DNA of 64,000 bases. Source: Alphaproteobacteria bacterium. GTDB lineage: Bacteria; Pseudomonadota; Alphaproteobacteria; Sphingomonadales; Sphingomonadaceae. This document shows positions 1-64,000 of this stretch, piece by piece. The first letter of the stretch is position 1. Each line of letters starts with the position of its first letter. Made by a program: the position numbers and the translations under genes. The notes under the pieces are model-generated. The model had not been told where the DNA came from. It was given only the letters and a program-made list of their open reading frames with translations, and did not search any database. Where the stretch lies: assembly GCA_018970445.1 (NCBI GenBank), contig JAGWWF010000001.1:1-64000 (forward strand), in the 5' to 3' direction.

Positions 1-273
1 GTGGTGCTGGGCACGATCCCGGCCGATTACAGCGGCAGCACCACCGATTACGAAGCCCTGAAAAAGGCCGGGGTTGCCCTGTTCGGCTATGGCAAGTTCC
101 TGACTGCGCTGATCAATTTCATCATCATCGCCTTTGTCATCTTCCTGATCGTGCGCGCCGCCAACAAGGCGCTGGCGCCGCCACCGGCCGCGCCGGCCGA
201 ACCGCCCGGCCCCAGCCCGTCCGAAGTGCTGCTGGCCGAAATCCGCGATGAACTGCGGAAAGGCCGCGGTTGA
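1..273 (+). CDS. mscL: Large-conductance mechanosensitive channel MscL, C-terminal part
   Basis: The first 90 codons visible belong to the end of MscL, the inner-membrane pentameric channel that opens under hypo-osmotic stress and releases small solutes. The second transmembrane helix is clear (GKFLTALINFIIIAFVIFLI, residues 31-50 of the visible part), preceded by the periplasmic loop and followed by a Pro/Ala-rich linker and the short cytoplasmic helix LLAEIRDELRKG. The reading frame is already open at base 1, so the start and first helix lie outside the window. The stop overlaps the TTG start of the next gene. Confidence 0.9.
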   Translation: MVLGTIPADYSGSTTDYEALKKAGVALFGYGKFLTALINFIIIAFVIFLIVRAANKALAPPPAAPAEPPGPSPSEVLLAEIRDELRKGRG

Positions 274-1055
274 TCAACGCGCTGGCCGATCTGCTGGATC
301 AGGTGCCGCTGCCGGCGATTCCGGCGGTGCTGCTGGCGGTCTTCTATCTGGCCGCCGAACTGGGCTTTGCCTGCCATCGCCGCTTTGGCGGGACTGGCGG
401 CGGGGAGGATGAAACCCAGGTACTGTCGACCGCGCTCTTGGTGCTGGCGCTGCTGCTGGGCTTCACCTTCTCGATGGCGCTGGACCGTTATGACGAACGC
501 CGCCAGCTGGTGGTGCAGGAAGCCAACGACATCGGCACCGCCTGGCTGCGCGCCGGACTGGTGCCGGCGCCGCACGGGCCGGCCCTGCAGGATGCGCTGC
601 GCCTTTATGCCGGGCTGCGCGCCAGCAGCCCGCTGCCGCACGAAACCGCCAGGCTGGCCCGCGCCGCCGCCCAGCGAAACGAGGTGTGGCGGCTCACGGC
701 GGTGGCCCAGGCCGGGCTGGAGGCACCGCGCGCCGTCAGCCTGGTCAGCGCGGTCAACGCCGTGCTGGACACCGGCACCCAGCGCGAAAAGGCGGTGGCA
801 GCGCGCGTGCCGGGCGAAGTGATGCTGCTGCTGGTGCTGTTTGCCGCGGTGGCCTGTTTCCTGCTGGGCTATGTGCTTGATGCCCATGGCCATCGCCACC
901 GGCTGGCATCGGGCGTATTGTTCGCGCTGATGGGCCTGACGATCATGCTGATCCTTGATCTGGACCGGCCGGTGGATGGGGCGATCCTGGTGGATCAATC
1001 GGCGATGGTGGCGCTGGTGGCGGGCCTTGCCCCGGCGGCGGCGGCGGGGCAATGA
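270..1055 (+). CDS. DUF4239-type (bestrophin-like) membrane protein
   Basis: A 261-residue inner-membrane protein with two hydrophobic helices near the N-terminus (about 16-35 and 51-72), a long soluble middle and two to three helices at the C-terminus (about 184-258). The stretch DRYDERRQLVVQEANDIGTA after the second helix is typical of the bestrophin-like DUF4239 family, whose function is unknown. The TTG start at 270 overlaps the mscL stop, and its own stop overlaps the next ATG, so the three genes are probably co-translated. The family assignment is by motif resemblance only. Confidence 0.75.
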   Translation: MINALADLLDQVPLPAIPAVLLAVFYLAAELGFACHRRFGGTGGGEDETQVLSTALLVLALLLGFTFSMALDRYDERRQLVVQEANDIGTAWLRAGLVPAPHGPALQDALRLYAGLRASSPLPHETARLARAAAQRNEVWRLTAVAQAGLEAPRAVSLVSAVNAVLDTGTQREKAVAARVPGEVMLLLVLFAAVACFLLGYVLDAHGHRHRLASGVLFALMGLTIMLILDLDRPVDGAILVDQSAMVALVAGLAPAAAAGQ

Positions 1056-1504
1056 TGCTGCCCATGCGCATGATTCTTCTGGCAGTTCTGCTGGCGCTGG
1101 CCGGCTGCAAGGCCGAACGGCGACAATTGGGCCAGGCGCTTTCGGGCAAGCCGCCGGTGCTGGCCGGCAGCCTGGTGGGGCGCTGGATCGTCGCCGATCT
1201 GAACGGCGGCGGCCGCATCGAGGCCGCCAGCCTTGAATTTGCCGCCGGCAGCATCGCCGGCAGCAGCGGCTGCAACCGGCTGAGCGGCAGCTGGCGGCAG
1301 GACGGCGCGGCCCTGGCCATCGCGCCGCTGGCCAGCACCCGCATGGCCTGCGCGCCCGCCGTGATGGTGGTGGAACAGCGATTGCTGGCCACGCTGGCAG
1401 CGGTGCAGACGGTGGTTTTCGATGACCGCGGCAACCCCACGCTGATCAGCCCGGATGGCCGGCGCGTGCGGCTGATCCCGGCGCTGCCGGAACCGGTGCA
1501 ATAG
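1052..1504 (+). CDS. META domain lipoprotein
   Basis: A 150-residue predicted lipoprotein. The N-terminus is a signal peptide ending in the lipobox LAGC (Cys at about residue 19). The rest matches the META/HslJ fold: the segment LVGRWIVADLNGGG starts the domain, and SSGCNRLSGSW is the conserved core motif, followed by LASTRMAC. META-domain proteins are small envelope proteins of unclear function; HslJ of E. coli is linked to novobiocin resistance. The ATG shares bases with the preceding TGA. It lies tail to tail with the Rrf2 gene. Confidence 0.85.
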   Translation: MMLPMRMILLAVLLALAGCKAERRQLGQALSGKPPVLAGSLVGRWIVADLNGGGRIEAASLEFAAGSIAGSSGCNRLSGSWRQDGAALAIAPLASTRMACAPAVMVVEQRLLATLAAVQTVVFDDRGNPTLISPDGRRVRLIPALPEPVQ

Positions 1505-1506
1505 GA

Positions 1507-1932
1507 TCAGGCTGCCACCCGATCGATCGACAGATCGGCCAGGCTGGTGGTGTCGAGGATATTGGCGGTCTGTTCGCGCACCACCAGCATCACCTTGCGG
1601 ATCACGCAGGTGGTTTCCTCGAAACAATCGGTGCAGCGCTGATAGGCCGACAGCGACACGCACGGCACCAGCGCCAGCGGCCCTTCGATCAGCCGGATGA
1701 TCTCGCCAAAGCTGATCTGGCTGGCCGGCCGCGCCAGGCGATAGCCACCCATCTTGCCGCGATAGCTGTTGACCAGGCCGCCATGCTTGAGATCGAGCAA
1801 TATGGCTTCGAGGAACTTGCGCGGCAGTTTCTGATCGGCCGCGATCACCGAAATCGGCACGGGGGCCATCCCGCCCGAACGGGCAATGAAGATGAGCGCG
1901 CGCAGGGCGTAGCGGGATCGCTGGGTGAGCAT
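1507..1932 (-). CDS. Rrf2 family transcriptional regulator
   Basis: A 141-residue winged-helix regulator of the Rrf2 family. The N-terminal helix-turn-helix is seen as SRYALRALIFIARSGG with PRKFLEAILLDLKHGGLV as the recognition region, followed by the wing RGKMGGYRLARP. Four cysteines (C91, C100, C103, C109) lie in the loop where IscR, NsrR and RsrR bind an Fe-S cluster, so cluster-based sensing is likely but the ligand set is not the canonical three-Cys pattern. It is transcribed away from the UrcA gene across a 262-bp spacer that holds a perfect inverted repeat. Confidence 0.88.
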   Translation of the reverse strand: MLTQRSRYALRALIFIARSGGMAPVPISVIAADQKLPRKFLEAILLDLKHGGLVNSYRGKMGGYRLARPASQISFGEIIRLIEGPLALVPCVSLSAYQRCTDCFEETTCVIRKVMLVVREQTANILDTTSLADLSIDRVAA

Positions 1933-2045
1933 GGCAGGCCGTTATCCTATGCACCAGCAAGGGATTGGTGCCAAGCGGTAATGCCGGCCAATGATCGTGC
2001 CGATAATTGGCGTATATTGCCGTTTTTCAGGAAACATCTTCGATA

Positions 2046-2077
2046 ATTGTCATGCTGTTGCAATACAGCATGACAAT
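2046..2077. promoter_or_regulatory. Perfect 13-bp inverted repeat, candidate operator
   Basis: The arm ATTGTCATGCTGT (2046-2058) is exactly repeated inverted at 2065-2077 across a 6-bp spacer. It sits almost midway between the divergent starts of the Rrf2 regulator (1932) and the UrcA gene (2195). A 13-bp perfect arm with a short spacer is unlikely by chance in 64 kb. No T-tract follows on either strand, so a dimeric-repressor operator is more likely than a terminator. Which regulator binds is unknown; the adjacent Rrf2 protein is one candidate. Confidence 0.6.
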
Positions 2078-2194
2078 CAACCCATTGATTTGAAAGGATT
2101 GTGATTTTCTGCGGGCACTTGGCACGGCGGTTGCAAGGCTGTTGGCATCGGCAGCCGGATGGTCCGGCGGCCGGAACAGCGAAGAGGTCCCCCA

Positions 2195-2551
2195 ATGTTT
2201 GCTTTTGCCCACAAGATCACCCGCACCCTGGTCGGCACCGCCGGCACCCTGTTGTTTGCCGGCCTGTGCATCGCCGGCGCCACCGCCCCGGCCAACGCCC
2301 AGATCGTCTATGGCGTGAATGCGACCGGCCACCGCGTGGCGCAAGTGTCCTATGCCGATCTGGATCTGGGCAGCAAGGCTGGCCAGGCCCGCCTGGAAAA
2401 CCGCCTGCGCACCGCCGCCCGGCAGGTGTGCCATGGCAGCGCCACCGATCCCTGGGCCGTGGCCGAAGAATATAAATGCTTCACCGAAACCCTGAAGGCC
2501 AGCCGTTCGGCCACCATGGCCGCGATCGAGGCCGAAAAGATCGGCGGCTGA
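2195..2551 (+). CDS. UrcA family protein
   Basis: A 118-residue exported protein. It has a signal peptide of about 38 residues (Lys/Arg, then a Leu/Ala/Gly-rich core ending near ANAQ), then the UrcA domain: VSYADLDLGSKAGQARLENR, AARQVCHG and KCFTETLKAS, with the two conserved cysteines of the family. UrcA proteins are abundant in Sphingomonadales and Caulobacter, where the founding gene is induced by uranyl; the biochemical role is unknown. The ATG at 2195 is chosen because GAAGAGG sits just upstream and the signal peptide starts here. It is followed by a strong terminator. Confidence 0.85.
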   Translation: MFAFAHKITRTLVGTAGTLLFAGLCIAGATAPANAQIVYGVNATGHRVAQVSYADLDLGSKAGQARLENRLRTAARQVCHGSATDPWAVAEEYKCFTETLKASRSATMAAIEAEKIGG

Positions 2552-2566
2552 TCGGTTGATGCACCG

Positions 2567-2598
2567 GCTGGCAGTGGCAGGGGCCGTCCCTGCCAGCC
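2567..2598 (+). other. GC-rich hairpin in the UrcA 3' region
   Basis: Just after the UrcA stop, TGGCAGGG and CCCTGCCA can pair around a five-base loop. An alternative outer pairing, GGCTGGCA with TGCCAGCC, uses the same region. No T-tract follows. It may protect the transcript end or be an accidental fold. Confidence 0.3.
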
Positions 2599-2747
2599 GC
2601 AGCGCCCGGTGACGCCAGACCGCCCCCGTCTGGCTACCCGGCCGCCCCCCGCCCGGCCCTGCCCGCCCCCGGCAGCGGCCGTGGCCACTGGCCCCCCAGC
2701 TTGGCTTGGTGCCGTTCCTTCCCGCCCCCTCGGAACGCACCTTGCGG

Positions 2748-2795
2748 GTGCCGCCCGGCGCATGTCCCTCACGCGCCGGGCGGCACTTTTCTTTT
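2748..2795 (+). terminator. Rho-independent terminator after the UrcA gene
   Basis: GTGCCGCCCGGCGC (2748-2761) pairs perfectly with its inverted copy at 2773-2786 across an 11-base loop. It is followed at once by TTTTCTTTT (2787-2795). This is a textbook intrinsic terminator reading rightward. It separates the UrcA unit from the P1 peptidase gene that starts 26 bases further on. Confidence 0.85.
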
Positions 2796-2820
2796 GGCGC
2801 CCATGCGCCATGATGGCGCC

Positions 2821-3921
2821 ATGAACCGCCTGATTGTTGCCGCCCTGATCGCCCTGATCGCTGCCCCGGCCGCTGCCGAACGCGCCCGCGTGGCCGGCAT
2901 TGCCCCCGGCCCCTTTCCCACCGGGCCGCTGAATGCCATCACCGATGTGCCCGGCGTGGCCGTGGGCCAGGTGACGATCGAGCGCGGCGACACGATCCGC
3001 ACCGGCGTCACCGCCATCCTGCCCCATGGCGGCAACATCTTTGCGCACAAGGTGCCGGCGGCGATTGTTGTCGCCAATGGCTTTGGCAAGCTGATGGGCC
3101 TGTCGCAGGTGCAGGAACTGGGGGAGATCGAGACCCCGATCCTGCTCACCAACACGCTGAACGTGGCCGAAGCCGCCAGCGCCATCATCACCCACACGCT
3201 GGCGCAGCCCGGCAACGAAGGCGTGCGATCGGTGAACGCCGTGGTGGGCGAAACCAATGATGGCGGCCTGAACGACATCCGCGCCCGCGCCGTCACCCCG
3301 GCCGATGCGCTGGCCGCCATTCGCAGCGCCAGCACCGGCCCGGTGGCCGAAGGCGCGGTGGGGGCCGGGCGCGGCACCATCGCCTTTGGCTGGAAGGGCG
3401 GCATCGGCACCGCGTCGCGGCGCACGCCCGACGGCTTCATGCTGGGGGTGCTGGTGCAGAGCAATTATGGCGGCCGGCTGATTCTGGCCGGGGTGCCGGT
3501 GCCGCCGCCGCCGGCCGCCACGCCACCCAGCGCCGATGGATCGATCATGATCGTGGTGGCCACCGATGCGCCGCTTTCGGATCGCAATCTGAGGCGGCTG
3601 GCGCTGCGCGCCATGGCCGGGCTGGCGCGCACCGGTTCGGGCTTTTCCAACGGATCGGGCGATTATGCCATCGCCTTTTCGGTGCACGCCGATGTGCGCC
3701 GCACCCCGGCCCGCCGCGCCGCCATCACCGCCTATCCCGAACTGGCCAACGATGCCATGTCACCGCTATTCGCCGCCGTGGCCGATGCCACCGAAGAGGC
3801 CATCGCCAACAGCCTGTTGATGGCCACCACCACCAGCAGCCGCGACCCCGCCACCGGCACCATCCGCACCATCCCGGCGCTGACCGCGGACATGATCCGG
3901 CCGCTGCTGCCGGCGCGGTGA
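2821..3921 (+). CDS. P1 family (DmpA/BapA-type) aminopeptidase, exported
   Basis: A 366-residue N-terminal nucleophile hydrolase of MEROPS family S58, whose members (DmpA, BapA) release N-terminal D- or beta-amino acids. Such enzymes are made as one chain and self-cleave before the catalytic serine. The cleavage block is visible as ADG-SIMIVVATDAPL, with Ser241 the predicted nucleophile. DVPGVAVGQVTI near the N-terminus and ARTGSGFSNGSGDYAIAFS near the C-terminus are family hallmarks. A signal peptide (MNRLIVAALIALIAAPAAAE) places it in the periplasm. An in-frame ATG at 2803 is possible, but 2821 fits the signal peptide. The substrate is unknown. Confidence 0.88.
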   Translation: MNRLIVAALIALIAAPAAAERARVAGIAPGPFPTGPLNAITDVPGVAVGQVTIERGDTIRTGVTAILPHGGNIFAHKVPAAIVVANGFGKLMGLSQVQELGEIETPILLTNTLNVAEAASAIITHTLAQPGNEGVRSVNAVVGETNDGGLNDIRARAVTPADALAAIRSASTGPVAEGAVGAGRGTIAFGWKGGIGTASRRTPDGFMLGVLVQSNYGGRLILAGVPVPPPPAATPPSADGSIMIVVATDAPLSDRNLRRLALRAMAGLARTGSGFSNGSGDYAIAFSVHADVRRTPARRAAITAYPELANDAMSPLFAAVADATEEAIANSLLMATTTSSRDPATGTIRTIPALTADMIRPLLPAR

Positions 3922-4019
3922 GGAATGAGGCCGCCTGATCTCTTGTTCAAGGACGGGTTTGCCCTTGCGTGGGCGCGCCGTGCGTCCGATGGATCAACGC
4001 TGGCAATGCTGGGGAAAAC

Positions 4020-4556
4020 ATGCACGCCAAGAGCATTTCCGCCCATCTGAAACCTTATCGCATGATCGCCGCGCGACGAACCACGATCAATCACATGTTT
4101 GCAGCAGCCGTGGCGCCGCACGACGTCTATGAAGAGGCCCGCGTTCGCGAAGCTCTGCTCCAGCTTGGCAACAACCCTGAGTCAGAGCTTGAATGTGCAT
4201 ATTGCGGGCGTGCAGCAGAAACGTGGGATCATGTTTTCGCGACGGTAAAAGACAGCAAATTCAGTGGTTTTGGTCACAGGCTGGGCAACCTCTTGCCGTG
4301 CTGCAAGCCATGCAACTCCCGAAAGGGAAACAAGCTGTGGCACATATATTTGTCCGATCTGCCAATGAGCGACGCGGAACGGCAGTTGCGTGTCTCCCGG
4401 ATTTCCAGTCACATCGAGCGATACTGCCCAATGGAACCACAGGTGGATGACACCGCCACACACCGGCGCCTCGACGAAATTCGATTGCAGATTCTGCAAT
4501 TGATGGCAGACGCCGATCAACTCGCAGAACAGCTCCGTCAGGGCTTGCGCGGATAG
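4020..4556 (+). CDS. HNH endonuclease domain protein
   Basis: A 178-residue protein with a zinc-supported HNH nuclease core: CAYC (C59, C62), the catalytic-type WDHVFA (D70-H71), N90, then CCKPCNSRKGNK (C95/C98 plus N99). The C-terminal 50 residues form a charged helix (RRLDEIRLQILQLMADADQL) that could be a coiled coil. GC content is visibly lower than in the flanks and codon use differs, suggesting horizontal acquisition. Its 3' end overlaps by 19 bp the convergent DUF6883 gene. It could be a defence nuclease, a mobile-element remnant or a housekeeping HNH protein; nothing here decides this. Start chosen after GGGGAAAAC. Confidence 0.78.
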   Translation: MHAKSISAHLKPYRMIAARRTTINHMFAAAVAPHDVYEEARVREALLQLGNNPESELECAYCGRAAETWDHVFATVKDSKFSGFGHRLGNLLPCCKPCNSRKGNKLWHIYLSDLPMSDAERQLRVSRISSHIERYCPMEPQVDDTATHRRLDEIRLQILQLMADADQLAEQLRQGLRG

Positions 4557-4870
4557 ACCGTGACCAGTCTTGGCCGGCGATCGCCCGCGCTGCTGATCCA
4601 GACACTGGTGACACACGGGTTGCGGCGATCGGGGGAGGCCAGCGTGCAGTGGACAACAAACTTCCGCCCATGCGGGTTGGCCAACTCGGTCGCGACGGGA
4701 TTGCGCCGTGGGTGATCGGCGAGGCTGATGGCCAGGCTTGTTTCGGTAAAGCCGTGGTCAAGAAAAAAACGCGCCTTGCCGCCGTTCTGGGGATGGGCTG
4801 CATTCAGTAGATAGGCACTGATCTTGCGGGGATCGATGAAGGCCGCCTCAGCACCAGGCAGGTGGGTCAT
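4538..4870 (-). CDS. DUF6883 domain protein (toxin-like partner)
   Basis: A 110-residue protein matching DUF6883: ISAYLLNAAHPQNGGKARFF at residues about 18-37 is the hallmark segment, and PRLVTVYP ends the domain. DUF6883 occurs as a stand-alone protein next to DUF4926 and as a C-terminal domain of polymorphic toxins; its activity is not known to me. The ATG at 4870 is chosen because it overlaps the stop of the DUF4926 gene in an ATGA, implying translational coupling. A toxin role is inference from this arrangement. Confidence 0.72.
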   Translation of the reverse strand: MTHLPGAEAAFIDPRKISAYLLNAAHPQNGGKARFFLDHGFTETSLAISLADHPRRNPVATELANPHGRKFVVHCTLASPDRRNPCVTSVWISSAGDRRPRLVTVYPRKP

Positions 4871-5082
4871 GCAATCTGGTCGACCAGAACTGTCATCACC
4901 GCGTGCACTGGCTCCAGAAACTCCACCTCGCACGCCTGGCCATCGCCATAAATGGCAACAATCACGCCTTCCGACCCGGCGGGCATGCTCACTCCGTCAG
5001 CAGAAACAGCCACACGCAAACGCACCGAGTCGAGCTCGGCGGGCGCAGCCCGATGGCGAACAGGTGGGTGGGCCATGTTCAT
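4867..5082 (-). CDS. DUF4926 domain protein (antitoxin-like partner)
   Basis: A protein of about 71 residues with the small beta-barrel pattern of DUF4926: LDSVRLRVAV, PAGSEGVIVAIYGDGQACEV and EFLEP. DUF4926 genes are frequently found just upstream of DUF6883 genes, so the pair may form a toxin-antitoxin or immunity unit. The start could be 5082 or 5076 (MNM); both lie just past the end of dprA on the same strand. In many Alphaproteobacteria topA follows dprA, so this pair may have been inserted at that junction. Confidence 0.7.
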   Translation of the reverse strand: MNMAHPPVRHRAAPAELDSVRLRVAVSADGVSMPAGSEGVIVAIYGDGQACEVEFLEPVHAVMTVLVDQIA

Positions 5083-5104
5083 GCGATCATCGTTACCACG
5101 AACA

Positions 5105-6190
5105 TCACCCCAGCGCCACCCGCGCACCGGCGTGACGCACGATCACGCCTTCCAGTTCCAGATCGAGCAGCACGCTGGCCACCTGCGCCGCCGGCAGGCC
5201 CGACAGGCGAATCAGATCGTCGATCGGCACCGGCGTGGGCGACAGCAGGGGCATCAGCGCGGTGCGGGCGGCTGCATCGGGAACCGCGTCGCGCGCCGGC
5301 AGCGGTTCGGCCACGCGCAGATGGGCGCGCGGCGCGCCCGACAGGGTGGACAAGGCCTCCAGCACGTCGGCCGCGCTCTGGATCAGGGTGGCGCCTTCGC
5401 GGATCAGCAGATTGCACCCCTGTGCGCGCGGATCGAGCGGCGATCCGGGCACCGCCATCACTTCGCGGCCCAGATCGGCCGCGATGCGCGCCGTGATCAG
5501 GCTGCCGGATCTGGGCGCGCCTTCCACCACCAGCGTGCCGGCGGCCAGCCCGGCGATGATGCGGTTGCGGCGCGGGAAGTGGCGGGCCTGCGGCTCCACC
5601 CCCGGCGGCTGTTCGGCCACCACCAGGCCGTGCGCGGCGATGCGCGCCATCAGATCGGCATGATCGGGCGGATAGGCCACATCCACGCCGCCGGCCACCA
5701 CCGCGATGGTGCCGTGATCCAGGCTGCCGGCGTGGGCGGCGGCATCGATGCCGCGCGCCAGGCCCGACACGATCACATGATCGGCTTCGGCCAGATCGAT
5801 GGCCAGTTGCCGGGCAAAGCGCGTGCCCGCCGCGCTGGCGTTGCGCGCCCCCACGATCGCCACTGCCGGCCGATCCAGCAGCGCGGCATCGCCGTGGGCA
5901 TAGAGCACCGGCGGCGCGGTCTCGGTGGCGGCCAGCAGCGCCGGATAATCGGGCGTGCCGATGAACAGCAGCTGCGCGCCCAGCCGGGTGGCGGTGTCCA
6001 GTTCGGCCTGCGCATCGGCTGCCGGGCAGATGGCCAGGCGGCGGTTGCCGCGCCGGGCCAGATCGGGCAGCGCCCGCAGGGCGGTATCGGCATCGCCAAA
6101 GCGGGCGATGAGCTGGCGATAGGTAACGGGGCCGATCGATTCGGTGCGGATCAGGCGCAGGCGCGAAACCGCATCTGCCGGCAGGCTCAT
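5105..6190 (-). CDS. dprA: DNA-processing protein DprA
   Basis: A 361-residue DprA, the cytosolic protein that loads RecA onto incoming single-stranded DNA during natural transformation. It has an N-terminal helix-hairpin-helix-like region (LIRTESIGPVTYRQL), the Rossmann-like core with IVGARNASAAG, VSGLARGIDAAAH, FPRRNRIIAGLA, EGAPRSGSLITARIA and VMAVPGSP, and a C-terminal DML1-like winged helix ending at 361. Length and motifs are complete. The start overlaps the stop of plsY by 4 bp (ATGA), the usual alphaproteobacterial plsY-dprA order. Confidence 0.96.
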   Translation of the reverse strand: MSLPADAVSRLRLIRTESIGPVTYRQLIARFGDADTALRALPDLARRGNRRLAICPAADAQAELDTATRLGAQLLFIGTPDYPALLAATETAPPVLYAHGDAALLDRPAVAIVGARNASAAGTRFARQLAIDLAEADHVIVSGLARGIDAAAHAGSLDHGTIAVVAGGVDVAYPPDHADLMARIAAHGLVVAEQPPGVEPQARHFPRRNRIIAGLAAGTLVVEGAPRSGSLITARIAADLGREVMAVPGSPLDPRAQGCNLLIREGATLIQSAADVLEALSTLSGAPRAHLRVAEPLPARDAVPDAAARTALMPLLSPTPVPIDDLIRLSGLPAAQVASVLLDLELEGVIVRHAGARVALG

Positions 6191-6771
6191 TTGGCCTTTT
6201 GCCCGATCTTTGATTCGGTGCCGGCCGCCAGGCGGGAAAGATTGTCGCGATGCTGGACGATCAGCAGCGCCGCCAGCGCCGCCAGATGGGCGGCCCAGCC
6301 CAGATCACCGGTGAGGAACCACACCGCCACCGGACAGGCCAGCGCCGCCAGCATGCCGCCCACACTGGAATAGCGGGTGGCCAGCGCGCCGCCCAGCCAG
6401 GTGGCCAGCGCAATCGCGCCGGCCAGCGGCGCGGCGGCCAGCGTGATGCCCAATATGGTCGCCACGCCCTTGCCGCCGCGAAAGCGCAGCCAGACCGGAA
6501 AGCAATGGCCCACGAACGCCGCCACGCCGGCCATGATCGCCGCCATCTCGCCGCCCAGTTCGCGGCCCACAGCCACGGCGGCCGCACCCTTGCCGGCATC
6601 CAGCAGCAGGGTGGCCGCCGCCAGCCCCTTGTTGCCGGTGCGCAGCACGTTGGTGGTGCCGATGTTGCCGCTGCCCACCTGCCTGATATCAATCCCGATC
6701 AGGCGGGTGAGCAGCAGGCCGAAGGGTATCGAGCCAAGGACATAGCCAAGCGCGGTTGCAATCCAATCCAT
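6187..6771 (-). CDS. plsY: Glycerol-3-phosphate acyltransferase PlsY
   Basis: A 194-residue integral membrane acyltransferase. It transfers the acyl group from acyl-phosphate to glycerol-3-phosphate, the first step of phospholipid synthesis. All three PlsY motifs are present: GSIPFG followed by GSGNIGTTNVLRTGNKG, then the GHCFPVWLRFRGGKGVAT block, then LIVQHRDNLSRL near the C-terminus. About five membrane helices are predicted. It is the first gene of a leftward pair with dprA and is divergent from the amidohydrolase gene. Confidence 0.95.
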   Translation of the reverse strand: MDWIATALGYVLGSIPFGLLLTRLIGIDIRQVGSGNIGTTNVLRTGNKGLAAATLLLDAGKGAAAVAVGRELGGEMAAIMAGVAAFVGHCFPVWLRFRGGKGVATILGITLAAAPLAGAIALATWLGGALATRYSSVGGMLAALACPVAVWFLTGDLGWAAHLAALAALLIVQHRDNLSRLAAGTESKIGQKAK

Positions 6772-6831
6772 GCGCGCCAGCCTAGCGGGCGGGCCGGGCT
6801 GCGTCTATGCTGGGGGAAAGGGGGACTGACG

Positions 6832-8439
6832 ATGAAGCGTTTGTTGGCGATTGCGGTGGCCCTGCTGGCGGGCACCGCGCAGGCCCAGCTGGCCGGGCAG
6901 ATGAAGACCAGCGCGCCGCGCGACACCGCGCTGGCCGCCGGGCCGTATGAAACGCTGGTGATCCGCGGCGCCACCATCATCACCGGCAATGGCGGCCCGC
7001 CCTATGGCCCGGCCGACATCATCATCAACGGCGGGCGCATCACCGATATCCGCAGCGCCGGCACGCCGGGCCTGGCGATGCCGGCCAACCGGCCGCCGGC
7101 CAATGCCGTGCGCGAGATCGATGCCACCGGCATGTATGTGCTGCCCGGCTTTGTCGACATGCACGGCCACCAGGGCGACATCTTCAAGATGAACGATCCC
7201 GATTATGCCTGGAAACTGTGGCTGGCCCACGGAGTGACGGCCTTGCGCGGCATTCCGCTCTATGGCGGCGATGCGGCGCGCGCCCTGTCCGACAAGAAGC
7301 GCGCGGCCGCCGGCGAGATCATGAGCCCCCGGCTCTATGTCTATCAGACCCTGGGTTCGGGCGCGAACGCCGGCTGGAAGGGCGGCCGCGTGTTGAGCCC
7401 CGACAAGGCGCGCGAATGGGTGCGCTGGGCCGCCAGCGTGGGCATCGACGGGATCAAGTTCTTCAACCGCGGCGACGAGACGCCACAGATCGACCGCGCC
7501 GCCATCGACGAGGCGAAGAAGCTGGGCCTGGGCACGGTGGCGCATCTGAGCCAGCCCAACATCGCCGAATTCAACGCCCGCGATGCCGCCGCGGCCGGCC
7601 TGAGCACCATCACCCATTTCTATGGCCATTTCGAAAGCCTGCTGGACGGGCGGCGGGTGCAGGACACACCGGCCGATTACAACTTCAACGACGAGCAGAA
7701 GCGCTTTGGCGGCATTGCCGAAATCTGGGATCAGATCCACCCGCCCGGCAGCGCGCAATGGCAGGAGTATCTGGCCGCGCAGAAAAAGACCGGCGTGAAT
7801 TTCGATCCCACCTTCAACATCTACAGCGCCAGCCGCGATCTGATGAGGGCGCAGCGGGCAGAATGGCACGACCGTTTCACCCTGCCCAGCCTGACGCGCT
7901 TTTTTGAATCCAACCGCGACAACCACGGCAGCTATTTTTTCGAATGGACCAGCGAGCGCGAGTATGAATGGCGGCGATTCTACACGCGCTACATGCAATT
8001 GGTGAATGATTACAAGAATATGGGCGGCCGCGTCACCACCGGCAGCGATCCCGGCTTCATCTGGCAGACCTGGGGATTCGGCTATATCCTCGAACTGGAA
8101 CTGCTGCGCGAGGCCGGCTTTGCCCCGCTGGAGGTGATCCAGGCCGCCACCATCAACGGCGCCCGCACGCTGGAGGAGCCCAAGGGCCGCGAACCGGATT
8201 TCGGCCTGGTGCGGGTGGGCATGCGCGCCGATCTGATCGTGGTGCCGGAAAACCCGCTGGCCAATCTGAAAACCCTTTATGGCACCGGCTTTGCCCGGCT
8301 GGACGAGGCAACCCAGACCACCGTGGTGAAGGGCGGCATCCGCTGGACCATCCGCGACGGCATCGTGCACGACGTGCCGGCGATCCTGAACAGCGTTGCC
8401 GATTCCGTGGCGGCGGCCAAGGCCCGCCCACCGCAATGA
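6832..8439 (+). CDS. Exported amidohydrolase family protein
   Basis: A 535-residue metal-dependent hydrolase of the amidohydrolase superfamily, with a signal peptide (MKRLLAIAVALLAGTAQAQ). The domain starts with LVIRGATIITG and DIIINGGRITDI (composite beta-sandwich), then the metal-binding HxH in FVDMHGHQGD, TITHFYGHFES in the middle, and the catalytic-type TGSDPGF. MRADLIVVPENPL closes the sandwich. The substrate cannot be read from sequence; relatives include imidazolonepropionase-like and prolidase-like enzymes. Its stop overlaps the ATG of the next gene, so the two are one transcription unit. Confidence 0.85.
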   Translation: MKRLLAIAVALLAGTAQAQLAGQMKTSAPRDTALAAGPYETLVIRGATIITGNGGPPYGPADIIINGGRITDIRSAGTPGLAMPANRPPANAVREIDATGMYVLPGFVDMHGHQGDIFKMNDPDYAWKLWLAHGVTALRGIPLYGGDAARALSDKKRAAAGEIMSPRLYVYQTLGSGANAGWKGGRVLSPDKAREWVRWAASVGIDGIKFFNRGDETPQIDRAAIDEAKKLGLGTVAHLSQPNIAEFNARDAAAAGLSTITHFYGHFESLLDGRRVQDTPADYNFNDEQKRFGGIAEIWDQIHPPGSAQWQEYLAAQKKTGVNFDPTFNIYSASRDLMRAQRAEWHDRFTLPSLTRFFESNRDNHGSYFFEWTSEREYEWRRFYTRYMQLVNDYKNMGGRVTTGSDPGFIWQTWGFGYILELELLREAGFAPLEVIQAATINGARTLEEPKGREPDFGLVRVGMRADLIVVPENPLANLKTLYGTGFARLDEATQTTVVKGGIRWTIRDGIVHDVPAILNSVADSVAAAKARPPQ

Positions 8440-9551
8440 AGCCCGCCAGCGTCGCCGATTACCGCGCTCTCAGCCGGGCGCGCGTGCCGCGGTTCCTGTT
8501 CGATTACACCGATGGCGGCAGCTATGGCGAGGTGACGCTGGCGCGCAATCTGGCCGATCTGGCAGCGGTGCCGCTGGATCAGCGGGTGCTGGTGGATGTG
8601 GCGCGCATCGACACGCGGGTGACGGTGCTGGGGCAGCAGATGGCCATGCCGGTGATCCTGGCCCCGGTGGGGCTGGGCGGCCTGCACGCAAGGCGGGGCG
8701 AGGTGCAGGCGTGGCGGGCGGCGCGGGCCGCCGGGGTGGCCATGGCGCTGTCCACCGTATCGGTGTGCAGCCTGGCCGAAGTGACGGCCGGTGGCGGCGC
8801 ACCGCCCTGGTTCCAGCTGTATCTGGTGAAGGACAGGGGCGCCAACGCGGCGATGATCGCCCAGGCGCGCGAACAGGGCTGCCCGGCGCTGGTGCTGACC
8901 GTGGACCTGCCCACGCCCGGCGCGCGGTATCGCGATGTGCGCTCCAGCCTGACCGGTGCGCCCGGGCTGGCCGGCCAGTTGCACCGCGCGGCGCAGGTGC
9001 TGGCGCGGCCGCGCTGGGCGCTGGATGTCGGCCTGCGGGGCGGGCCGGTGGCGATGGGCAATCTCACCCAGCTGGTCGGTGCCAAGGCCCCCTTGAGCGA
9101 TTATCTGGGCTGGATTTCGCGCAATTTCGATGCCAGCGCCGGTTGGGATGCGCTTGCCTGGGTGCGCGCGCAATGGCCGGGGCCGTTGATCGTGAAGGGC
9201 ATATTGCATCCGGAGGATGCCGCGCTGGCCTTTCGCCATGGTGCCGATGCCATCGTGGTTTCGAACCATGGCGGCCGGCAGCTGGATGGGGCGATGTCGG
9301 CCGTGCGCGCCCTGCCGGCGATCATGGACCGCTTGAGCGGCGCCATCCCGGTGCTGGCCGATGGCGGCGTGCGATCGGGGCTGGATGTGCTGCGTTATCA
9401 CAGCCTGGGGGCGGCTGCCGTGATGATCGGCCGGCCCTGGGTGTGGGCGCTGGGCGCGGCCGGAGAGGCCGGCGTGGCGCATGTGCTGGCACTGCTGCGC
9501 GCCGAACTGGCCGCCGCCATGGCGTTGACCGGTCGCACCCGGCTGGCCTGA
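8436..9551 (+). CDS. FMN-dependent alpha-hydroxy-acid oxidase (LldD family)
   Basis: A 371-residue FMN enzyme oxidising an L-2-hydroxy acid such as lactate to the 2-oxo acid. The TIM barrel shows FLFDYTDGGSYGEVTLARNL at the N-terminus, ILAPVGLGGLHARRGE, ALVLTVDLPTPGARYRD, LIVKGILHPEDA (flavin-contacting Lys), and VSNHGGRQLDG with the catalytic base His278, then LADGGVRSGLDV and MIGRPWVW for the phosphate. It is cytosolic or peripheral. It is coupled by a 4-bp overlap to the exported amidohydrolase; the physiological substrate is unproven. Confidence 0.9.
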   Translation: MKPASVADYRALSRARVPRFLFDYTDGGSYGEVTLARNLADLAAVPLDQRVLVDVARIDTRVTVLGQQMAMPVILAPVGLGGLHARRGEVQAWRAARAAGVAMALSTVSVCSLAEVTAGGGAPPWFQLYLVKDRGANAAMIAQAREQGCPALVLTVDLPTPGARYRDVRSSLTGAPGLAGQLHRAAQVLARPRWALDVGLRGGPVAMGNLTQLVGAKAPLSDYLGWISRNFDASAGWDALAWVRAQWPGPLIVKGILHPEDAALAFRHGADAIVVSNHGGRQLDGAMSAVRALPAIMDRLSGAIPVLADGGVRSGLDVLRYHSLGAAAVMIGRPWVWALGAAGEAGVAHVLALLRAELAAAMALTGRTRLA

Positions 9552-9579
9552 CCGGCCATTCCCCTGTATCGGCTGCGGC

Positions 9580-11232
9580 ATGACCGACCGGCTGACCATC
9601 GCCCTTGCCCAGTTGAACGCCCGAGTGGGCGGGCTGGCCGCCAATGCCGACGCGATCCTGCGCGCCCGCGCCGAGGTGCCGGATGCCGATCTGCTGGTCA
9701 CGCCCGAATTGTCGATCATCGGCTATCCGCCCGAGGATCTGGTGCTGAAACCCGCGCTGGTGGCGGCCGCGCGCGCCCAGGTGGAGCGGCTGGCGGCGGC
9801 CACGGCCGATGGCGGCCCGGCCCTGCTGGTCGGCGCGCCGTGGGCGGAAGCGGACGCGCTGTTCAACGCCATGCTGCTGCTGGATGGCGGGCGCATCGCC
9901 GGCATCACCCGCAAGCATGATCTGCCCAATTATGGCACCTTCGATGAAAAGCGGCTGTTCACGCCGGGGCCGTTGCCGGGGCCGCTGAACCTTCGCGGCG
10001 TGCGCATCGGCGTGCCGGTGTGCGAAGACATGTGGTGGCCCGATGTGTGCGAATGCCTGGCCGAAACCGGCGCCGAACTGCTGATCGTGCCCAACGGCAG
10101 CCCCTATGAAGTGGGCAAGGATGATCGCCGCCTGAGCCTGGCCGTCACCCGCGTGTCCGAAACCGGGTTGCCGCTGGTGTATCTGAACCGGGTGGGCGGG
10201 CAGGATGAACTGGTGTTCGATGGCGCATCCTTCGTGCTGAACGCGAACCGCCGCCTGGCCCACCAGCTGCCCGACTGGGACGAGACGATCCGCCTGACCC
10301 ATTGGCAGCGCACCGCCGATGGCTGGCAGTGCGCGCCCGGCGGGATCAGCCCGCAGGATGACGACCCGGCCGACATCTATCACGCCATGCTGGTTGCCCT
10401 GCGCGATTATGTGAACCGCAACGGCTTTCCCGGCGTGGTGCTGGGCCTGTCGGGCGGCATCGATTCGGCGCTGTCGGCCGCGGTGGCGGTGGATGCGCTG
10501 GGGGCAGACCGGGTGTGGTGCGTGATGCTGCCCAGCCCGTTCACCAGCCAGGACAGCCTGGACGATGCGGCCGAATGCGCGCGCCTGCTGGGCTGCCGGC
10601 TGGACACGGTGCGCATCGAACCGGCGATGACGGCGTTCGATGCGATGCTGGGCCCGCTGTTTGCCGGCCGGCCGCGCGACACGGCGGAAGAAAATATCCA
10701 GTCCCGCATCCGCGGCCTGGCGCTGATGGGCCTTTCCAACAAGTTCGGTCCGATGCTGCTGACCACCGGCAACAAGAGCGAGATGAGCGTGGGTTATGCC
10801 ACCATCTATGGCGACATGGCCGGCGGCTATTCGGTGCTGAAGGATCTGTACAAGACGACCGTGTTCCGCGTGTGCGAATGGCGCAATGCACACCGGCCGC
10901 GGCTGGGGCTGGGGCCGGCCGGGCCGGTGATGCCCACCCGCGTCATCACCAAGCCGCCATCGGCCGAACTGCGCGACAACCAGAAGGACGAGGACAGCCT
11001 GCCGCCCTATCCGCTGCTGGATGCCATCCTGTTCGGGCTGGTGGAGCAGGAGACATCGGCGGCCGAACTGGTGGCGCAGGGGCTGGATGCCGCCACCGTG
11101 GCGCGCATCGAACGACTGCTGTATGTCGCGGAATACAAGCGCCGCCAGGCCCCGCCCGGCGTGAAGATCGGCCGGCGCAATTTTGGCCGCGATCGCCGCT
11201 ATCCGATCAGCAATGATTTCCGCACGGCCTGA
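9580..11232 (+). CDS. nadE: Glutamine-dependent NAD+ synthetase
   Basis: A 550-residue two-domain enzyme that amidates nicotinic acid adenine dinucleotide to NAD+, using ammonia from glutamine. The N-terminal nitrilase-type glutaminase has the triad E43 (TPELSIIGYPP), K112 (RKHDLPNYGTFDEKR) and C148 (VPVCEDMWWPD). The C-terminal synthetase has the ATP pyrophosphatase loop SGGIDS at 291-296 and the family signatures TGNKSEMSVGYATIYGDMAG and VITKPPSAELRDNQ. It is complete. The following gene overlaps its 3' end by 20 bp. Confidence 0.96.
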   Translation: MTDRLTIALAQLNARVGGLAANADAILRARAEVPDADLLVTPELSIIGYPPEDLVLKPALVAAARAQVERLAAATADGGPALLVGAPWAEADALFNAMLLLDGGRIAGITRKHDLPNYGTFDEKRLFTPGPLPGPLNLRGVRIGVPVCEDMWWPDVCECLAETGAELLIVPNGSPYEVGKDDRRLSLAVTRVSETGLPLVYLNRVGGQDELVFDGASFVLNANRRLAHQLPDWDETIRLTHWQRTADGWQCAPGGISPQDDDPADIYHAMLVALRDYVNRNGFPGVVLGLSGGIDSALSAAVAVDALGADRVWCVMLPSPFTSQDSLDDAAECARLLGCRLDTVRIEPAMTAFDAMLGPLFAGRPRDTAEENIQSRIRGLALMGLSNKFGPMLLTTGNKSEMSVGYATIYGDMAGGYSVLKDLYKTTVFRVCEWRNAHRPRLGLGPAGPVMPTRVITKPPSAELRDNQKDEDSLPPYPLLDAILFGLVEQETSAAELVAQGLDAATVARIERLLYVAEYKRRQAPPGVKIGRRNFGRDRRYPISNDFRTA

Positions 11233-12169
11233 ACGTCTGGCGCTGGCGCTGCTGCTGGCCAGCCCGGCGCTGGCCGCCCGGCCCCGGCCGCCGGCCCTGC
11301 CGCCGCTGCTGCTGGACGCGGCCGCCCCGCTGATCGAGGTGGAGGTGGCCGGCCAGCGCCTGCGCCTGACGGTGGACATCGGCGGCGACGACATCGTGCA
11401 GCTGAACCCCGACAGCCCGGCGCGCGCCGTGCTGGCCGCCGCCAGCCGCCCCGATGGCAAACCGGTGGATCGCGGCCTGTACCGGGTGGCGGTGGGGCAG
11501 ACCGCGCTGGCCATCCCGTTCAGCCGCGAGACCCTGATCATCGCCGGCCAGCCGGTGCGGGCCCGGGTGCTGCAACCGGCAGCGACGCCGGTGGGCCAGG
11601 GCGCGGGCAGCGACGGCGTGATCGGCCTGCCGCTGCTGCCGCACCCGGGGCTGGAATGGCACTGGCGCCCGGCCACGCCGGCGGATCGCGCCATCAGCGT
11701 GCCGGCCCGCATCGGCCGCAGCGACGCCTGGGGTCTTGACTGGGCGGTGAAGCATGGCGGCCGGCTGGATGTGGAACTGCACCCGCTGCGGACCAGCAGC
11801 GTGGTCAGCGCGGCCGCCGCCAGCAGCCTGGCCGCGGCCGGCGGCGGCCAGCTGATCGGCCCGGTGCGCCGTGTGCCGATCAGTTTCGGCGCGGTGCGGC
11901 CGGTGCGGCAACTGGCGCTGGCCCGGCCGGTGGTGATTGCCGGCCTGCGGCTGGATCAGGCGCAAGTGCGATTGTTCGATTGGGCCGGCCGCACCAGCCT
12001 GCCGCCCGATGCCGATCCGGCGGCGGAGTTGACCGTGACCGGCACGCGCGGCCGCCAGGACCAGTGGGCCAATGCCAAGCTGGGCCGCGATGTGCTGGCG
12101 GCCTGTGCCAGCCTGCGCTGGAGCCGTGAACCGGCGCAGTTCACGCTGGTCTGTCCGGCGACGGATTGA
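11213..12169 (+). CDS. Exported protein, possibly retropepsin-like fold
   Basis: A 318-residue protein with an N-terminal signal segment (ERLALALLLASPALAA). The pattern LIEVEVAGQRLRLTVDIGG, SDGVIGLPLL and KLGRDVLAAC recalls exported retropepsin-like aspartyl proteases. However, the expected D-T/S-G is replaced by DIGGDD, so activity is doubtful. No other domain is recognised. It starts inside the end of nadE (20-bp overlap), a position that argues for co-transcription but not for a shared function. Confidence 0.6.
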   Translation: MISARPERLALALLLASPALAARPRPPALPPLLLDAAAPLIEVEVAGQRLRLTVDIGGDDIVQLNPDSPARAVLAAASRPDGKPVDRGLYRVAVGQTALAIPFSRETLIIAGQPVRARVLQPAATPVGQGAGSDGVIGLPLLPHPGLEWHWRPATPADRAISVPARIGRSDAWGLDWAVKHGGRLDVELHPLRTSSVVSAAAASSLAAAGGGQLIGPVRRVPISFGAVRPVRQLALARPVVIAGLRLDQAQVRLFDWAGRTSLPPDADPAAELTVTGTRGRQDQWANAKLGRDVLAACASLRWSREPAQFTLVCPATD

Positions 12170-12198
12170 TCAGCCCGGCTGCACGATCTTTTGCAATT

Positions 12199-12213
12199 GT
12201 GCGCTTTGCGCAC
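12199..12213 (+). other. Small perfect hairpin upstream of the TonB receptor
   Basis: GTGCGC and GCGCAC flank a TTT loop, followed by GCTTGTT. It lies about 30 bases after the preceding stop and could be a weak terminator or part of the receptor-gene control region. A loose promoter match (TTGTTG, 17 bases, TAGCAT) follows at about 12217-12245. Confidence 0.3.
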
Positions 12214-12369
12214 GCTTGTTGGCGTTACGGACGCATGATAGCATCCGGCCATCCGGTGAAATGACAGCGGAACATGCTGCGCGCCGGGCGACTGGATTGC
12301 AGCGCGGGCGGGTCGATCGTTTCGGGGCAAATGCCGTCTGTCTTGCTGCAACCCCTGGGGAGGGTTCGC

Positions 12370-15321
12370 ATGGCCGTTCATCACGATCACGTCACCGTTT
12401 CGCATGCCGCCATGGCGGTGGCCATGCTGCTGGCCGCCACCGCGCCGGCCGCCGCCCAGACCGCGCCGCCGGCCGCGCCGCCAGCGGCCGCACCGGCCGA
12501 AGAGGCCGCCGAAGAGACCATCGTGGTGACGGGATCGCGCATCGCGGTGTCGGGCTATACCGCGCCCACCCCGGTGACGGTGGTGAGCGAGGAGCTGATC
12601 CTGCGCGATGCCAAGCCGACGATCGGCGATGCCATCCGCGAACTGCCGGCGGTGGGTTCATCGGCATCGCCCAACAACACGTCGGGGGCGGGCAACATCG
12701 TCGCCGGCATCACCGGGCTGGATACGGTGAACCTGCGCAACCTGGGCGTCACCCGCACGCTGGTGCTGTTCGATGGCCAGCGCGTGGTGCAATCCAACGT
12801 GACCGGCCAGGTGGATATCGGCACCATGCCCACCGCGCTGGTGCAGCGCATCGACGTGGTGACGGCGGGCGCATCGGCGGCATGGGGGTCTGACGCGGTG
12901 TCGGGCGTGGTCAATCTGGTGCTGAACAAGAAATTCGATGGCTTCAAGGCCAGTATCGAGGCGGGCGATTCCTATGCCTTTGACCGCTTCAACTATCGCG
13001 CCCAGGCGGCGTGGGGCACCGGCTTTGACGACGACAAGGGCCGCATCATCATCGCCGGCAACTGGTTCAACGCACCCAGCAACATCTTTGCCAACCAGCG
13101 CGGCTGGAACCGTTATACCCAGCTGGTCAACAACCCGGCGTCCACCACCACCAACAGCGAACCGCGGCTGATCCGGGCGGACAATGTCAATCTTTCGAAC
13201 GCCACCACCGGCGGCCTGATCGTCGGGGCCTGCAACGGGGCCATCACCGCCACCGGGGCCTGCCCCACCGCCAACACGATCAGCGCCGGCGCCCTGCAGA
13301 ACCAGCAGTTCATCGGCAGCGCCGGCCAGCTGGCCCCGTTCAATGCGCGGCTGATTTCCGGCCAGATCGCCGCCGATGCCGATACGTTGCAGGCCCAGCT
13401 GAACAATCTGGCCATCCGTTATCGCACCGGATCGCTGTTCGGCCTGGTGAAATATGATTTTGCCGACTGGATGAAATTTTCGGTGCAGCTGAATTATGGC
13501 AGCACCTTTTCGCGCAACAATTCGGTGCCGTTCATCCGCACCGGGGCGCAGGCCCCCTTCATCCGGGTGGACAATCCGTTCGTGCCCGATGCGGTGCGCG
13601 CCACCATGGTGGCCAACAACTGGTCGGCGATCCGCATCGGCACCACCAACATCAACAACATGACGCCGCAAACCCTCAGCTACGACGATTTCGCCACCAA
13701 TGCGCTGGGCGTGCCGGTGGCGACCACAAATCGCGCCCTGTGGCGCGGTGTGGCCAGCGTGGAAGGCGATCTGGGCGGCGGCTGGAGCTACAACGCCTAT
13801 TACCAGCGCGGCGACGTGCGGGTGTTCCAGACCACCGAATCCAACGCCATCATCGCCAATTTCAACCGCGCCATCGATGCGGTGCGCAATCCGGCCGGCC
13901 AGATCGTCTGCCGGGTGAATGCCGATGCCGTCACCACCAACGATGATCCGGCCTGCCGGCCGCTGAACATCATCGGCCAGGGCGTGGCGGCGCAGGATGC
14001 CATCCGTTATGTGAATGTCGCGCCCGGTGCCAATTTCCAGCGCCAGCTGCTGCGGCAGACGGTGACGGCCGCCACCGTGCAGGGCAAGCTGCCCGGCCTG
14101 GCCGCCGGCGACATCGCTCTGGCCTTCGGCGGCGAATATCGCACCGAAAACGGCAACATCATCAACGATGCCGGCGCGCAGGCGCGCATCTATTCGGTGG
14201 CCAACTTCCCCAGCTTCACCGGCCGTTATGACGTGAAGGAAGGCTTTGTCGAAATCGATGTGCCGCTGCTGAAGGACAATGGCCTGAAATCACTGAACCT
14301 GAACGGGGCGGTGCGCTACACGGATTATTCCACCAGCGGCGGGGTGACGACCTGGAAACTGGGCGTGCTGTCCGATGTGGTCAGCGGCGTGCGCCTGCGC
14401 GCCACCCTGTCGCGCGATATCCGCGCCCCCAATCTGAACGAGCTGTTCTCCACCGGCCTGTCCACCCTGTCGTCAGCGGTGGACCCGCGCAACAATGTGA
14501 CGGTGGCAATCTTCAGCTTTGCCAGCGGCAATGCCGCATTGCAGCCGGAAAAGGCCCGCACCTTCTCGGCCGGGATGGTGCTGCAACCCGGCTTCATCGA
14601 CCGGTTCAGCCTGTCGCTGGATTATTACAGCATCAATATTTCCGATGCGATCGTGCAGGTGGGCGCCAACGATTCGCTGCAGCGCTGCAACAATGGCGAT
14701 ACCGCCTTTTGCAGCCGGCTGGTGTTTGGCGGGCCGCTGGGGGCCAACGGCCAGCCGCTGCTCAGCCAGATCAACGTGTTCCCCGACAATATCGCCAATC
14801 TGAAAACCTCTGGCCTGGATTATCAGCTGGACTGGACGGTGCCGGCCTTCGGCGGCGATCTGAACCTGCGGGTGCTGGGCAATTACATCTTCGAACTGCG
14901 CCAGCAGCAGCTGGGCAGCACGTTCAACCTGGCCGGCGCGATCGGGGCGGACAATCTGGGCGGCACCGGCTTCCCGCGCGCCCGCGCCACCGGGTCGCTC
15001 ACCTGGAACAAGGGCGATGTGTCGCTGACGGCGCAGACCCGCTTCATCGGCGCGGCCAGGCTGAATTCGGCCTGGGGGCCCAAGGATGTGGACAACAACA
15101 AGGTGCCGGCCATCGCCTATGTCGATCTGCGCGGCAGCTGGAAGGTCAACGATCACATCCAGCTGTTCGCCACGGTGGACAATCTGCTGAACAAGGCGCC
15201 GCCGATCGTGCCGGCCAGCCAGGCCCAGGGGCAGAGCGCCTTCTATTTCACCGGCATCAACGGCATCATCTATGATGCCATCGGCCGCGCCTATCGGGTG
15301 GGGGCACGGGTGAATTTCTGA
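12370..15321 (+). CDS. TonB-dependent outer-membrane receptor
   Basis: A 983-residue TonB-dependent transporter, an outer-membrane 22-strand barrel that imports a large or scarce substrate with energy from TonB. After a signal peptide (ending AAAQ) and a Pro/Ala linker comes the TonB-box-like EETIVVTGSRI. Then come the plug (AIRELPAVGSS, LRNLGVTRTLVLFDGQRV, IDVVTAGASAAWGSDAVSGV) and a barrel ending in Phe (YRVGARVNF). The family is the Sphingomonas/Caulobacter type often used for carbohydrates or aromatics; the substrate is unknown. The start at 12370 follows GGGGAGGG. It heads the cluster of exported enzymes downstream. Confidence 0.93.
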   Translation: MAVHHDHVTVSHAAMAVAMLLAATAPAAAQTAPPAAPPAAAPAEEAAEETIVVTGSRIAVSGYTAPTPVTVVSEELILRDAKPTIGDAIRELPAVGSSASPNNTSGAGNIVAGITGLDTVNLRNLGVTRTLVLFDGQRVVQSNVTGQVDIGTMPTALVQRIDVVTAGASAAWGSDAVSGVVNLVLNKKFDGFKASIEAGDSYAFDRFNYRAQAAWGTGFDDDKGRIIIAGNWFNAPSNIFANQRGWNRYTQLVNNPASTTTNSEPRLIRADNVNLSNATTGGLIVGACNGAITATGACPTANTISAGALQNQQFIGSAGQLAPFNARLISGQIAADADTLQAQLNNLAIRYRTGSLFGLVKYDFADWMKFSVQLNYGSTFSRNNSVPFIRTGAQAPFIRVDNPFVPDAVRATMVANNWSAIRIGTTNINNMTPQTLSYDDFATNALGVPVATTNRALWRGVASVEGDLGGGWSYNAYYQRGDVRVFQTTESNAIIANFNRAIDAVRNPAGQIVCRVNADAVTTNDDPACRPLNIIGQGVAAQDAIRYVNVAPGANFQRQLLRQTVTAATVQGKLPGLAAGDIALAFGGEYRTENGNIINDAGAQARIYSVANFPSFTGRYDVKEGFVEIDVPLLKDNGLKSLNLNGAVRYTDYSTSGGVTTWKLGVLSDVVSGVRLRATLSRDIRAPNLNELFSTGLSTLSSAVDPRNNVTVAIFSFASGNAALQPEKARTFSAGMVLQPGFIDRFSLSLDYYSINISDAIVQVGANDSLQRCNNGDTAFCSRLVFGGPLGANGQPLLSQINVFPDNIANLKTSGLDYQLDWTVPAFGGDLNLRVLGNYIFELRQQQLGSTFNLAGAIGADNLGGTGFPRARATGSLTWNKGDVSLTAQTRFIGAARLNSAWGPKDVDNNKVPAIAYVDLRGSWKVNDHIQLFATVDNLLNKAPPIVPASQAQGQSAFYFTGINGIIYDAIGRAYRVGARVNF

Positions 15322-15422
15322 TGCGCTTGCTCTCTTGCCGCATGGCGGCGAAGGCGCGATGATGGCAGCACGCACAGGCAAACGGACCGCACACAGACGC
15401 GGCCAGTTGGGGAGGACAGACT

Positions 15423-16418
15423 ATGGACATCTCGCGTCGTGACACGATGGCGCTGGCTGCGGCCGGCGCGCTGGCGGCAACGGCCCCGGCAATGGCCCAG
15501 ACGGACGGGCCGCGCCGGCTGGGATCAAAGGAAAAGGTTGCCTATTGGGTGGCGACCGTGACGCCCTGCGATGCCAGGGGCATGTTCGATCCCGGTGCCA
15601 TGAAGGCGGTGATGGAATGGCACCGCAAATGCGGCGCCGATGGCGTGGTGGTGCTGGGCACGTCGGGCGAATTCCCCAGCTTCTCGGTGGCCGAACGCAA
15701 GCGCATCACCGAAGTGGCGATGCAGCACAAGGGCAACATGAACATCATGGTGGGCCCCGGCACGCCCAACATCGTGGAAACCATCGATCTGGCCAAGCAT
15801 GCGCAAAGCGTGGGGGCCGATGGCCTGCTGGTGATCCCGCCCTTCTATTTCAACCAGCCGCCAAATGACGGCCTGATCCATTATTACACCCAGCTGTTCG
15901 AGGCGGTGTCGATCCCGATCAACCTCTATCACATCCCCGGCACGTCCGAAGTGTCGATCACCCACGAGTTGCTGAAGGCGATGATGAAATATCCGCACCT
16001 GGCCGGCATCAAGGATTCGTCGGGCGATGCCGCCGGCTTTGCCGAGTTCCTGAAGGGCTTCCCCGAACTGAACATGCGCTGCGGCACGTCGAACAACCTG
16101 ATCCCGGCGGTGGAGGCCGGCATGGGCGCGATCCTGGCCGATGGCAACCAGTTCAGCGACAAGTGCGCCGACATCTTCACCACATACCGCGCCAAGGGCG
16201 ACTGGAAGGCCAAGCTCAACCACCTGCGCGCCGCGCAAGGGGTGATGCGCGATCACAACATGGGGGCCAACACCTATGCCTCGATGAAATATGTGCTGTC
16301 GCTGCGCATGGGTGGCCCGATGATGTATGCCCGCACCCCCTATCCGCAGCTGACCGATGCGCAGAAGGCCAGCCTGAAGGCCGGTCTGGACAAGGTGATG
16401 CAGATGCCGGCGGCCTGA
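15423..16418 (+). CDS. Exported DapA/NanA-family aldolase (dihydrodipicolinate synthase-like)
   Basis: A 331-residue class I aldolase/lyase of the DHDPS/N-acetylneuraminate lyase family. The Schiff-base lysine is K197 (LAGIKDSSGD), the catalytic tyrosine Y169 (NLYHIPGTS), and GTSGEFPS is the substrate-carboxylate loop. The N-terminus is unusual for the family: MDISRRDTMALAAAGALAAT followed by APAMAQ is a twin-arginine (Tat) signal, so the enzyme should fold in the cytosol and act in the periplasm. This excludes a role in lysine synthesis. It sits between the TonB receptor and the PQQ dehydrogenase and probably splits or dehydrates a 2-oxo acid made there. Confidence 0.88.
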   Translation: MDISRRDTMALAAAGALAATAPAMAQTDGPRRLGSKEKVAYWVATVTPCDARGMFDPGAMKAVMEWHRKCGADGVVVLGTSGEFPSFSVAERKRITEVAMQHKGNMNIMVGPGTPNIVETIDLAKHAQSVGADGLLVIPPFYFNQPPNDGLIHYYTQLFEAVSIPINLYHIPGTSEVSITHELLKAMMKYPHLAGIKDSSGDAAGFAEFLKGFPELNMRCGTSNNLIPAVEAGMGAILADGNQFSDKCADIFTTYRAKGDWKAKLNHLRAAQGVMRDHNMGANTYASMKYVLSLRMGGPMMYARTPYPQLTDAQKASLKAGLDKVMQMPAA

Positions 16419-16468
16419 TCGGGCGCCACGCTGCATTCATCCTGATCCGTTTATCGAAGGGCACAACC

Positions 16469-18547
16469 ATGAAGATCCTCTCCCCCCTGCCGCTGTCCGT
16501 CGCGGCAGCCCTGCTGCTCACCACCGCCGCGGGCGCGCAGACCCCGGCAAAGGAAGGCACGCTGGCGGCGCGCACCAGCACCGGTGTCGCCAACTGGACC
16601 ACCTACAACGCCGATCTGAAGGGCAGCCGCTATGCGCCGCTCGACCAGATCAATGCCGGCAATTTCAAGGATCTGGAAATCGCCTGGCGCTTCAAGACCG
16701 ACATTCTGGGCAGCCGCCCGGAATACAAGCTGGAATCAACCCCGCTGGCGGTTGATGGCGTGATCTACACCACCGGCGGCACCCGCCGCGCCGTGGTGGC
16801 GCTGAACGGGGCCACGGGCGAATTGCTGTGGCAGTTCGCCCTGCACGAAGGCAGGCGATCGGCCGAATCCCCGCGCGCCCTGTCGGGCCGCGGCCTGTCC
16901 TACTGGACGGACGGCACCCGGCGTCGCATCCTCTATGTCACCATCGGCTATCGCCTTGTTTCCCTGGATGCCGATACCGGCCGCCCCGATCCCGATTTCG
17001 GCACCAACGGCGTTGTCGATCTGAAGACCGATTTCGATCAGGATCTGGGCGATCTGGATACCGGCGAAGTGGGCGTGCACTCCGCGCCGGCCGTGTCTGG
17101 CAACACGATCATCATCGGGGCCGCCTTCCGCGAAGGCTTCACGCCGAAAACCCACAACAACACCAAGGGCTATGTCCGCGCCTTTGACGTGCGCACCGGC
17201 AAGCGGCTGTGGACCTTCCACACCGTGCCCAAGCCCGGCGAATTTGGCTACGACACGTGGCTGAACAAGTCGGCCGACATCAACGGCAACACCGGCGTGT
17301 GGACGCAGGTTTCGGTCGATGAGGAACTGGGCCTCGCCTATCTTGCCGTTGAATCCCCCACGTCGGACTTTTTCGGCGGCAAGCGGCCGGGCAACAATCT
17401 GTTCGGCAACAGCCTGGTGGCGGTTGACCTCAAGACCGGCGAACGGCGCTGGCATTATCAGCTGATCCACCACGAGATCTGGGATCTGGACAACAGCAGC
17501 GCGCCGCTGCTGATGGATGTGACGGTGGACGGCAAGCCGAAGAAGGTGGTGGGCCTGCCATCGAAACAGGGCTTTTTCTATGTGTTCGACAGGGCCACCG
17601 GCGTGCCGGTATGGCCGATCAAGGAAACCAGGGTGGCCAAGGGCAATGTGCCCGGCGAATGGTACAGCCCGACCCAGCCGATCCCGTCCAAGCCGCCGGT
17701 CTATGCCCGCAACGGCGTCGAGGAAAAGGATCTGATCGACTTCACCCCCGATCTGAAGGCCAAGGCGCTGACGCTGACCAGCAAATATGTGCTGGGCCCG
17801 GTCTATACTCCGCCGATCGTCTCCACCCCGGAAAAATTCGGCGTGATCAACAACTGGGCACAGGGCGGCACCAACTGGCCGGGCGGCTCGTTCGATCCGG
17901 AAACCGGCATCGCCTATGTCTATGCCTGCGGGGCCTGCATCAGCTCCACCGGCCTGCTGCCGCCGCCGGCCGGCCTGTCCGACATTCCGCTGGTGGTGGG
18001 CGTGGCCGGCCAGCCGGTGACGATGATCAAGGGCCCCGGCGAAGGCGCCGGTGCCGACAGCCCGGCCCCGGCCGCCGCCCCCGGTGGCGGTGGCGGCCCG
18101 CCGCGGCTGGCCGTGGATGGCCTGCCGCTGGTCAAGCCGCCCTATGGCACGATCAGCGCCATCGATGTGAATTCGGGCACGATCAAATGGCAGGTGGCGC
18201 ATGGCGAAACGCCCGATTTCGTGCGCAACCACCCGGTGATCAAGGCGATGGGCGGCATCCCGCGCACCGGCCAGGCCACCTATCAGATCGGCACGCTGGT
18301 GACGAAATCGCTGGTGATCGCTGGCGAAAACCAGTTCACCACCACCGCCGATCACCCGCGCGGCGCCATGCTGCGCGCCTATGACAAGCAGAGCGGCCAG
18401 GAAGTGGGCGCGGTGTTCATGCCCTCCACCCAGTCCGGCTCGCCGATGACCTACATGATCGGCGGCCGGCAATATATCATCGTGCCGACCAGCGGCGGCA
18501 ATGCATCGGGCGAATTCATCGCCTATGCGCTGCCGGGCAAGAAATAA
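16469..18547 (+). CDS. PQQ-dependent dehydrogenase (quinoprotein), periplasmic
   Basis: A 692-residue eight-bladed propeller quinoprotein with a signal peptide (LLLTTAAGAQ). Features of the glucose/alcohol quinoprotein group are NWTTYNADLKGSRYAPLDQI at the mature N-terminus, repeated tryptophan-docking-like motifs (VVALNGATGELLWQF, VRAFDVRTGKRLWTF, LVAVDLKTGERRWHY), and HHEIWDLDNSSAP and NNWAQGGTNWPGG around the cofactor. A Pro/Gly/Ala-rich linker lies at about 530-545. It would oxidise an alcohol or sugar in the periplasm and pass electrons to a cytochrome, most simply the c-type one encoded 12 bp downstream. No pqq biosynthesis genes are in the window. Confidence 0.9.
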   Translation: MKILSPLPLSVAAALLLTTAAGAQTPAKEGTLAARTSTGVANWTTYNADLKGSRYAPLDQINAGNFKDLEIAWRFKTDILGSRPEYKLESTPLAVDGVIYTTGGTRRAVVALNGATGELLWQFALHEGRRSAESPRALSGRGLSYWTDGTRRRILYVTIGYRLVSLDADTGRPDPDFGTNGVVDLKTDFDQDLGDLDTGEVGVHSAPAVSGNTIIIGAAFREGFTPKTHNNTKGYVRAFDVRTGKRLWTFHTVPKPGEFGYDTWLNKSADINGNTGVWTQVSVDEELGLAYLAVESPTSDFFGGKRPGNNLFGNSLVAVDLKTGERRWHYQLIHHEIWDLDNSSAPLLMDVTVDGKPKKVVGLPSKQGFFYVFDRATGVPVWPIKETRVAKGNVPGEWYSPTQPIPSKPPVYARNGVEEKDLIDFTPDLKAKALTLTSKYVLGPVYTPPIVSTPEKFGVINNWAQGGTNWPGGSFDPETGIAYVYACGACISSTGLLPPPAGLSDIPLVVGVAGQPVTMIKGPGEGAGADSPAPAAAPGGGGGPPRLAVDGLPLVKPPYGTISAIDVNSGTIKWQVAHGETPDFVRNHPVIKAMGGIPRTGQATYQIGTLVTKSLVIAGENQFTTTADHPRGAMLRAYDKQSGQEVGAVFMPSTQSGSPMTYMIGGRQYIIVPTSGGNASGEFIAYALPGKK

Positions 18548-18558
18548 GGAGTGAATTG

Positions 18559-18996
18559 ATGCGTGCCCTGTTGACCCTGATCCCGCTGGCCTGTGCCGTG
18601 GCGGTGGCCGGAACGGCGATCGCCCAGGAAGCCGGCAAATCGGTGTGGCAGGGCATTTACACCGAAGACCAGGCGCAGCGCGGGGCCGGCACCTATGCCC
18701 AGCGCTGCGGTGCCTGCCATGGCGCGGCGCTGAACGGCACCGGCGAGGCCCCGCCGCTGATCGGCGGCGAATTCGTTTCCCATTGGGACACGATGACGGT
18801 GGGCGACCTGTTTGACCGGGTGCGCACCACCATGCCGCAGAATGATCCGCAGTCGCTCACCCGCGAGGAATATGCCGATGTTCTGGCCTTTCTGTTGAAG
18901 AACAACGGCTTCCCGGCCGGTGGCCAGCCGCTCGACAAGCGATCGGAAGTGCTGGCGACCATCGGGATCACGGCGGAAAAACCGGCCGGCCTGTGA
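18559..18996 (+). CDS. Class I c-type cytochrome
   Basis: A 145-residue periplasmic monoheme cytochrome c. It has a signal peptide (LACAVAVAGTAIAQ), then the heme-attachment CGACH (C50, C53, H54) and a downstream methionine candidate for the sixth ligand (TTMPQNDPQSLT). YADVLAFLLKNNGFPAG is the typical C-terminal helix. SD sequence AAGGAG precedes the ATG. It is the likely electron acceptor of the quinoprotein immediately upstream. Confidence 0.9.
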   Translation: MRALLTLIPLACAVAVAGTAIAQEAGKSVWQGIYTEDQAQRGAGTYAQRCGACHGAALNGTGEAPPLIGGEFVSHWDTMTVGDLFDRVRTTMPQNDPQSLTREEYADVLAFLLKNNGFPAGGQPLDKRSEVLATIGITAEKPAGL

Positions 18997-19016
18997 CCGG
19001 CGCGAAGGGGGAACGC

Positions 19017-20117
19017 ATGAAGGCCATCATCACGGCAAGCCTGTTGCTGGCCGCCAGCAGCGCCATCGCACAGCAGGCCGCCGCGCCGCCCAGCGCGCCA
19101 CCGCGCCCGGTGTGGACGGTGGACACCCTGCCGCAGCCAGCGCCGCTGACGGCCGAAACCAACCGGCAGCCCAATCCCTATCGCAGCGAATATGGCTTTC
19201 TGAAGCTGCCGGCCGGCCGCGTGATGGGATCGACCAGCGCCGTTGCAGTGGACAGCCGCGGCCATATCTGGGTGGCGGAACGCTGCGGGGCCAACAGTTG
19301 CGGCACCAGCACCATCGATCCCATCATGGAATTCGATGCGGCCGGCACCTTCATCAAGGCCTTCGGCGGCGGGCTGACGGTGTTTCCACACGGTTTCACG
19401 ATCGACCGCGATGACAATATCTGGCTCACCGATGCCCGCGCCATGAGCGGGCCGAATGGGGGCAAGGGCGCCACCGTCCTGAAATTCTCCCGCGATGGCA
19501 AACTGCTGATGACGCTGGGCAAGCCCGGCGTGCAGGGCAAGGGCACCGATGTGTTCACCGAACCCAATGCGGTGATCGTGGCGAAGAATGGCGACATCTT
19601 CGTGGCCGATGGCCACGAGGCCGATCGCGGCGTCGCCCGCATCCTGAAGTACAACAAGGCCGGCAAGTTCCTGATGCAGTGGGGCCAGCCCGGCAAGGGC
19701 CAGGGCGATCTGGAGGTGCCGCACGCGCTGGCGATGGACAGCAAGGGCCGGCTCTATGTCGGTGATCGCTGGAACAACCGGGTGCAGGTCTACACGCAAA
19801 CGGGCAAGTTGCTGAACAGCTGGACGCAGTTTGGCCGGCCATCGGGCCTGTTCATCGATCAGAACGACATGCTCTACAGCGCCGACAGCGAAAGCCGCCG
19901 CCCGGTTGGCTATGGCTACAACCCCGGCTGGCAGCGCGGCATCCGCATCGGCAGCGTGAAGGACGGCAAGGTGACGGCCTTCATACCCGACAGCGAGCCC
20001 GAACCCGACAAATATGCCACCAGCAACGCCGAAGGCATCTGGGTGGGCCGCGACGGCGTGATTTATGGCGCGCAGGTGAAGGAACGCACCGTGGCACGGC
20101 ACCTGCCACAGAAATAA
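19017..20117 (+). CDS. Exported six-bladed NHL-repeat propeller protein (peptidylamidoglycolate lyase-like)
   Basis: A 366-residue periplasmic beta-propeller with a signal peptide (ASLLLAASSAIAQ). NHL-type repeats are visible as GSTSAVAVDSRGHIWVAERC, FPHGFTIDRDDNIWLTDA, EPNAVIVAKNGDIFVADG, VPHALAMDSKGRLYVGDRWN and PSGLFIDQNDMLYSADSES. The fold is shared with peptidyl-alpha-hydroxyglycine amidating lyases and with binding propellers. Lyase activity is not shown by sequence alone. The start at 19017 follows AAGGGGG. It is the last gene of the exported-enzyme cluster and is followed by a palindromic repeat that may end the transcript. Confidence 0.82.
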   Translation: MKAIITASLLLAASSAIAQQAAAPPSAPPRPVWTVDTLPQPAPLTAETNRQPNPYRSEYGFLKLPAGRVMGSTSAVAVDSRGHIWVAERCGANSCGTSTIDPIMEFDAAGTFIKAFGGGLTVFPHGFTIDRDDNIWLTDARAMSGPNGGKGATVLKFSRDGKLLMTLGKPGVQGKGTDVFTEPNAVIVAKNGDIFVADGHEADRGVARILKYNKAGKFLMQWGQPGKGQGDLEVPHALAMDSKGRLYVGDRWNNRVQVYTQTGKLLNSWTQFGRPSGLFIDQNDMLYSADSESRRPVGYGYNPGWQRGIRIGSVKDGKVTAFIPDSEPEPDKYATSNAEGIWVGRDGVIYGAQVKERTVARHLPQK

Positions 20118-20122
20118 GCCCA

Positions 20123-20229
20123 TCCTCCCCCCTGGGGGAGGTGCCGACCGCAGGGAGGCGTAAGGGGCGGCACAAGTCCAACCCGCATGCCCCCTCCGCC
20201 CTGCGGGCACCTCCCCCAGAGGGAGAGGA
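20123..20229. repeat. REP-like palindromic intergenic element
   Basis: The left part, beginning TCCTCCCCCCTGGGGGAGGT, and the right part, ending CACCTCCCCCAGAGGGAGAG, form a long imperfect inverted repeat. CCCTGCGGGCACC and GGTGCCGACCGCAGGG pair inside it. Repeats of this kind (CTCCCCC/GGGGGAG arms, about 100 bp) are scattered between genes in many sphingomonads. It lies just after the propeller gene and could stop or stabilise the transcript. Only this copy is seen in the window. Confidence 0.65.
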
Positions 20230-20379
20230 TATGGCTTCACCTCACCGGCATGCCGGCCGATCCGGCACCGCCGCAAGGCTGCCGGCCAGAAATGCTCTCG
20301 ACCTTGCCATGGCCGCCACCCAGCGTCTGGCGACAATCGGACGGTGATTTTTCGCCCCAAAGCCGTTATGCCCGCCGCC

Positions 20380-21693
20380 ATGATCATCACCCGCTTTGCC
20401 CCGTCGCCCACCGGCCGTCTGCACGCCGGCAACATCCGCACCGCGCTGGTCAACTGGCTGCTGGCCCGATCGGCGGGCGGCCGCTTCGTGCTGCGGCTGG
20501 ATGATACCGATCTGGCCCGCTCCACCGCGCAATCTGCCCAGTCCATCCGCGATGATCTGGCCTGGCTGGGCCTGACGCCGGATGCCGAGGTGAAACAGTC
20601 TGACCGCTTTGCGCTGTACCAGGCCGCGCTTGACCGGCTGGCCGCGCAGGGCCGCGCCTATGCCTGTTACGAAACGCCCGAAGAGCTGGAGCTGAAGCGC
20701 CGCGTGGCCCTGTCGCGCGGGCTGCCGCCGATTTACGACCGCGCCGCGCTGGCACTGACCGAGGCCGACAAGGCCAGGCTGGAAGCCGAAGGCCGCCGGC
20801 CGCACTGGCGGTTCCGCATGGACGAAACCGCCGATGTGGAATGGCAGGATGGCGTGCGCGGGCCCTGCCATTTCCCGGCCGGCGCGCTGGCCGATCCGGT
20901 GGTGCGCCGCGCCGATGGCTCGTGGCTCTACATGCTGCCGTCAGTGGTCGATGATATCGACATGGGCATCACCGATATCGTGCGCGGCGAGGATCATGTG
21001 ACCAACAGCGCCGTGCAGTTGCAGATGTTTGCAAGCCTTGGGGCGGTCCCGCCGCGGCTGGCGCACATGGCGCTGTTCACCGGCAAGGATGCGGCACTGT
21101 CAAAGCGGCTGGGGTCCGAAGGCGTGGAAAGCTGGCGCGAGCAGGGCATCGAACCGGTGGCGGTGGCTGCCCTGCTCGCCCGGCTGGGCACGTCGCAGCC
21201 GGTGGAGCCGGTGGCGCGGCTGGCCGATCTGCTGCCGGGCTTTGCCCTGTCGCACTTCGGCCGCGCCCCGGCGCGTTTTGATCCGGCCGATCTGGCGTCG
21301 CTATCGGCCCGCTGCATCCACCATATGGAGCATGACGATGTGGCCGCCCGCCTGCCTTCAAGCATCGGGGCTGGCGAATGGCTGGCAATCCGGCCCAATC
21401 TCACCCGGCTGGATGAAGTCGCCAGCTGGCACGCCGTGATCGCCGGGCCAATCGAGGCCGTGATCGACGAACCGGATTATATCGCCGCCGCCCGCGCGGT
21501 GCTGGCCGATCTGCCCTGGGGCGATGACATCTGGAGCCGGCTGGTCGAGGCGCTGAAGGCCGCCACCGGCCGCAAGGGCAAGGCGCTGTTCCTGCCGCTG
21601 CGGCTGGCCTTCACTGGCCAGGCCCAGGGCCCGGAAATGGCCGCGCTGCTGCCGCTGATCGGCCGGGACGAGGCGCTGCGCCGGCTGGGCTGA
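20380..21693 (+). CDS. gltX: Glutamyl-tRNA synthetase
   Basis: A 437-residue class I aminoacyl-tRNA synthetase. ITRFAPSPTGRLHAGN carries the HIGH-type motif in the HAGN variant, LRLDDTDLARS the glutamate-site segment, and ALSKRLG the KMSKS-type loop. GITDIVRGEDHVTNSAVQ and LAFTGQAQGPE are family signatures. It is too long for the tRNA-Asp-modifying GluQ enzyme. Many Alphaproteobacteria carry two GluRS copies, and this HAGN/ALSKR type is one of them. An upstream in-frame ATG (20368) and a GTG (20344) exist; 20380 gives the usual N-terminus. Confidence 0.9.
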   Translation: MIITRFAPSPTGRLHAGNIRTALVNWLLARSAGGRFVLRLDDTDLARSTAQSAQSIRDDLAWLGLTPDAEVKQSDRFALYQAALDRLAAQGRAYACYETPEELELKRRVALSRGLPPIYDRAALALTEADKARLEAEGRRPHWRFRMDETADVEWQDGVRGPCHFPAGALADPVVRRADGSWLYMLPSVVDDIDMGITDIVRGEDHVTNSAVQLQMFASLGAVPPRLAHMALFTGKDAALSKRLGSEGVESWREQGIEPVAVAALLARLGTSQPVEPVARLADLLPGFALSHFGRAPARFDPADLASLSARCIHHMEHDDVAARLPSSIGAGEWLAIRPNLTRLDEVASWHAVIAGPIEAVIDEPDYIAAARAVLADLPWGDDIWSRLVEALKAATGRKGKALFLPLRLAFTGQAQGPEMAALLPLIGRDEALRRLG

Positions 21694-22211
21694 TGGCACG
21701 GCTGCTGTTCCTGCACGGCCCGCCGGCAGCGGGCAAATACAGCATCGCCCGGCGCGTGGCCGATGCCACCGGCCTGCCGCTGTTCCACAATCATCTGATC
21801 GTCGATGCGGTGCACGCCGTCTTCCCCTTTGGCTCGCCGGCCTTCGTGCGCCTGCGCGAGGCCTTCTGGCTGGAAACGCTGGCGGCGGCAGCGGGCGAAG
21901 GGCGGTCGCTGATCTTCACCTTCCAGCCGGAACCGAGCGTGTCATCAGGCTTTCCACTGGCGGCGGCGGCGCTGTTCGATCACTGCCTGTTCGTGCGGCT
22001 GCAACTTGATCTGCCCCAGCAACTGGCGCGCATCGCCAATGCCGACCGCGCCCGCTTTGGCAAGCTGCGCGATCCCGGACTGCTGTCCCGTCTGCACGCC
22101 GAATTCGCCGCGGCCGAAGCCGCCATGCCGCCCGCACAGCTGTGCATCGACACGGCCGGCACCAGCATTGAAGACGCCGCCGCCCGGATCATCGCGCTGT
22201 TGCCACGCTGA
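21693..22211 (+). CDS. Small P-loop kinase-like protein
   Basis: A 172-residue P-loop NTPase with the Walker A GPPAAGK at residues 9-15, followed by a short kinase-like core (FHNHLIVDAV, IFTFQP). It resembles shikimate/gluconate kinase-type proteins annotated as AAA family ATPases. The substrate is unknown. Its ATG overlaps the gltX stop. Confidence 0.7.
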   Translation: MARLLFLHGPPAAGKYSIARRVADATGLPLFHNHLIVDAVHAVFPFGSPAFVRLREAFWLETLAAAAGEGRSLIFTFQPEPSVSSGFPLAAAALFDHCLFVRLQLDLPQQLARIANADRARFGKLRDPGLLSRLHAEFAAAEAAMPPAQLCIDTAGTSIEDAAARIIALLPR

Positions 22212-22258
22212 TTGCCGCACCTCTGGCCAATCCGGCCGCGCCCGCCTATCGTTGGGGC

Positions 22259-22672
22259 ATGGCCTTTCTTGATCCGCTTGATGCTGCCCAGCGCCGCCGC
22301 CGTTACTGGATTGCGGCGGGTGCCGTGCTGGCAACCACGGCGATCATGACGCTGTTCCTGATCGAATCGCGCTGGGGCTATTCGCCGCCCGATCCGGTGA
22401 TCATCTATGCCCAGAGCTGGAAAGCCGATCGCAGCCGCGCGGATGCCATTGCCGATGCCAAGGCAACGCGGGCGGCGCGCGAGGCGAAGCTGGCGCAATC
22501 GCGCGCCTATATCGCCACGCTTTCGGGCAAGGCGCGCGAGGACGCGCAGAAACAATATGATGATTATGTCGCGGGCAATGGCTTCAAGAAGGACATCCCC
22601 TATGTCGCCGCGCAGCCGAGCGTGGACGCCATCGTGCGCGTGCCCGCGCCCGCCGAGCCACCGATCGAGTGA
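22259..22672 (+). CDS. Hypothetical single-pass membrane protein
   Basis: A 137-residue protein with one N-terminal transmembrane helix (about residues 18-40), then a soluble, Ala/Lys/Arg-rich helical segment (DRSRADAIADAKATRAAREA) that may be a coiled coil. I recognise no domain. Its TGA overlaps the GTG start of ribD, so it is probably the first gene of the riboflavin operon transcript or an unrelated upstream passenger. Confidence 0.65.
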   Translation: MAFLDPLDAAQRRRRYWIAAGAVLATTAIMTLFLIESRWGYSPPDPVIIYAQSWKADRSRADAIADAKATRAAREAKLAQSRAYIATLSGKAREDAQKQYDDYVAGNGFKKDIPYVAAQPSVDAIVRVPAPAEPPIE

Positions 22673-23640
22673 GCAGCGCCGACGACTGGCGCTGCATGGG
22701 CGCCGCGCTGGCGCTGGCCAGCCGCGGGCAAGGCCTGGCCACGCCCAACCCCAGTGTTGGCTGCGTGATCTGGCGCGATGGCCGGGTGGTGGGCCGTGGC
22801 CACACCCAGACCGGCGGCCGCCCGCATGCCGAGGCCATGGCCCTGGCCCAGGCTGGCGCTGCGGCCCGCGGGGCCACCGCCTATGTGACGCTGGAACCAT
22901 GTGCCCATGTCAGCCCGCGCGGGCCCGGCTGTGCCGATAGCCTGATCGCCGCCGGCATCGCCCGCGTGGTGGTGGCCGCCCCCGATCCCGATCCGCGCAC
23001 CAACGGCGCGGGCATGGCCCGGCTGGCCGCCGCCGGCATCGCGGTGACCAGCGGCGTGCGCCGGGCCGAGGCGGAGGCCGGGCTGGCCGGTTTCCTGATC
23101 CGGCAGCGGCTGGGCCGGCCGCACATCACCCTGAAACTGGCGACCAGCCTGGATGGCGCCATTGCCATGGCCGATGGCCGCAGCCAGTGGCTGACCGGGG
23201 AGCGCGCCCGCGCCGCCGCGCATCTGGAACGGGCGCGCGCCGATCTGATCGTGGTGGGGCGCGGCACCTGGGATGCGGACGCACCCCGGCTGGATGTGCG
23301 CCTGCCCGGCTTTGCAGCGCGCGCCCCCCGCATCGGCGTGGTCGGGCGCGCCGAAGGCCTGCCCGGCCAGGTGACGCATTTTCCCGATCTGGCCGCTCTG
23401 GCTGCTGACCCGTCGCTGCATGTGCTGGCCGAAGGCGGCATGGGCCTTGCCGCCAGCCTGCTGGCCGCCGATCTGGTGGACCGGCTGCTGCTGATGCGCG
23501 CGCCGCTGATCGTGGGCGGCGGCCGCACGCTGGGCAGCATCGGCCTCGCTGATCTGGCCGCCGCCCACGGCCGCTGGACGGCGCAGCCGGCAATCACGCT
23601 GGGCGTTGACCGCATTGAAGCCTTCACGCGGAACAGGTAA
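22669..23640 (+). CDS. ribD: Bifunctional pyrimidine deaminase/reductase RibD
   Basis: A 323-residue cytosolic enzyme for steps two and three of riboflavin synthesis. The N-terminal deaminase has TPNPSVGCVIW, the zinc His and catalytic Glu in HAE (H53, E55), and YVTLEPCAHVSPRGPGC with the zinc cysteines. The C-terminal reductase has LKLATSLDGAIA, LTGERARAAAHLERARAD and VVGRGTW, ending with VLAEGGMGLAASLL. It uses a GTG start overlapping the previous stop. Next is ribE, 10 bp away. Confidence 0.95.
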   Translation: MSSADDWRCMGAALALASRGQGLATPNPSVGCVIWRDGRVVGRGHTQTGGRPHAEAMALAQAGAAARGATAYVTLEPCAHVSPRGPGCADSLIAAGIARVVVAAPDPDPRTNGAGMARLAAAGIAVTSGVRRAEAEAGLAGFLIRQRLGRPHITLKLATSLDGAIAMADGRSQWLTGERARAAAHLERARADLIVVGRGTWDADAPRLDVRLPGFAARAPRIGVVGRAEGLPGQVTHFPDLAALAADPSLHVLAEGGMGLAASLLAADLVDRLLLMRAPLIVGGGRTLGSIGLADLAAAHGRWTAQPAITLGVDRIEAFTRNR

Positions 23641-23650
23641 CACGGCGCCC

Positions 23651-24253
23651 ATGTTCACCGGCATCATCACCGACATCGGCACCATCACCCAGGTGGAGGC
23701 GCGCGGCGATCTGCGCGTGACGGTGCAGACGGGCTATGACACGGGCAGCATCGCCATCGGCGCATCGGTGGCCAATTCGGGCGTGTGCCTGACGGTGGTG
23801 AGCAAGACCGCCACCAGCATCAGTTTCGACGTGTCGGCCGAAACCCAGCGCTGCACCGCCGCCGGCATGTGGCAGGCGGGCGCGCGCCTGAACCTGGAAC
23901 GCGCGCTGAAGGTGGGCGACGAACTGGGCGGCCACATCGTCACCGGCCATGTCGATGCGGTGGGGCGCATCGCCAGCATCGATGCCGAAGGCGACTCGAA
24001 ACGCTTCACCTTCCAGATGCCGGCCAGCATCGCGCCCTATGTCGCGCCCAAGGGCAGCATCTGCCTGAACGGCGTATCGCTGACGGTGAACGAGGTGAGC
24101 GATGACGATCTGGGCCACTGGTTCACGGTCAACATCATCCCGCACACCGCGCTGTGGACGAGCTTTGGCACCGCGGCGGCGGGCGACGAGGTGAATATCG
24201 AGATCGACGTGCTGGCGCGTTACCTGTTCCGGATGAACCAGCTCAAGGCTTGA
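23651..24253 (+). CDS. ribE: Riboflavin synthase (alpha chain)
   Basis: A 200-residue trimeric enzyme converting two 6,7-dimethyl-8-ribityllumazines to riboflavin. The internal duplication is visible: MFTGIITDIG starts the first lumazine-binding repeat, with NSGVCLTVV and FDVSAETQR. GGHIVTGHVDAVG starts the second, with LNGVSLTVNEV and WFTVNIIPHT. The C-terminal helix YLFRMNQLKA is present. It is part of the ribD-ribE-ribB-ribH cluster. Confidence 0.95.
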   Translation: MFTGIITDIGTITQVEARGDLRVTVQTGYDTGSIAIGASVANSGVCLTVVSKTATSISFDVSAETQRCTAAGMWQAGARLNLERALKVGDELGGHIVTGHVDAVGRIASIDAEGDSKRFTFQMPASIAPYVAPKGSICLNGVSLTVNEVSDDDLGHWFTVNIIPHTALWTSFGTAAAGDEVNIEIDVLARYLFRMNQLKA

Positions 24254-24283
24254 CACTGGAATGTGACAGGCTCATTCAAAACA

Positions 24284-24297
24284 CACATTGCGATGTG
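24284..24297. promoter_or_regulatory. Short dyad upstream of ribB, weak operator candidate
   Basis: CACAT and ATGTG flank four bases 11 bp before the ribB ATG. The dyad is too short to be significant by itself. It is noted because the encoded protein starts with a helix-turn-helix-like extension and could bind its own control region. Confidence 0.25.
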
Positions 24298-24307
24298 AGG
24301 TTTTGTG

Positions 24308-25585
24308 ATGAGCGAGTCCCTGATTGCCCGGTTGCGCGATCTGGTTGCCAGCGGCGAGGAGACGAAGGCCGGCATGGCGCGCGCCGCCGGCCTGCACGCC
24401 AACTCCTTGCGCGCGCTGGACGAGGCGGACTGGAACCCCACCACCGATACGCTGCGCAAGCTGGAACACTGGCTGGCGGATCGCAACAGCGGCCCGGCAT
24501 TGTCCCCCATCGAGGAGATCATCAACGAGGCGCGCAACGGCCGCATGTATATACTGGTCGATGATGAGGACCGCGAGAACGAGGGCGATCTGATCATCCC
24601 CGGCCAGATGGCGACGCCCGATGCCATCAACTTCATGGCGAAACATGGCCGGGGCCTGATCTGCCTGGCCATGGCGGCCGATCGGGTGAAGGCGCTGGGC
24701 CTGCCGTTGATGGCGCAGCACAATGGCACCCGCCACAGCACCGCCTTCACCGTTTCGATCGAAGCGAAAGAAGGTGTGACCACCGGCATTTCGGCGGCCG
24801 ACCGCGCCCGCACCGTGGCGGTGGCCATCGATGCCGCCAAGGGGCCTGAACATATCGTCTCGCCCGGCCATGTGTTTCCGCTGGTGGCCCGCGATGGCGG
24901 CGTGCTGGTGCGCGCCGGCCACACCGAAGCCAGCGTGGACATCAGCCGGCTGGCCGGACTGAACCCGTCGGGCGTGATCTGCGAGATCATGAACGATGAT
25001 GGCACCATGGCGCGGCTGCCCGATCTGATCCCGTTCGCCCGCCGCCATGGCCTGAAGATCGGCACCATCCGCGATCTGATCGCCTATCGCCATGCCCACG
25101 ACCGGCTGGTGAAATGCGTGGCCGAAACGAAGCTGGAAAGCTGGCACGGCGGCGAATGGCTGGCGAAAACCTATGCCAACACCGCGGAATATGGCGAGCA
25201 TATGGTGCTGCAGAAGGGCCGCATCGAACCGGGCAAGCCCACGCTGGTGCGGGTGCACACCCAATCGATGTTCACCGACATGTTCGCGGAAAAAGGCGAC
25301 CGCGCCGGCCAGTTGCAGCGCGCCATGGACGTGATCGGCGCCGAAGGGGCCGGCATCATCGTCATCATCCGCGATGGCAGCCCCACCGCCATTTCCGAAC
25401 AGATGCGGGCCAAGGGCGAAGGCCAGCCCATCACCCTGCGCGATTATGGCATCGGCGCGCAGATCCTGGTCGATCTGGGCGTCACCGACATGATCCTGCT
25501 CACCAACCAGCACCGCAACATCGTCGGCATCGAAGGCTATGGCCTGAAGGTGGTCGGCGAACGCGCCATCCCGCCCCGCGCCTGA
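24308..25585 (+). CDS. ribB: DHBP synthase with N-terminal HTH-like extension and degenerate GTP cyclohydrolase II domain
   Basis: A 425-residue three-part protein. Residues 1-60 look like a small helix-turn-helix ([20 protein letters not shown]). Residues 65-265 are 3,4-dihydroxy-2-butanone 4-phosphate synthase, with the catalytic [10 protein letters not shown] (85-94), HTEASVD and [10 protein letters not shown]. Residues 275-425 have the GTP cyclohydrolase II fold ([29 protein letters not shown]). There the three zinc cysteines are gone: the expected VHSECLTGDVFGSLRCDCG reads [19 protein letters not shown]. So it should supply only the four-carbon unit; GTP cyclohydrolase II must be encoded elsewhere. 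Comparable RibBX-type proteins are known in rhizobia. Confidence 0.92.
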
Positions 25586-25596
25586 AGGACAATCCC

Positions 25597-26013
25597 ATGC
25601 ACATGCTGATCGTCGAAGCCCCCTTCTACACCCACATCGCTGCCATGCAGCGCGACGGCGTGACCGAGGCGCTGGCCGCCGCCGGCGCCACTTGGGACAT
25701 CATCACCGTGCCCGGTGCGCTGGAAATCCCGGCCGCCATCGCCTTTGCCGATGCCAGCGGCGACTATGATGGCTATGTCGCGCTGGGCTGCGTGATCCGG
25801 GGTGAGACCTGGCATTTCGAGGTTGTCGCCGGCGAAAGCGCCCGCGCCATCATGGCCCTCACGCTTGATGGCCTCGCCATCGGCAACGGCATCCTCACGG
25901 TGGAAAACGAAGCCCAGGCCATCGCGCGGGCCGACAAGGCCCAGAAGAACAAGGGCGGCGAAGCGGCCGCCGCGGCGCTGGCCATGGTCGGGCTGAAACA
26001 GCGCTTTGCCTGA
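25597..26013 (+). CDS. ribH: 6,7-dimethyl-8-ribityllumazine synthase
   Basis: A 138-residue lumazine synthase, the penultimate enzyme of riboflavin synthesis, which assembles as pentamers or icosahedral capsids. Signatures are [11 protein letters not shown], the [14 protein letters not shown] loop with the catalytic His, [12 protein letters not shown] and [11 protein letters not shown]. In most homologues the loop reads GETYHF; here Tyr is Trp, a conservative change. GAAGGAC precedes the ATG. It is the last gene of the riboflavin cluster; nusB, often next, is absent. Confidence 0.93.
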
Positions 26014-26040
26014 TCCTGCCGTTCATGCCACGCTGTGGGC

Positions 26041-26937
26041 ATGACACTGCATCCCATGCTTGCCCAGATGCTCAGCCTGATGCCGGCGGAGCCGGATTAT
26101 GGCCGACACACCGCGGCGGCCGCGCGCGCCGCGATGCAGGCGCGTGTCGGCATGCTGCTGGCGATGGCACCCCGGCCGGCGGGGCGGGAGGATTTCGTCC
26201 ACGACGGCCTGGCCCTGCGCATCATCCGGCCAGACACCCCCGGCCCGCATCCGGTGATCCTGTTCCTCCACGGCGGCGGCTGGGTGGTGTGCAGCAATGA
26301 TACGCACCAGCCGCTCGCCGTGGCGATCGCCAATGCCAGCGGGGCGGCGGTGGTGCTGGTGGAATATCGGCTGGCACCCGAACACCCCTTCCCGGCCGCA
26401 GTGCATGATGCCCGCGACGGCCTGATCTGGGTGCGCCGCCACGGCGCCGCGCACGGGCTGGACGCCAATCGCATCATCGTGGCCGGCGATTCGGCCGGCG
26501 GCAATCTGGCCGCCGTGGTGGCCGCGCACGCGCACGGCCTGGCCGGGCAATGGCTGATCTATCCGGTCACCGATTGGCCCGATGCGGCGGCCTACCCCAG
26601 CTATGTCCAGAATGATGTCGGCTTTGGCCTCTCCACCGCTGCGATGCGCTGGTATTGGCAGCAATATGGCGGTGACGGCCCCGATGCCCGGCCGATGCAG
26701 CGCGCCGATCTGGCCGGGCAGCCGCCGGCGCTGGTGCAGACCGCCCAATATGATGTGCTGCGCGACGAGGGCGAGGCCTATGCCGCTCGCCTGGGCGCCG
26801 CTGGCGTGCCGGTGCAGCTGACCCGCCATGCCGGGATGATCCACGGCTTTTTGTCGATGACCGGCCTGCTGCCCGGTGCCGATGCGGCGCTGGCCGAAGG
26901 CGCGGCCTGGGTGCAGGCCCGGTTTCAGAGCAGATAG
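26041..26937 (+). CDS. Alpha/beta hydrolase, hormone-sensitive-lipase family esterase
   Basis: A 298-residue HSL-type carboxylesterase. The oxyanion motif HGGG is in LFLHGGGWVV, the nucleophile is S151 in GDSAGG, the acid lies in AQYDVLRDEG, and the His in HAGMIHGF. EYRLAPEHPFPAA is also typical. No signal peptide is seen, so it is probably cytosolic. It would hydrolyse short acyl esters. Its 3' end overlaps by 13 bp the convergent membrane-protein gene. Confidence 0.9.
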   Translation: MTLHPMLAQMLSLMPAEPDYGRHTAAAARAAMQARVGMLLAMAPRPAGREDFVHDGLALRIIRPDTPGPHPVILFLHGGGWVVCSNDTHQPLAVAIANASGAAVVLVEYRLAPEHPFPAAVHDARDGLIWVRRHGAAHGLDANRIIVAGDSAGGNLAAVVAAHAHGLAGQWLIYPVTDWPDAAAYPSYVQNDVGFGLSTAAMRWYWQQYGGDGPDARPMQRADLAGQPPALVQTAQYDVLRDEGEAYAARLGAAGVPVQLTRHAGMIHGFLSMTGLLPGADAALAEGAAWVQARFQSR

Positions 26938-27497
26938 ACCAGCACATAGCGGGCGATCAGCGCCGCCATGCTGATTTCGCACCAGCGCCGGCCGCGTGCC
27001 AGCATCGCGGCCAGCATCAACGCCACCAGCACCACCGTCAGCCCCAGCGACAGCGGCCGCGTGAGCAGTTCGGCCAGCGCCGGCTGGCTGGCATAAAAAC
27101 CGATCTGGCAAGCCAGCAGCGCCAGCATCACGCCGATGACGATGCGGCGCACCCGGAAGAAATGCGCATCATGATCGCCGGCTTCATCGCTGTCGCGCGG
27201 GAACACCAGGCTGGCGGCCAGATAATAGGCGCCGGTGAACAGCATGATCGCCATCAGCGCATGGCCCGAAACCGCCAGCACGTCGCGCGTCACCCAGGCC
27301 GCCTGCCAGAAGCTGATCAGATCAAGCAGCACGAAGCTGCCCAGCATCGGCGTGAGCCAGCCGATGCGCACTGCCGATCCGGGGCGCAGCCGCGCCTGGA
27401 TGGCGCGCGCCAGCCCGGCCAGTATCTCGGTGAGCGACAGGCCGAGCAGCAGGCCGAAAAAGGAAAAGATGAATTCGAACTGCGACACGGCCGCCAT
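26925..27497 (-). CDS. Hypothetical multi-pass membrane protein
   Basis: A 190-residue membrane protein with about five hydrophobic helices: around residues 5-25, 40-62, 75-95, 118-138 and 148-165. It starts MAAVSQFEFIFSFFGLLLGL, followed by SLTEILAGLARAI, a pattern I have seen in uncharacterised proteobacterial membrane proteins but cannot name. The ATG at 27497 is chosen because the region upstream reads as low-quality coding sequence. Confidence 0.65.
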   Translation of the reverse strand: MAAVSQFEFIFSFFGLLLGLSLTEILAGLARAIQARLRPGSAVRIGWLTPMLGSFVLLDLISFWQAAWVTRDVLAVSGHALMAIMLFTGAYYLAASLVFPRDSDEAGDHDAHFFRVRRIVIGVMLALLACQIGFYASQPALAELLTRPLSLGLTVVLVALMLAAMLARGRRWCEISMAALIARYVLVYLL

Positions 27498-27711
27498 CGC
27501 TACAGCGCCGGCCGCCAAACACAAGCGCCGCCCCGCGACATTCCGAAGCGCGGCGCGTACGCCGCAGTGCAACATGGATGGAAGCGGCCTACATGCAGGC
27601 CTGCCTGTTCCTCCGAGCTTCAGGCACCAAGCGGGCGGTGGGCCACGCGATCCGACCCGCCATCCACCGCCCGCTTGCCCTCTTCCGGCCGCCGCCCCGC
27701 CATTTGCCACC

Positions 27712-28440
27712 ATGACAGCGCCGCCGATCGCGCCTATGGCGGGCGCGATGCTGCCCGCCCTTGCCCATATCGATGCGTGGATCTTCGATCTCGACAACAC
27801 GCTGTATCCGGCCCATTCGTCGCTGTTTCCGCAGATCGATGCGCGCATGGGCCTGTATATCCAGCGCCTGCTGGGGGTTGATCCGGCCGAAGCGCACCGC
27901 ATCCAGAAGGGCCTGTTCCACAGCCACGGCATGACGCTGCCCGGCCTGATGGCGCTGTACCGGATCGATCCCCACGATTTCCTGGCCCAGGTTCACGATG
28001 TCGATCTGGAGGTGATCCGCCCGCACCCGGAACTGGGCGATCTGATCGCGCGGCTGCCGGGGCGCAAGTTCGTCTTCACCAACGCCGATGCGCCCTATGC
28101 CGAAAAGGTGCTGGCCCGGCTGGGCCTCACCCACGCCTTTGATGCGCTGCACGATATCCACGCGCTGGATTATGTGCCCAAACCACAGCCGCCGGCCTAT
28201 GCCCACATGTGCGCGGCCCATGGCATCGATCCGGCCCGCGCCCTGTTCGTGGAGGACATGGCGCGCAACCTCGCGCCCGCCAAGGCGATCGGCATGGCCA
28301 CGGTGTGGATCGACAACGGCAGCGAGCAGGGGCCAGGAATCGTGGGGCCGGCGGGCGGCCTTGACCATATTGATTTTCGCATCAACGATCTGGCCGCTTT
28401 TCTGGCCGACGTGCTGGCAGGATTGGAGCCACAGGGATGA
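27712..28440 (+). CDS. Pyrimidine 5'-nucleotidase (HAD superfamily)
   Basis: A 242-residue HAD hydrolase of the SDT1-like nucleotidase type. Motif I is FDLDNTLYP (nucleophile D26, acid D28), motif II FVFTNAD, and motif III/IV KPQPPAY with [17 protein letters not shown]. It removes phosphate from pyrimidine monophosphates. Its TGA overlaps the dapD ATG, a pairing conserved in many Alphaproteobacteria though the enzymes work in different pathways. In-frame ATGs at 27736 and 27748 are also possible starts. Confidence 0.88.
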
Positions 28441-29270
28441 GCATCGAACAGATCATCGAGGCAGGCTGGGACAAGCGCGCCGAGATCAGCCACCGCACCG
28501 AAGGCGAGCTGCGCCTGGCCGTGGAACGCGCCATCGCCATGCTGGATGCCGGCGAACTGCGCGTCGCCGAACCGGATGGGCAGGGCGGCTGGCGCACCCA
28601 CCAGTGGCTGAAGAAGGCGGTGCTGCTCAGCTTCCGCCTGCACGACAATCAGGTGATGCCCGGCCTGGGCGCGGCCAATTTCTATGACAAGGTGCCGCTG
28701 AAATTCGAAGGCTGGGGCGACAACAGCTTCCGCGAGGCCGGTTTCCGCGCCGTGCCGGGGGCCATCGTGCGGCGCGGGGCCTATGTTGCGCCGGGCGCAG
28801 TGCTGATGCCCAGCTTTGTCAACATCGGCGCGCGGGTGGGCCGGGGCACCATGGTCGATACCTGGGCCACGGTGGGCAGCTGCGCCCAGATCGGCGAGAA
28901 TGTGCATATTTCCGGCGGGGCCGGCATCGGCGGCGTGCTGGAACCGTTGCAGGCAAATCCCGTCATCATCGGCGATGGCGCCTTCATCGGCGCCCGTGCC
29001 GAAGTGGCCGAAGGCGTGATCGTGGGCGATGGCGCGGTGCTGTCGATGGGCGTCTATCTGGGCGCCAGCACCAAGATCGTCGATCGCGCCACCGGCGAAA
29101 TCCACATCGGCAAGGTGCCGCCCTATGCCGTGGTCGTCTCCGGCAGCCTGCCCGGCAAGCCGCTGCCCGATGGCACGCCCGGCCCCAATCTTTATTGCGC
29201 GGTGATCGTCAAGACGGTGGACGCCCAGACCCGCAGCAAGACCGGCATCAACGAGCTGCTGCGCGACTGA
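28437..29270 (+). CDS. dapD: Tetrahydrodipicolinate N-succinyltransferase
   Basis: A 277-residue trimeric acyltransferase of the succinylase branch of lysine/diaminopimelate synthesis. The N-terminal helical domain ([26 protein letters not shown]) is followed by the left-handed beta-helix of hexapeptide repeats ([55 protein letters not shown]) and the C-terminal [19 protein letters not shown]. It is complete. Confidence 0.96.
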
Positions 29271-29294
29271 ACGCGATTGCAGCGGCAATCGCGT
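29271..29294. terminator. Perfect stem-loop between dapD and degP
   Basis: ACGCGATTGC (29271-29280) pairs with GCAATCGCGT (29285-29294) across the loop AGCG, immediately after the dapD stop and 10 bases before the end of the convergent degP gene. There is no T-tract, so it may act as a 3'-end protecting hairpin or a weak bidirectional terminator. Confidence 0.6.
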
Positions 29295-29303
29295 CCGGCT
29301 GCC

Positions 29304-30866
29304 TCATTTCACCGGCATCAGCTTGATGCCGCGATACACCGGCGGAGTGGTGCCGCGCTGCACCAGCATCAGCACCGTGTCCTTGCCGGCCTTGCGTTCG
29401 GCGTCCACGGCGGCGGCGGCTTCGGCCGGGGTGGTCACCGGCTTCTGGCCGATCTTCAAGATGATGTCGCCGCGTTGCAGGCCCTTGGCTGTCGCATCCG
29501 ATGACGGGCTGATACCGGCGATCACCACGCCCTGCACCTTGTCATCGATGCGCAATTGCTGGCGCAGCGCCGGGGTGATGGGTTGCAGGGTGATGCCCAG
29601 GCTGGCCTTGGCGGCTTCGATGCCGGGGGCCTTGGTGGCGTCTTCGGCCGGTTGATCGTCATCATTGGCGGGCAGGCCGGCGCGCTGCGCCACCACCGCT
29701 TCGGATGGCCGCTGGGCCAGGGTGGCGTTGATCGTCATGCGCTTGCCGTCGCGCAGCAGCTCGATCGGCACGGTGGAATTGATCGGCGTGGTGGCAACGA
29801 TGTACGACAGGCTGTTGTCATAATCCACTTCGCGGCCCGCCACCTTCAGGATCACATCGCCCTGGCGGATGCCGGCGCGGCCGGCGGGGCCGGTGGGCTC
29901 CACATTGGCGACGATCTCGCCCTTGTCCTTGGGCAGGCCCAGGCCGTCGGCAATGTCGGCGGTCAGGCGCTGGATGGCCACGCCCAGATAGCCGCGCTTG
30001 ACCGCGCCGGTGGCCTTGAGCTGATCCACCACCGGCTTGGCCAGTTCGGCCGGAATCGCAAAGCCCAGACCGACATTGCCGCCGGTGGGCGAAAAGATCG
30101 CGGTGTTGATGCCGATCACATTGCCGTTCAGATCAAACAGCGGCCCGCCGCTATTGCCCTGGTTGATGCTGGCATCGGTCTGGATATAGCGATCATATTG
30201 GCCCGAACCGATATCGCGGTGCAGCGCCGAAATGATGCCGGCCGTGACGGTGCCGCCCAGGCCAAAGGGATTGCCGATGGCGATGGACCAATCGCCCACG
30301 CGCACGCCCAGGCTGTTGCCGAACTGCACGAACGGCAGGCCGGTCGCCTCGATCTTCAGCACGGCCAGATCGGTCAGCGGATCGCGGCCGACCACGCGCG
30401 CCTTGTATTCGCGGCGATCGGCCAGGGTGACGGTGATCGATTCCACCGGCTGGTTGCGGCCTTCGCCAGCGGAAATCACATGGTTGTTGGTGACGATATA
30501 GCCATCGGCAGCGATGATGAAGCCGCTGCCCAGGCTGGTCGCCTCGCGGGTGACCGGCTCGCCGCCTTCCTGCTGTTCCTGGAAGCGGCGGAAAAATTCC
30601 TCCAGCGGGTTGCCGGGCTGGCCGGGGAAGCGGCGGGTGCGGCCGATTTCCACCTTCTGGGTGGTGGAGACATTGACCACGGCCGGGGCCAGCCGGGCGG
30701 TGAGATCGGCAAAGCTGCGCGGAGCGCCGCCGGGCGGCGTGATCGCCACGGCCGGGGCGATGGCATTCTGGGCCACCGGCTGCGCCGGCGCCTGGGCGAT
30801 GGCAGCGGCGGCCACGCTGGCCAGCAGCGCGGCGGGGATCAGGGTGCGCAGGTTCGGTGTGGGCAT
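29304..30866 (-). CDS. degP: Do/DegP-family periplasmic serine protease
   Basis: A 520-residue HtrA protease-chaperone with a signal peptide (ALLASVAAAAIAQ). The trypsin-like domain has the triad H129 (TNNHVI), D166 (DLAVLKI) and S239 (NQGNSGGPL). Two PDZ domains follow (DIADGLGLPKDKGEIVANVE onward; ISPSSDATAKGLQRGDIILK onward). It degrades misfolded envelope proteins. It is transcribed after hflK-hflC with a 71-bp gap, an order common in Alphaproteobacteria. It could be named degQ; the symbol is by family. Confidence 0.93.
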   Translation of the reverse strand: MPTPNLRTLIPAALLASVAAAAIAQAPAQPVAQNAIAPAVAITPPGGAPRSFADLTARLAPAVVNVSTTQKVEIGRTRRFPGQPGNPLEEFFRRFQEQQEGGEPVTREATSLGSGFIIAADGYIVTNNHVISAGEGRNQPVESITVTLADRREYKARVVGRDPLTDLAVLKIEATGLPFVQFGNSLGVRVGDWSIAIGNPFGLGGTVTAGIISALHRDIGSGQYDRYIQTDASINQGNSGGPLFDLNGNVIGINTAIFSPTGGNVGLGFAIPAELAKPVVDQLKATGAVKRGYLGVAIQRLTADIADGLGLPKDKGEIVANVEPTGPAGRAGIRQGDVILKVAGREVDYDNSLSYIVATTPINSTVPIELLRDGKRMTINATLAQRPSEAVVAQRAGLPANDDDQPAEDATKAPGIEAAKASLGITLQPITPALRQQLRIDDKVQGVVIAGISPSSDATAKGLQRGDIILKIGQKPVTTPAEAAAAVDAERKAGKDTVLMLVQRGTTPPVYRGIKLMPVK

Positions 30867-30937
30867 GAGGCTCTTTCTGGTTGGCTGGCGTTGGCCCGGC
30901 TTATGCGAACACCACGCCTAACCGGGCATGAACAATC

Positions 30938-31786
30938 TCAGCGGTTGGTCTTGCGGCCTTCGAATTCGCGCAGGAATTCGTTGTTGGGGCCCAGCACCAC
31001 GGTGGCGGTGCCATCGTCGAACGTGGTGCGATAGGCCTGCATGGCGCGATAAAAGGCATAGAATTCCGGATCCTTGCCGAAACTGTCGGCATAGATGCGG
31101 GCCGCCTGGGCATCGGCCTGCGCCTGCACCAGCTGCGCCTGTTTCTGGCCTTGCGCGCGGATGTTGGCGGCTTCCTGGGCGCGGGCCGATGCCATGCGGG
31201 CATAGGCGGCTTCCAGCGTGGCGCCCGATGGCAGATCGGCGCGCTTGATGCGCACATCCAGGATTTCTGCACCATATTGCTTGGCCTGGCCGTTCACGCT
31301 GGTCTGGATTTCCTCCATCACCTGGCCGCGTTCCGGCGACAGCAGCGCCATGAACGGCTGCTTGCCCAGTTCGTTGCGCAGTTTCGAGGCCAGGATGCGC
31401 TTCAGGGCATCGGCGGCGTTTTCCTCTGTCCCCACCGTCTGCACCATGCGTTGCGGGTTGACGATGCGGAAACGGGCAAAGGCATCCACCACCAGCCGCA
31501 GCTGATCGGTGGACAGCACGGTCTGGGCGTCCATGTCCAGATCCATCACCCGCTTGTCCACCAGGCGCACCTCCTCGATGAACGGCACCTTCACCGCCAG
31601 GCCGGCACCGCTGGTCCCGAACGGCGCGCGGGGATCATATTCGTTGACGATCCGCGCCGGCTTGCCCAGCCGCAGCACCACCGCCTGCTTGGTTTCGGGC
31701 ACGGTGTAGAAACTGGCCATCGCCAGCACGACGGCGGCAAAGCCAGCGCCGGCCAGCAGCATGGGATTGCGCATCAGACTGTCCAT
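30938..31786 (-). CDS. hflC: FtsH modulator HflC
   Basis: A 282-residue SPFH-domain membrane protein. With HflK it forms a large cage around FtsH that limits its proteolysis. One N-terminal helix (MLLAGAGFAAVVLAMASFYT) is followed by the SPFH domain (VRLVDKRVMDLDMDAQTVLS, DQLRLVVDAFARFRI) and a coiled-coil region (ARAQEAANIRAQGQKQAQLV). Two adjacent ATGs exist; the second (31786) has the better spacing to GGAGAG. The gap to hflK is 16 bp. Confidence 0.93.
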   Translation of the reverse strand: MDSLMRNPMLLAGAGFAAVVLAMASFYTVPETKQAVVLRLGKPARIVNEYDPRAPFGTSGAGLAVKVPFIEEVRLVDKRVMDLDMDAQTVLSTDQLRLVVDAFARFRIVNPQRMVQTVGTEENAADALKRILASKLRNELGKQPFMALLSPERGQVMEEIQTSVNGQAKQYGAEILDVRIKRADLPSGATLEAAYARMASARAQEAANIRAQGQKQAQLVQAQADAQAARIYADSFGKDPEFYAFYRAMQAYRTTFDDGTATVVLGPNNEFLREFEGRKTNR

Positions 31787-31802
31787 CATCTCTCTCCTGC
31801 GC

Positions 31803-32918
31803 TCAGCGGGCCGGGGCCGGGGCCGGCGCATCGGCCGGGGCCGCGGCGGCCCTGCGGCGCACTTCGGGCAGCGGCAGATAGGTGTTCACCGATGGGGCAT
31901 CGACGATGGTCTTTTCCACCTTGGCCAGCACGCGCTCCATGGTTTCCAGATACATGCGCTTGCGCGTCACTTCGGGGGCCAGCCGATACTGGGCATAGAC
32001 GGCATCAAAGGCCGCCGCATCCCCCTGGGCGCGGGCCACCACCGTCTGGGCATAGGTGCGGGCGCGGTTGAGATATTGCTGCTCGTCCTGCTGGGCGGCC
32101 GAAACATCCTTGAAGGCGGTATCCACCGCGCCGGGCGGATCGGCCTGCTTGATGTCCACGCCGCGCACGTCGATGCCGCTCTTGTAACTGTCCAGCAGCT
32201 CCTGCATGCGGTCGCGCACCTGATCGGCGATCTGGGCCCGCTGCGGCCCCAGCGCATCGTTCAGCGACGCGCGGCCGATTTCGGCGCGCATGGCGCTTTC
32301 GGCCACTTCGCGCACGGTCTTTTCCGGATCGGCCAGTTCATACAGGAAATTTTCCGGATTCCGGATCTTCCAGCGCACGTTGTAGGCCAGGTTGATCAGA
32401 TTCTGATCGCCGGTCAGCATCAGATTCTCGCTGGCACCCTCGCTGGAACTGATGTCGATGATGTTGATCTGTTCCACCTTGCGCTTTTCAACGGCGTCAA
32501 CCGGCCACGGCAGCTTGAAATGCAGGCCCGGCCCGTTGGAGGTGACATAGCGGCCAAAGCGCTGCACCACCGCGCGCTCCTGCGCTTCCACCCGGTAAAA
32601 GCTGGTCAGGCCGATCCAGGCCAGCAGGATCGCGCCGCCGGCCCACAGCAGCCAGCGCCCATCGCCAACGTCAAGGCCACCACCGCCGCCACCGCCGCTG
32701 CCACCGCCGCCACCGAACTGGCTTCGCAGCCGTTCCTGGCTGCGGCGGATCAGATCATCAAATTCGTTGCGGCTCTGGCCGCGGATCGGCGTCGGCTTGC
32801 GCGCCGGGCCTTCGCCCCACGGATTGGCCGGCTTGTTCGGCGGCGGGCGCTGCGGCTCGCCATCGGGCTTGCCGTCGCCATCGTCACCCCAGGGGTCACC
32901 ATTGTTCTGCCAGGGCAT
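31803..32918 (-). CDS. hflK: FtsH modulator HflK
   Basis: A 371-residue partner of HflC. The N-terminus is cytosolic and Pro/Gly/Asp-rich (PWQNNGDPWGDDGDG), ending in a long glycine tract. A membrane helix (LLWAGGAILLAWIGLTSFY) and an SPFH domain (AVVQRFGRYVTSNGPGLHFK, VEQINIIDISSS) follow, with a coiled coil (QDEQQYLNRARTYAQTVVAR). The C-terminus is Ala/Pro-rich. The ATG at 32918 is chosen because homologues begin MPWQN. Transcription is divergent from mrp across an AT-richer 125-bp region. Confidence 0.93.
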   Translation of the reverse strand: MPWQNNGDPWGDDGDGKPDGEPQRPPPNKPANPWGEGPARKPTPIRGQSRNEFDDLIRRSQERLRSQFGGGGGSGGGGGGGLDVGDGRWLLWAGGAILLAWIGLTSFYRVEAQERAVVQRFGRYVTSNGPGLHFKLPWPVDAVEKRKVEQINIIDISSSEGASENLMLTGDQNLINLAYNVRWKIRNPENFLYELADPEKTVREVAESAMRAEIGRASLNDALGPQRAQIADQVRDRMQELLDSYKSGIDVRGVDIKQADPPGAVDTAFKDVSAAQQDEQQYLNRARTYAQTVVARAQGDAAAFDAVYAQYRLAPEVTRKRMYLETMERVLAKVEKTIVDAPSVNTYLPLPEVRRRAAAAPADAPAPAPAR

Positions 32919-33043
32919 GGGCGTGTGTTTCCAGACCTTATCACTGCAATCCAAACCACTATATACGGTGCCGAACAGGGATTGCGAGGGCAAGCGGCGT
33001 GCCTGCGGCGTTTGTTGGCGGACAAGGAAAGATTTCAGCCATC

Positions 33044-34072
33044 ATGGCGATCAAGGATGAAGTGTCGGCCGCGCTGGCGGCCCTGCCCGATCCGGCCGGC
33101 GGCGGCAGCCTGCTGGCCACCGGCCGCGCCGCCGGCATCGTGGTCAAGGCCGATGGCCAGGTCGGCCTGGTGCTGGCCGTGGATGGTCTGGATGCCACCG
33201 CCGCCGAACGCCTGCAGGCCGCGGTGGAGGCCGCCGTGCGCCGCGTGCCAGGCGTGGCCGCCGCGCGCATCATCCTCACCGCCGATCGCGCCGCCGCCCC
33301 TGCCGGTGCCGCCCGGCCGAAAGACACCACCGTGCCCGGCATCCGCAAGCTGGTGGCGGTGGCCAGCGGCAAGGGCGGGGTGGGCAAATCCACCGTGGCC
33401 GCCAATCTGGCCTTTGCGCTGGCCCGTGCCGGCCAGGCGGTGGGCCTGCTGGATGCCGATATCTACGGCCCGTCAGTGCCCACATTGCTGGGCATCAGCG
33501 GCCGGGCGCGGGTGGAGAATGACCGGCTGCAACCTGAATCCCGCCACGGCATCAAGGCGTTGTCGATGGGGATGATGACCGATCCCGCCAAGGCGATCGT
33601 CTGGCGCGGGCCGATGGCGTCTTCCGCCCTCGTCCAGATGGTGGAACAATGCGATTGGGGCGCGCTGGACGTGCTGGTGATCGATCTGCCGCCCGGCACC
33701 GGCGATGTGCAGCTCACCTTGGCGCAGAAGCTGAAACCCGATGGCGCGGTCATCGTCTCCACGCCGCAGGATCTCGCCCTCATCGATGCCCGCCGCGCCG
33801 TGGCGATGTTTGGCGAAGTGGGCGTGCGCGTGCTGGGCGTGGTGGAGAACATGGCCGGCTATTGCTGCCCCAGTTGCGGCCACGTCTCCGATCCGTTCGG
33901 CTATGGCGGGGCCGAAGCCGAAGCTGGTACCATGGGCGTGCCCTTCCTGGGCCGCATCCCGCTGCAGATGGACGTGCGCCAGGCCAGCGAAACCGCCCAG
34001 CCCGTTGGCGGCGACACCGGCGCCCAGTTCGATCAGATCGCCCGCAGCGTCATGATCACGGTCGGGCTCTGA
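33044..34072 (+). CDS. apbC: Mrp/ApbC-type iron-sulfur carrier ATPase
   Basis: A 342-residue P-loop ATPase that carries Fe-S clusters to apo-proteins. The N-terminal MIP18-like region is followed by the deviant Walker A SGKGGVGKST, DADIYGPSVP (Walker A' region), DLPPGTGDVQLTL, and the cluster-binding CPSC motif in GYCCPSCGHVSDPFG. It lies next to hflK-hflC-degP, the usual alphaproteobacterial neighbourhood, and 2 bp before the CoA-binding protein gene. Confidence 0.93.
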   Translation: MAIKDEVSAALAALPDPAGGGSLLATGRAAGIVVKADGQVGLVLAVDGLDATAAERLQAAVEAAVRRVPGVAAARIILTADRAAAPAGAARPKDTTVPGIRKLVAVASGKGGVGKSTVAANLAFALARAGQAVGLLDADIYGPSVPTLLGISGRARVENDRLQPESRHGIKALSMGMMTDPAKAIVWRGPMASSALVQMVEQCDWGALDVLVIDLPPGTGDVQLTLAQKLKPDGAVIVSTPQDLALIDARRAVAMFGEVGVRVLGVVENMAGYCCPSCGHVSDPFGYGGAEAEAGTMGVPFLGRIPLQMDVRQASETAQPVGGDTGAQFDQIARSVMITVGL

Positions 34073-34073
34073 C

Positions 34074-34499
34074 ATGCCGCTCACCGCCGATGCCGATATC
34101 GCCGCCCTGCTGGCCGGCACGCACAGCATCGCGCTGGTCGGCGCCAGCGACCGGCCGGATCGCGCCGCCCACCAGGTGATGGCCGCGCTGCTGGCCCACG
34201 GCTATCGCGTCATCCCGGTCAACCCCGCGTTGGCCGGGCAGGCCATCCTGGGCCAGACGGTGGTGGCCAGCCTGGCCGACATCGCCGAACCCATCGACAT
34301 GGTGGACGTGTTCCGCCGCAGCGAATATGTGGCCGAGGTGGTGGAAGACGCCATTGCGGCCGGGGCGAAATCGCTGTGGACGCAGCTGGGCGTGATCGAT
34401 CACGCCGCCGCCGCCCGCGCACAAGCGGCGGGCCTGGCCGTGGTGATGGATCGCTGCCCCAGGATCGAGATCAAGCGGCTGGGCCTGCCCCGCCGCTGA
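34074..34499 (+). CDS. CoA-binding domain protein (YccU type)
   Basis: A 141-residue Rossmann-fold protein of the CoA_binding family. HSIALVGASDRPDRAAHQVM starts the nucleotide-binding fold, VIPVNPALAGQAILGQ and IDMVDVFRRSE follow, and SLWTQLGVIDHAAAARAQAA with VMDRCPRIEIKRL ends it. The physiological role is unknown. It is co-transcribed with apbC and converges on dnaN. Confidence 0.88.
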   Translation: MPLTADADIAALLAGTHSIALVGASDRPDRAAHQVMAALLAHGYRVIPVNPALAGQAILGQTVVASLADIAEPIDMVDVFRRSEYVAEVVEDAIAAGAKSLWTQLGVIDHAAAARAQAAGLAVVMDRCPRIEIKRLGLPRR

Positions 34500-34505
34500 C
34501 GCCGG

Positions 34506-35627
34506 TCACACCCGCATCGGCATCAGCACATAGAGCGCGCGCGCCTCATCGCCTTCGCGGATCAGCGTGGGCGCCGACGCGTCCGACAGGTGCACATCCA
34601 CGCTGTCGCTGCGCACCTGCGCGAGGATGTCGAGCAGATAGCGATAGTTGAAGCCCACCTCCAGATCGCCGGCGGCATAATCGGCCGACACCTCTTCGGA
34701 TGCGGTGCCATTTTCCGGGCTGGTGACCGACAATGTCACCTTGTCCCGGCCCAGCGCCAGCTTCACCGCGCGGGTCTTTTCGGTGGTGGCGATCGCTGCC
34801 ACCCGGTCCACGCCTTCGGCCAGCGTCCTGGCGTCGATCTTCAGCAGCTTGTCGTTCGCCGTCGGGATCACCCGGCTGTAATCGGGGAAGGTGCCATCGA
34901 TCAGCTTGCTGGTCAGCGTGGCTTCGGCCGAGAAACGGAACCGGATCTTGGCCGGCGACAGGCTGATCTCCACCGGCGCATCGGCGGCCATCTCGTCCAG
35001 CAGCTTGCGCACTTCGGCCACGCACTTGCGCGGCACGATCACGCCCGGCATGTCGGCGGCGCCATCGGGCAGGTCCAGCTCGATCCGGGCCAGGCGGTGG
35101 CCATCGGTGGCCACCCCACGCAGGCGCGGCGCCGGGCCGGCGGTGGCATGCATGTAGATGCCGTTGAGATAATAGCGGGTTTCCTCGGTGGAAATCGCAA
35201 AGCGGGTCGCGTCGATCAGCTCCTTCAGATCGGCGGCCGACAGGGTGAAGCGCACCGGCAGATCGGTTTCGGCAATCACCGGGAAATCATCCCGCTTCAG
35301 GGTCGAAAGGCTGAACCGGCTGCGCCCGGCCACCACGCTCATGCGCTCGCCCGCAACCGCCAGCTCCACCTGCGCGCCATCGGGAATCTTGCGCACGATG
35401 TCGAACAGGGTGTGCGCCGAAACCGTGGTCGCCCCGTTCACATCGATGCCGGCCGGAATGGTTTCCACCACCTGCAGATCAAGATCGGTCGCCATCAGCC
35501 GCAGGCCATCGCCCCGCGCCTCGATCAGCACGTTCGAAAGGATCGGGATCGTGTTGCGACGTTCAACCACCGACTGGATATGGCCCAGACACTTCAGCAG
35601 CGTGGCGCGTTCGACAGTGGCCTTCAT
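34506..35627 (-). CDS. dnaN: DNA polymerase III sliding clamp (beta subunit)
   Basis: A 373-residue processivity clamp; the dimer encircles DNA. The three-domain repeat is complete: MKATVERATLLKCLGHIQSV with ERRNTIPILSNVLIEA (domain 1), RFTLSAADLKELIDATRFAI with YYLNGIYMHA and ATDGHRLARIEL (domain 2), and FPDYSRVIPTANDKLL to VLMPMRV (domain 3, ending in the typical M-P-M-R). It is not next to dnaA or recF here, as is often the case in Alphaproteobacteria. Confidence 0.97.
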   Translation of the reverse strand: MKATVERATLLKCLGHIQSVVERRNTIPILSNVLIEARGDGLRLMATDLDLQVVETIPAGIDVNGATTVSAHTLFDIVRKIPDGAQVELAVAGERMSVVAGRSRFSLSTLKRDDFPVIAETDLPVRFTLSAADLKELIDATRFAISTEETRYYLNGIYMHATAGPAPRLRGVATDGHRLARIELDLPDGAADMPGVIVPRKCVAEVRKLLDEMAADAPVEISLSPAKIRFRFSAEATLTSKLIDGTFPDYSRVIPTANDKLLKIDARTLAEGVDRVAAIATTEKTRAVKLALGRDKVTLSVTSPENGTASEEVSADYAAGDLEVGFNYRYLLDILAQVRSDSVDVHLSDASAPTLIREGDEARALYVLMPMRV

Positions 35628-35726
35628 TCCGATCCCTGCAAAATATTGTTACACAACGGCCACTATAACCGTTCATGCGCGCGGCGGTAGTGGCGAAGTG
35701 CAGCCAAAACGCCGATAACCCCGGCC

Positions 35727-36353
35727 ATGCAGCTGATTCTCGCCCGCCACGCCGAAACCGTGTTCAACGCCGCCGCCCGCATGCAGGGCCAAATGGCGCA
35801 CACCCCGCTCACCCGCACCGGCATCGCCCAGGCCGAAGCCATGGGCACGGCGCTGCGCGCCGCACTGGGCGAGGCCCCCGATCTCGATCTCTGGGTCTCC
35901 CCGTCGGGGCGCACCCAGCAGACCGCCGCCATCATCGGCGAGCATCTCGGCCTGGATTTCTTCCGCTGGCAAAAGGACGATCGCCTGCTCGAAATCGATG
36001 TCGGCGATTGGGAAGGCCGCTGGTATCACGACATCGTGGCCGAACTGGGCCAGCCCATCGTGGACGCTGAGCGCGGCCTGTTCAGCGTGCCGCCGCCCAA
36101 TGGCGAATGGTTCCCCGCCATCGCGGCGCGCCTCAAACGCTGGATCGCCGATCTCGACCCGGCCCGCCCCGCCCTGGCCATCAGCCACGGCATCACCGCC
36201 AGCGTGCTGCGCGGCCTCCTGGTGGGCGGCGAAGACTGGCACGGCGTGCCGGTTGCTCCCCGTGCGCCCCAGGGCACGGTGTTCCGCATCGTGAACGGCA
36301 CCGAGGAAATGCTGCACATCGGCAGCGGCGCCGCCGTCTCCCGCGCGGCGTGA
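35727..36353 (+). CDS. Histidine phosphatase family protein
   Basis: A 208-residue phosphoglycerate-mutase-like phosphatase. The catalytic RHAE motif is at residues 6-9 (LILARHAETVFN), followed by LTRTGIAQAEAMG, WVSPSGRTQQTA, the acid-base Glu region LLEIDVGDWEG, and ALAISHGITASVLRG with the second His. The substrate is unknown. It is divergent from dnaN, sharing a 99-bp promoter region. Confidence 0.9.
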   Translation: MQLILARHAETVFNAAARMQGQMAHTPLTRTGIAQAEAMGTALRAALGEAPDLDLWVSPSGRTQQTAAIIGEHLGLDFFRWQKDDRLLEIDVGDWEGRWYHDIVAELGQPIVDAERGLFSVPPPNGEWFPAIAARLKRWIADLDPARPALAISHGITASVLRGLLVGGEDWHGVPVAPRAPQGTVFRIVNGTEEMLHIGSGAAVSRAA

Positions 36354-36423
36354 TGCGGCATGGCATGGGGTGAAATCGGCCAGTTCCGGGGCCCCGATCC
36401 TGCGTGTGGAGCCGAAATGGCCG

Positions 36424-36696
36424 CTACCGCCGATACACCTCGCGGCGGTTGCCGATCCGGATGACGGTGATCAGCAACACGCCATCATCAAGATCGGCGA
36501 TGATGCGCCAATCACCAACGCGATATTTCCAGAAGGCGCCGAATTCCTTGCCGCGCAGGGCCTCACCGATGCTGCGCGGATCGTCCAGCGGTGCCACGCG
36601 ATCGCGCAGAAACGCCAGGATGCGGGTGGCGTTCTGCGGATCAAGCTTGCGAAGCTGTTTGGCGGCGCTGTCGGTCAGTTCAACGCGCCAGGCCAT
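36424..36696 (-). CDS. RelE/ParE family toxin
   Basis: A protein of about 90 residues of the RelE fold: WRVELTDSAAKQLRKLD, DPRSIGEALRGKEFGAFWKY, RVGDWRIIADLDDG, VLLITVIRIGNRREVYRR. RelE toxins cut mRNA on the ribosome, ParE ones act on gyrase; the C-terminal Arg/Tyr-rich RREVYRR and the RIIA strand favour RelE. The start is 36696 (or ATG 36702), inside the end of the antitoxin gene (17-bp overlap), so translation is coupled. Confidence 0.9.
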   Translation of the reverse strand: MAWRVELTDSAAKQLRKLDPQNATRILAFLRDRVAPLDDPRSIGEALRGKEFGAFWKYRVGDWRIIADLDDGVLLITVIRIGNRREVYRR

Positions 36697-36907
36697 ATTC
36701 ATCCAGCAGATCATTCAGCGGCACCCGCGCTTCGGTGCCGGCGCGCACCCGGGCCAGCACGGCGGCCGACAGATGCGCATCTTCCAGATCGTCGATATGT
36801 TCAACAATCGCTTCGATGGCATAAAAAGTCTTGGATCGACCGGTCAAGGCCGACAGGGCGGCAAGACGATCTTCAATCTGGGCGGGCAATCTAAGCGAGA
36901 TCGGCAT
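36680..36907 (-). CDS. Ribbon-helix-helix antitoxin of the RelE pair
   Basis: A 75-residue antitoxin with an N-terminal ribbon-helix-helix DNA-binding fold (MPISLRLPAQIEDRLAALSA, LTGRSKTFYAIEAIVEHIDD) and a short C-terminal toxin-binding tail. The ATG at 36907 is chosen over a TTG two codons upstream. It precedes and overlaps the toxin gene, the standard order. A perfect dyad 18 bp upstream is the likely autoregulatory operator. Confidence 0.88.
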   Translation of the reverse strand: MPISLRLPAQIEDRLAALSALTGRSKTFYAIEAIVEHIDDLEDAHLSAAVLARVRAGTEARVPLNDLLDEYGLAR

Positions 36908-36925
36908 GGCCAAGCCATAGCAGAT

Positions 36926-36939
36926 CGATACGTGTATCG
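36926..36939. promoter_or_regulatory. Dyad operator of the RelE/RHH pair
   Basis: CGATAC-GT-GTATCG is a perfect palindrome immediately upstream of the antitoxin ATG. Six-base arms occur by chance many times in 64 kb, but the position just before an RHH autorepressor gene makes it a good operator candidate. GATACA on the coding strand could also serve as a -10 box. Confidence 0.55.
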
Positions 36940-37189
36940 CAAATCGGGCGTGCCAGCAGGGCCTGTCCTACACGGGCCGAAACTGTCATGATGACCGTGC
37001 TTCAAATGCGTGGTTCGATAGCAGCGCCAGACCGGGGACATGCGGGAACAACGCGGAAAATATATAGTCAAAACAACGCTGATTCCCGCCGGATTCGTCA
37101 ATTGTGTCAAAACTGGGCGGGGGTGGTTTGGGCTTTCTTGCGGGGCTGATGGCCTCTAAGGGACGGGCGAGACCAGTGGAGTGAGCATC
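36940..37189. other. Gene-free spacer between toxin-antitoxin pair and thiolase
   Basis: About 250 bp with an AT-rich core (GCGGAAAATATATAGTCAAA near 37059) that could hold the rightward promoter of the thiolase operon. I see no coding frame with typical codon use and no RNA gene. Confidence 0.4.
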
Positions 37190-38371
37190 ATGTCTGATCC
37201 CGTTGTCATTGCCGCCCATGCCCGCACGCCGATGGGCGGGTTTCAGGGGGTGTTTGCCGGCGTGAAGGCCACCGAACTGGGTGCGGCGGCGGTGCGGGCG
37301 GCGGTGGCGCGGGCCGGGGTGGCGGCAGAGCGGGTGGAGCAGATCATCATGGGCTGTGTGCTGCCGGCCGGGCTGGGCCAGGCGCCGGCCCGGCAGGCGG
37401 CGCTGGGGGCAGGGTTGGGTCTCAATGTGGAGGCGACCACCGTCAACAAGATGTGCGGCAGTGGCATGCAGGCGATGATCATGGCGCATGATGCGCTGGC
37501 CGCCGGCACTTGCGACGTGATCGTGGCGGGCGGCATGGAGAGCATGACGGGCGCGCCCTATCTGCTGACCAAGCACCGCGGCGGCGCGCGCATTGGCCAT
37601 GATGCCATAAAGGATTCGATGTATCTCGACGGGCTGGAGGATGCCTATGACCCCGGCCGGTTGATGGGCAGTTTTGCCGAAGAATCGGCGCGGGATTATC
37701 AGTTCAGCCGCCAGGCCCAGGATGATTTCGCCATTGCCAGCCTGGTCCGCGCCCAGGCCGCCATTGCCGGCGGGGCCTTTGCCGCCGAAATCGTGCCCGT
37801 CACCGTTTCCGGCCGCGGCGGGGATGTGGTGGTTGATACCGATGAACAGCCCGGCAAGGCGCGGCCGGACAAGATCCCGACGCTGAAGCCGGCCTTCGCG
37901 AAGGATGGCACGATCACGGCGGCCAATGCCTCTTCGATCAGCGATGGTGCCGCTGCGCTGGTGCTGACGCGGGCCAGCGTGGCCGATGCGACCGGCATGC
38001 AGGTGAAGGCCCGCATCGTCGCCCATGCCGCCCATGCCCATGAACCGGCCAAGTTCACCACCGCGCCGGTGCCGGCGATCCGCAAATGCCTGGCCAGGGC
38101 GGGGTGGAGCGTGGCCGATGTCGATCTGTTCGAAGTGAACGAGGCCTTTGCCGCCGTGGCCATGATCGCCATGCATGATCTGGCGATCTCGCACGAGAAG
38201 TTGAACATCCACGGCGGCGCCTGTGCGCTGGGCCATCCGATCGGCGCATCGGGGGCGCGCATCGTTTCGACGCTGATCGCGGCGCTGGAACGCACGGGCG
38301 GCCGGCGCGGGGTGGCGGCGCTTTGCATCGGCGGCGGCGAGGCGACGGCGATTGCGGTGGAGCTGATCTGA
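37190..38371 (+). CDS. Acetyl-CoA C-acetyltransferase (thiolase)
   Basis: A 393-residue degradative/biosynthetic thiolase. The acyl-accepting C89 is in NKMCGSGMQAM, the catalytic NEAFA and NIHGGACALGHPIGASGAR motifs are intact, and CIGGGEATA holds the second Cys (the usual GGGQG reads GGGEA). It condenses or cleaves acetoacetyl-CoA. The ATG at 37190 has GGAGTG upstream; a GTG three codons earlier is possible. It is overlapped by the dehydrogenase gene, consistent with ketone-body or polyhydroxybutyrate metabolism. Confidence 0.93.
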   Translation: MSDPVVIAAHARTPMGGFQGVFAGVKATELGAAAVRAAVARAGVAAERVEQIIMGCVLPAGLGQAPARQAALGAGLGLNVEATTVNKMCGSGMQAMIMAHDALAAGTCDVIVAGGMESMTGAPYLLTKHRGGARIGHDAIKDSMYLDGLEDAYDPGRLMGSFAEESARDYQFSRQAQDDFAIASLVRAQAAIAGGAFAAEIVPVTVSGRGGDVVVDTDEQPGKARPDKIPTLKPAFAKDGTITAANASSISDGAAALVLTRASVADATGMQVKARIVAHAAHAHEPAKFTTAPVPAIRKCLARAGWSVADVDLFEVNEAFAAVAMIAMHDLAISHEKLNIHGGACALGHPIGASGARIVSTLIAALERTGGRRGVAALCIGGGEATAIAVELI

Positions 38372-39141
38372 TGATGATGCAGGGCAAGCGCGCGGTGGTG
38401 ACCGGGGCGACCAGCGGCATTGGCCTGGCCATTGCGAAGGCGCTGGCCGACGCCGGGGCGCGGGTGATGATCAACGGCTTTGGCGATGCGGCGCAGATTG
38501 CGGCAGCGCGCGGCGAGGCCGGCGACGCGCTGTATCACGGGGCAGACATGAGCAAGCCTGCCGAGATCGCAGCGATGATGGCGGCGGCGCAGGATCAGCT
38601 GGGCGGGGTGGACATCTTGGTCAACAACGCCGGCATCCAGTTTGTCTCGCCGGTGGAGGATTTCCCGGCCGAGAAATGGGATGCGATATTGGCGATCAAT
38701 CTGTCATCCGCCTTCCACACCACCCGCCTTGCCGTGCCGGGCATGAAGACGGCGGGCTGGGGGCGGATCATCAACACCGCGTCTGCGCACAGCCTGGTCG
38801 CCTCGCCGTTCAAATCGGCCTATGTCGCGGCCAAGCACGGCATTGCCGGCTTTACCAAGGCGGTGGCGCTGGAGGTGGCGACCGATGGCATCACCGCCAA
38901 CTGCATCTCGCCCGGCTATGTGTGGACGCCGCTAGTGGAAAAGCAGATCCCCGACACGATGGCAGCGCGCGGCCTGAGCCGCGAACAGGTGATCGAGGAT
39001 GTGCTGTTGAAGGCGCAGCCCACCCGCCAGTTCGTGACGGTGGAGCAGGTGGCCGCCACCGCCCTCTTCCTGTGCAGCGATGCCGCCAGCCAGATCACCG
39101 GGGCCAATATCAGCATGGATGGCGGCTGGACGGCGGCGTGA
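38371..39141 (+). CDS. 3-hydroxybutyrate dehydrogenase
   Basis: A 256-residue short-chain dehydrogenase. It has the NAD-binding GATSGIG (residues 13-19 region), NNAGIQFVSPVEDFP, the catalytic Ser in ASAHSLVASPFKS and YVAAKHG for Tyr/Lys. GFTKAVALEVATDGITANCI and QPTRQFVTVEQVA are characteristic of D-3-hydroxybutyrate dehydrogenases. It interconverts 3-hydroxybutyrate and acetoacetate. Three consecutive ATGs start the gene, the first overlapping the thiolase stop. Confidence 0.9.
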   Translation: MMMQGKRAVVTGATSGIGLAIAKALADAGARVMINGFGDAAQIAAARGEAGDALYHGADMSKPAEIAAMMAAAQDQLGGVDILVNNAGIQFVSPVEDFPAEKWDAILAINLSSAFHTTRLAVPGMKTAGWGRIINTASAHSLVASPFKSAYVAAKHGIAGFTKAVALEVATDGITANCISPGYVWTPLVEKQIPDTMAARGLSREQVIEDVLLKAQPTRQFVTVEQVAATALFLCSDAASQITGANISMDGGWTAA

Positions 39142-39178
39142 ATCGGGGCGTGACATGATTCCATCCCCGTTTTCCCCG

Positions 39179-39187
39179 TTATCCACA
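39179..39187 (+). promoter_or_regulatory. Perfect DnaA-box 9-mer
   Basis: TTATCCACA matches the consensus R-type DnaA box exactly. It lies 38 bp after the dehydrogenase stop, beside a short AT-richer tract (AATATTTCATTTTGACG) and upstream of the structured RNA region. A single box is not evidence for an origin; it may be a titration or regulatory site. Confidence 0.45.
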
Positions 39188-39249
39188 GGGCGCATGGCCA
39201 ATATTTCATTTTGACGACTCACCCATATGATGAGAGCATCAACTTGTGA

Positions 39250-39930
39250 CCGGGAATTGACGGCGGCAGAAATGCCAAAGGAAAAGAAGCGGTTACGGCC
39301 AGTTTCTGGAGACAATGCCGCTTAACCGGTGGGAATTGAAACCGGAAAAGGGTCGGGCTGGAAGGCCAGCCTGGGTGAACGGGGCGACAGCGGGCAACCG
39401 CCAGCGCGCCACCAGGACGGAGCACCAGTCCACCGGCAGTCGCCGGGTGGCAGGAAGCGGCCAGAGGGGCAACCCGAAGGCCGGCAGCAGCCAGCCGGAC
39501 GATACCGGAACCGGCAGCAACGCCAGCCGGGCACGTGGAACACACCGGTGAATGCCTGTGTGAAACCAGTGCCGGGTGGGAGCAGCCGCCGGAAGGGCCG
39601 CCAGGCCCGCACGCACCAGCAGCCGCGCCGGCGCACGCCAGGGCGGTGACCCCCAAGGGTGACGCAGCCGGCAACGGCGAGGCCACCACGGCAAGGAACC
39701 CGCAAGGGAACGGGCCACAGGGCGAAGGCAGGGCGGACGGAGCCGAACAGTCCGGCAACGGTGGCGAGATGGCTCCGCAGAGCCATCCCTCCACCGGATG
39801 CGAAAGTGCCGCGACCTCGCGGAAGGCCAGCCGCCGCAGCTCCAGCTGACGAAGCCGTGAGCGCAGGCGCCGACCGAAGCGAATGGCACGACACAGTGGG
39901 GGCTGATGGCAACATCAGCTCCCATTTTGC
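39250..39930 (+). ncRNA. Candidate large structured non-coding RNA (undescribed)
   Basis: This stretch of about 680 bp has no convincing protein frame. On the + strand it folds locally throughout. Hairpins seen directly: 39326-39345, 39356-39371 (GGCTGG/CCAGCC), 39390-39401, 39433-39446, 39459-39482 (GGCC, a symmetric AGA/GAA loop with tandem G-A pairs, then GGG), 39541-39562, 39646-39663, 39667-39678, 39699-39708, 39752-39761 or alternatively 39759-39796 (two helices of 6 and 7 bp), 39809-39822, and a final stem at 39896-39925. Six loops are GCAA tetraloops (39394, 39469, 39671, 39702, 39755, 39909), out of eight GCAA words in the region. The reverse strand would give TTGC loops, so the RNA reads rightward. 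The 5' end is uncertain, about 39220-39260. Family unknown to me. Confidence 0.55.
39896..39928 (+). terminator. Terminator-like long stem ending the structured RNA
   Basis: GTGGGGGCTGATG (39896-39908) pairs with CATCAGCTCCCAT (39913-39925) around a GCAA loop, with two G-T wobbles, followed by TTTT. It reads rightward and ends just before the stop of the convergent POT transporter gene. It could serve both transcripts, though no T-run follows on the minus strand. Confidence 0.65.
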
Positions 39931-39933
39931 CGT

Positions 39934-41283
39934 TCAAAGCCGCAGCAGCACCGCCAGCCGGCCGCGCACCAGCCACATGATCGCCGCGCCGCCCAGCGGA
40001 AACGCGGCGTGCAACAGCCAGAAATCCGCCGCCGCCATGGTTCCATAATAGCGCCCCAGCCAACCCGACACGGTGCTGCCCAGGAACACCGCAAACTGCA
40101 CGATGCCCAGCATCACCCCGGTCACGGCCGCCGGTGCCGTGCGCGAAAACAGCGCGTTCACGGTGGGCACCAGATACAGCCAGCCGGTGTTGAGAATGAG
40201 GTGGAACATCACCACCCACAGGATCGGCGTTTGCCCCGCGCCCAGCACCAGGCCACTGCCCAGCGCCAGCCAGATGAAGGCGGCGCCCATCAGCGCCAGG
40301 CCGATGCCGATCTTGCCCAGCTCCCCAGGTGCCCGGCCGCGCCGCGCCTGTGCTCGCCACAGCGCCAGCACCGGCGGAACCGCCAATATGGGCGCGAGAC
40401 TGTCGAACGCCTGCAACCATGTGACCGGCACCTCAAACCCCAGCACGAGGCGATCGAGATGATCTCGCCCCCACAGGGCATAGACATTCCACACCTGGCT
40501 TTGTGCCAGCCAGAACAGGCTGGTCAGCCCCATCACCGCCAGCAGCGCCGCGATGGTGCGGCCATCGCCGGCCTGCAGGCGGGCGCTGCGCCGGGATTCG
40601 GGCGGCGTGTCGGCCGGCATCAGGCCATTGCCGGCCAGCAGCGTGATGGCGGCCAGCGCCATGCAGCCGCTGGCCGCGGCAAAGCCCCATTGCCAGTTCA
40701 CCAATTCGCCCAGCGCGCCGATCAGTAGCGGGCCAAGAAAGGCCCCGGTGTTGAGCCCGGCCGCCAGAATCGAAAAGGCAGCGTCGCGGCGGCCATCATC
40801 ACGCGGGTAAAGATGCCCGGTCTGGGCATTCAGGTTGCAGCGCAGCGCGCCAGCCCCCAGCGCGCTGACCAGCAGGCCGGGCAGGAAGCTGGCAGGCAGG
40901 ATGATCATCACCATGCCGGCGGTGGCCAGCACCGCGCCGATGATGCAGGCACGGCGCGGCCCCCACACCCGGTCGCCCAGCCAGCCACCCAGCAGCGGGG
41001 TGAGAAAGAAGAGACCAAGATAAAGCCCCATTGTCTGGGTCGCGAGACCTTGCAGGCTCATGCGGCCGAACAGGTTTTCCAGAAGGCTGCGCCAGGCGGC
41101 AAAGCCACCGACGCTGGCGAGTTGTTCTGGCGTGAACAGCGCATTGGCCATGTACAGGATCAGCAGCGCCTGTACGCCATACACGCCAGCGGCCTGCAAG
41201 GCCTCGGCAACAGTGACGATGGTCAGCCCTGCCGGGTGACCGCCAAGGGCCGGTTTGGCCGGACTTTCGCCGTCTGCCCGCAC
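39934..41283 (-). CDS. POT/PTR2 family proton-dependent peptide transporter
   Basis: A 449-residue, 12-14-helix major-facilitator transporter of the POT family, importing di- and tripeptides with protons. Hallmarks are GGHPAGLTIVTVAEALQAAG at the first helix (usually a longer ExxER here, so the proton-coupling motif is not canonical), GGWLGDRVWGPRRA, and NAQTGHLYPRDDGRRDAAFS with LAAGLNTGAFLGPL. The GTG start at 41283 places the first helix correctly and follows the lipoprotein stop by 4 bp. Upstream in-frame codons look like non-coding overlap. Confidence 0.85.
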   Translation of the reverse strand: MRADGESPAKPALGGHPAGLTIVTVAEALQAAGVYGVQALLILYMANALFTPEQLASVGGFAAWRSLLENLFGRMSLQGLATQTMGLYLGLFFLTPLLGGWLGDRVWGPRRACIIGAVLATAGMVMIILPASFLPGLLVSALGAGALRCNLNAQTGHLYPRDDGRRDAAFSILAAGLNTGAFLGPLLIGALGELVNWQWGFAAASGCMALAAITLLAGNGLMPADTPPESRRSARLQAGDGRTIAALLAVMGLTSLFWLAQSQVWNVYALWGRDHLDRLVLGFEVPVTWLQAFDSLAPILAVPPVLALWRAQARRGRAPGELGKIGIGLALMGAAFIWLALGSGLVLGAGQTPILWVVMFHLILNTGWLYLVPTVNALFSRTAPAAVTGVMLGIVQFAVFLGSTVSGWLGRYYGTMAAADFWLLHAAFPLGGAAIMWLVRGRLAVLLRL

Positions 41284-41287
41284 CGGC

Positions 41288-41521
41288 CTAGCGCGGGTCC
41301 CGTTCGGCGTTGCGCCGTTCCTTCTCGGCCTTCCGCGCGTCCTTGCGGGCCTGTTCTTCCTGTTTGCGGATGGCGCGGCCGCGCTTGATGTCGGCCTCTT
41401 CCTGGCTTTCGGTGGCGGTATCATAGATCACTTCGCCGGCCTTGATCGGCGCGGTGATCACGGCCTTGGCTACGCTGCAACCGGCAAGCAGGACAGGAAG
41501 GATGAGGAGGAGCGGGCGCAT
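41288..41521 (-). CDS. Small lipoprotein
   Basis: A 77-residue predicted lipoprotein. MRPLLLILPVLLAGCSV has the lipobox LAGC at residues 12-15, followed by a short hydrophobic stretch and a strongly charged C-terminal helix (KQEEQARKDARKAEKERRNA). The function is unknown. It sits in a leftward unit between the photolyase-like gene and the POT transporter, separated from each by only 4-7 bp. Confidence 0.72.
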   Translation of the reverse strand: MRPLLLILPVLLAGCSVAKAVITAPIKAGEVIYDTATESQEEADIKRGRAIRKQEEQARKDARKAEKERRNAERDPR

Positions 41522-41528
41522 CACCCTT

Positions 41529-42749
41529 TCATGCCAGAGCCGCCGGGGGCAACGCCAGCAATTTCGGTATGACGGCCTTGAACGGAAAAAACCCCTTGCT
41601 GGCCCGCGGCCAGGCCACATCGTCCCACGCCCGGCGCAACCGCACCAGCGCCACGCCATCGGCCGCCAGCGCTGGGGCGAGCGCATCGAGCCGGTCCTTC
41701 ACCGGGCCAACCGGGGCATCGGCGGTGATGATCTGCGCCAGGCGGTGACGGGCCGCCCAGTCGCGCATCGCCTCGAAGCCAAAGGTTGCGTCCACCCGTT
41801 CGGGGGCCAGCCCCAGCCGGGTCGCGGCACGGTCCAGCCCATCGGCCAGCATCGCCATGGCCACCCGCTGTTTCAGCGGGGCCGGGGTGCCGCCGATATC
41901 GGGTGTAGCTGCCACAGCAACGATCCGGCCAGGCAGCGACAATGTCTCAAGACACGTGTCTTCGGTGGTGACGAACAGGCCGGTGCGCAGATCAGGATCA
42001 GCCACCATCGCTGGCGCGGGTGGGATCGGCGGGGGAATCATGTCGGCCGGCCACGGCGGCGCTTCGCGGGCCAGCGGGGTCTCAACCCGGAATCGTCCGC
42101 CCGACAGGTCGCGGATCAAATCGGCGCGGGCAAGATAGGTCTTGCCCGCCGTTTGCAGCCCCACCACCCAGCGCCAGCCCAGCGTGTTGCTGGCCGGGCA
42201 GGCATCGAGCAGATGGCGATAGAAGAAGGCCGCGCCCAGTTGCCAGGGCAGGCGCAGGGTAAAGCACCAGATGCTGGCAAAGCTCATCCGCACGTGATTG
42301 TGCAGCCAGCCGGTTTCGGCCAGTTCATGAACCCAGGCGTCGAAGCAGTCGATTCCGGTCTGTCCGGCCAGGGCCTGGGTGTAGCGGCGCTGCCACTTGC
42401 CATCATCGGCCAGCATCGCCTCCATGCGCACGACGTCGGCCTGCCAGCGGGTCCAGATCTCCGGTCGCTGCTGCAACCAGCCGACCCAGTAGGTGCGCCA
42501 GCACACCTCCTGGACGAACTTCTCCGCTCCGCCAAAGCCATGCGCGGCAACCGCTGCCGCGACCACGTCCGCTTCGCTCACCAATCTGCGGCGGATGGCA
42601 GGAGACAGCAGCGAGGTGGTCGCCGTCCCGCCTGGTCCTGCATCGTGATTGCGCCGCACGGCATAAGCGCGGCCGGCCAGCGGAATGAAATCGTGCAGGC
42701 GCGCCAGAGCGTCGGCGCGGGAGAGGGGAAAGCGCGTTTCAGGCAGCAT
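41529..42749 (-). CDS. Photolyase/cryptochrome-like FAD protein with unusual domain order
   Basis: A 406-residue flavoprotein. The N-terminal two thirds matches the photolyase FAD-binding domain: FVQEVCWRTYWVGWLQ, ETGWLHNHVRMSFAS, and NTLGWRWVVGLQTAGKTYLA, the FAD-cradle signature. In ordinary photolyases an alpha/beta antenna domain comes first. Here about 150 residues with Rossmann-like strands (LPGRIVAVAATPDI, RLAQIITADAPVGPV, GVALVRLRRAWD) follow instead. So the domains appear swapped, or the C-terminal part is a different alpha/beta domain. Repair activity is not proven. Confidence 0.8.
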   Translation of the reverse strand: MLPETRFPLSRADALARLHDFIPLAGRAYAVRRNHDAGPGGTATTSLLSPAIRRRLVSEADVVAAAVAAHGFGGAEKFVQEVCWRTYWVGWLQQRPEIWTRWQADVVRMEAMLADDGKWQRRYTQALAGQTGIDCFDAWVHELAETGWLHNHVRMSFASIWCFTLRLPWQLGAAFFYRHLLDACPASNTLGWRWVVGLQTAGKTYLARADLIRDLSGGRFRVETPLAREAPPWPADMIPPPIPPAPAMVADPDLRTGLFVTTEDTCLETLSLPGRIVAVAATPDIGGTPAPLKQRVAMAMLADGLDRAATRLGLAPERVDATFGFEAMRDWAARHRLAQIITADAPVGPVKDRLDALAPALAADGVALVRLRRAWDDVAWPRASKGFFPFKAVIPKLLALPPAALA

Positions 42750-42779
42750 GGGCGGCCGATAGGCCGCGCGACGGCCCGC

Positions 42780-43436
42780 TTACAGCTGCGCCGGTGTCGC
42801 GGTGCGCCGGCTGTTCCGATGGACGATGCCGGCCACGCCCAGCCCTGCCAACCACAACAGCCAGGTGTCCGGTTCCGGCACGCCGGCGGGCGACCGGGAG
42901 AAGGTGAAGTCGCCGCTCATCCGCACGCTGATCTGGCTGAAACTGCGCGGCCCGCGGTCATCGGCAATTGGAACCCAGATATCAATGCCGCGGAAGCTGG
43001 CTGGCTTGCCGTTGCCTGTGCCGATATTGTCCTGCCAATCGGCCGACAGGCCCAGGCGCGACAGATTCATGTAGGCACCCCGATCAAGCTCCCACGATAC
43101 CATGTTCTGGCTGGTGCCCAGAAATGTCCACTGCGCCGGAACACCGCGACCCGGTATTGGGCCGGGGCCATTGTTCAGTTCGATCTCGACCCGCCATGGG
43201 CCGTCGACGATGGCATGAACCCCGTTGGCGAACTTGAAGTCGAGCTTGATGATCTAGCAATCGACCAAGGACAAGGCTGTTCCCAGCGCCTGGCTGCCGC
43301 TGCCGCCACCGTTCAGAAGATGGCCATGGGCAAACGCCACCGACAGCAATGCTGGTCCCGGGTTTTGCGGGCAGCCAGCCGCAGAGGCGGGCATGGCAAC
43401 ATGCGCCATGGCAGCGAGGGTCATGGTGCGGAGCAT
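42780..43436 (-). pseudogene. PEP-CTERM sorting-domain protein, interrupted by an in-frame TAG
   Basis: Reading leftward from ATG 43436, a signal peptide (MLRTMTLAAMAHVAMPASAA) is followed by about 40 residues ending LGTALSLVDC, then TAG at 43254-43256. The same frame stays open for another 157 codons and reads sensibly (IIKLDFKFANGVHAIVDGPW). It ends in a clear PEP-CTERM tail: VPEPDTWLLWLAGLGVAG plus Arg-rich end. PEP-CTERM proteins are exported and anchored or released by exosortase, and no exosortase is in the window. A single nonsense change has probably inactivated the gene; read-through or a sequencing error are alternatives. Confidence 0.72.
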
Positions 43437-43504
43437 TGTGCCAACGTTCAGCCTTGTTGCGGGATGGCAACGATGACGAAAGACCGTCAAGCTGGCAATC
43501 AGGA

Positions 43505-43870
43505 TCAGACGGTGAAGCTTTCCCCGCAGCCGCACGAACCCTTGGCATTCGGGTTGTTGAACACGAAACCGGCGGTGAAATCATCCTCGCGCCAGTCCAT
43601 CACGCTGCCGATCAGATACATCAGGCTGCCGCCATCGACGAACAGCACGCCGCCGGGGGTTTCGATGCGTTCGTCGCCCGGTTTGGCGGCAGTGACATAG
43701 GCCAGATCATAGGCGAGGCCCGAACAGCCGCGACGCGGGGTGGAGAGGCGCACGCCCACGGCATCGGCCGGGGCCTGTGCGAGGATCTCGGCGATGCGGC
43801 GGGCGCCATTGTCGGTCACCGTCAACGGGGCCGGGCGCGGGCGGCGCAGGGTAGTGGTGGCCGCGTCCAT
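43505..43870 (-). CDS. sufA: A-type iron-sulfur carrier SufA/ErpA family
   Basis: A 121-residue HesB/IscA-type scaffold or carrier that delivers Fe-S clusters. The three conserved cysteines are visible: GCSGLAYDL for the first and GSCGCGESF for the last two. PLTVTDNGARRIAEIL begins the domain. The ATG at 43870 shares one base with the sufT stop. It is the last gene of the suf operon. Confidence 0.92.
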   Translation of the reverse strand: MDAATTTLRRPRPAPLTVTDNGARRIAEILAQAPADAVGVRLSTPRRGCSGLAYDLAYVTAAKPGDERIETPGGVLFVDGGSLMYLIGSVMDWREDDFTAGFVFNNPNAKGSCGCGESFTV

Positions 43871-44337
43871 CACAGCATCCCCATTTCCAGCCGGGCCTCG
43901 TCGCTCATCTTGCCGGGGTCCCAGGCGGGCGTCCACACCAGATTGACATCGGCCGACTGGATGCCGGGCACGGCGCACACCCGCAATTCCACCTCGCCCG
44001 GCATCGATTCGGCGACCGGGCAATGCGGCGTCGTCAGTGTCATGGTGATGATGGCGTGGCCATTGTCGATCTCCACGCCATAGATCAGGCCCAGATCATA
44101 GATGTTCACCGGGATTTCCGGATCATGGATCTGGCGCAGCGCGGCCACCACTTCATCGTGCAGATCGCCGCCCGGCGCCGCGGTCGAGACCGCCTCCGGG
44201 GCGGGGTTGAGGAAGCCATCCAGATAATCCGGCTGGCGGATGCCGGCCTGGGCCTCGGCCACGGCGCGCAGCGGCGGCGCCTTGGCCACCGGGGCGGCCT
44301 CGTTCACTTCTTCCACGGCAAAGGCGCGTTCGGTCAT
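43870..44337 (-). CDS. sufT: SUF-associated MIP18/DUF59 protein SufT
   Basis: A 155-residue protein with an N-terminal variable extension and the MIP18 domain: EVVAALRQIHDPEIPVNIYD, LGLIYGVEIDNG, MTLTTPHCPVAESMPGEVE, VNLVWTPAWDPGKMSDEAR. SufT-type proteins help maturation of Fe-S proteins. Its ATG overlaps the sufS stop by 4 bp. Confidence 0.92.
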   Translation of the reverse strand: MTERAFAVEEVNEAAPVAKAPPLRAVAEAQAGIRQPDYLDGFLNPAPEAVSTAAPGGDLHDEVVAALRQIHDPEIPVNIYDLGLIYGVEIDNGHAIITMTLTTPHCPVAESMPGEVELRVCAVPGIQSADVNLVWTPAWDPGKMSDEARLEMGML

Positions 44338-45554
44338 GCTGCTACCCCAAAAATGCGCGAGACACGGGCAAGCCCATCCACCAGCCGATCGACATCGCGC
44401 GGGCTGGAATAAAGGCCGAAACTGGCACGGGCGGTGGCGGGCACGCCCAGGCGGTGCATCAGCGGCTGGGCGCAATGATGGCCGGCGCGGATGGCCACGC
44501 CGGCTTCATCCAGGATGGTGCCGATATCGTGCGGATGCACGCCGGTCATGGTGAAGCTGAGGATGCCGGCGCTGTCGTCCGGGCCGTGCAGGGTGAGGCT
44601 GTTGATCCCCCGCAGGGCGGCGCGGGCCTGGCGCACCAGCGCGGCTTCGTGGGCATGGATGCGATCCAGCCCGATGCTTTCGACATAATCAATGGCGGCG
44701 GCAAGACCGATGACGCCTTCGATATGCGGCGTGCCGGCTTCGAAGCGGCCGGGCGGCGGGGCATATGTTGTCTTTTCGAACGTCACCGTTTCGATCATGG
44801 CACCGCCGCCGGCCCAGGGCGGCATCGAGTCCAGGATGTCCGCCCGCGCCCACAACACGCCGATGCCGGTCGGGCCATAAAGCTTGTGGCCGGACAGAAC
44901 ATAGAAATCGCAGCCCAGCGCGCCCATGTCGAGCGCGAGGCGCGGCGCGGCCTGGCAGCCATCAACAAGGCAGAGCGCACCGATCGCGTGCGCCGCATCG
45001 GCAATCCGGCGCACATCGGCGGTGCCGCCCAGCACATTGGACACATGGGCGATGCTGACCAGCCGGGTTTCGGGCCGGATCAGGGCGATCAGGGCTGCTT
45101 CGTCGACACGGCCATCGGCCGTGAGCGGGGCGACATCGAGCCGCGCACCGCTGCGTTCGCACAGCAACTGCCACGGCACGATGTTGCTGTGATGCTCCAG
45201 CGCAGAAATCAGGATGCGGTCGCCTGTCCGCAGGCGCTGGCCCCAGCTGTTGGCGACCAGATTGATGCCTTCGGTGGCACCGCGCACGAACACCACTTCA
45301 TCCGGGCTGGCCGCGCCGAGGAAGCGGGCCACGCGGGCGCGGGCCTCTTCGAACCGCAAGGTCATCGTGGCGCTGCGTTCATAGACGCCGCGATGCACGG
45401 TGGCATAATCGGGGCCATAGCAGCGGGCGATGGCATCGATCACCGCTTGCGGTTTCTGCGCCGTCGCCGCCGTGTCGAGATAGGCCCAATCGCCGGCAAG
45501 GCCGGGAAAATCGCCCTTCCGATCAAGCAACGGCAAGGCGGTGGCCACTGTCAC
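44334..45554 (-). CDS. sufS: Cysteine desulfurase SufS
   Basis: A 406-residue PLP-dependent class II cysteine desulfurase that supplies sulfur for cluster assembly. Signatures are YLDTAATAQKPQAVIDAI, NLVANSWGQRL, ALEHHSNIVPWQ, the PLP lysine in LSGHKLYGPTGIG, and the catalytic cysteine in IRAGHHCAQPLMHRLG. No sufE gene is in this operon. It overlaps sufD and sufT by 4 bp each. Confidence 0.96.
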   Translation of the reverse strand: MTVATALPLLDRKGDFPGLAGDWAYLDTAATAQKPQAVIDAIARCYGPDYATVHRGVYERSATMTLRFEEARARVARFLGAASPDEVVFVRGATEGINLVANSWGQRLRTGDRILISALEHHSNIVPWQLLCERSGARLDVAPLTADGRVDEAALIALIRPETRLVSIAHVSNVLGGTADVRRIADAAHAIGALCLVDGCQAAPRLALDMGALGCDFYVLSGHKLYGPTGIGVLWARADILDSMPPWAGGGAMIETVTFEKTTYAPPPGRFEAGTPHIEGVIGLAAAIDYVESIGLDRIHAHEAALVRQARAALRGINSLTLHGPDDSAGILSFTMTGVHPHDIGTILDEAGVAIRAGHHCAQPLMHRLGVPATARASFGLYSSPRDVDRLVDGLARVSRIFGVAA

Positions 45555-46281
45555 GCTGCCGCCTCCAGGCGGGCGCTGATCGCCGCGTCCAGTGCTTCGG
45601 TGGTCGCTTCGTCAAGGCCGTCAAGGGCGTCGGACAGGAAGGCGCGGGTGAGCAGGGCGCGCGCCTGGGCGGGGGCGATGCCGCGGCTGGTCAGATAGAA
45701 CAGCGCATTGCGGTCAAGCTCACCAATGGCGGCGCCATGGGCGCATTTCACATCGTCGGCAAAGATTTCCAGCTCCGGCTTGGCGTTGGCGGTCGCGCCC
45801 CGGTTCAGCAGGATGGCCTTGAACGACTGGCTGGCATCGGTCTTCTGGCCTTCGCGCGCCACGGCCACCTGGCCCAGATAGGATGTGGTGGCGCTGCCGC
45901 CGGCCACCGCCCGCACGATCTGCCGGCTGGTGGCACCGGGGCCGACATGGCGCACCGTGGTGACCAGTTCGATGGTTTGCGCGGCCGAGCCGATCAACAC
46001 GCAACCCAGCTGGAAATCGGCCCCGTCATGCAGCGTCACATCCAGCGCGATGCGGCCATAATCGCGGCCACCATCGATGATGGTGTAGCGGCAGGTCGAT
46101 CCGGCGCCGACACTGATGGCGAGGTGGCGGATGGCCGGGCTGGCGGCATCCGTGATGATGATGTCGGCATGGCTGTTGCCGGCCGGCACCACGATCGGCT
46201 CCACCGCCACCGGCCAATGGCGGGCAACTGCGGCCAGATCGCTGTAACGCCAGGCTTCCTGTTTGCGGGTGGGCAAGGCGA

Positions 46282-46285
<4 letters not shown>
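45551..46285 (-). CDS. sufD: Fe-S scaffold subunit SufD
   Basis: A 244-residue SufD-type protein, shorter than the E. coli one (about 420), as in many Alphaproteobacteria. LPTRKQEAWRYSDLAAVARH opens it. The SufBD beta-helix follows, with VRHVGPGATSRQIVRAVAGG, and the C-terminal signature FADDVKCAHGAAIGELDRNA plus FYLTSRGIAPAQARALL. It forms the SufBC2D scaffold with SufB and SufC. Confidence 0.95.
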
Positions 46286-47022
<737 letters not shown>

Positions 47023-47033
47023 GGGGGGCCTTC

Positions 47034-47420
47034 TCAGTTCATCTGGTTCTGGCGCTTGACGATGGCAACCACCGCATTTTCGCGCAGTTCTTTTTCGATC
47101 ACGCCCACGCTGGCCAGCGCGACGGCTTCGGCCTGGTTGGGTGTGTGGTTCGGATGGCCAAAGCGGTCGAACGAGGCGACCTTCAGCGTGAGGGCATTGC
47201 GGATCGGGCGGCACGCCTTGACCGCCGCGATGGCGATGCTGCCGGCCGGATCCTTCGCCACATCGGCTGCGGCGATGCGTTCGTCCACACAGGTCTGGAA
47301 ATCGATCGTCAGCCGGTCGAGCTCGGCGCGAAGCTGCTGGCCCTTGGGATCGGGGCGCGGCGGCGCGGCATCGCAGGCGGCGAGCAACAGCAACGGCATC
47401 AGGGCCAGCGGCCGCCTCAT
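47034..47420 (-). CDS. Hypothetical lipoprotein inside the suf operon
   Basis: A 128-residue predicted lipoprotein: signal [16 protein letters not shown] with the lipobox LAAC, a charged helical part (QQLRAELDRLTIDFQTCVDE) and a second conserved-looking block (VKACRPIRNALTLKVASFDR). I know of no function. It lies exactly between sufB (1-bp overlap) and sufC (11-bp gap), so it is transcribed with the SUF system, although it is predicted to be in the envelope. Confidence 0.75.
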   Translation of the reverse strand: MRRPLALMPLLLLAACDAAPPRPDPKGQQLRAELDRLTIDFQTCVDERIAAADVAKDPAGSIAIAAVKACRPIRNALTLKVASFDRFGHPNHTPNQAEAVALASVGVIEKELRENAVVAIVKRQNQMN

Positions 47421-48931
47421 CAGCCAACACTGCCTTCCAGGCTGATGCCAAGCAGCTTCTGCGCCTCGACGGCAAACTCCATCGGCAGCTGCTGCAGCAC
47501 CTCACGGCAGAAGCCGTTGACGATCAGGCCGACAGCGGCTTCCGCATCCAGGCCGCGCGACTGGGCATAGAAAAGCTGATCGTCGCTGATCTTCGACGTG
47601 GTCGCCTCATGCTCGATGGTGGCGCTGGGATTGCGCACCTCGATATAGGGCACGGTGTGGGCGCCGCAGTTGCTGCCGAGCAGCAGGCTGTCGCACTGGG
47701 TGAAGTTGCGCGCGCCCTCCGCGGTTGCCGCCACCCGCACCAGCCCGCGATAGGTGCCGTTCGATCGGCCGGCCGAAATGCCCTTGGAGACGATGGTGGA
47801 CGTTGAGCCCTTGCCGATGTGGATCATCTTGGTGCCGGTATCGGCCTGCTGGCAATTGTTGGTCACCGCCACCGAATAGAATTCGCCCACGCTGTTTTCG
47901 CCCGACAGCACGCAGCTGGGATATTTCCAGGTGATGGCGCTGCCGGTTTCCACCTGGGTCCAGCTCACCTTGCTGTTCTTCCCCAGGCAGTTGGCGCGCT
48001 TGGTGACGAAATTGTAGATGCCGCCCCTGCCGTCGGCATCGCCGGGATACCAGTTCTGCACGGTGCTGTACTTGATCTCGGCATCATCCAGCGCGACCAG
48101 CTCCACCACCGCGGCGTGCAGCTGGTTTTCATCGCGCATCGGCGCCGTGCAGCCTTCGAGATAGGAAACATAGGCCCGCTTGTCGGCGATGATCAGCGTG
48201 CGTTCGAACTGGCCGGTGTTGGCGGCATTGATGCGGAAATAGGTGGAAAGCTCCATCGGGCAGCGCACGCCTTCGGGAATGTAGACGAAGGTGCCATCGG
48301 AAAAGACCGCGCTGTTCAGGCAGGCAAAATAATTGTCAGTCACGGGCACGACGCTGCCCAGCCACTTCTTCACCAGATCGGGGAATTCCTTCACCGCTTC
48401 CGAGATGGACAGGAAGATCACGCCAGCCTTGCGCAGTTCCTCGCGGAAGGTGGTGGCCACCGACACACTGTCGAACACGGCGTCCACCGCAATCTTGCGC
48501 GCGCCTTCAACCCCGGCCAGCACCTTCTGCTCCTCGATCGGGATGCCGAGCTTTTCATAAGTGCGGCGGATTTCGGGATCGAGTTCGTCGAGCGAGGCGA
48601 GAGTCGGCTTCGCCTTGGGCGCGGCGTAATAATAGGCGTCCTGATAATCGATCGGTGCAATGTTCAGCTTGGCCCAGTCCGGGCTTTCCATCGCCTCCCA
48701 CTTGGCAAAGGCCTTCAGCCGCCAGTCGAGCAGCCATTGCGGCTCCCCCTTCTTGGCGGAGATGTAGCGCACCGTGTCGGTGGTCAGCCCCTTGGGCGCC
48801 ATTTCCGATTCGACATCGGCGGTGAAACCCCATTTGTAGGTGGCCAGATCATCCACCGCCGCGCGGGCCTGCGCGTCCTGGATGGGGGCCTCAACAGCGG
48901 TCACCGTGTCGGCAGACACTTCGTCAGACAT
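47420..48931 (-). CDS. sufB: Fe-S scaffold subunit SufB
   Basis: A 503-residue SufB. Diagnostic blocks are [99 protein letters not shown], and the C-terminal [20 protein letters not shown]. It is the core scaffold on which the cluster is built. It is the first structural gene after the Rrf2 regulator, 22 bp downstream. Confidence 0.97.
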
Positions 48932-48953
48932 GGTTTGACACTTTCCGGTTCGT

Positions 48954-49400
48954 TCAGTCTGCCAACGCGGTGGCTGGCACCGGTGCCGCCGCTGCCGCCG
49001 GCTTCACCAGATCGGCCAGCGAGACGGCCGCAAGCGCGCCCCGCACAGCCTGGTTGATCGGGGGCCAGTGGCCCCGGATCGCGCAATGGCCTTCCATGGC
49101 GCAATCCTGCACATCGCCCGAAACGCAGCTGGTCAGCGCGATCGGACCATCCACCGCCTCGACGATTTCGGCCACGCTGATCGCTGCCGGATCGCGCGAC
49201 AGGCTGAACCCGCCCGCTGCCCCGCGTGACGCCGTCAACAGGCCGCCACGGGCCAATGTGCCCATCAGCTTGGCCACGGTGGGCGGCGGGATCATGGTCA
49301 ATTCCGATACCCGCGCCGCCGACAGCCTGGCCGACGTGTCGCGCGCGGCAGCGGTCATCACCACCACGGCGTAATCGGCAAGATTGGTCAGGCGAATCAA
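48954..49400 (-). CDS. Rrf2 family regulator of the suf operon (SufR/IscR type)
   Basis: A 148-residue Rrf2 regulator of the SUF-associated type. [20 protein letters not shown] is the family N-terminus, [20 protein letters not shown] the recognition helix and wing, and three cysteines ([17 protein letters not shown]) can bind an Fe-S cluster. The TTG at 49400 is chosen: homologues begin M-I/L-R-L-T. The upstream ATG (49442) lies between the -10 box and the expected transcription start of the only good promoter. It is the first gene of the suf operon and probably represses it when clusters are plentiful. Confidence 0.9.
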
Positions 49401-49442
49401 CGTGACCTGCGCTTTCAGGGCAAAGTGGACAAATCTGGTCAT

Positions 49443-49471
49443 GTTATGCGGGGCTGGTCCGCAATAGTCAA
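49443..49471 (-). promoter_or_regulatory. Promoter of the suf operon
   Basis: On the minus strand TTGACT (49471-49466) and CATAAC (49448-49443) are separated by exactly 17 bases, giving 5/6 and 4/6 matches to sigma-70 boxes. Transcription should begin near 49436, about 35 bases before the TTG start of the regulator gene. Confidence 0.55.
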
Positions 49472-49526
49472 GATTTGCCTGCGGTTGCGGCTGACGGCCG
49501 CTGCTTTTGCCGCAGCGCCGGGCGCT

Positions 49527-50375
49527 TCAGGCGATCAGGGCCAGGCGCGGCAGGCCGGGCATCTGGCGCCGGCGCAGGATGGTCAGCCGCGTCACCGGGG
49601 CGGCTTCGGCCAGGAAACGCGCCGGAGTCAGGCCGGTGAAGGCACGAAATTCCCGGATGAAATGCGCCTGGTCGTAAAAGGCGTCTGCGGCGGCATCGGC
49701 CCAGCCTTGCGCCTCACCAGTGGCGAGCCGCACCGCGGCACCCAGCGCGCGATATTTGCGCGCCAAGAGCTTGGGCGGCGCCCCATAGAGCCGCTGGCAC
49801 AGGCGCTCGACCGATCGGGCCGACATGCCCGATGCCCCCACCAGCTGATCGACATCGGGGTTGGCGCTGTCGGTCAGCCAGGCATCGGCCAGGCGGGTGA
49901 ACCAGGCGTTGCCGTCGCGGGCATCGGCCAGTCTTTGCCCCAGAACTGCATCGACCAGCGCGCAGCGGCGGGCGTCATCGCCAGCATTGGCCATGGCCTC
50001 CAGCAGCCGGGCCACGCTGGCGGCCGGCCACACCCCGGCCAGATCCACCGCCGTATCGGCCAGTTCCCCGGCCGGGACTCCCACCAGCTCGGCCCAGCCG
50101 CGCGGCAGCAGCCCGATGCCGAACAGGGCCAGCCGGCCATTGGCGCGATAATGCACGGGCGCGCTCGTTGGCCCCTGCAGCACTGCGCCGTGCCCGCTGC
50201 ACAGCCGGCCGTCGCCATATTCATTGACGGCGGCCCCCGCCGCCACCAGGCGGATCTGCCCCAATTCGGCGCGCATCAGATCGGCAAAGGCCGGCAGGCT
50301 GGATTCAAACCAGTAATAGGACGAGACATGCGCCCTGAGCGCCGGCGCCGGCTGGAAATAGCGGATCGCGATCAT
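49527..50375 (-). CDS. AraC family transcriptional regulator
   Basis: A 282-residue regulator with a variable N-terminal sensing domain (YFQPAPALRAHVSSYYWFES, as in DUF6597-type AraC proteins) and a C-terminal double helix-turn-helix. The latter is seen as LVGASGMSARSVERLCQRLY and FYDQAHFIREFRAFTGLTPA. The ATG at 50375 has GGAGAGGGG upstream. Its target is unknown. A strong terminator lies 68 bp upstream of the start in the direction of its transcription, so the leader may be attenuated or belong to a separate small RNA. Confidence 0.88.
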   Translation of the reverse strand: MIAIRYFQPAPALRAHVSSYYWFESSLPAFADLMRAELGQIRLVAAGAAVNEYGDGRLCSGHGAVLQGPTSAPVHYRANGRLALFGIGLLPRGWAELVGVPAGELADTAVDLAGVWPAASVARLLEAMANAGDDARRCALVDAVLGQRLADARDGNAWFTRLADAWLTDSANPDVDQLVGASGMSARSVERLCQRLYGAPPKLLARKYRALGAAVRLATGEAQGWADAAADAFYDQAHFIREFRAFTGLTPARFLAEAAPVTRLTILRRRQMPGLPRLALIA

Positions 50376-50440
50376 GCCCCTCTCCGGCGCCGGGCCGATA
50401 ACGGCAAACCACATTATACGCGCAAATTACAGTTCACGAT

Positions 50441-50600
50441 GCAAAAAAAACGGCCCGAACATGCAATGTCCGGGCCGCTGAGTTGCGGGCGTGCCGCCAG
50501 GGCGACACGCCGCGGGTCGCGCATTGGGAGTAGCGGCAAGTGCGGGCCTGATATTGTAGATTTCCGACAGATCGGCCTGTGGTGATGAACAGGGGTGATT
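50441..50600 (-). ncRNA. Candidate small RNA or attenuator leader
   Basis: On the minus strand an 11-bp hairpin (50488-50511, GGCGTGTCGCC/GGCGGCACGCC, with a G-U pair that exists only on this strand) precedes the terminator. This gives two stem-loops and a U8 tail. It lies between the divergent AraC-type and M24 peptidase genes. The 5' end and any function are unknown. Confidence 0.4.
50443..50477 (-). terminator. Minus-strand intrinsic terminator upstream of the AraC-type gene
   Basis: CGGCCCG (50451-50457) pairs with CGGGCCG (50471-50477), with a further ACA/TGT helix and one A-C mismatch inside. On the minus strand the stem is followed by eight consecutive T (complement of 50443-50450). 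No gene on the minus strand ends here, so it must terminate a leader or a small RNA that starts between about 50500 and 50640. Confidence 0.75.
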
Positions 50601-50645
50601 CCCGCGTCGAGCCGGACTACATCTGGGCGCGCACAGGAGACGATC

Positions 50646-51989
50646 ATGAAGATGCTGCTTGCCGCCTTGCTGCTGGCCACCACCCAGCCTTCCATCGCAT
50701 TTGCGCAGGATTATCAGCGACCGGCGGTGCCGCCGCTGCGCGATCGGGTTGCCACCCACGACCGGCTGGTCAGGGCCCGGCTTGACCAAGTGGTGCCCAG
50801 GATCATGCGCGAAGTTGGCGTGGACATGTGGGTGCTGGTGGCGTCGGAATATAATGAGGACCCGGTGGTGAAGGCCATGCTGCCCGCCACCTGGGCATCG
50901 GCGCGGCGGCGCATGGTGCTGATCTTCTTCGATCGCGGGCCGCAACAGGGCGTGGAGCGGCTGGCCATCGCCCGTTACCCGGTGGGCGATCTGTTCCCGT
51001 CGCTGTGGAACCCCGAACAGCAGCCCGAACAATGGGCGCGCGTTGCCCAGGTGATTGCCGAACGCAACCCGAAGCGCATCGCGGTCAACATCAGCCGGGA
51101 TTTTGCCCTGGCCGATGGCCTGGCGACCGGCGAACATCGCCAGCTGCTGGCGGCGCTGGGCCCGATGGCCAGCCGCATCGAAAGCCACGACCGGCTGGCG
51201 CTGGGTGTGCTGGAAACCCGCACGCCAGAGGATATGGACGTGTATCAGGGCATCATGCGGGTTGCCCACAGCCTGATCCCGGAAGGTTTGTCGGAAAAGG
51301 TCATCACGCCCGGCGTCACCACCACCCAGGATGTGGTGTGGTGGTATCGTGAACGGCTGGCCGATCTGCGGCAGGATGCCTGGTGCCAGCCATCGGTGAC
51401 GGTGCAGCGCGCCACTGGCCCCGGCATTGTGCCCGGCCGCCAGACCCTGCCCGACAATGTGGTGATCATGCCCGGCGATCTGCTGCATGTCGATTTCTGC
51501 GCCGGCATGCTGGGCCTGAAGACCGATACGCAGCAGCTGGCCTATGTTCTGCGCCCCGGCGAGACCGATGCACCGGCCGGCCTGAAGGCGGGCATGGCGG
51601 CAGCCAACAAGGTGCAGGATGCGCTCGTGGCCAGCTTCAGGACCGGGCTGACCGGCAACGAGGTGCTGGCCGCTGCCCGCCAGAGGGCGATTGCCGCCGG
51701 CACCAATCCGATCATCTACACCCACTCGATCGGCCTGCACGGCCACGGTGCCGGGCCGTGGATCGGCAGTTGGGAGAATCAGAACCCGATTGCCGGCCGC
51801 GGCGATTATCGCATCTATCCCGATACGGCCTGGTCGATCGAGCTGGCGGCGCTGGCCAACGTGCCTGAATGGGGCGGCGCGCAGGTGCGGTTCCCGCTGG
51901 AGGTCGACGGCTTCTGGAACGGCAGCAGCTGGCGCTGGATCGATGGCCGGCAGACCCAGTTGATGCTGATCCCGCGCGCACCGAAGTGA
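50646..51989 (+). CDS. Exported M24 family metallopeptidase (Xaa-Pro peptidase-like)
   Basis: A 447-residue pita-bread metallopeptidase with a signal peptide (AALLLATTQPSIAFAQ), hence periplasmic. All five metal ligands can be assigned: the two Asp in HVDFCAGMLGLKTD, His in HSIGLHGHGAGP, Glu in WSIELAALA, and the last Glu in FPLEVDGFW. The N-terminal creatinase-like domain (MWVLVASEYNEDP) is present. It would cut Xaa-Pro dipeptides or a related substrate. It converges with the DUF885 gene, 6 bp apart. GGAG lies upstream of the ATG. Confidence 0.9.
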   Translation: MKMLLAALLLATTQPSIAFAQDYQRPAVPPLRDRVATHDRLVRARLDQVVPRIMREVGVDMWVLVASEYNEDPVVKAMLPATWASARRRMVLIFFDRGPQQGVERLAIARYPVGDLFPSLWNPEQQPEQWARVAQVIAERNPKRIAVNISRDFALADGLATGEHRQLLAALGPMASRIESHDRLALGVLETRTPEDMDVYQGIMRVAHSLIPEGLSEKVITPGVTTTQDVVWWYRERLADLRQDAWCQPSVTVQRATGPGIVPGRQTLPDNVVIMPGDLLHVDFCAGMLGLKTDTQQLAYVLRPGETDAPAGLKAGMAAANKVQDALVASFRTGLTGNEVLAAARQRAIAAGTNPIIYTHSIGLHGHGAGPWIGSWENQNPIAGRGDYRIYPDTAWSIELAALANVPEWGGAQVRFPLEVDGFWNGSSWRWIDGRQTQLMLIPRAPK

Positions 51990-51995
51990 TGTGGC

Positions 51996-53606
51996 CTATT
52001 CGGTCGGTTTCACCCCCAGCCACTGCTGCCGGATCAGGCTGACCGGGATCATGCCAAAGCTCCCCAGCCGGTCATAGAAACCCTTCACGGAGAAACGGTC
52101 TCCGGCCAGGCCGGCGCGTTCCTGTTCGGCCAGTTCAGCGAACAATTGCTCGATCTGCGCCTTGCCGGTGATGTAGCTGGGGCCATAGCCGGGCTGGCGC
52201 AGATACATCGTCTGTTCAAAGCCCAGCAGCGGCAGGTCAGGGCTCATCCAGCCATTGGGCGTGCGATTGACCTGCATGGCCATGGCCGCCTTCAGATCGA
52301 TCCGGTTGGCTGTCGCATACAGGGCGGCCAGCCCGCGCGCCGCCCGCTGCGCCTGCATGATCCACACCACCTCGCGGCTGCGCGGTTCCTTGTCGAACAG
52401 GCCGGCATCCAGCATCATCACCTCCATGGCGGTGGCGTTGCCTTCGGCCCGGCTGACCCAGATATTGTACAGCAACGGGCCGCGCCGGATTGGCGAGGGG
52501 TGCGGGCGTTCGCGCATCTCGGCCAGATCCCACCAGTGATAGAAATGCGCAAACAGGCTGTTGGGCGCCCGCCCCTGCGCAATCGCAAAGAAATTCTGGC
52601 GTTCGGGCGGCACCCAGCTGCCAATGCGTTTGGCCAGTTCGGGCTGCATCCACGGTTGGATGGTGGCAATCCCGGTCTTGTCCATGAAGCGGATGAAATG
52701 ATCGATATCGGCCAGGCTCTTGGCGTCCCACTCGGCCTGATTGCCCGGGCTGGTCAAGGCCGGCAGCGCCTTGTGGTGGTTCTCTTCCAGCCGCAGCCCG
52801 GCATGGGCGCGGGCCAGTTCGCGTTGCAGGATCGCCACCTCGTCCGACCAGCTGTAAGGGGACAGCTGCACATGCTTGAGATACCAGTTGTAGGCATCGA
52901 CCCCCACGCCCGATGGCCCGGTCTTCCTGGGCGCTTCGGCCTTCACCCAGGCGATGAAATCCTCGGTCGCGGCCAGGGCGGCGGCGGTGGCGCGTTCGGC
53001 TGGCCTGTGGCCCTTCACCTTGCCCTGCAGGTCGCGCAGCGCATCGGCCTGTTCGGCGAGGGGAACCACGCTGGCATTCCACAGATCGGCGGCATTGCCC
53101 GTCAGATTGCCGCGCGCCTGGGCCAGCAGCGGCGGGATATGGGCCAGCTCGGCGGCCAGCCGGGCAGCCTCGTCCTTGCCGAGCGGGAAACTGTAGTGCC
53201 ACAGATCGATGGGCGCGATGTGCACAGGGCCTTCGTGGGCCGGTGTATCGCTCTGCGCCGTCCAGATGCTGACATACCAGGCCGGATCAAGCGCCCACGG
53301 CTGCGCCGTTTCCAGATCGAACTTCAGCCCGTTCATTTCGGCCCGCACCAGCTGCCAGTCCACCCGGTCGGCCACGGCCCAGCCGCTGGTGTCGATGGCA
53401 GTCAGCCGCGCCTCGAACTGCTTCAGCCCGGCAGCGCGGGCGGTGGTGGCCGCCGGTGTGTAATCGGGCACGCCGCTGGCCGGGCGGGAATCGTGCCAGC
53501 GCCGCCAATCGGCAAACAAGGCATGAAGATCGGCCGGGCTGGCCGCCCGGGCCGGGGCCAGCGCCGCCAGCAGCAACGCACACAGCAGGAACAGGCGCGC
53601 CATCAT
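51996..53606 (-). CDS. Exported DUF885 family protein
   Basis: A 536-residue DUF885 protein with a signal peptide (LLCALLLAALAPARA). Family marks are SVVPLAEQADALRDLQGKVK, VGVDAYNWYLKHVQLSPYSW, LARAHAGLRLEENHHKALPA, RAEGNATAMEVMMLDAGLFD (the E in the M32-like metal site region) and GYGPSYITGKAQIEQL. DUF885 resembles M32/M3-type metallopeptidases, but activity is rarely shown. GGAGGG precedes two ATGs (53606, 53603). Confidence 0.85.
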   Translation of the reverse strand: MMARLFLLCALLLAALAPARAASPADLHALFADWRRWHDSRPASGVPDYTPAATTARAAGLKQFEARLTAIDTSGWAVADRVDWQLVRAEMNGLKFDLETAQPWALDPAWYVSIWTAQSDTPAHEGPVHIAPIDLWHYSFPLGKDEAARLAAELAHIPPLLAQARGNLTGNAADLWNASVVPLAEQADALRDLQGKVKGHRPAERATAAALAATEDFIAWVKAEAPRKTGPSGVGVDAYNWYLKHVQLSPYSWSDEVAILQRELARAHAGLRLEENHHKALPALTSPGNQAEWDAKSLADIDHFIRFMDKTGIATIQPWMQPELAKRIGSWVPPERQNFFAIAQGRAPNSLFAHFYHWWDLAEMRERPHPSPIRRGPLLYNIWVSRAEGNATAMEVMMLDAGLFDKEPRSREVVWIMQAQRAARGLAALYATANRIDLKAAMAMQVNRTPNGWMSPDLPLLGFEQTMYLRQPGYGPSYITGKAQIEQLFAELAEQERAGLAGDRFSVKGFYDRLGSFGMIPVSLIRQQWLGVKPTE

Positions 53607-53655
53607 CACTCCCTCCGCAACACTTCATGGCGTTCATGGCACGGATCGCGCGCCG

Positions 53656-54459
53656 TCAAAAGCGGGTCGCAATGCCAGGATAGGCGACGAGATCGGGCGT
53701 CGCACGGTTGAGGCCGGTATTGGCCCCGACATCGAACTGCCAGTGCGCATGCGCCAGCCAGGCCAGCGACACGTCATGGCTGTATTGGCGCACGGTGCCG
53801 GACGGATCGAAATTCTGGTTGGTCCACAGCTCGTTGTACAGGGTGAACGGGCCCAGCTGCCTGGCGATGTTGACCAGCCCGGTGACGCCCAGATGCCGGC
53901 CACTGCCATCGAAATCGGCCAGCACGTCCAGCTGTGGCCCGAGGGTAAAAGTCCAGCCGCCGGGCACGCTGATGTTGATCGGCACGGCGATACCGCCTTC
54001 CACCCGGCCATTGCCGATACCGGCGCGCGCTGTTGGCAGCTTCAGGAACGGCAGCAGCGCCAGCTGAAAGGCGCCATCGGCGGCCGTCAGGCGCTGCTTG
54101 AAGCGCAGGGTGATGTCGCCCACACCCAACAGGGTGGACTGCCGTCAGGCGGCATCGCGGCTGCGCACCCTTGTCAACGGCACCCAGTTCAACTGGATGT
54201 CGCTGCTGCCGGTCAGCCCGTATTCGAAGGTTGGATTGGTGCACAGCAACTGATCGGTGCTAGCCCCGCCCGACGTGCTGCGCAGCCAGGCAAAGCCGTC
54301 GGCCTCGATCTGCACCAGACCCTTGGGCACGGTGCAGGCAAAATTGGATTTGGTCGGCCGATCGGTGCAGATGGGCGCGTCAGCTCCCGAAGCCGTTGGC
54401 ACCTCCTGTGCGCCGGCCGGGCCGGCCAGCGCCAGCAAGATGATCAGCAACCGGTTCAT
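53656..54459 (-). pseudogene. Outer-membrane transporter-like protein (COG4313 type), interrupted by an in-frame TGA
   Basis: From ATG 54459 the frame gives a signal peptide (MNRLLIILLALAGPAGAQ) and the family N-terminus ICTDRPTKSNFACTVPKG. It stops at TGA 54145-54147 after VRSRDAA. The same frame continues at once (RQSTLLGVGDITLRFKQRLT) to a normal end in Phe (PGIATRF), typical of outer-membrane barrels. Together the halves match one transporter of the phenol-degradation MetA-like group. A single base change explains the break. It overlaps the permease gene by 4 bp at its start. Confidence 0.75.
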
Positions 54460-55988
54460 TCCAGCCCCGTCTCCCGCGCCAGCCAGCGGGCGGCGGCGGC
54501 CGGGCTCTGCTTGTTGTCGGGCCGATCGGCCCGCCAGTTGGCCGCGCGCATCGCTGCCACCGGGATCCGCCCATCATAACGGGCCAGTTGCCGGGCCAGG
54601 GCATCGCGCCCCGGTGCCACCACCAGCAACGCATCATAGGCCGGCAGCGCGCCACGATCATCGGCCAGCAGCACGACATCGGCGGTGCTGAGCGCGCCAT
54701 CGCTGCTGTAGGCGGTGATGACATCGGCGCTGCCATCGCCCACGGCTGCCATCATCAGCACCGGGGTATAGGCGCGCATCGCGGCAAAGCGCAGGCCATA
54801 GGCGCGTTGCAACGCCGCCCATTCGGCGCGGGACTGGAATTCCAGATCGGTCGCCAGCCGCAGCTGCGGGGCCACGCGGGCCAGATCGGAAATGCGTTTC
54901 ACCCCCAGCCGCTCGGCCGCGTCGCGCTTCATGGCTAGGGCATAGGCGTTTTCGAAACCCAGCCGGGCGGCGATGGTGACGCGGTAGCGTGCCTTGAGAT
55001 CGCGGCGCAATATGGCCAGCATGGCGGCGCGCGGCATCACATCGCTGCGGCCCAGCGCCTGGGTCCACAATGTGCCGCTGTAATCAATGCCCACGTCGAT
55101 ACCGCCGGCGACCACACTTTGGAACGCGATCCCTGAACCCAGGCCCGACCGGATCGCCACCGGCTGGCCGCCGCGGCGCAGATCGGCGGCGATCAGCTCG
55201 GCCAATATATATTGTTCGGAAAAGGTCTTGGTGCCGATCACCACCGGGCGGGCGCGGCTGACCGGGCGGCTGTGCCACCACCAGCCCATCACCCCGGCAC
55301 CCAGCAGCGCCAGCACCAAAAGGCCAACTAGCGCCGGGCCGCGCCGCCGCCGGGCAATGCCCGTTTCCACCAGACCCAGCCCGGCATCGACGATCATCGC
55401 CAGCCCGGCCGCCGTGGCACAGCCCAGCAGCACCTGCCGCCAATCCTGCAACTGCAGCCCGGCAAAGATCAGATCGCCCAGGCTTTCCTGCCCCACCATG
55501 GTGGCCAGTGTGGCCGCCCCGATCGTCCACACCGCCGCCGTGCGCAGGCCGCCAAACACCACCGGCGCCGCCAGCGACAGCTCGACATGGAACAGGCGCT
55601 GCCAGGCGGTCATGCCGATCGCCCGCGCCGCTTCGCGCACGCCATCGGGAATGGCGGCCAGCCCGCCCGCCCCGCCGCGCAGCAACGGCAGCAGGGCATA
55701 GAGCGCCAGCGCCAGCAGCGACGGCAACAGCCCCAGCGATGGCACCGGCAGGCCGGTCAGATTGCGCACCAGCACCAGCAGCGGGAAGAACAGCGCCAGC
55801 AGTGCCAGCGCCGGCACCGTTTGCACCACGCTGGCCAGCCCCATCACCCAGCGCCGCAGCCACGGCCGCGCCGGCATCAGCAGCACCAGCGGCGTTGCCA
55901 CCAGCACGGCCAGCAGCAGCGCCGCTGCGCTGATGCCCAGATGCGCGGCCAGCGCGCCGGACAGGGCGGCGATTTCCGGCCCGCTCAT
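54456..55988 (-). CDS. Osmolyte ABC transporter permease fused to its substrate-binding domain (OpuC type)
   Basis: A 510-residue fusion. The first half is a permease with about six helices and the EAA-type loop (IPDGVREAARAIGMTAWQRL). The second half is a periplasmic binding domain of the glycine betaine/carnitine/choline type (VIGTKTFSEQYILAELIAAD, GIDVGIDYSGTLWTQALGRS, DVITAYSSDGAL). It imports compatible solutes. The ATP-binding gene overlaps its start by 4 bp. Confidence 0.88.
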   Translation of the reverse strand: MSGPEIAALSGALAAHLGISAAALLLAVLVATPLVLLMPARPWLRRWVMGLASVVQTVPALALLALFFPLLVLVRNLTGLPVPSLGLLPSLLALALYALLPLLRGGAGGLAAIPDGVREAARAIGMTAWQRLFHVELSLAAPVVFGGLRTAAVWTIGAATLATMVGQESLGDLIFAGLQLQDWRQVLLGCATAAGLAMIVDAGLGLVETGIARRRRGPALVGLLVLALLGAGVMGWWWHSRPVSRARPVVIGTKTFSEQYILAELIAADLRRGGQPVAIRSGLGSGIAFQSVVAGGIDVGIDYSGTLWTQALGRSDVMPRAAMLAILRRDLKARYRVTIAARLGFENAYALAMKRDAAERLGVKRISDLARVAPQLRLATDLEFQSRAEWAALQRAYGLRFAAMRAYTPVLMMAAVGDGSADVITAYSSDGALSTADVVLLADDRGALPAYDALLVVAPGRDALARQLARYDGRIPVAAMRAANWRADRPDNKQSPAAAARWLARETGLE

Positions 55989-56752
55989 CGCGGCACCAAC
56001 CCGGCGATCGCCCGCGCCTGGGCCAGCGGCGCGGCCAGCAGCGCCTGCACGGCGGGATGCGGATGGGCCACGATTGCGGCCGGCGGGCCACTGGCCACGA
56101 TCTGGCCCTGATCCAGCACCAGCATCAGATCGGCCCGCAACAGCGCATCGGCCAGATCATGGGTAACGATCAGGGTGGTCAGGCCCTGTGCCCGGTGCAG
56201 GGCCAGCAGCCGATCGGCCAGCGCGTCGCGGGTTTCCGGGTCAAGCGCACCAAAGGGTTCGTCCAGCAGCAGCAGCCGGGGCGATGCTGCCAGCGCCCGC
56301 GCCAACCCGACCCGGCTTGCCTGCCCGCCCGACAATTCGTGGGGAAAGCGCATGGCCAGTCGGGTCGGCAATTCCAGCATCGCCATCAATTCCAGCGCCC
56401 GCGCCTGGCGCTGGGCCCGCGGCCAGCCCAGCAGCCAGGGCACGGCGGTGATATTGTCGGCCACCGTCCAGTGCGGGAACAGGCCGCCGCCCTGCACGGC
56501 ATGGCCAATGCCGCGCCGCACCGCCACCGAGTCGCGGCTCGCGATGTCCTGCCCTTCGATCGCGATCGTGCCGGCATCGGGATCAAGCAGCCGGTTGATC
56601 AGCCGCAACAGGCTGGTCTTGCCGGCACCGGATGCCCCCACCAGCGCCACAAGCGTGCCGGCCGGCACGGCCAGGTCGATGCCAGCCAGAACCGGCCGCC
56701 CGCCCAGGCTGAGTTGCACATTGCGGCAGGCAAGAAAGGGTGTCTGTGTCAC
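55985..56752 (-). CDS. Osmolyte ABC transporter ATP-binding protein (OpuCA type)
   Basis: A 255-residue ABC ATPase: Walker A GASGAGKTS, Q-loop AVQGGGLFPHWTVADNI (the first residues differ from the usual VIQ), signature LSGGQASRVGLARAL, Walker B LLLLDEPFGALD and H-loop VTHDLADAL. The usual C-terminal CBS domains of OpuCA are absent. The GTG start at 56752 follows a weak SD and gives TQTPFLACRNVQL at the N-terminus. Confidence 0.9.
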   Translation of the reverse strand: MTQTPFLACRNVQLSLGGRPVLAGIDLAVPAGTLVALVGASGAGKTSLLRLINRLLDPDAGTIAIEGQDIASRDSVAVRRGIGHAVQGGGLFPHWTVADNITAVPWLLGWPRAQRQARALELMAMLELPTRLAMRFPHELSGGQASRVGLARALAASPRLLLLDEPFGALDPETRDALADRLLALHRAQGLTTLIVTHDLADALLRADLMLVLDQGQIVASGPPAAIVAHPHPAVQALLAAPLAQARAIAGLVPR

Positions 56753-56838
56753 GCCGTCCTTGTGGCACAGCGGCGGCGGATTGCCAGCCCGCAAATCCCC
56801 TCTGGCGCGGCTGCGGCGCACAGGCTAACCCATGCGCC

Positions 56839-58572
56839 ATGCTCACGCTCCTGCTGCCTCTGCTTGCCCTTGGCCTCGGCGCGATTGCCGCGCTCGGCTT
56901 TGCGCCGCTCGATCTCTGGCCGGTCACCCTGCTGGCCATGGCCGGCTTCATCTGGATCATCACCGTGTGTCGGGGCTGGCTGCAGGGGGCGGTCTGCGGC
57001 CTCATGTTCGGCACGTCGCTGGCGGCAGTGTCGTTGAACTGGATCGCGCAAAGCTTCACCTATCAGGCCAAGATGCCGGCGGCGCTGGGCTGGGTGGCGG
57101 TGCTGGGCCTGGCGCTGTTCCTGTCGCTGTACATCGCGGTGCCGGCCGGGTTGGCGGCGGCGGCGCGGCGGCCCGCGGCGCGGCTGCTGCTGCTGGTGGC
57201 GCTGCTGCTGCCGGCCGAGGTGCTGCGCGGCGTGCTGCTCACCGGTTTTGCCTGGAATCCGCTCGGCATCGTCTGGCTGGCCGCGCCCGGCGTGCAGCAA
57301 TGGGCGGCCCAGGTGGGCGGCATCGGCCTCACCGCCATCCTGCTGGTTGCCGCCAGCGGGCTGGTGTGGCTGGCGGTGGGGCCGGCCACCATCCACCGCC
57401 TGATCGGCGGCGGTGCCATGCTGGCGGTGGCGCTGGCCGGCCTGATCGGCGACAGCCGGGTAGTGCAGAGCGGTTTTCTGGGCCCGCCGGTCGTGGTGGT
57501 GCAGCCCGGCATCGGCCAGGATGAACGCTATGACGCAGCGGCCGCCGAACGGCATCTGGCGACCTATCTTGATCTCACCCGCCAGGGCCTGCGCCGCGCC
57601 AATGAAACCCAGCAGGCCGAGCTGCCCGATGTCACCATCCGCGAAGCCAATATCGAGGAAGCGCCCGAAATCGATTCGCCGCTGCGCCCCAGCACGGCCA
57701 AGGTGACCGGCCGGCTGGAAAGCAATATTGCCGCCGGCCTGGGCGATTCGGCCAATCAGCCCGGCAATCCGGCCGCGCCCGACAATGCCCCCGGCCGCCG
57801 CCGCACCGGCGAGATCGCGCCGGCCATGGTGCTGTGGCCCGAAGGCGCCATCGATGGCCTGCTGGAACGCGATGCCGCCCTGCGCGCGCGCCTCGCCGCC
57901 ACGCTGCGCCCCGGCGACGTGCTGGTGACGGGCGGCACCGGGGCCAACCCCCGAACCCCGCAGACACCTTATTCCAACAGCTTGTTCGTGCTCGACAAAT
58001 CCGCCCGCATCCTTGCCCGCTATGACAAGGCGCACCTGGTGCCGCTGGGCGAATATGTGCCGGCGCGCGGGCTGATGGAGCCGCTAGGCGTGGCACGGCT
58101 GGTGCCGGGCGGCGGCGATTTTGCCGCCGGGCCGGGGCCGCGCACGCTGGTGCTGCCGGGCCGGTTCCTCGGCATGTCGCCGGTGATCTGTTACGAAATC
58201 GCCTTTCCCGGCGCGGTGGTCGATGCCGGCAACCGCCCGGCGTGGATCGCTAACATCTCCAACGATGCCTGGTTCGGTGCCTGGGGGCCGCCCCAGCATC
58301 TGGCCCAGGCCCGGCTGCGCGCCATCGAAGAAGGGCTGCCGGTGCTGCGCGCCACCACCAACGGCACCTCGGCGGTGATCGATGGCTATGGCCGCCTGCT
58401 GGCCGCCACGCTGGGCAAGGGGCCGGAAATACTGGTGCTCACCCTGCCGCCGCCGCTGCCGCAACCGGCCTTCCCGCGCGGTGGTCCGCTGATCACCCTG
58501 CTGTTCGCGCTGTTCCTGGGTGCCAGCGCCCTGTTCCTCGAACGCTTCCGCCATGTCGGCATCAGCGAGTGA
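56839..58572 (+). CDS. lnt: Apolipoprotein N-acyltransferase
   Basis: A 577-residue inner-membrane enzyme that adds the third acyl chain to lipoproteins. An N-terminal bundle of about seven helices precedes the nitrilase domain with the triad E335 (WPEGAID), K397 (YDKAHLVPLGEYVP) and C451 (VICYEIAF). NISNDAWFG follows. Between the first strand of the nitrilase domain and the Glu lies an unusually long, probably disordered insert (about residues 255-325, rich in E, N, P and G). metK follows. Confidence 0.93.
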   Translation: MLTLLLPLLALGLGAIAALGFAPLDLWPVTLLAMAGFIWIITVCRGWLQGAVCGLMFGTSLAAVSLNWIAQSFTYQAKMPAALGWVAVLGLALFLSLYIAVPAGLAAAARRPAARLLLLVALLLPAEVLRGVLLTGFAWNPLGIVWLAAPGVQQWAAQVGGIGLTAILLVAASGLVWLAVGPATIHRLIGGGAMLAVALAGLIGDSRVVQSGFLGPPVVVVQPGIGQDERYDAAAAERHLATYLDLTRQGLRRANETQQAELPDVTIREANIEEAPEIDSPLRPSTAKVTGRLESNIAAGLGDSANQPGNPAAPDNAPGRRRTGEIAPAMVLWPEGAIDGLLERDAALRARLAATLRPGDVLVTGGTGANPRTPQTPYSNSLFVLDKSARILARYDKAHLVPLGEYVPARGLMEPLGVARLVPGGGDFAAGPGPRTLVLPGRFLGMSPVICYEIAFPGAVVDAGNRPAWIANISNDAWFGAWGPPQHLAQARLRAIEEGLPVLRATTNGTSAVIDGYGRLLAATLGKGPEILVLTLPPPLPQPAFPRGGPLITLLFALFLGASALFLERFRHVGISE

Positions 58573-58636
58573 TATAAAGCTTTCCTTATACCCCTTGCAC
58601 AGCCTGTTGGTCGCCGGTAAGGCGGGCGTCAGCCCG
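58573..58636 (+). promoter_or_regulatory. metK leader with AT-rich dyad and hairpin
   Basis: TATAAAG and CCTTATA (58573-58590) form an imperfect dyad just after the lnt stop. CGGGC-GTCA-GCCCG (58623-58636) is a 5-bp hairpin directly before the metK ribosome site GAAGG. The dyad could be an operator of a methionine-cycle repressor such as SahR. I do not recognise a SAM riboswitch core. Confidence 0.35.
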
Positions 58637-58649
58637 TCGAAGGATGATC

Positions 58650-59900
58650 ATGCGCTCCCATTATCTCTTCACCTCCGAAAGCGTGTCCGAAGGCCATCCC
58701 GACAAGGTGGCGGATCAGATTTCCGATGCCATTGTCGATCTGTTCCTTGGCCATGATCCCGAAGCCCGTGTGGCCTGCGAAACCCTGACCACCACCAACC
58801 GCGTGGTGCTGGCCGGCGAGGTGCGTGGCCGCGGCATGATCGATCTGAACGGCAACTGGGAGCCCGGCGCGCAGGAAGAGATCCAGCGCACCGTGCGCGA
58901 AACCGTGCGGCGCATCGGCTATGAACAGGCCGGGTTTCACTGGCAGAATCTCACCTTTGAAAACCATCTCCACCCGCAGTCCAGCGACATCGCCCAGGGT
59001 GTGGATGCCAGCGGCAACAAGGATGAAGGCGCCGGCGATCAGGGCATCATGTTCGGTTATGCCACCGATGAAACGCCCGATTTCATGCCGGCGACGCTCC
59101 ATTATTCGCACCGCATCCTCGCCCGCATGGCGGCTGACCGGCACAGCGGCGTCGCGCCGTTTCTGGAACCGGATGCGAAAAGCCAGGTAACCCTGGCCTA
59201 TGCGAACGAGGCGCCGGTGGCTGCTACCGCCATCGTGGTTTCGACGCAGCACAAGCCGGATTATTGCCTGCCCTGGGAAAAGGATGGGCAAAAGGGCGGC
59301 GACGCGGGCAAATATGCCGAACTGCGCGCCTATGTGCTGGGCGTGCTGCACGATGTGCTGCCGGCCGGTTTCGTCACGGCCGATACGGTCATCCACCTCA
59401 ACCCCACCGGCAAGTTCGAGATCGGCGGCCCCGATGGCGATGCCGGCGTGACCGGGCGCAAGATCATCGTCGATACCTATGGCGGCGCGGCCCCCCATGG
59501 CGGCGGCGCGTTCAGCGGCAAGGACCCGACCAAGGTTGATCGCTCGGCCGCCTATGTCTGCCGCTATCTGGCCAGGAACATCGTGGCGGCCGGCCTCGCG
59601 CGCCGCTGCACCATCCAGCTGTCCTATGCCATTGGCGTGGCGGCCCCCTTGTCGATCCATGTCGATCTGCACGGCACCGGCCGCGTGGCCGAAAGCGCGG
59701 TCGAAGCCGTGCTGGCCGATCCGGCACGGCTGGGCTTTGCCCTCACCCCGCGCGGCATCCGCACCCAACTTGGCCTCAACCGCCCGATCTACCAGCGCTC
59801 GGCTGCCTATGGCCATTTCGGCCGCACCCCCGATGCCGATGGCGGCTTCAGCTGGGAACGCAGCGATCTGGTCGATGCGCTGAAGGCGGCGCTGGCCTGA
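58650..59900 (+). CDS. metK: S-adenosylmethionine synthetase
   Basis: A 416-residue MetK making SAM from ATP and methionine. Signatures are [20 protein letters not shown] at the N-terminus, YGHFGRT near the C-terminus, [16 protein letters not shown] and [19 protein letters not shown]. It is slightly longer than the E. coli enzyme (384), as usual for Alphaproteobacteria. ATG 58650 is chosen for its spacing to GAAGG; an ATG two codons upstream exists. Confidence 0.96.
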
Positions 59901-60169
59901 GACTGCAGATTATCAAGGAACGGCCCCATATTGCCGTTTTGCCGGGGTGTAGGACAGGGCCTGGCTCAAGACCCTGATTTTCAATCCTGATTTTCCCGCA
60001 TCTGCGGCAGCGCGATGGGTTTTTGTGGGATTCGCCGGCCCGATGGCGTGGCAAAAGCGGCCAGAAACAGGCCCGCAAGGGCGCGCGCGGTGGCCGCGTT
60101 CGGCCGCACGGGTGGCGGCAGACCAGCCGCTGGTGGCGGCGCGGCCGGGGCCGGTGGCGGCGGCCGGCG
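59901..60169. other. Intergenic region after metK
   Basis: About 270 bp without a convincing gene. Visible are two direct copies of CCTGATTTTC near 59972-59996 and GCCC-GCAA-GGGC, a GCAA-capped hairpin near 60080. No terminator with a T-tract is seen. The last part is Gly/Ala-codon-like GC-rich sequence with no start of note. Confidence 0.4.
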
Positions 60170-60460
60170 TCAGGCCACCCCGTCCAGATATTCGATCTCC
60201 GGCCGGCCGGCGAGGCAGGCACCGATGCCGGGGCCGGCGGCCTTGAAATGCTCGGACGCGCCATGGGCCTTCAGGGCGTCGGCGTCGGCATACAGCTCCA
60301 GCACCTTGTAACAGTTGGGCTCGGTCCGCGACCTGGTCAGCTGGTAACAGATATTGCCCGGTTCGTTGGCCCGCACCGCGGCCGACAGGGTGCGGAACAC
60401 CGCTTCGAAATCATCCGCCTTGCCGTCTGCCACGCGGATGGTTGCCACAACGCCGATCAT
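60170..60460 (-). CDS. Putative quinol monooxygenase (ABM domain)
   Basis: A 96-residue ABM-fold protein like E. coli YgiN: MIGVVATIRVADGKADDFEA, NEPGNICYQLTRS, YKVLELYADADALKAHGASE, HFKAAGPGI. Such dimers bind or oxidise quinols without cofactors, or act in stress responses; the substrate here is unknown. The ATG at 60460 has GGGGAG upstream. Confidence 0.88.
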   Translation of the reverse strand: MIGVVATIRVADGKADDFEAVFRTLSAAVRANEPGNICYQLTRSRTEPNCYKVLELYADADALKAHGASEHFKAAGPGIGACLAGRPEIEYLDGVA

Positions 60461-60586
60461 GTCCGGTCTCCCCTTTGCTGATGCGGCCACGCTGGCCCAG
60501 CGCGCGCCCAAAGCCTAGCTGACGAAAAGATGGACGCAGGCCCCGATTGGCCATAGCATCCCGCCAGTTTTCGGGGGGAAACCAAC

Positions 60587-61351
60587 ATGGCAACACGGGC
60601 AGCGGCCGGCCCCGACTGGCTGGCATCACAGGCGCGGGTGACGGGGGTGATGGCCCTGATCTTTGCCGCGGCGTTCAGCTTTCACCTGGCCATGGGCCGG
60701 TCCAGCTTCGCCATGCCGGCGGTGTGGCACATCCACGGCCTCATCTTCTTTGGCTGGGTGGGCCTGTCGCTGCTGCAGGCGGGGCTGGCAGCGAGCGGCC
60801 GGCTGGACTGGCACCGCCGGCTGGGCTGGCTGGGGCTGGTGTGGATCATCGCCATGGTGGGCGCCGGGCTGGCCATCACCGTGGCGGTGGCGCAGGCGGG
60901 GCGCACGCCGTTCTTTTTCCGGCCGCAATGGTTCATGATGCAGAACCCGCTGGGCCTGCTGGTGTTTGCCGGCCTGGCGATCAGCGCCATCGCCCTGCGC
61001 CGCGACACTGGCTGGCACCGCCGCCTGCACCTGTGCGCGCTGGCCAGCATCATGGGCCCGGCCTTTGGCCGGCTGCTGCCCTCGCCTTTCCTGATCCCGT
61101 GGGCGATGGAGATCACCACCATCCCCGGCCTGTTGTTCCCGCTCTATCTGGCGGTGCGCGAAATGCGCGCCGGTGCCGGCTGGCATCCAGCCTGGAGCAT
61201 CGGCCTGGCCCTGCCGTTCGCGGGCCTGGCGGCCGGCTGGCTGCTGGCGGCCAGCCCGGTGGGGGCCAGCATCTATGCCGCCGTGGTCGCCGGCACGCCG
61301 GGGGCAGCAGTGGCGGGGGACCAGTTCGGGGCACCGCCGCCGGGGCTGTGA
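60587..61351 (+). CDS. Hypothetical multi-pass membrane protein
   Basis: A 254-residue protein with about seven hydrophobic helices. Histidines are arranged in repeated motifs ([33 protein letters not shown]), the pattern of heme- or quinone-handling membrane proteins such as DUF2306-like families. This is resemblance only. GGGGGGAAACC precedes the ATG. It converges on mqsA with an 8-bp gap. Confidence 0.7.
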
Positions 61352-61359
61352 GGTCGGCC

Positions 61360-61794
61360 TCAGGCCGCCTGCGGCACAGACCTGTCCGGCAGCAGTTCGC
61401 CAAGCATTTCCGGATGGCGATCGAGCAGGCGAAACAGGTTGATCACCGCCGGCAGCGGTTGCGTCACCCCCTTTTCATATCGGGAAAAACCATTGTGGCC
61501 GCCGCCGGTCAGTCGTGCCGCATCGGCCTGGGTCAGCTTCAGCTTGCGGCGGATGCGGCGCAGTTCCTGCCCGGCGTGCCGGCGGGCTGCCAGCACCAGC
61601 GCATCACTGGCGGCGGCATAGCGGTGCTGGCTGTCATCATCGAGGTGCAGTTCGGCGCAATCCGCCCGTTCACACTGGCAGCCCGACAGGCCAGTGACAC
61701 GGTCTGACCATAGGTGATGCGCAATCGTCAGGGTCGTGTTGGCAAACGGCTTGCAGTTGCCGCCGCATAAGGGACAGGGATTGATCGTTGCCAC
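61360..61794 (-). CDS. mqsA: MqsA-type antitoxin
   Basis: A 144-residue antitoxin. The N-terminal zinc part has CPLC (C7, C10) and a second Cys set (C39, C41, C46). The C-terminal part is an XRE-type helix-turn-helix (LRRIRRKLKLTQADAARLTG, FSRYEKGVTQPLPAVINLFR) that binds the operator. It neutralises MqsR and represses the operon. The gene follows mqsR by 1 bp; toxin-first order is normal for mqsRA. Confidence 0.9.
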   Translation of the reverse strand: MATINPCPLCGGNCKPFANTTLTIAHHLWSDRVTGLSGCQCERADCAELHLDDDSQHRYAAASDALVLAARRHAGQELRRIRRKLKLTQADAARLTGGGHNGFSRYEKGVTQPLPAVINLFRLLDRHPEMLGELLPDRSVPQAA

Positions 61795-61795
61795 C

Positions 61796-62098
61796 TCACT
61801 TCTCCTTGAACTGGATCACCGGCCGATCAGCCACGAAGCACAGCTTCACATAGGCCACGCGCCGATCGGGCAGGGGCGCGTGATACACATCCTGCCAGAT
61901 TCGCGAATCGGCAAAGGTTGTCATCGATTTGTAAAAATCCCGGCGCGACAGACCGGCGACAATGGCCAGGGCATCACTGCTGGTCAAACCAAGCGCGCGG
62001 GCACCATCAATGGCCGTCTTGGTCAAGGCAAGCACGCCAAGCTCCACCACCAGCGCCTGCACCGACGCCAGATCATAATGCGGTTTCAACTTCTCCAT
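61796..62098 (-). CDS. mqsR: MqsR-type mRNA interferase toxin
   Basis: A 100-residue RelE-fold ribonuclease. SRRDFYKSMTTFADSRIWQD and FKEK at the C-terminus match E. coli MqsR closely, and the catalytic residues correspond: K57, Q69 and Y83 (K56, Q68, Y81 in E. coli). E. coli MqsR cuts mRNA at GCU under stress. The toxin looks intact. Confidence 0.92.
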   Translation of the reverse strand: MEKLKPHYDLASVQALVVELGVLALTKTAIDGARALGLTSSDALAIVAGLSRRDFYKSMTTFADSRIWQDVYHAPLPDRRVAYVKLCFVADRPVIQFKEK

Positions 62099-62102
62099 TG
62101 AC

Positions 62103-62117
62103 TACCCTATAAGGGTA
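62103..62117. promoter_or_regulatory. mqsRA operator palindrome
   Basis: TACCCT-ATA-AGGGTA is a perfect palindrome 5 bp upstream of the mqsR ATG. It is of the same form as the E. coli MqsA sites (AACCT, short spacer, AGGTT), so MqsA very probably binds here. Confidence 0.75.
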
Positions 62118-62133
62118 ATTTCTACAAGAGCGG

Positions 62134-62679
62134 TCAGATCCCCCGTTTGGGCGCAGCAAGCACGCGGCGGATTTCGGGCTCGAAGCTTTCCAGGCTGTCC
62201 ACGTCGAATTCCGGGTCAAAGGCCGGGGCGTCCCAGCGGTCGACGATCTTTTCCGCCATCGCGAACCACGGCTCACCGCGAAACTTCTCGCGGGCGTTCG
62301 GGTCCTTGCCCAGATGCTCGTAATAATAACGGCCCTGGAAATCCTGGTGGTGGACGATGGCGTGATAGATGTCGTCGCTCACATAGGGTTTCAGCATTTC
62401 GCCGGCGATGGCGCCGTGGTTGGGGATGCTGAACAGCTTGCCGATGTCGTGGCACAGCGCGGCGACCACTTCCTCATCGCTCGCGCCGTCGCGGCGGGCC
62501 AGGGTGGCGGTCATCAGGCTGTGCACCAGTTGATTCGCGCCAAAGCCCACTTCAATGGCTTCCAGCCGCCTGAGCGAATCGATGATCTGCGTCGCGGCGG
62601 CGGATTGCTGGTGCTTCATGTGCTCGGCGGCAATGTGCATCCAGTCGTCGCGGGTGCCTTCAACCATGGTGGTGAACAT
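62134..62679 (-). CDS. HD domain hydrolase
   Basis: A 181-residue HD-superfamily protein: LVHSLMTATLARRDGASDEE gives the first His, VAALCHDIGKL the HD pair, and HHQDFQGRYY further metal-binding His. It resembles phosphonate- or inositol-oxygenase-like HD proteins (PhnZ type), which use a di-iron site; hydrolase or oxygenase is undecided. GGGAGG precedes the ATG. It lies between the acyl-CoA synthetase and mqsRA. Confidence 0.82.
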   Translation of the reverse strand: MFTTMVEGTRDDWMHIAAEHMKHQQSAAATQIIDSLRRLEAIEVGFGANQLVHSLMTATLARRDGASDEEVVAALCHDIGKLFSIPNHGAIAGEMLKPYVSDDIYHAIVHHQDFQGRYYYEHLGKDPNAREKFRGEPWFAMAEKIVDRWDAPAFDPEFDVDSLESFEPEIRRVLAAPKRGI

Positions 62680-62695
62680 TGTTCGTCCTCCCGAC

Positions 62696-64000
62696 TCAGG
62701 CCGCCCGTGCGGCCCAGATTTCGCGATACTGCGTGCGCAAGGATACCTTGTCGATCTTGGCCGATCCCAGCTTGGGCAGTTGATCGCGGCTGATCCACAG
62801 CTTGGCGGGGATCTTGTAGGCGGCCAGATTGGCTTTCAGATAATCGATGAGGGCCGCCGGCTCCACCGTCTCGCCCGGCTTGGCATAGACGACCGCGCCG
62901 ACAATCTCGCCCAGCCGTTCATCGGGCAGGCCGAACACGCTGCATTCGGCCACCGCCGGGTGGGCATAGATGGCCCCTTCCACCTCCTGGCAGCTGATAT
63001 TCTCGCCGCCGCGGATGATGATGTCCTTCTTGCGATCGACGATGAACAGATAGCCTTCGTCGTCGAGATAGCCCAGATCGCCGCTGCGGAACCAGCCATC
63101 GCCCACGAAGGCGGCGGCGGTGGCATCGGGCTTGTTCCAGTAACCCCGGCAGTTGCAGACGGACCGCAGGCAGACCTCGCCAATCTCGCCGGGGGCCAGG
63201 CCGGCGCCCACCGGGCCATCGCCGCCGGCAATGCGGATTTCCATCAGCGGCGGCGCGGCTCTGCCGGTGGAGGCCGGCTTGGCGCGATAATTTTCGCGGA
63301 TGTTGCCGGCCCCCACACCGTTGGTTTCGGTGAGGCCATAGCCCTGCACCGGATGCTTGCCGGCAAATTCGCTCGCCAGCCGATCGACATGTTCGGGCGG
63401 GCGCGGCGCGCCGCCCGATGCGATGTCGACCAGGCTGGACAGATCATATTTGTGCCGGTTCGGGTGCTGCATCAGTTCCAGGCTCATCGTCGGCACGCCA
63501 ACGAAATAGGTGCAGCGTTCCGCCTCGATCAGGCGCAGCGCCTCGCCGGCATCCCATTTGTGCATGATGATCATCTTGCGGCCGATGGCGATGGAGACCA
63601 GCAGCACCGGCACCAGCCCGGTGATGTGGAACAGCGGCACGTTCAGCAGCATGACCTGCTGATCGGCCGGGGCCACGCCGGCCTTGGCCGACAGATCAAG
63701 CAGCGCCAGGCCCATGACGAGATAGTTCATCGACGCCGACACCTGGGCGCGGTGGGTGGACACTGCCCCCTTGGGCGAACCGGTGGAGCCCGACGTGTAC
63801 ATGATGGTGCAATCATCTTCGGGGCTGAGTTCGGGCAGATACCACATGGTGTCGGGGCTGTGCGCCAGTTCATCCTCGGCACGCAGCAGGCCCAGCGCGG
63901 CGGCGTCTGCGGCGGCGGTGCGCACGGTGAGGATGGTGGCGGTGCAGGCCAGCGTGGCCAGGCGGCGGGCGCGTTCGGCATCGGCGATGACCAGCCGCGC
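62696..64000 (-). CDS. AMP-forming acyl-CoA synthetase, C-terminal part
   Basis: The visible 434 residues are the end of an ANL-family ligase that activates an acid via an acyl-AMP to the CoA ester. The P-loop YTSGSTGSPKGA, GYGLTETNGVG, GWFRSGDLGYLDDEG, VDRKKDIIIRGGENISCQEV and the final KLPKLGSAKIDK-like lysine region (QLPKLGSAKIDKVSL) are present. The frame is open through base 64000, so the N-terminus is outside the window. The acid substrate is not predictable. It is followed by the HD gene 16 bp downstream. Confidence 0.9.
   Translation of the reverse strand, partial: ARLVIADAERARRLATLACTATILTVRTAAADAAALGLLRAEDELAHSPDTMWYLPELSPEDDCTIMYTSGSTGSPKGAVSTHRAQVSASMNYLVMGLALLDLSAKAGVAPADQQVMLLNVPLFHITGLVPVLLVSIAIGRKMIIMHKWDAGEALRLIEAERCTYFVGVPTMSLELMQHPNRHKYDLSSLVDIASGGAPRPPEHVDRLASEFAGKHPVQGYGLTETNGVGAGNIRENYRAKPASTGRAAPPLMEIRIAGGDGPVGAGLAPGEIGEVCLRSVCNCRGYWNKPDATAAAFVGDGWFRSGDLGYLDDEGYLFIVDRKKDIIIRGGENISCQEVEGAIYAHPAVAECSVFGLPDERLGEIVGAVVYAKPGETVEPAALIDYLKANLAAYKIPAKLWISRDQLPKLGSAKIDKVSLRTQYREIWAARAA

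Follow-up and report, generated by a model that had tools for sequence, protein, structure and literature searches.

Positions 39246-39930 on the + strand of the window, by which we mean the whole 64,000-nucleotide stretch of sphingomonad DNA analyzed here, appear to encode a non-coding RNA of a new family in the Sphingomonadaceae, one that would have its own transcription, would be controlled by DnaA and GcrA/CcrM, and would act in trans as a folded scaffold. We put the probability of this reading as a whole at roughly 0.6. That the region 39142-39933 holds a genuine structured non-coding RNA is close to certain. By computation there is homology within the genus, compensatory pairing, no coding signal, a set of conserved promoter signals, and a genome encoding both GcrA and a RAMA-domain protein. 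Large structured non-coding RNAs are a known kind; for this family, its hosts and the coupling to its promoter we found no entry in Rfam and no description in the literature searched.

The RNA gene and its relatives in the genus

On its left the region has genes for a thiolase and a short-chain dehydrogenase, of which the latter ends at 39141; on its right is a POT/MFS transporter gene on the - strand (39934-41424). Downstream of the transporter gene, positions 41529-42749 (- strand) encode a protein with the FAD-binding domain known from DNA photolyases (PF03441). The RNA is present in a single copy in its own genome, and its T content is 8.2%, against 16.2% in the window.

A sequence-only reading of this region had proposed a large structured RNA of about 0.65-0.7 kb, transcribed rightward from near 39200-39250; the putative product, about 685 nt on the + strand with a likely start at about 39246, agrees with it on each point. 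That reading had also counted six of eight GCAA words capped by stems of at least 3 bp and had expected well under one such loop by chance. Our recount of the + strand of 39142-39933 gives the same six of eight (loop starts 39394, 39469, 39671, 39702, 39755 and 39909), and 1000 dinucleotide shuffles gave a mean of 0.32 and a maximum of 3, none reaching six. Taking all GNRA words together, 10 of 48 are capped on the + strand, while the same number of shuffles averaged 1.6 with a maximum of 8 and none reached 10. The - strand has no capped loop in either class (0/1 GCAA, 0/14 GNRA). The + strand has a minimum free energy z-score of -6.8 and the - strand one of -4.8 (20 shuffles per strand), so both strands fold beyond their shuffles and this score by itself does not choose between them.

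The RNA can be divided into four parts on the + strand, with predicted ends. A 5' domain (39246-39296) consists of helix P1, pairing 39246-39252 with 39290-39296, around a GAAA-capped hairpin at 39265-39276. The variable middle (39297-39799) is U-poor and rich in tetraloop-capped hairpins, including the GCAA loops at 39394, 39469, 39671, 39702 and 39755, and its length differs strongly among relatives. A conserved 3' domain (39800-39894) is closed by GTGCC (39806-39810) with GGCAC (39885-39889), a helix so nearly invariant in the alignment described below that covariation by itself says little for it. Last comes a terminator-like hairpin (39895-39928), which has the GCAA loop at 39909 and precedes TTTT; it has two-sided changes in 7 of its 14 pairs, and similar hairpins end the RNAs of other genera. 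The sequence-only reading had the region end in a long stem with a T-run: the stem stands, as a conserved hairpin, whereas the T-run comes to four residues and a generic terminator scan did not flag the hairpin.

A DNA search of 60 relatives gave a match in 24 genomes, 22 of them from the window's own genus. A search of 24 genomes of that genus likewise gave 22 with a match; the locus itself is present in 21 of the 24, because the match in G019 is a stretch of 37 bases only. A promoter model found its match in G019 at an oriC-type locus and had no match in G006 (460 contigs) or G023 (410 contigs). Across the 21 loci the RNA is 327-745 nt long, and its ends are conserved.

We aligned the 12 long members of these 21 loci (alignment A1). 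RNAalifold predicted 111 pairs, 42 of them with two-sided compensatory changes; in the structure that we counted, of 101 pairs, the 5' pairs gave way to P1 with its hairpin, and certain short helices were omitted. With this structure 93.4% of cells are paired, 39 pairs have two-sided changes (96 cells in all), and covariation scores 0.270, compared with 85.1%, 19.9 +/- 2.5 pairs, 31.1 cells and 0.126 in shuffled alignments (n=500, none of which reaches the observed values). Sliding the structure by 1-3 columns leaves 28-41% of cells paired and 8-17 two-sided pairs, a comparison that favors the counted structure partly because it was derived from A1 itself. For the 5' domain we used a separate alignment of 18 sequences (A5), made up of 16 genus members together with L036 and L039. 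There the closing pair of the GAAA loop occurs as A-U, G-C, U-A and C-G, and nine cells have a two-sided change, compared with 2.0 in shuffles; only 2 of the 11 pairs have such a change, a number that 71 of 500 shuffles also attain.

Open reading frames of more than 100 amino acids are present inside 39142-39933, and the earlier judgment that the region has no credible gene holds all the same, as substitutions follow no reading frame. Between the window and three close members they fall on the three codon positions as 49/51/49, 58/56/53 and 57/60/58, and of 32 indels 27 have a length not divisible by three. On the even codon-position substitution and the out-of-frame indels we rejected a protein-coding gene. 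The sequence-only reading had named homologues and covarying helices as what should support it, and codon-like substitution as what should count against it: relatives do exist in the Sphingomonadaceae, the helices covary above both shuffled and slid controls, and no reading frame is apparent. Its structured RNA is thus supported; what it missed was how the promoter is built, that the RNA occurs outside the genus, and how strongly the middle varies in length.

Promoter architecture and a probable link to replication

Upstream of the RNA, tandem 9-mers resembling DnaA boxes (39159-39189, + strand) end in a full box, TTATCCACA (39179-39187), plus GG. They are kept in a 61-sequence promoter alignment and in the loci not selected for GANTC, and would be expected to bind DnaA. 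A conserved block contains a putative -35 element, TTGACG (39211-39216), which overlaps GACTC (39216-39220), a GANTC site of the CcrM/GcrA type, 30 nt before the likely start. The alignment further suggests a weak -10 element, GAGCAT (39234-39239), 17 nt after the -35; all three are on the + strand. A generic sigma-70 scan found no consensus promoter in the locus.

The promoter alignment (A2) comprises 61 of 72 distinct promoters. Its elements come in the order TATCCCCG / ATATCCCCG / TTATCCACAGG, then GACTC after a gap of about 27 nt, then a weak -10 some 13 nt beyond it, and finally the presumed start. GACTC is invariant in A2, in part as a result of retrieving some loci with a pattern that contains it. 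In the 21 genus loci, which were found by similarity over the whole region, a GANTC lies 27 nt after TTATCCACAGG in every case. For other genera, the pattern TATCCNCGNTATCCACAGG was found at 24 places in 23 of 199 family genomes, its reversed control at none, and by eye 20 of these 24 loci have a common layout of DnaA-box-like 9-mers, a CGCTTGG / GCGACTC-type block, a -10-like block and a U-poor body. We removed L037, L038, L044 and L045, which we judged by eye (U content, start) not to be RNA-type, and also L040-L042, which repeat genus loci; this leaves 17 other-genus loci not selected for GANTC. The site is 27-28 nt after TTATCCACAGG in 14 of these; in L033 and L051 it is at 18 nt, nearer by about one helical turn, and L049 is an RNA-type locus with no GANTC. 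L035 has GAATC in place of GACTC, so that GANTC is retained. The whole 64-kb window contains 70 GANTC sites, so that any given 6-nt interval would hold one by chance in under 1% of cases.

Several loci differ in their surroundings. In L034, L048, L067, L109, L116 and L120, GACTC is followed by GAGTC, forming an inverted GANTC repeat across the -35/-10 spacer. In L061-L065, from genus g117, TTATCCACAGG stands beside a dense GANTC cluster, and the downstream gene is rnhB-like by eye. L037, L044 and L082-L086 are other promoters, in which TTATCCACAGG occurs with CCACCACAATCC- or CCACATCCTGTGCC-like blocks; we guess by eye that they are ribonucleotide reductase promoters.

The promoter model gave a second match in the RNA's own genome, on contig C22, at a locus with hemE, DnaA boxes, a Kinase-PPPase gene and Maf, which by alphaproteobacterial synteny we take to be oriC. 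TTATCCACAGG with its adjoining CCCCG is also present there. We considered and rejected the RNA locus itself as the chromosome origin, as the oriC-type locus is on C22 and the RNA on C20. Two loci of the oriC type, L164 (G000:C22:165200-168200) and L171 (from G019), carry the RNA-promoter box CCCCGTTATCCACAGG upstream of a Kinase-PPPase gene, and in L171 GACTC also follows that box.

Both the GcrA family (PF07750) and the RAMA domain (PF18755), which we take to be a marker of CcrM, were found in all seven genomes searched, including the RNA's own, which by these two families has GcrA and a CcrM-type methyltransferase. Among 14 control genomes PF07750 was found in Caulobacter and Sulfolobus, and PF18755 in Caulobacter only. 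As in promoters of the GcrA/CcrM type, GANTC falls between the -35 and the -10 as we have placed them. In Caulobacter, one study groups the transcription start sites that have GANTC between -10 and -35 into a cell-cycle-regulated cluster; ctrA P1 has its GANTC at -28/-29, and podJ P2 has GANTC at -24 and a DnaA motif at -82 (PMC4287350). The DnaA-box array and the GANTC inside the -35/-10 interval suggest that DnaA and GcrA/CcrM probably control this promoter, and we consider replication or cell-cycle control of it likely. Synthesis would then come under both DnaA and GcrA/CcrM methylation, and would shift when DnaA is active and when a passing replication fork leaves the GANTC hemimethylated.

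Occurrence and divergence beyond the genus

A second pattern had a match in 33 of 296 genomes of the order, some of these matches being other promoters. A scan of named genomes yielded 40 contigs, 39 titled as sphingomonads and one just as Proteobacteria bacterium; those titles include Sphingomonas, Sphingosinicella, Hephaestia, Glacieibacterium and others. In 34 of the 40 contigs there is a terminator-like hairpin, often GGGGGCTGGCAGCAATGCCGGCCCCC followed by ATTT, and the RNAs are 254-672 nt long.

The bodies diverge strongly between genera. Twelve other-genus loci beginning with GTGATCGG form an independent alignment (A3), and 30 of 102 pairs there have two-sided changes, compared with 17.3 +/- 2.4 in shuffles (0/300 reach the observed number) and 10-20 when the structure is slid. 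In 49 other-genus RNAs, capped GNRA or UNCG loops average 4.9, compared with 1.3 in shuffles, and 23 of the 49 lie above the highest value among their own 50 shuffles. This set is without L035 and L049, which the extraction rule missed, without the genus-like L036, L039 and L114, and without genus members; L057, L058, L060-L065 and L082-L086, being false or other promoters, were left out both of it and of the single-sequence folds. The 5' helix is visible in many of those folds of other-genus RNAs, at a modest excess (mean score 10.47 compared with 9.73 +/- 0.30, and a maximum of 10.38, in 200 shuffles). A covariance model of the 5' domain (R2) found, besides two genus members, one of 56 other-genus sources below an E value of 0.01, and thus does not serve as a family-wide structural model. 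Given this result and the modest helix excess, the case for homology of the bodies across genera is built more on promoter, terminator and layout than on the sequence of the bodies.

The promoter model had a match in 23 of 147 genomes of the order, some weak or limited to DnaA boxes, and three matches in 20 further genomes, one of them at oriC; for several other genera of the family, one genome each was searched and gave no match. The sparseness of these matches suggests that the RNA is patchy in its distribution, or under another promoter in those organisms. Gene neighbors also differ between genera, as judged from a crude choice of open reading frames and from genes mostly named by eye, and for that reason were dropped as a hint to function. 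A phage- or plasmid-borne RNA was likewise rejected: the promoter pattern had no match in viral contigs, and the RNA had none in plasmids or phages. In two genera a sub-threshold match to RF01867, the Caulobacter sRNA CC2171 (gathering cut-off 75 bits), lies about 1 kb upstream of the RNA, at L043:2489-2652 (- strand, 51 bits) and at L055:413-586 (+ strand, 38.5 bits).

Known families, rival readings and significance

Rfam 15 had no match in the window at its gathering cut-offs, in keeping with the earlier failure to recognize a class. At E values up to 10 there were eight matches in 38900-40200, and at E values up to 1 six in 20 related loci, all below gathering. Among the matches listed in a search of the open-license PubMed Central literature, we recognized no description of the RNA. 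Diverged forms of three RNAs, structured as this RNA is and of similar or smaller size, were considered and rejected, as each has its match elsewhere in the genome: 6S RNA (RF00013) on contig C31 (39.4 bits, below the cut-off of 46.4), alpha tmRNA (RF01849) on C25 (215 bits), and RNase P RNA (RF00010) on C40 (248 bits).

GOLLD, ROOL and OLE are included in Rfam, and their known hosts differ from the sphingomonads. The RNA described here, which lacks an Rfam match, resembles them in its size, its heavy structure and the lack of a protein product, and they are reported to form homo-oligomeric particles (PMC12286853). Like the ornate RNAs it combines large size with covarying structure, seen in A1 and A3, and shows no coding signal. 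The raiA-motif RNA, or ModT, is similarly a conserved structured non-coding RNA acting without a protein product, but it is reported from Bacillota and others (PMC11706538), and the present RNA has no Rfam match. CcnA of Caulobacter crescentus is likewise an alphaproteobacterial non-coding RNA with replication-linked promoter signals; it is located at the origin and presumably activated by CtrA (PMC8959179). Our RNA, in contrast, is away from the oriC-type locus (C20 versus C22), and the TTAA of a CtrA box is absent from 39151-39260, read by eye.

Conserved ends and folds, a freely growing middle and neighbors that differ between genera make a scaffold acting in trans the most likely role. The RNA would then work as a stable folded scaffold, in an RNA-protein or an RNA-only particle. 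A different role, which we regard as possible but doubtful, is that of a long base-pairing sRNA whose folds protect it while short antisense segments are exposed, such as GGGAATTGA, which occurs twice near the 5' end. Both of these motifs, or close variants, are kept in most A1 members, and cell-cycle non-coding RNAs do exist in alphaproteobacteria, CcnA having a proposed pairing with ctrA and gcrA (PMC8959179); much of the conservation, however, falls in paired stretches, and a folded RNA of 250-750 nt is large for an antisense sRNA. On balance we give the trans-acting folded scaffold, as opposed to an antisense sRNA, about even odds. A ribozyme or self-processing RNA would account for the complex fold and many GNRA loops, but Rfam, introns and ribozymes included, provides no match, and we think it improbable. 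Least probable of all, to the point of being negligible, is an overlooked gene or a GC-rich spacer with chance folds: GC-rich DNA readily gives open reading frames of the length seen, but the substitution and indel patterns above do not fit a gene, and covariation and capped loops exceed their controls.

The RNA might also be real but free of cell-cycle control, GACTC being part of an unusual sigma-factor site and the 9-mers serving another factor. GACTC does lie within the promoter, adjoining an equally conserved CGCTTGG block, and its block is in register with the putative -35. Against this, the GAATC of L035 is still a GANTC, the site in L033 and L051 is 9-10 nt nearer the DnaA box, extra GANTC sites flank GACTC in several loci, and TTATCCACAGG with the adjoining CCCCG recurs at the oriC-type locus; we therefore consider this explanation unlikely, and retain control by DnaA and GcrA/CcrM. 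A more specific version of that control, in which DnaA and a hemimethylated GANTC would fire an S-phase burst of a stable, possibly self-assembling RNA particle acting on the nucleoid, replication or RNA polymerase, is offered tentatively, as a speculation; it would bring a class of large structured RNAs directly under the DnaA-GcrA-CcrM clock.

To our knowledge, bacteria have only a few large structured RNAs that yield no protein, and most of them are unexplained. The present RNA occurs repeatedly in sphingomonads that can be cultured, with compact natural versions of about 250-400 nt beside expanded ones, and its promoter suggests when it might be made, so that the role of such RNAs becomes testable. 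If our reading of the promoter is true, a structured RNA would join the replication-linked gene set of the alphaproteobacteria.
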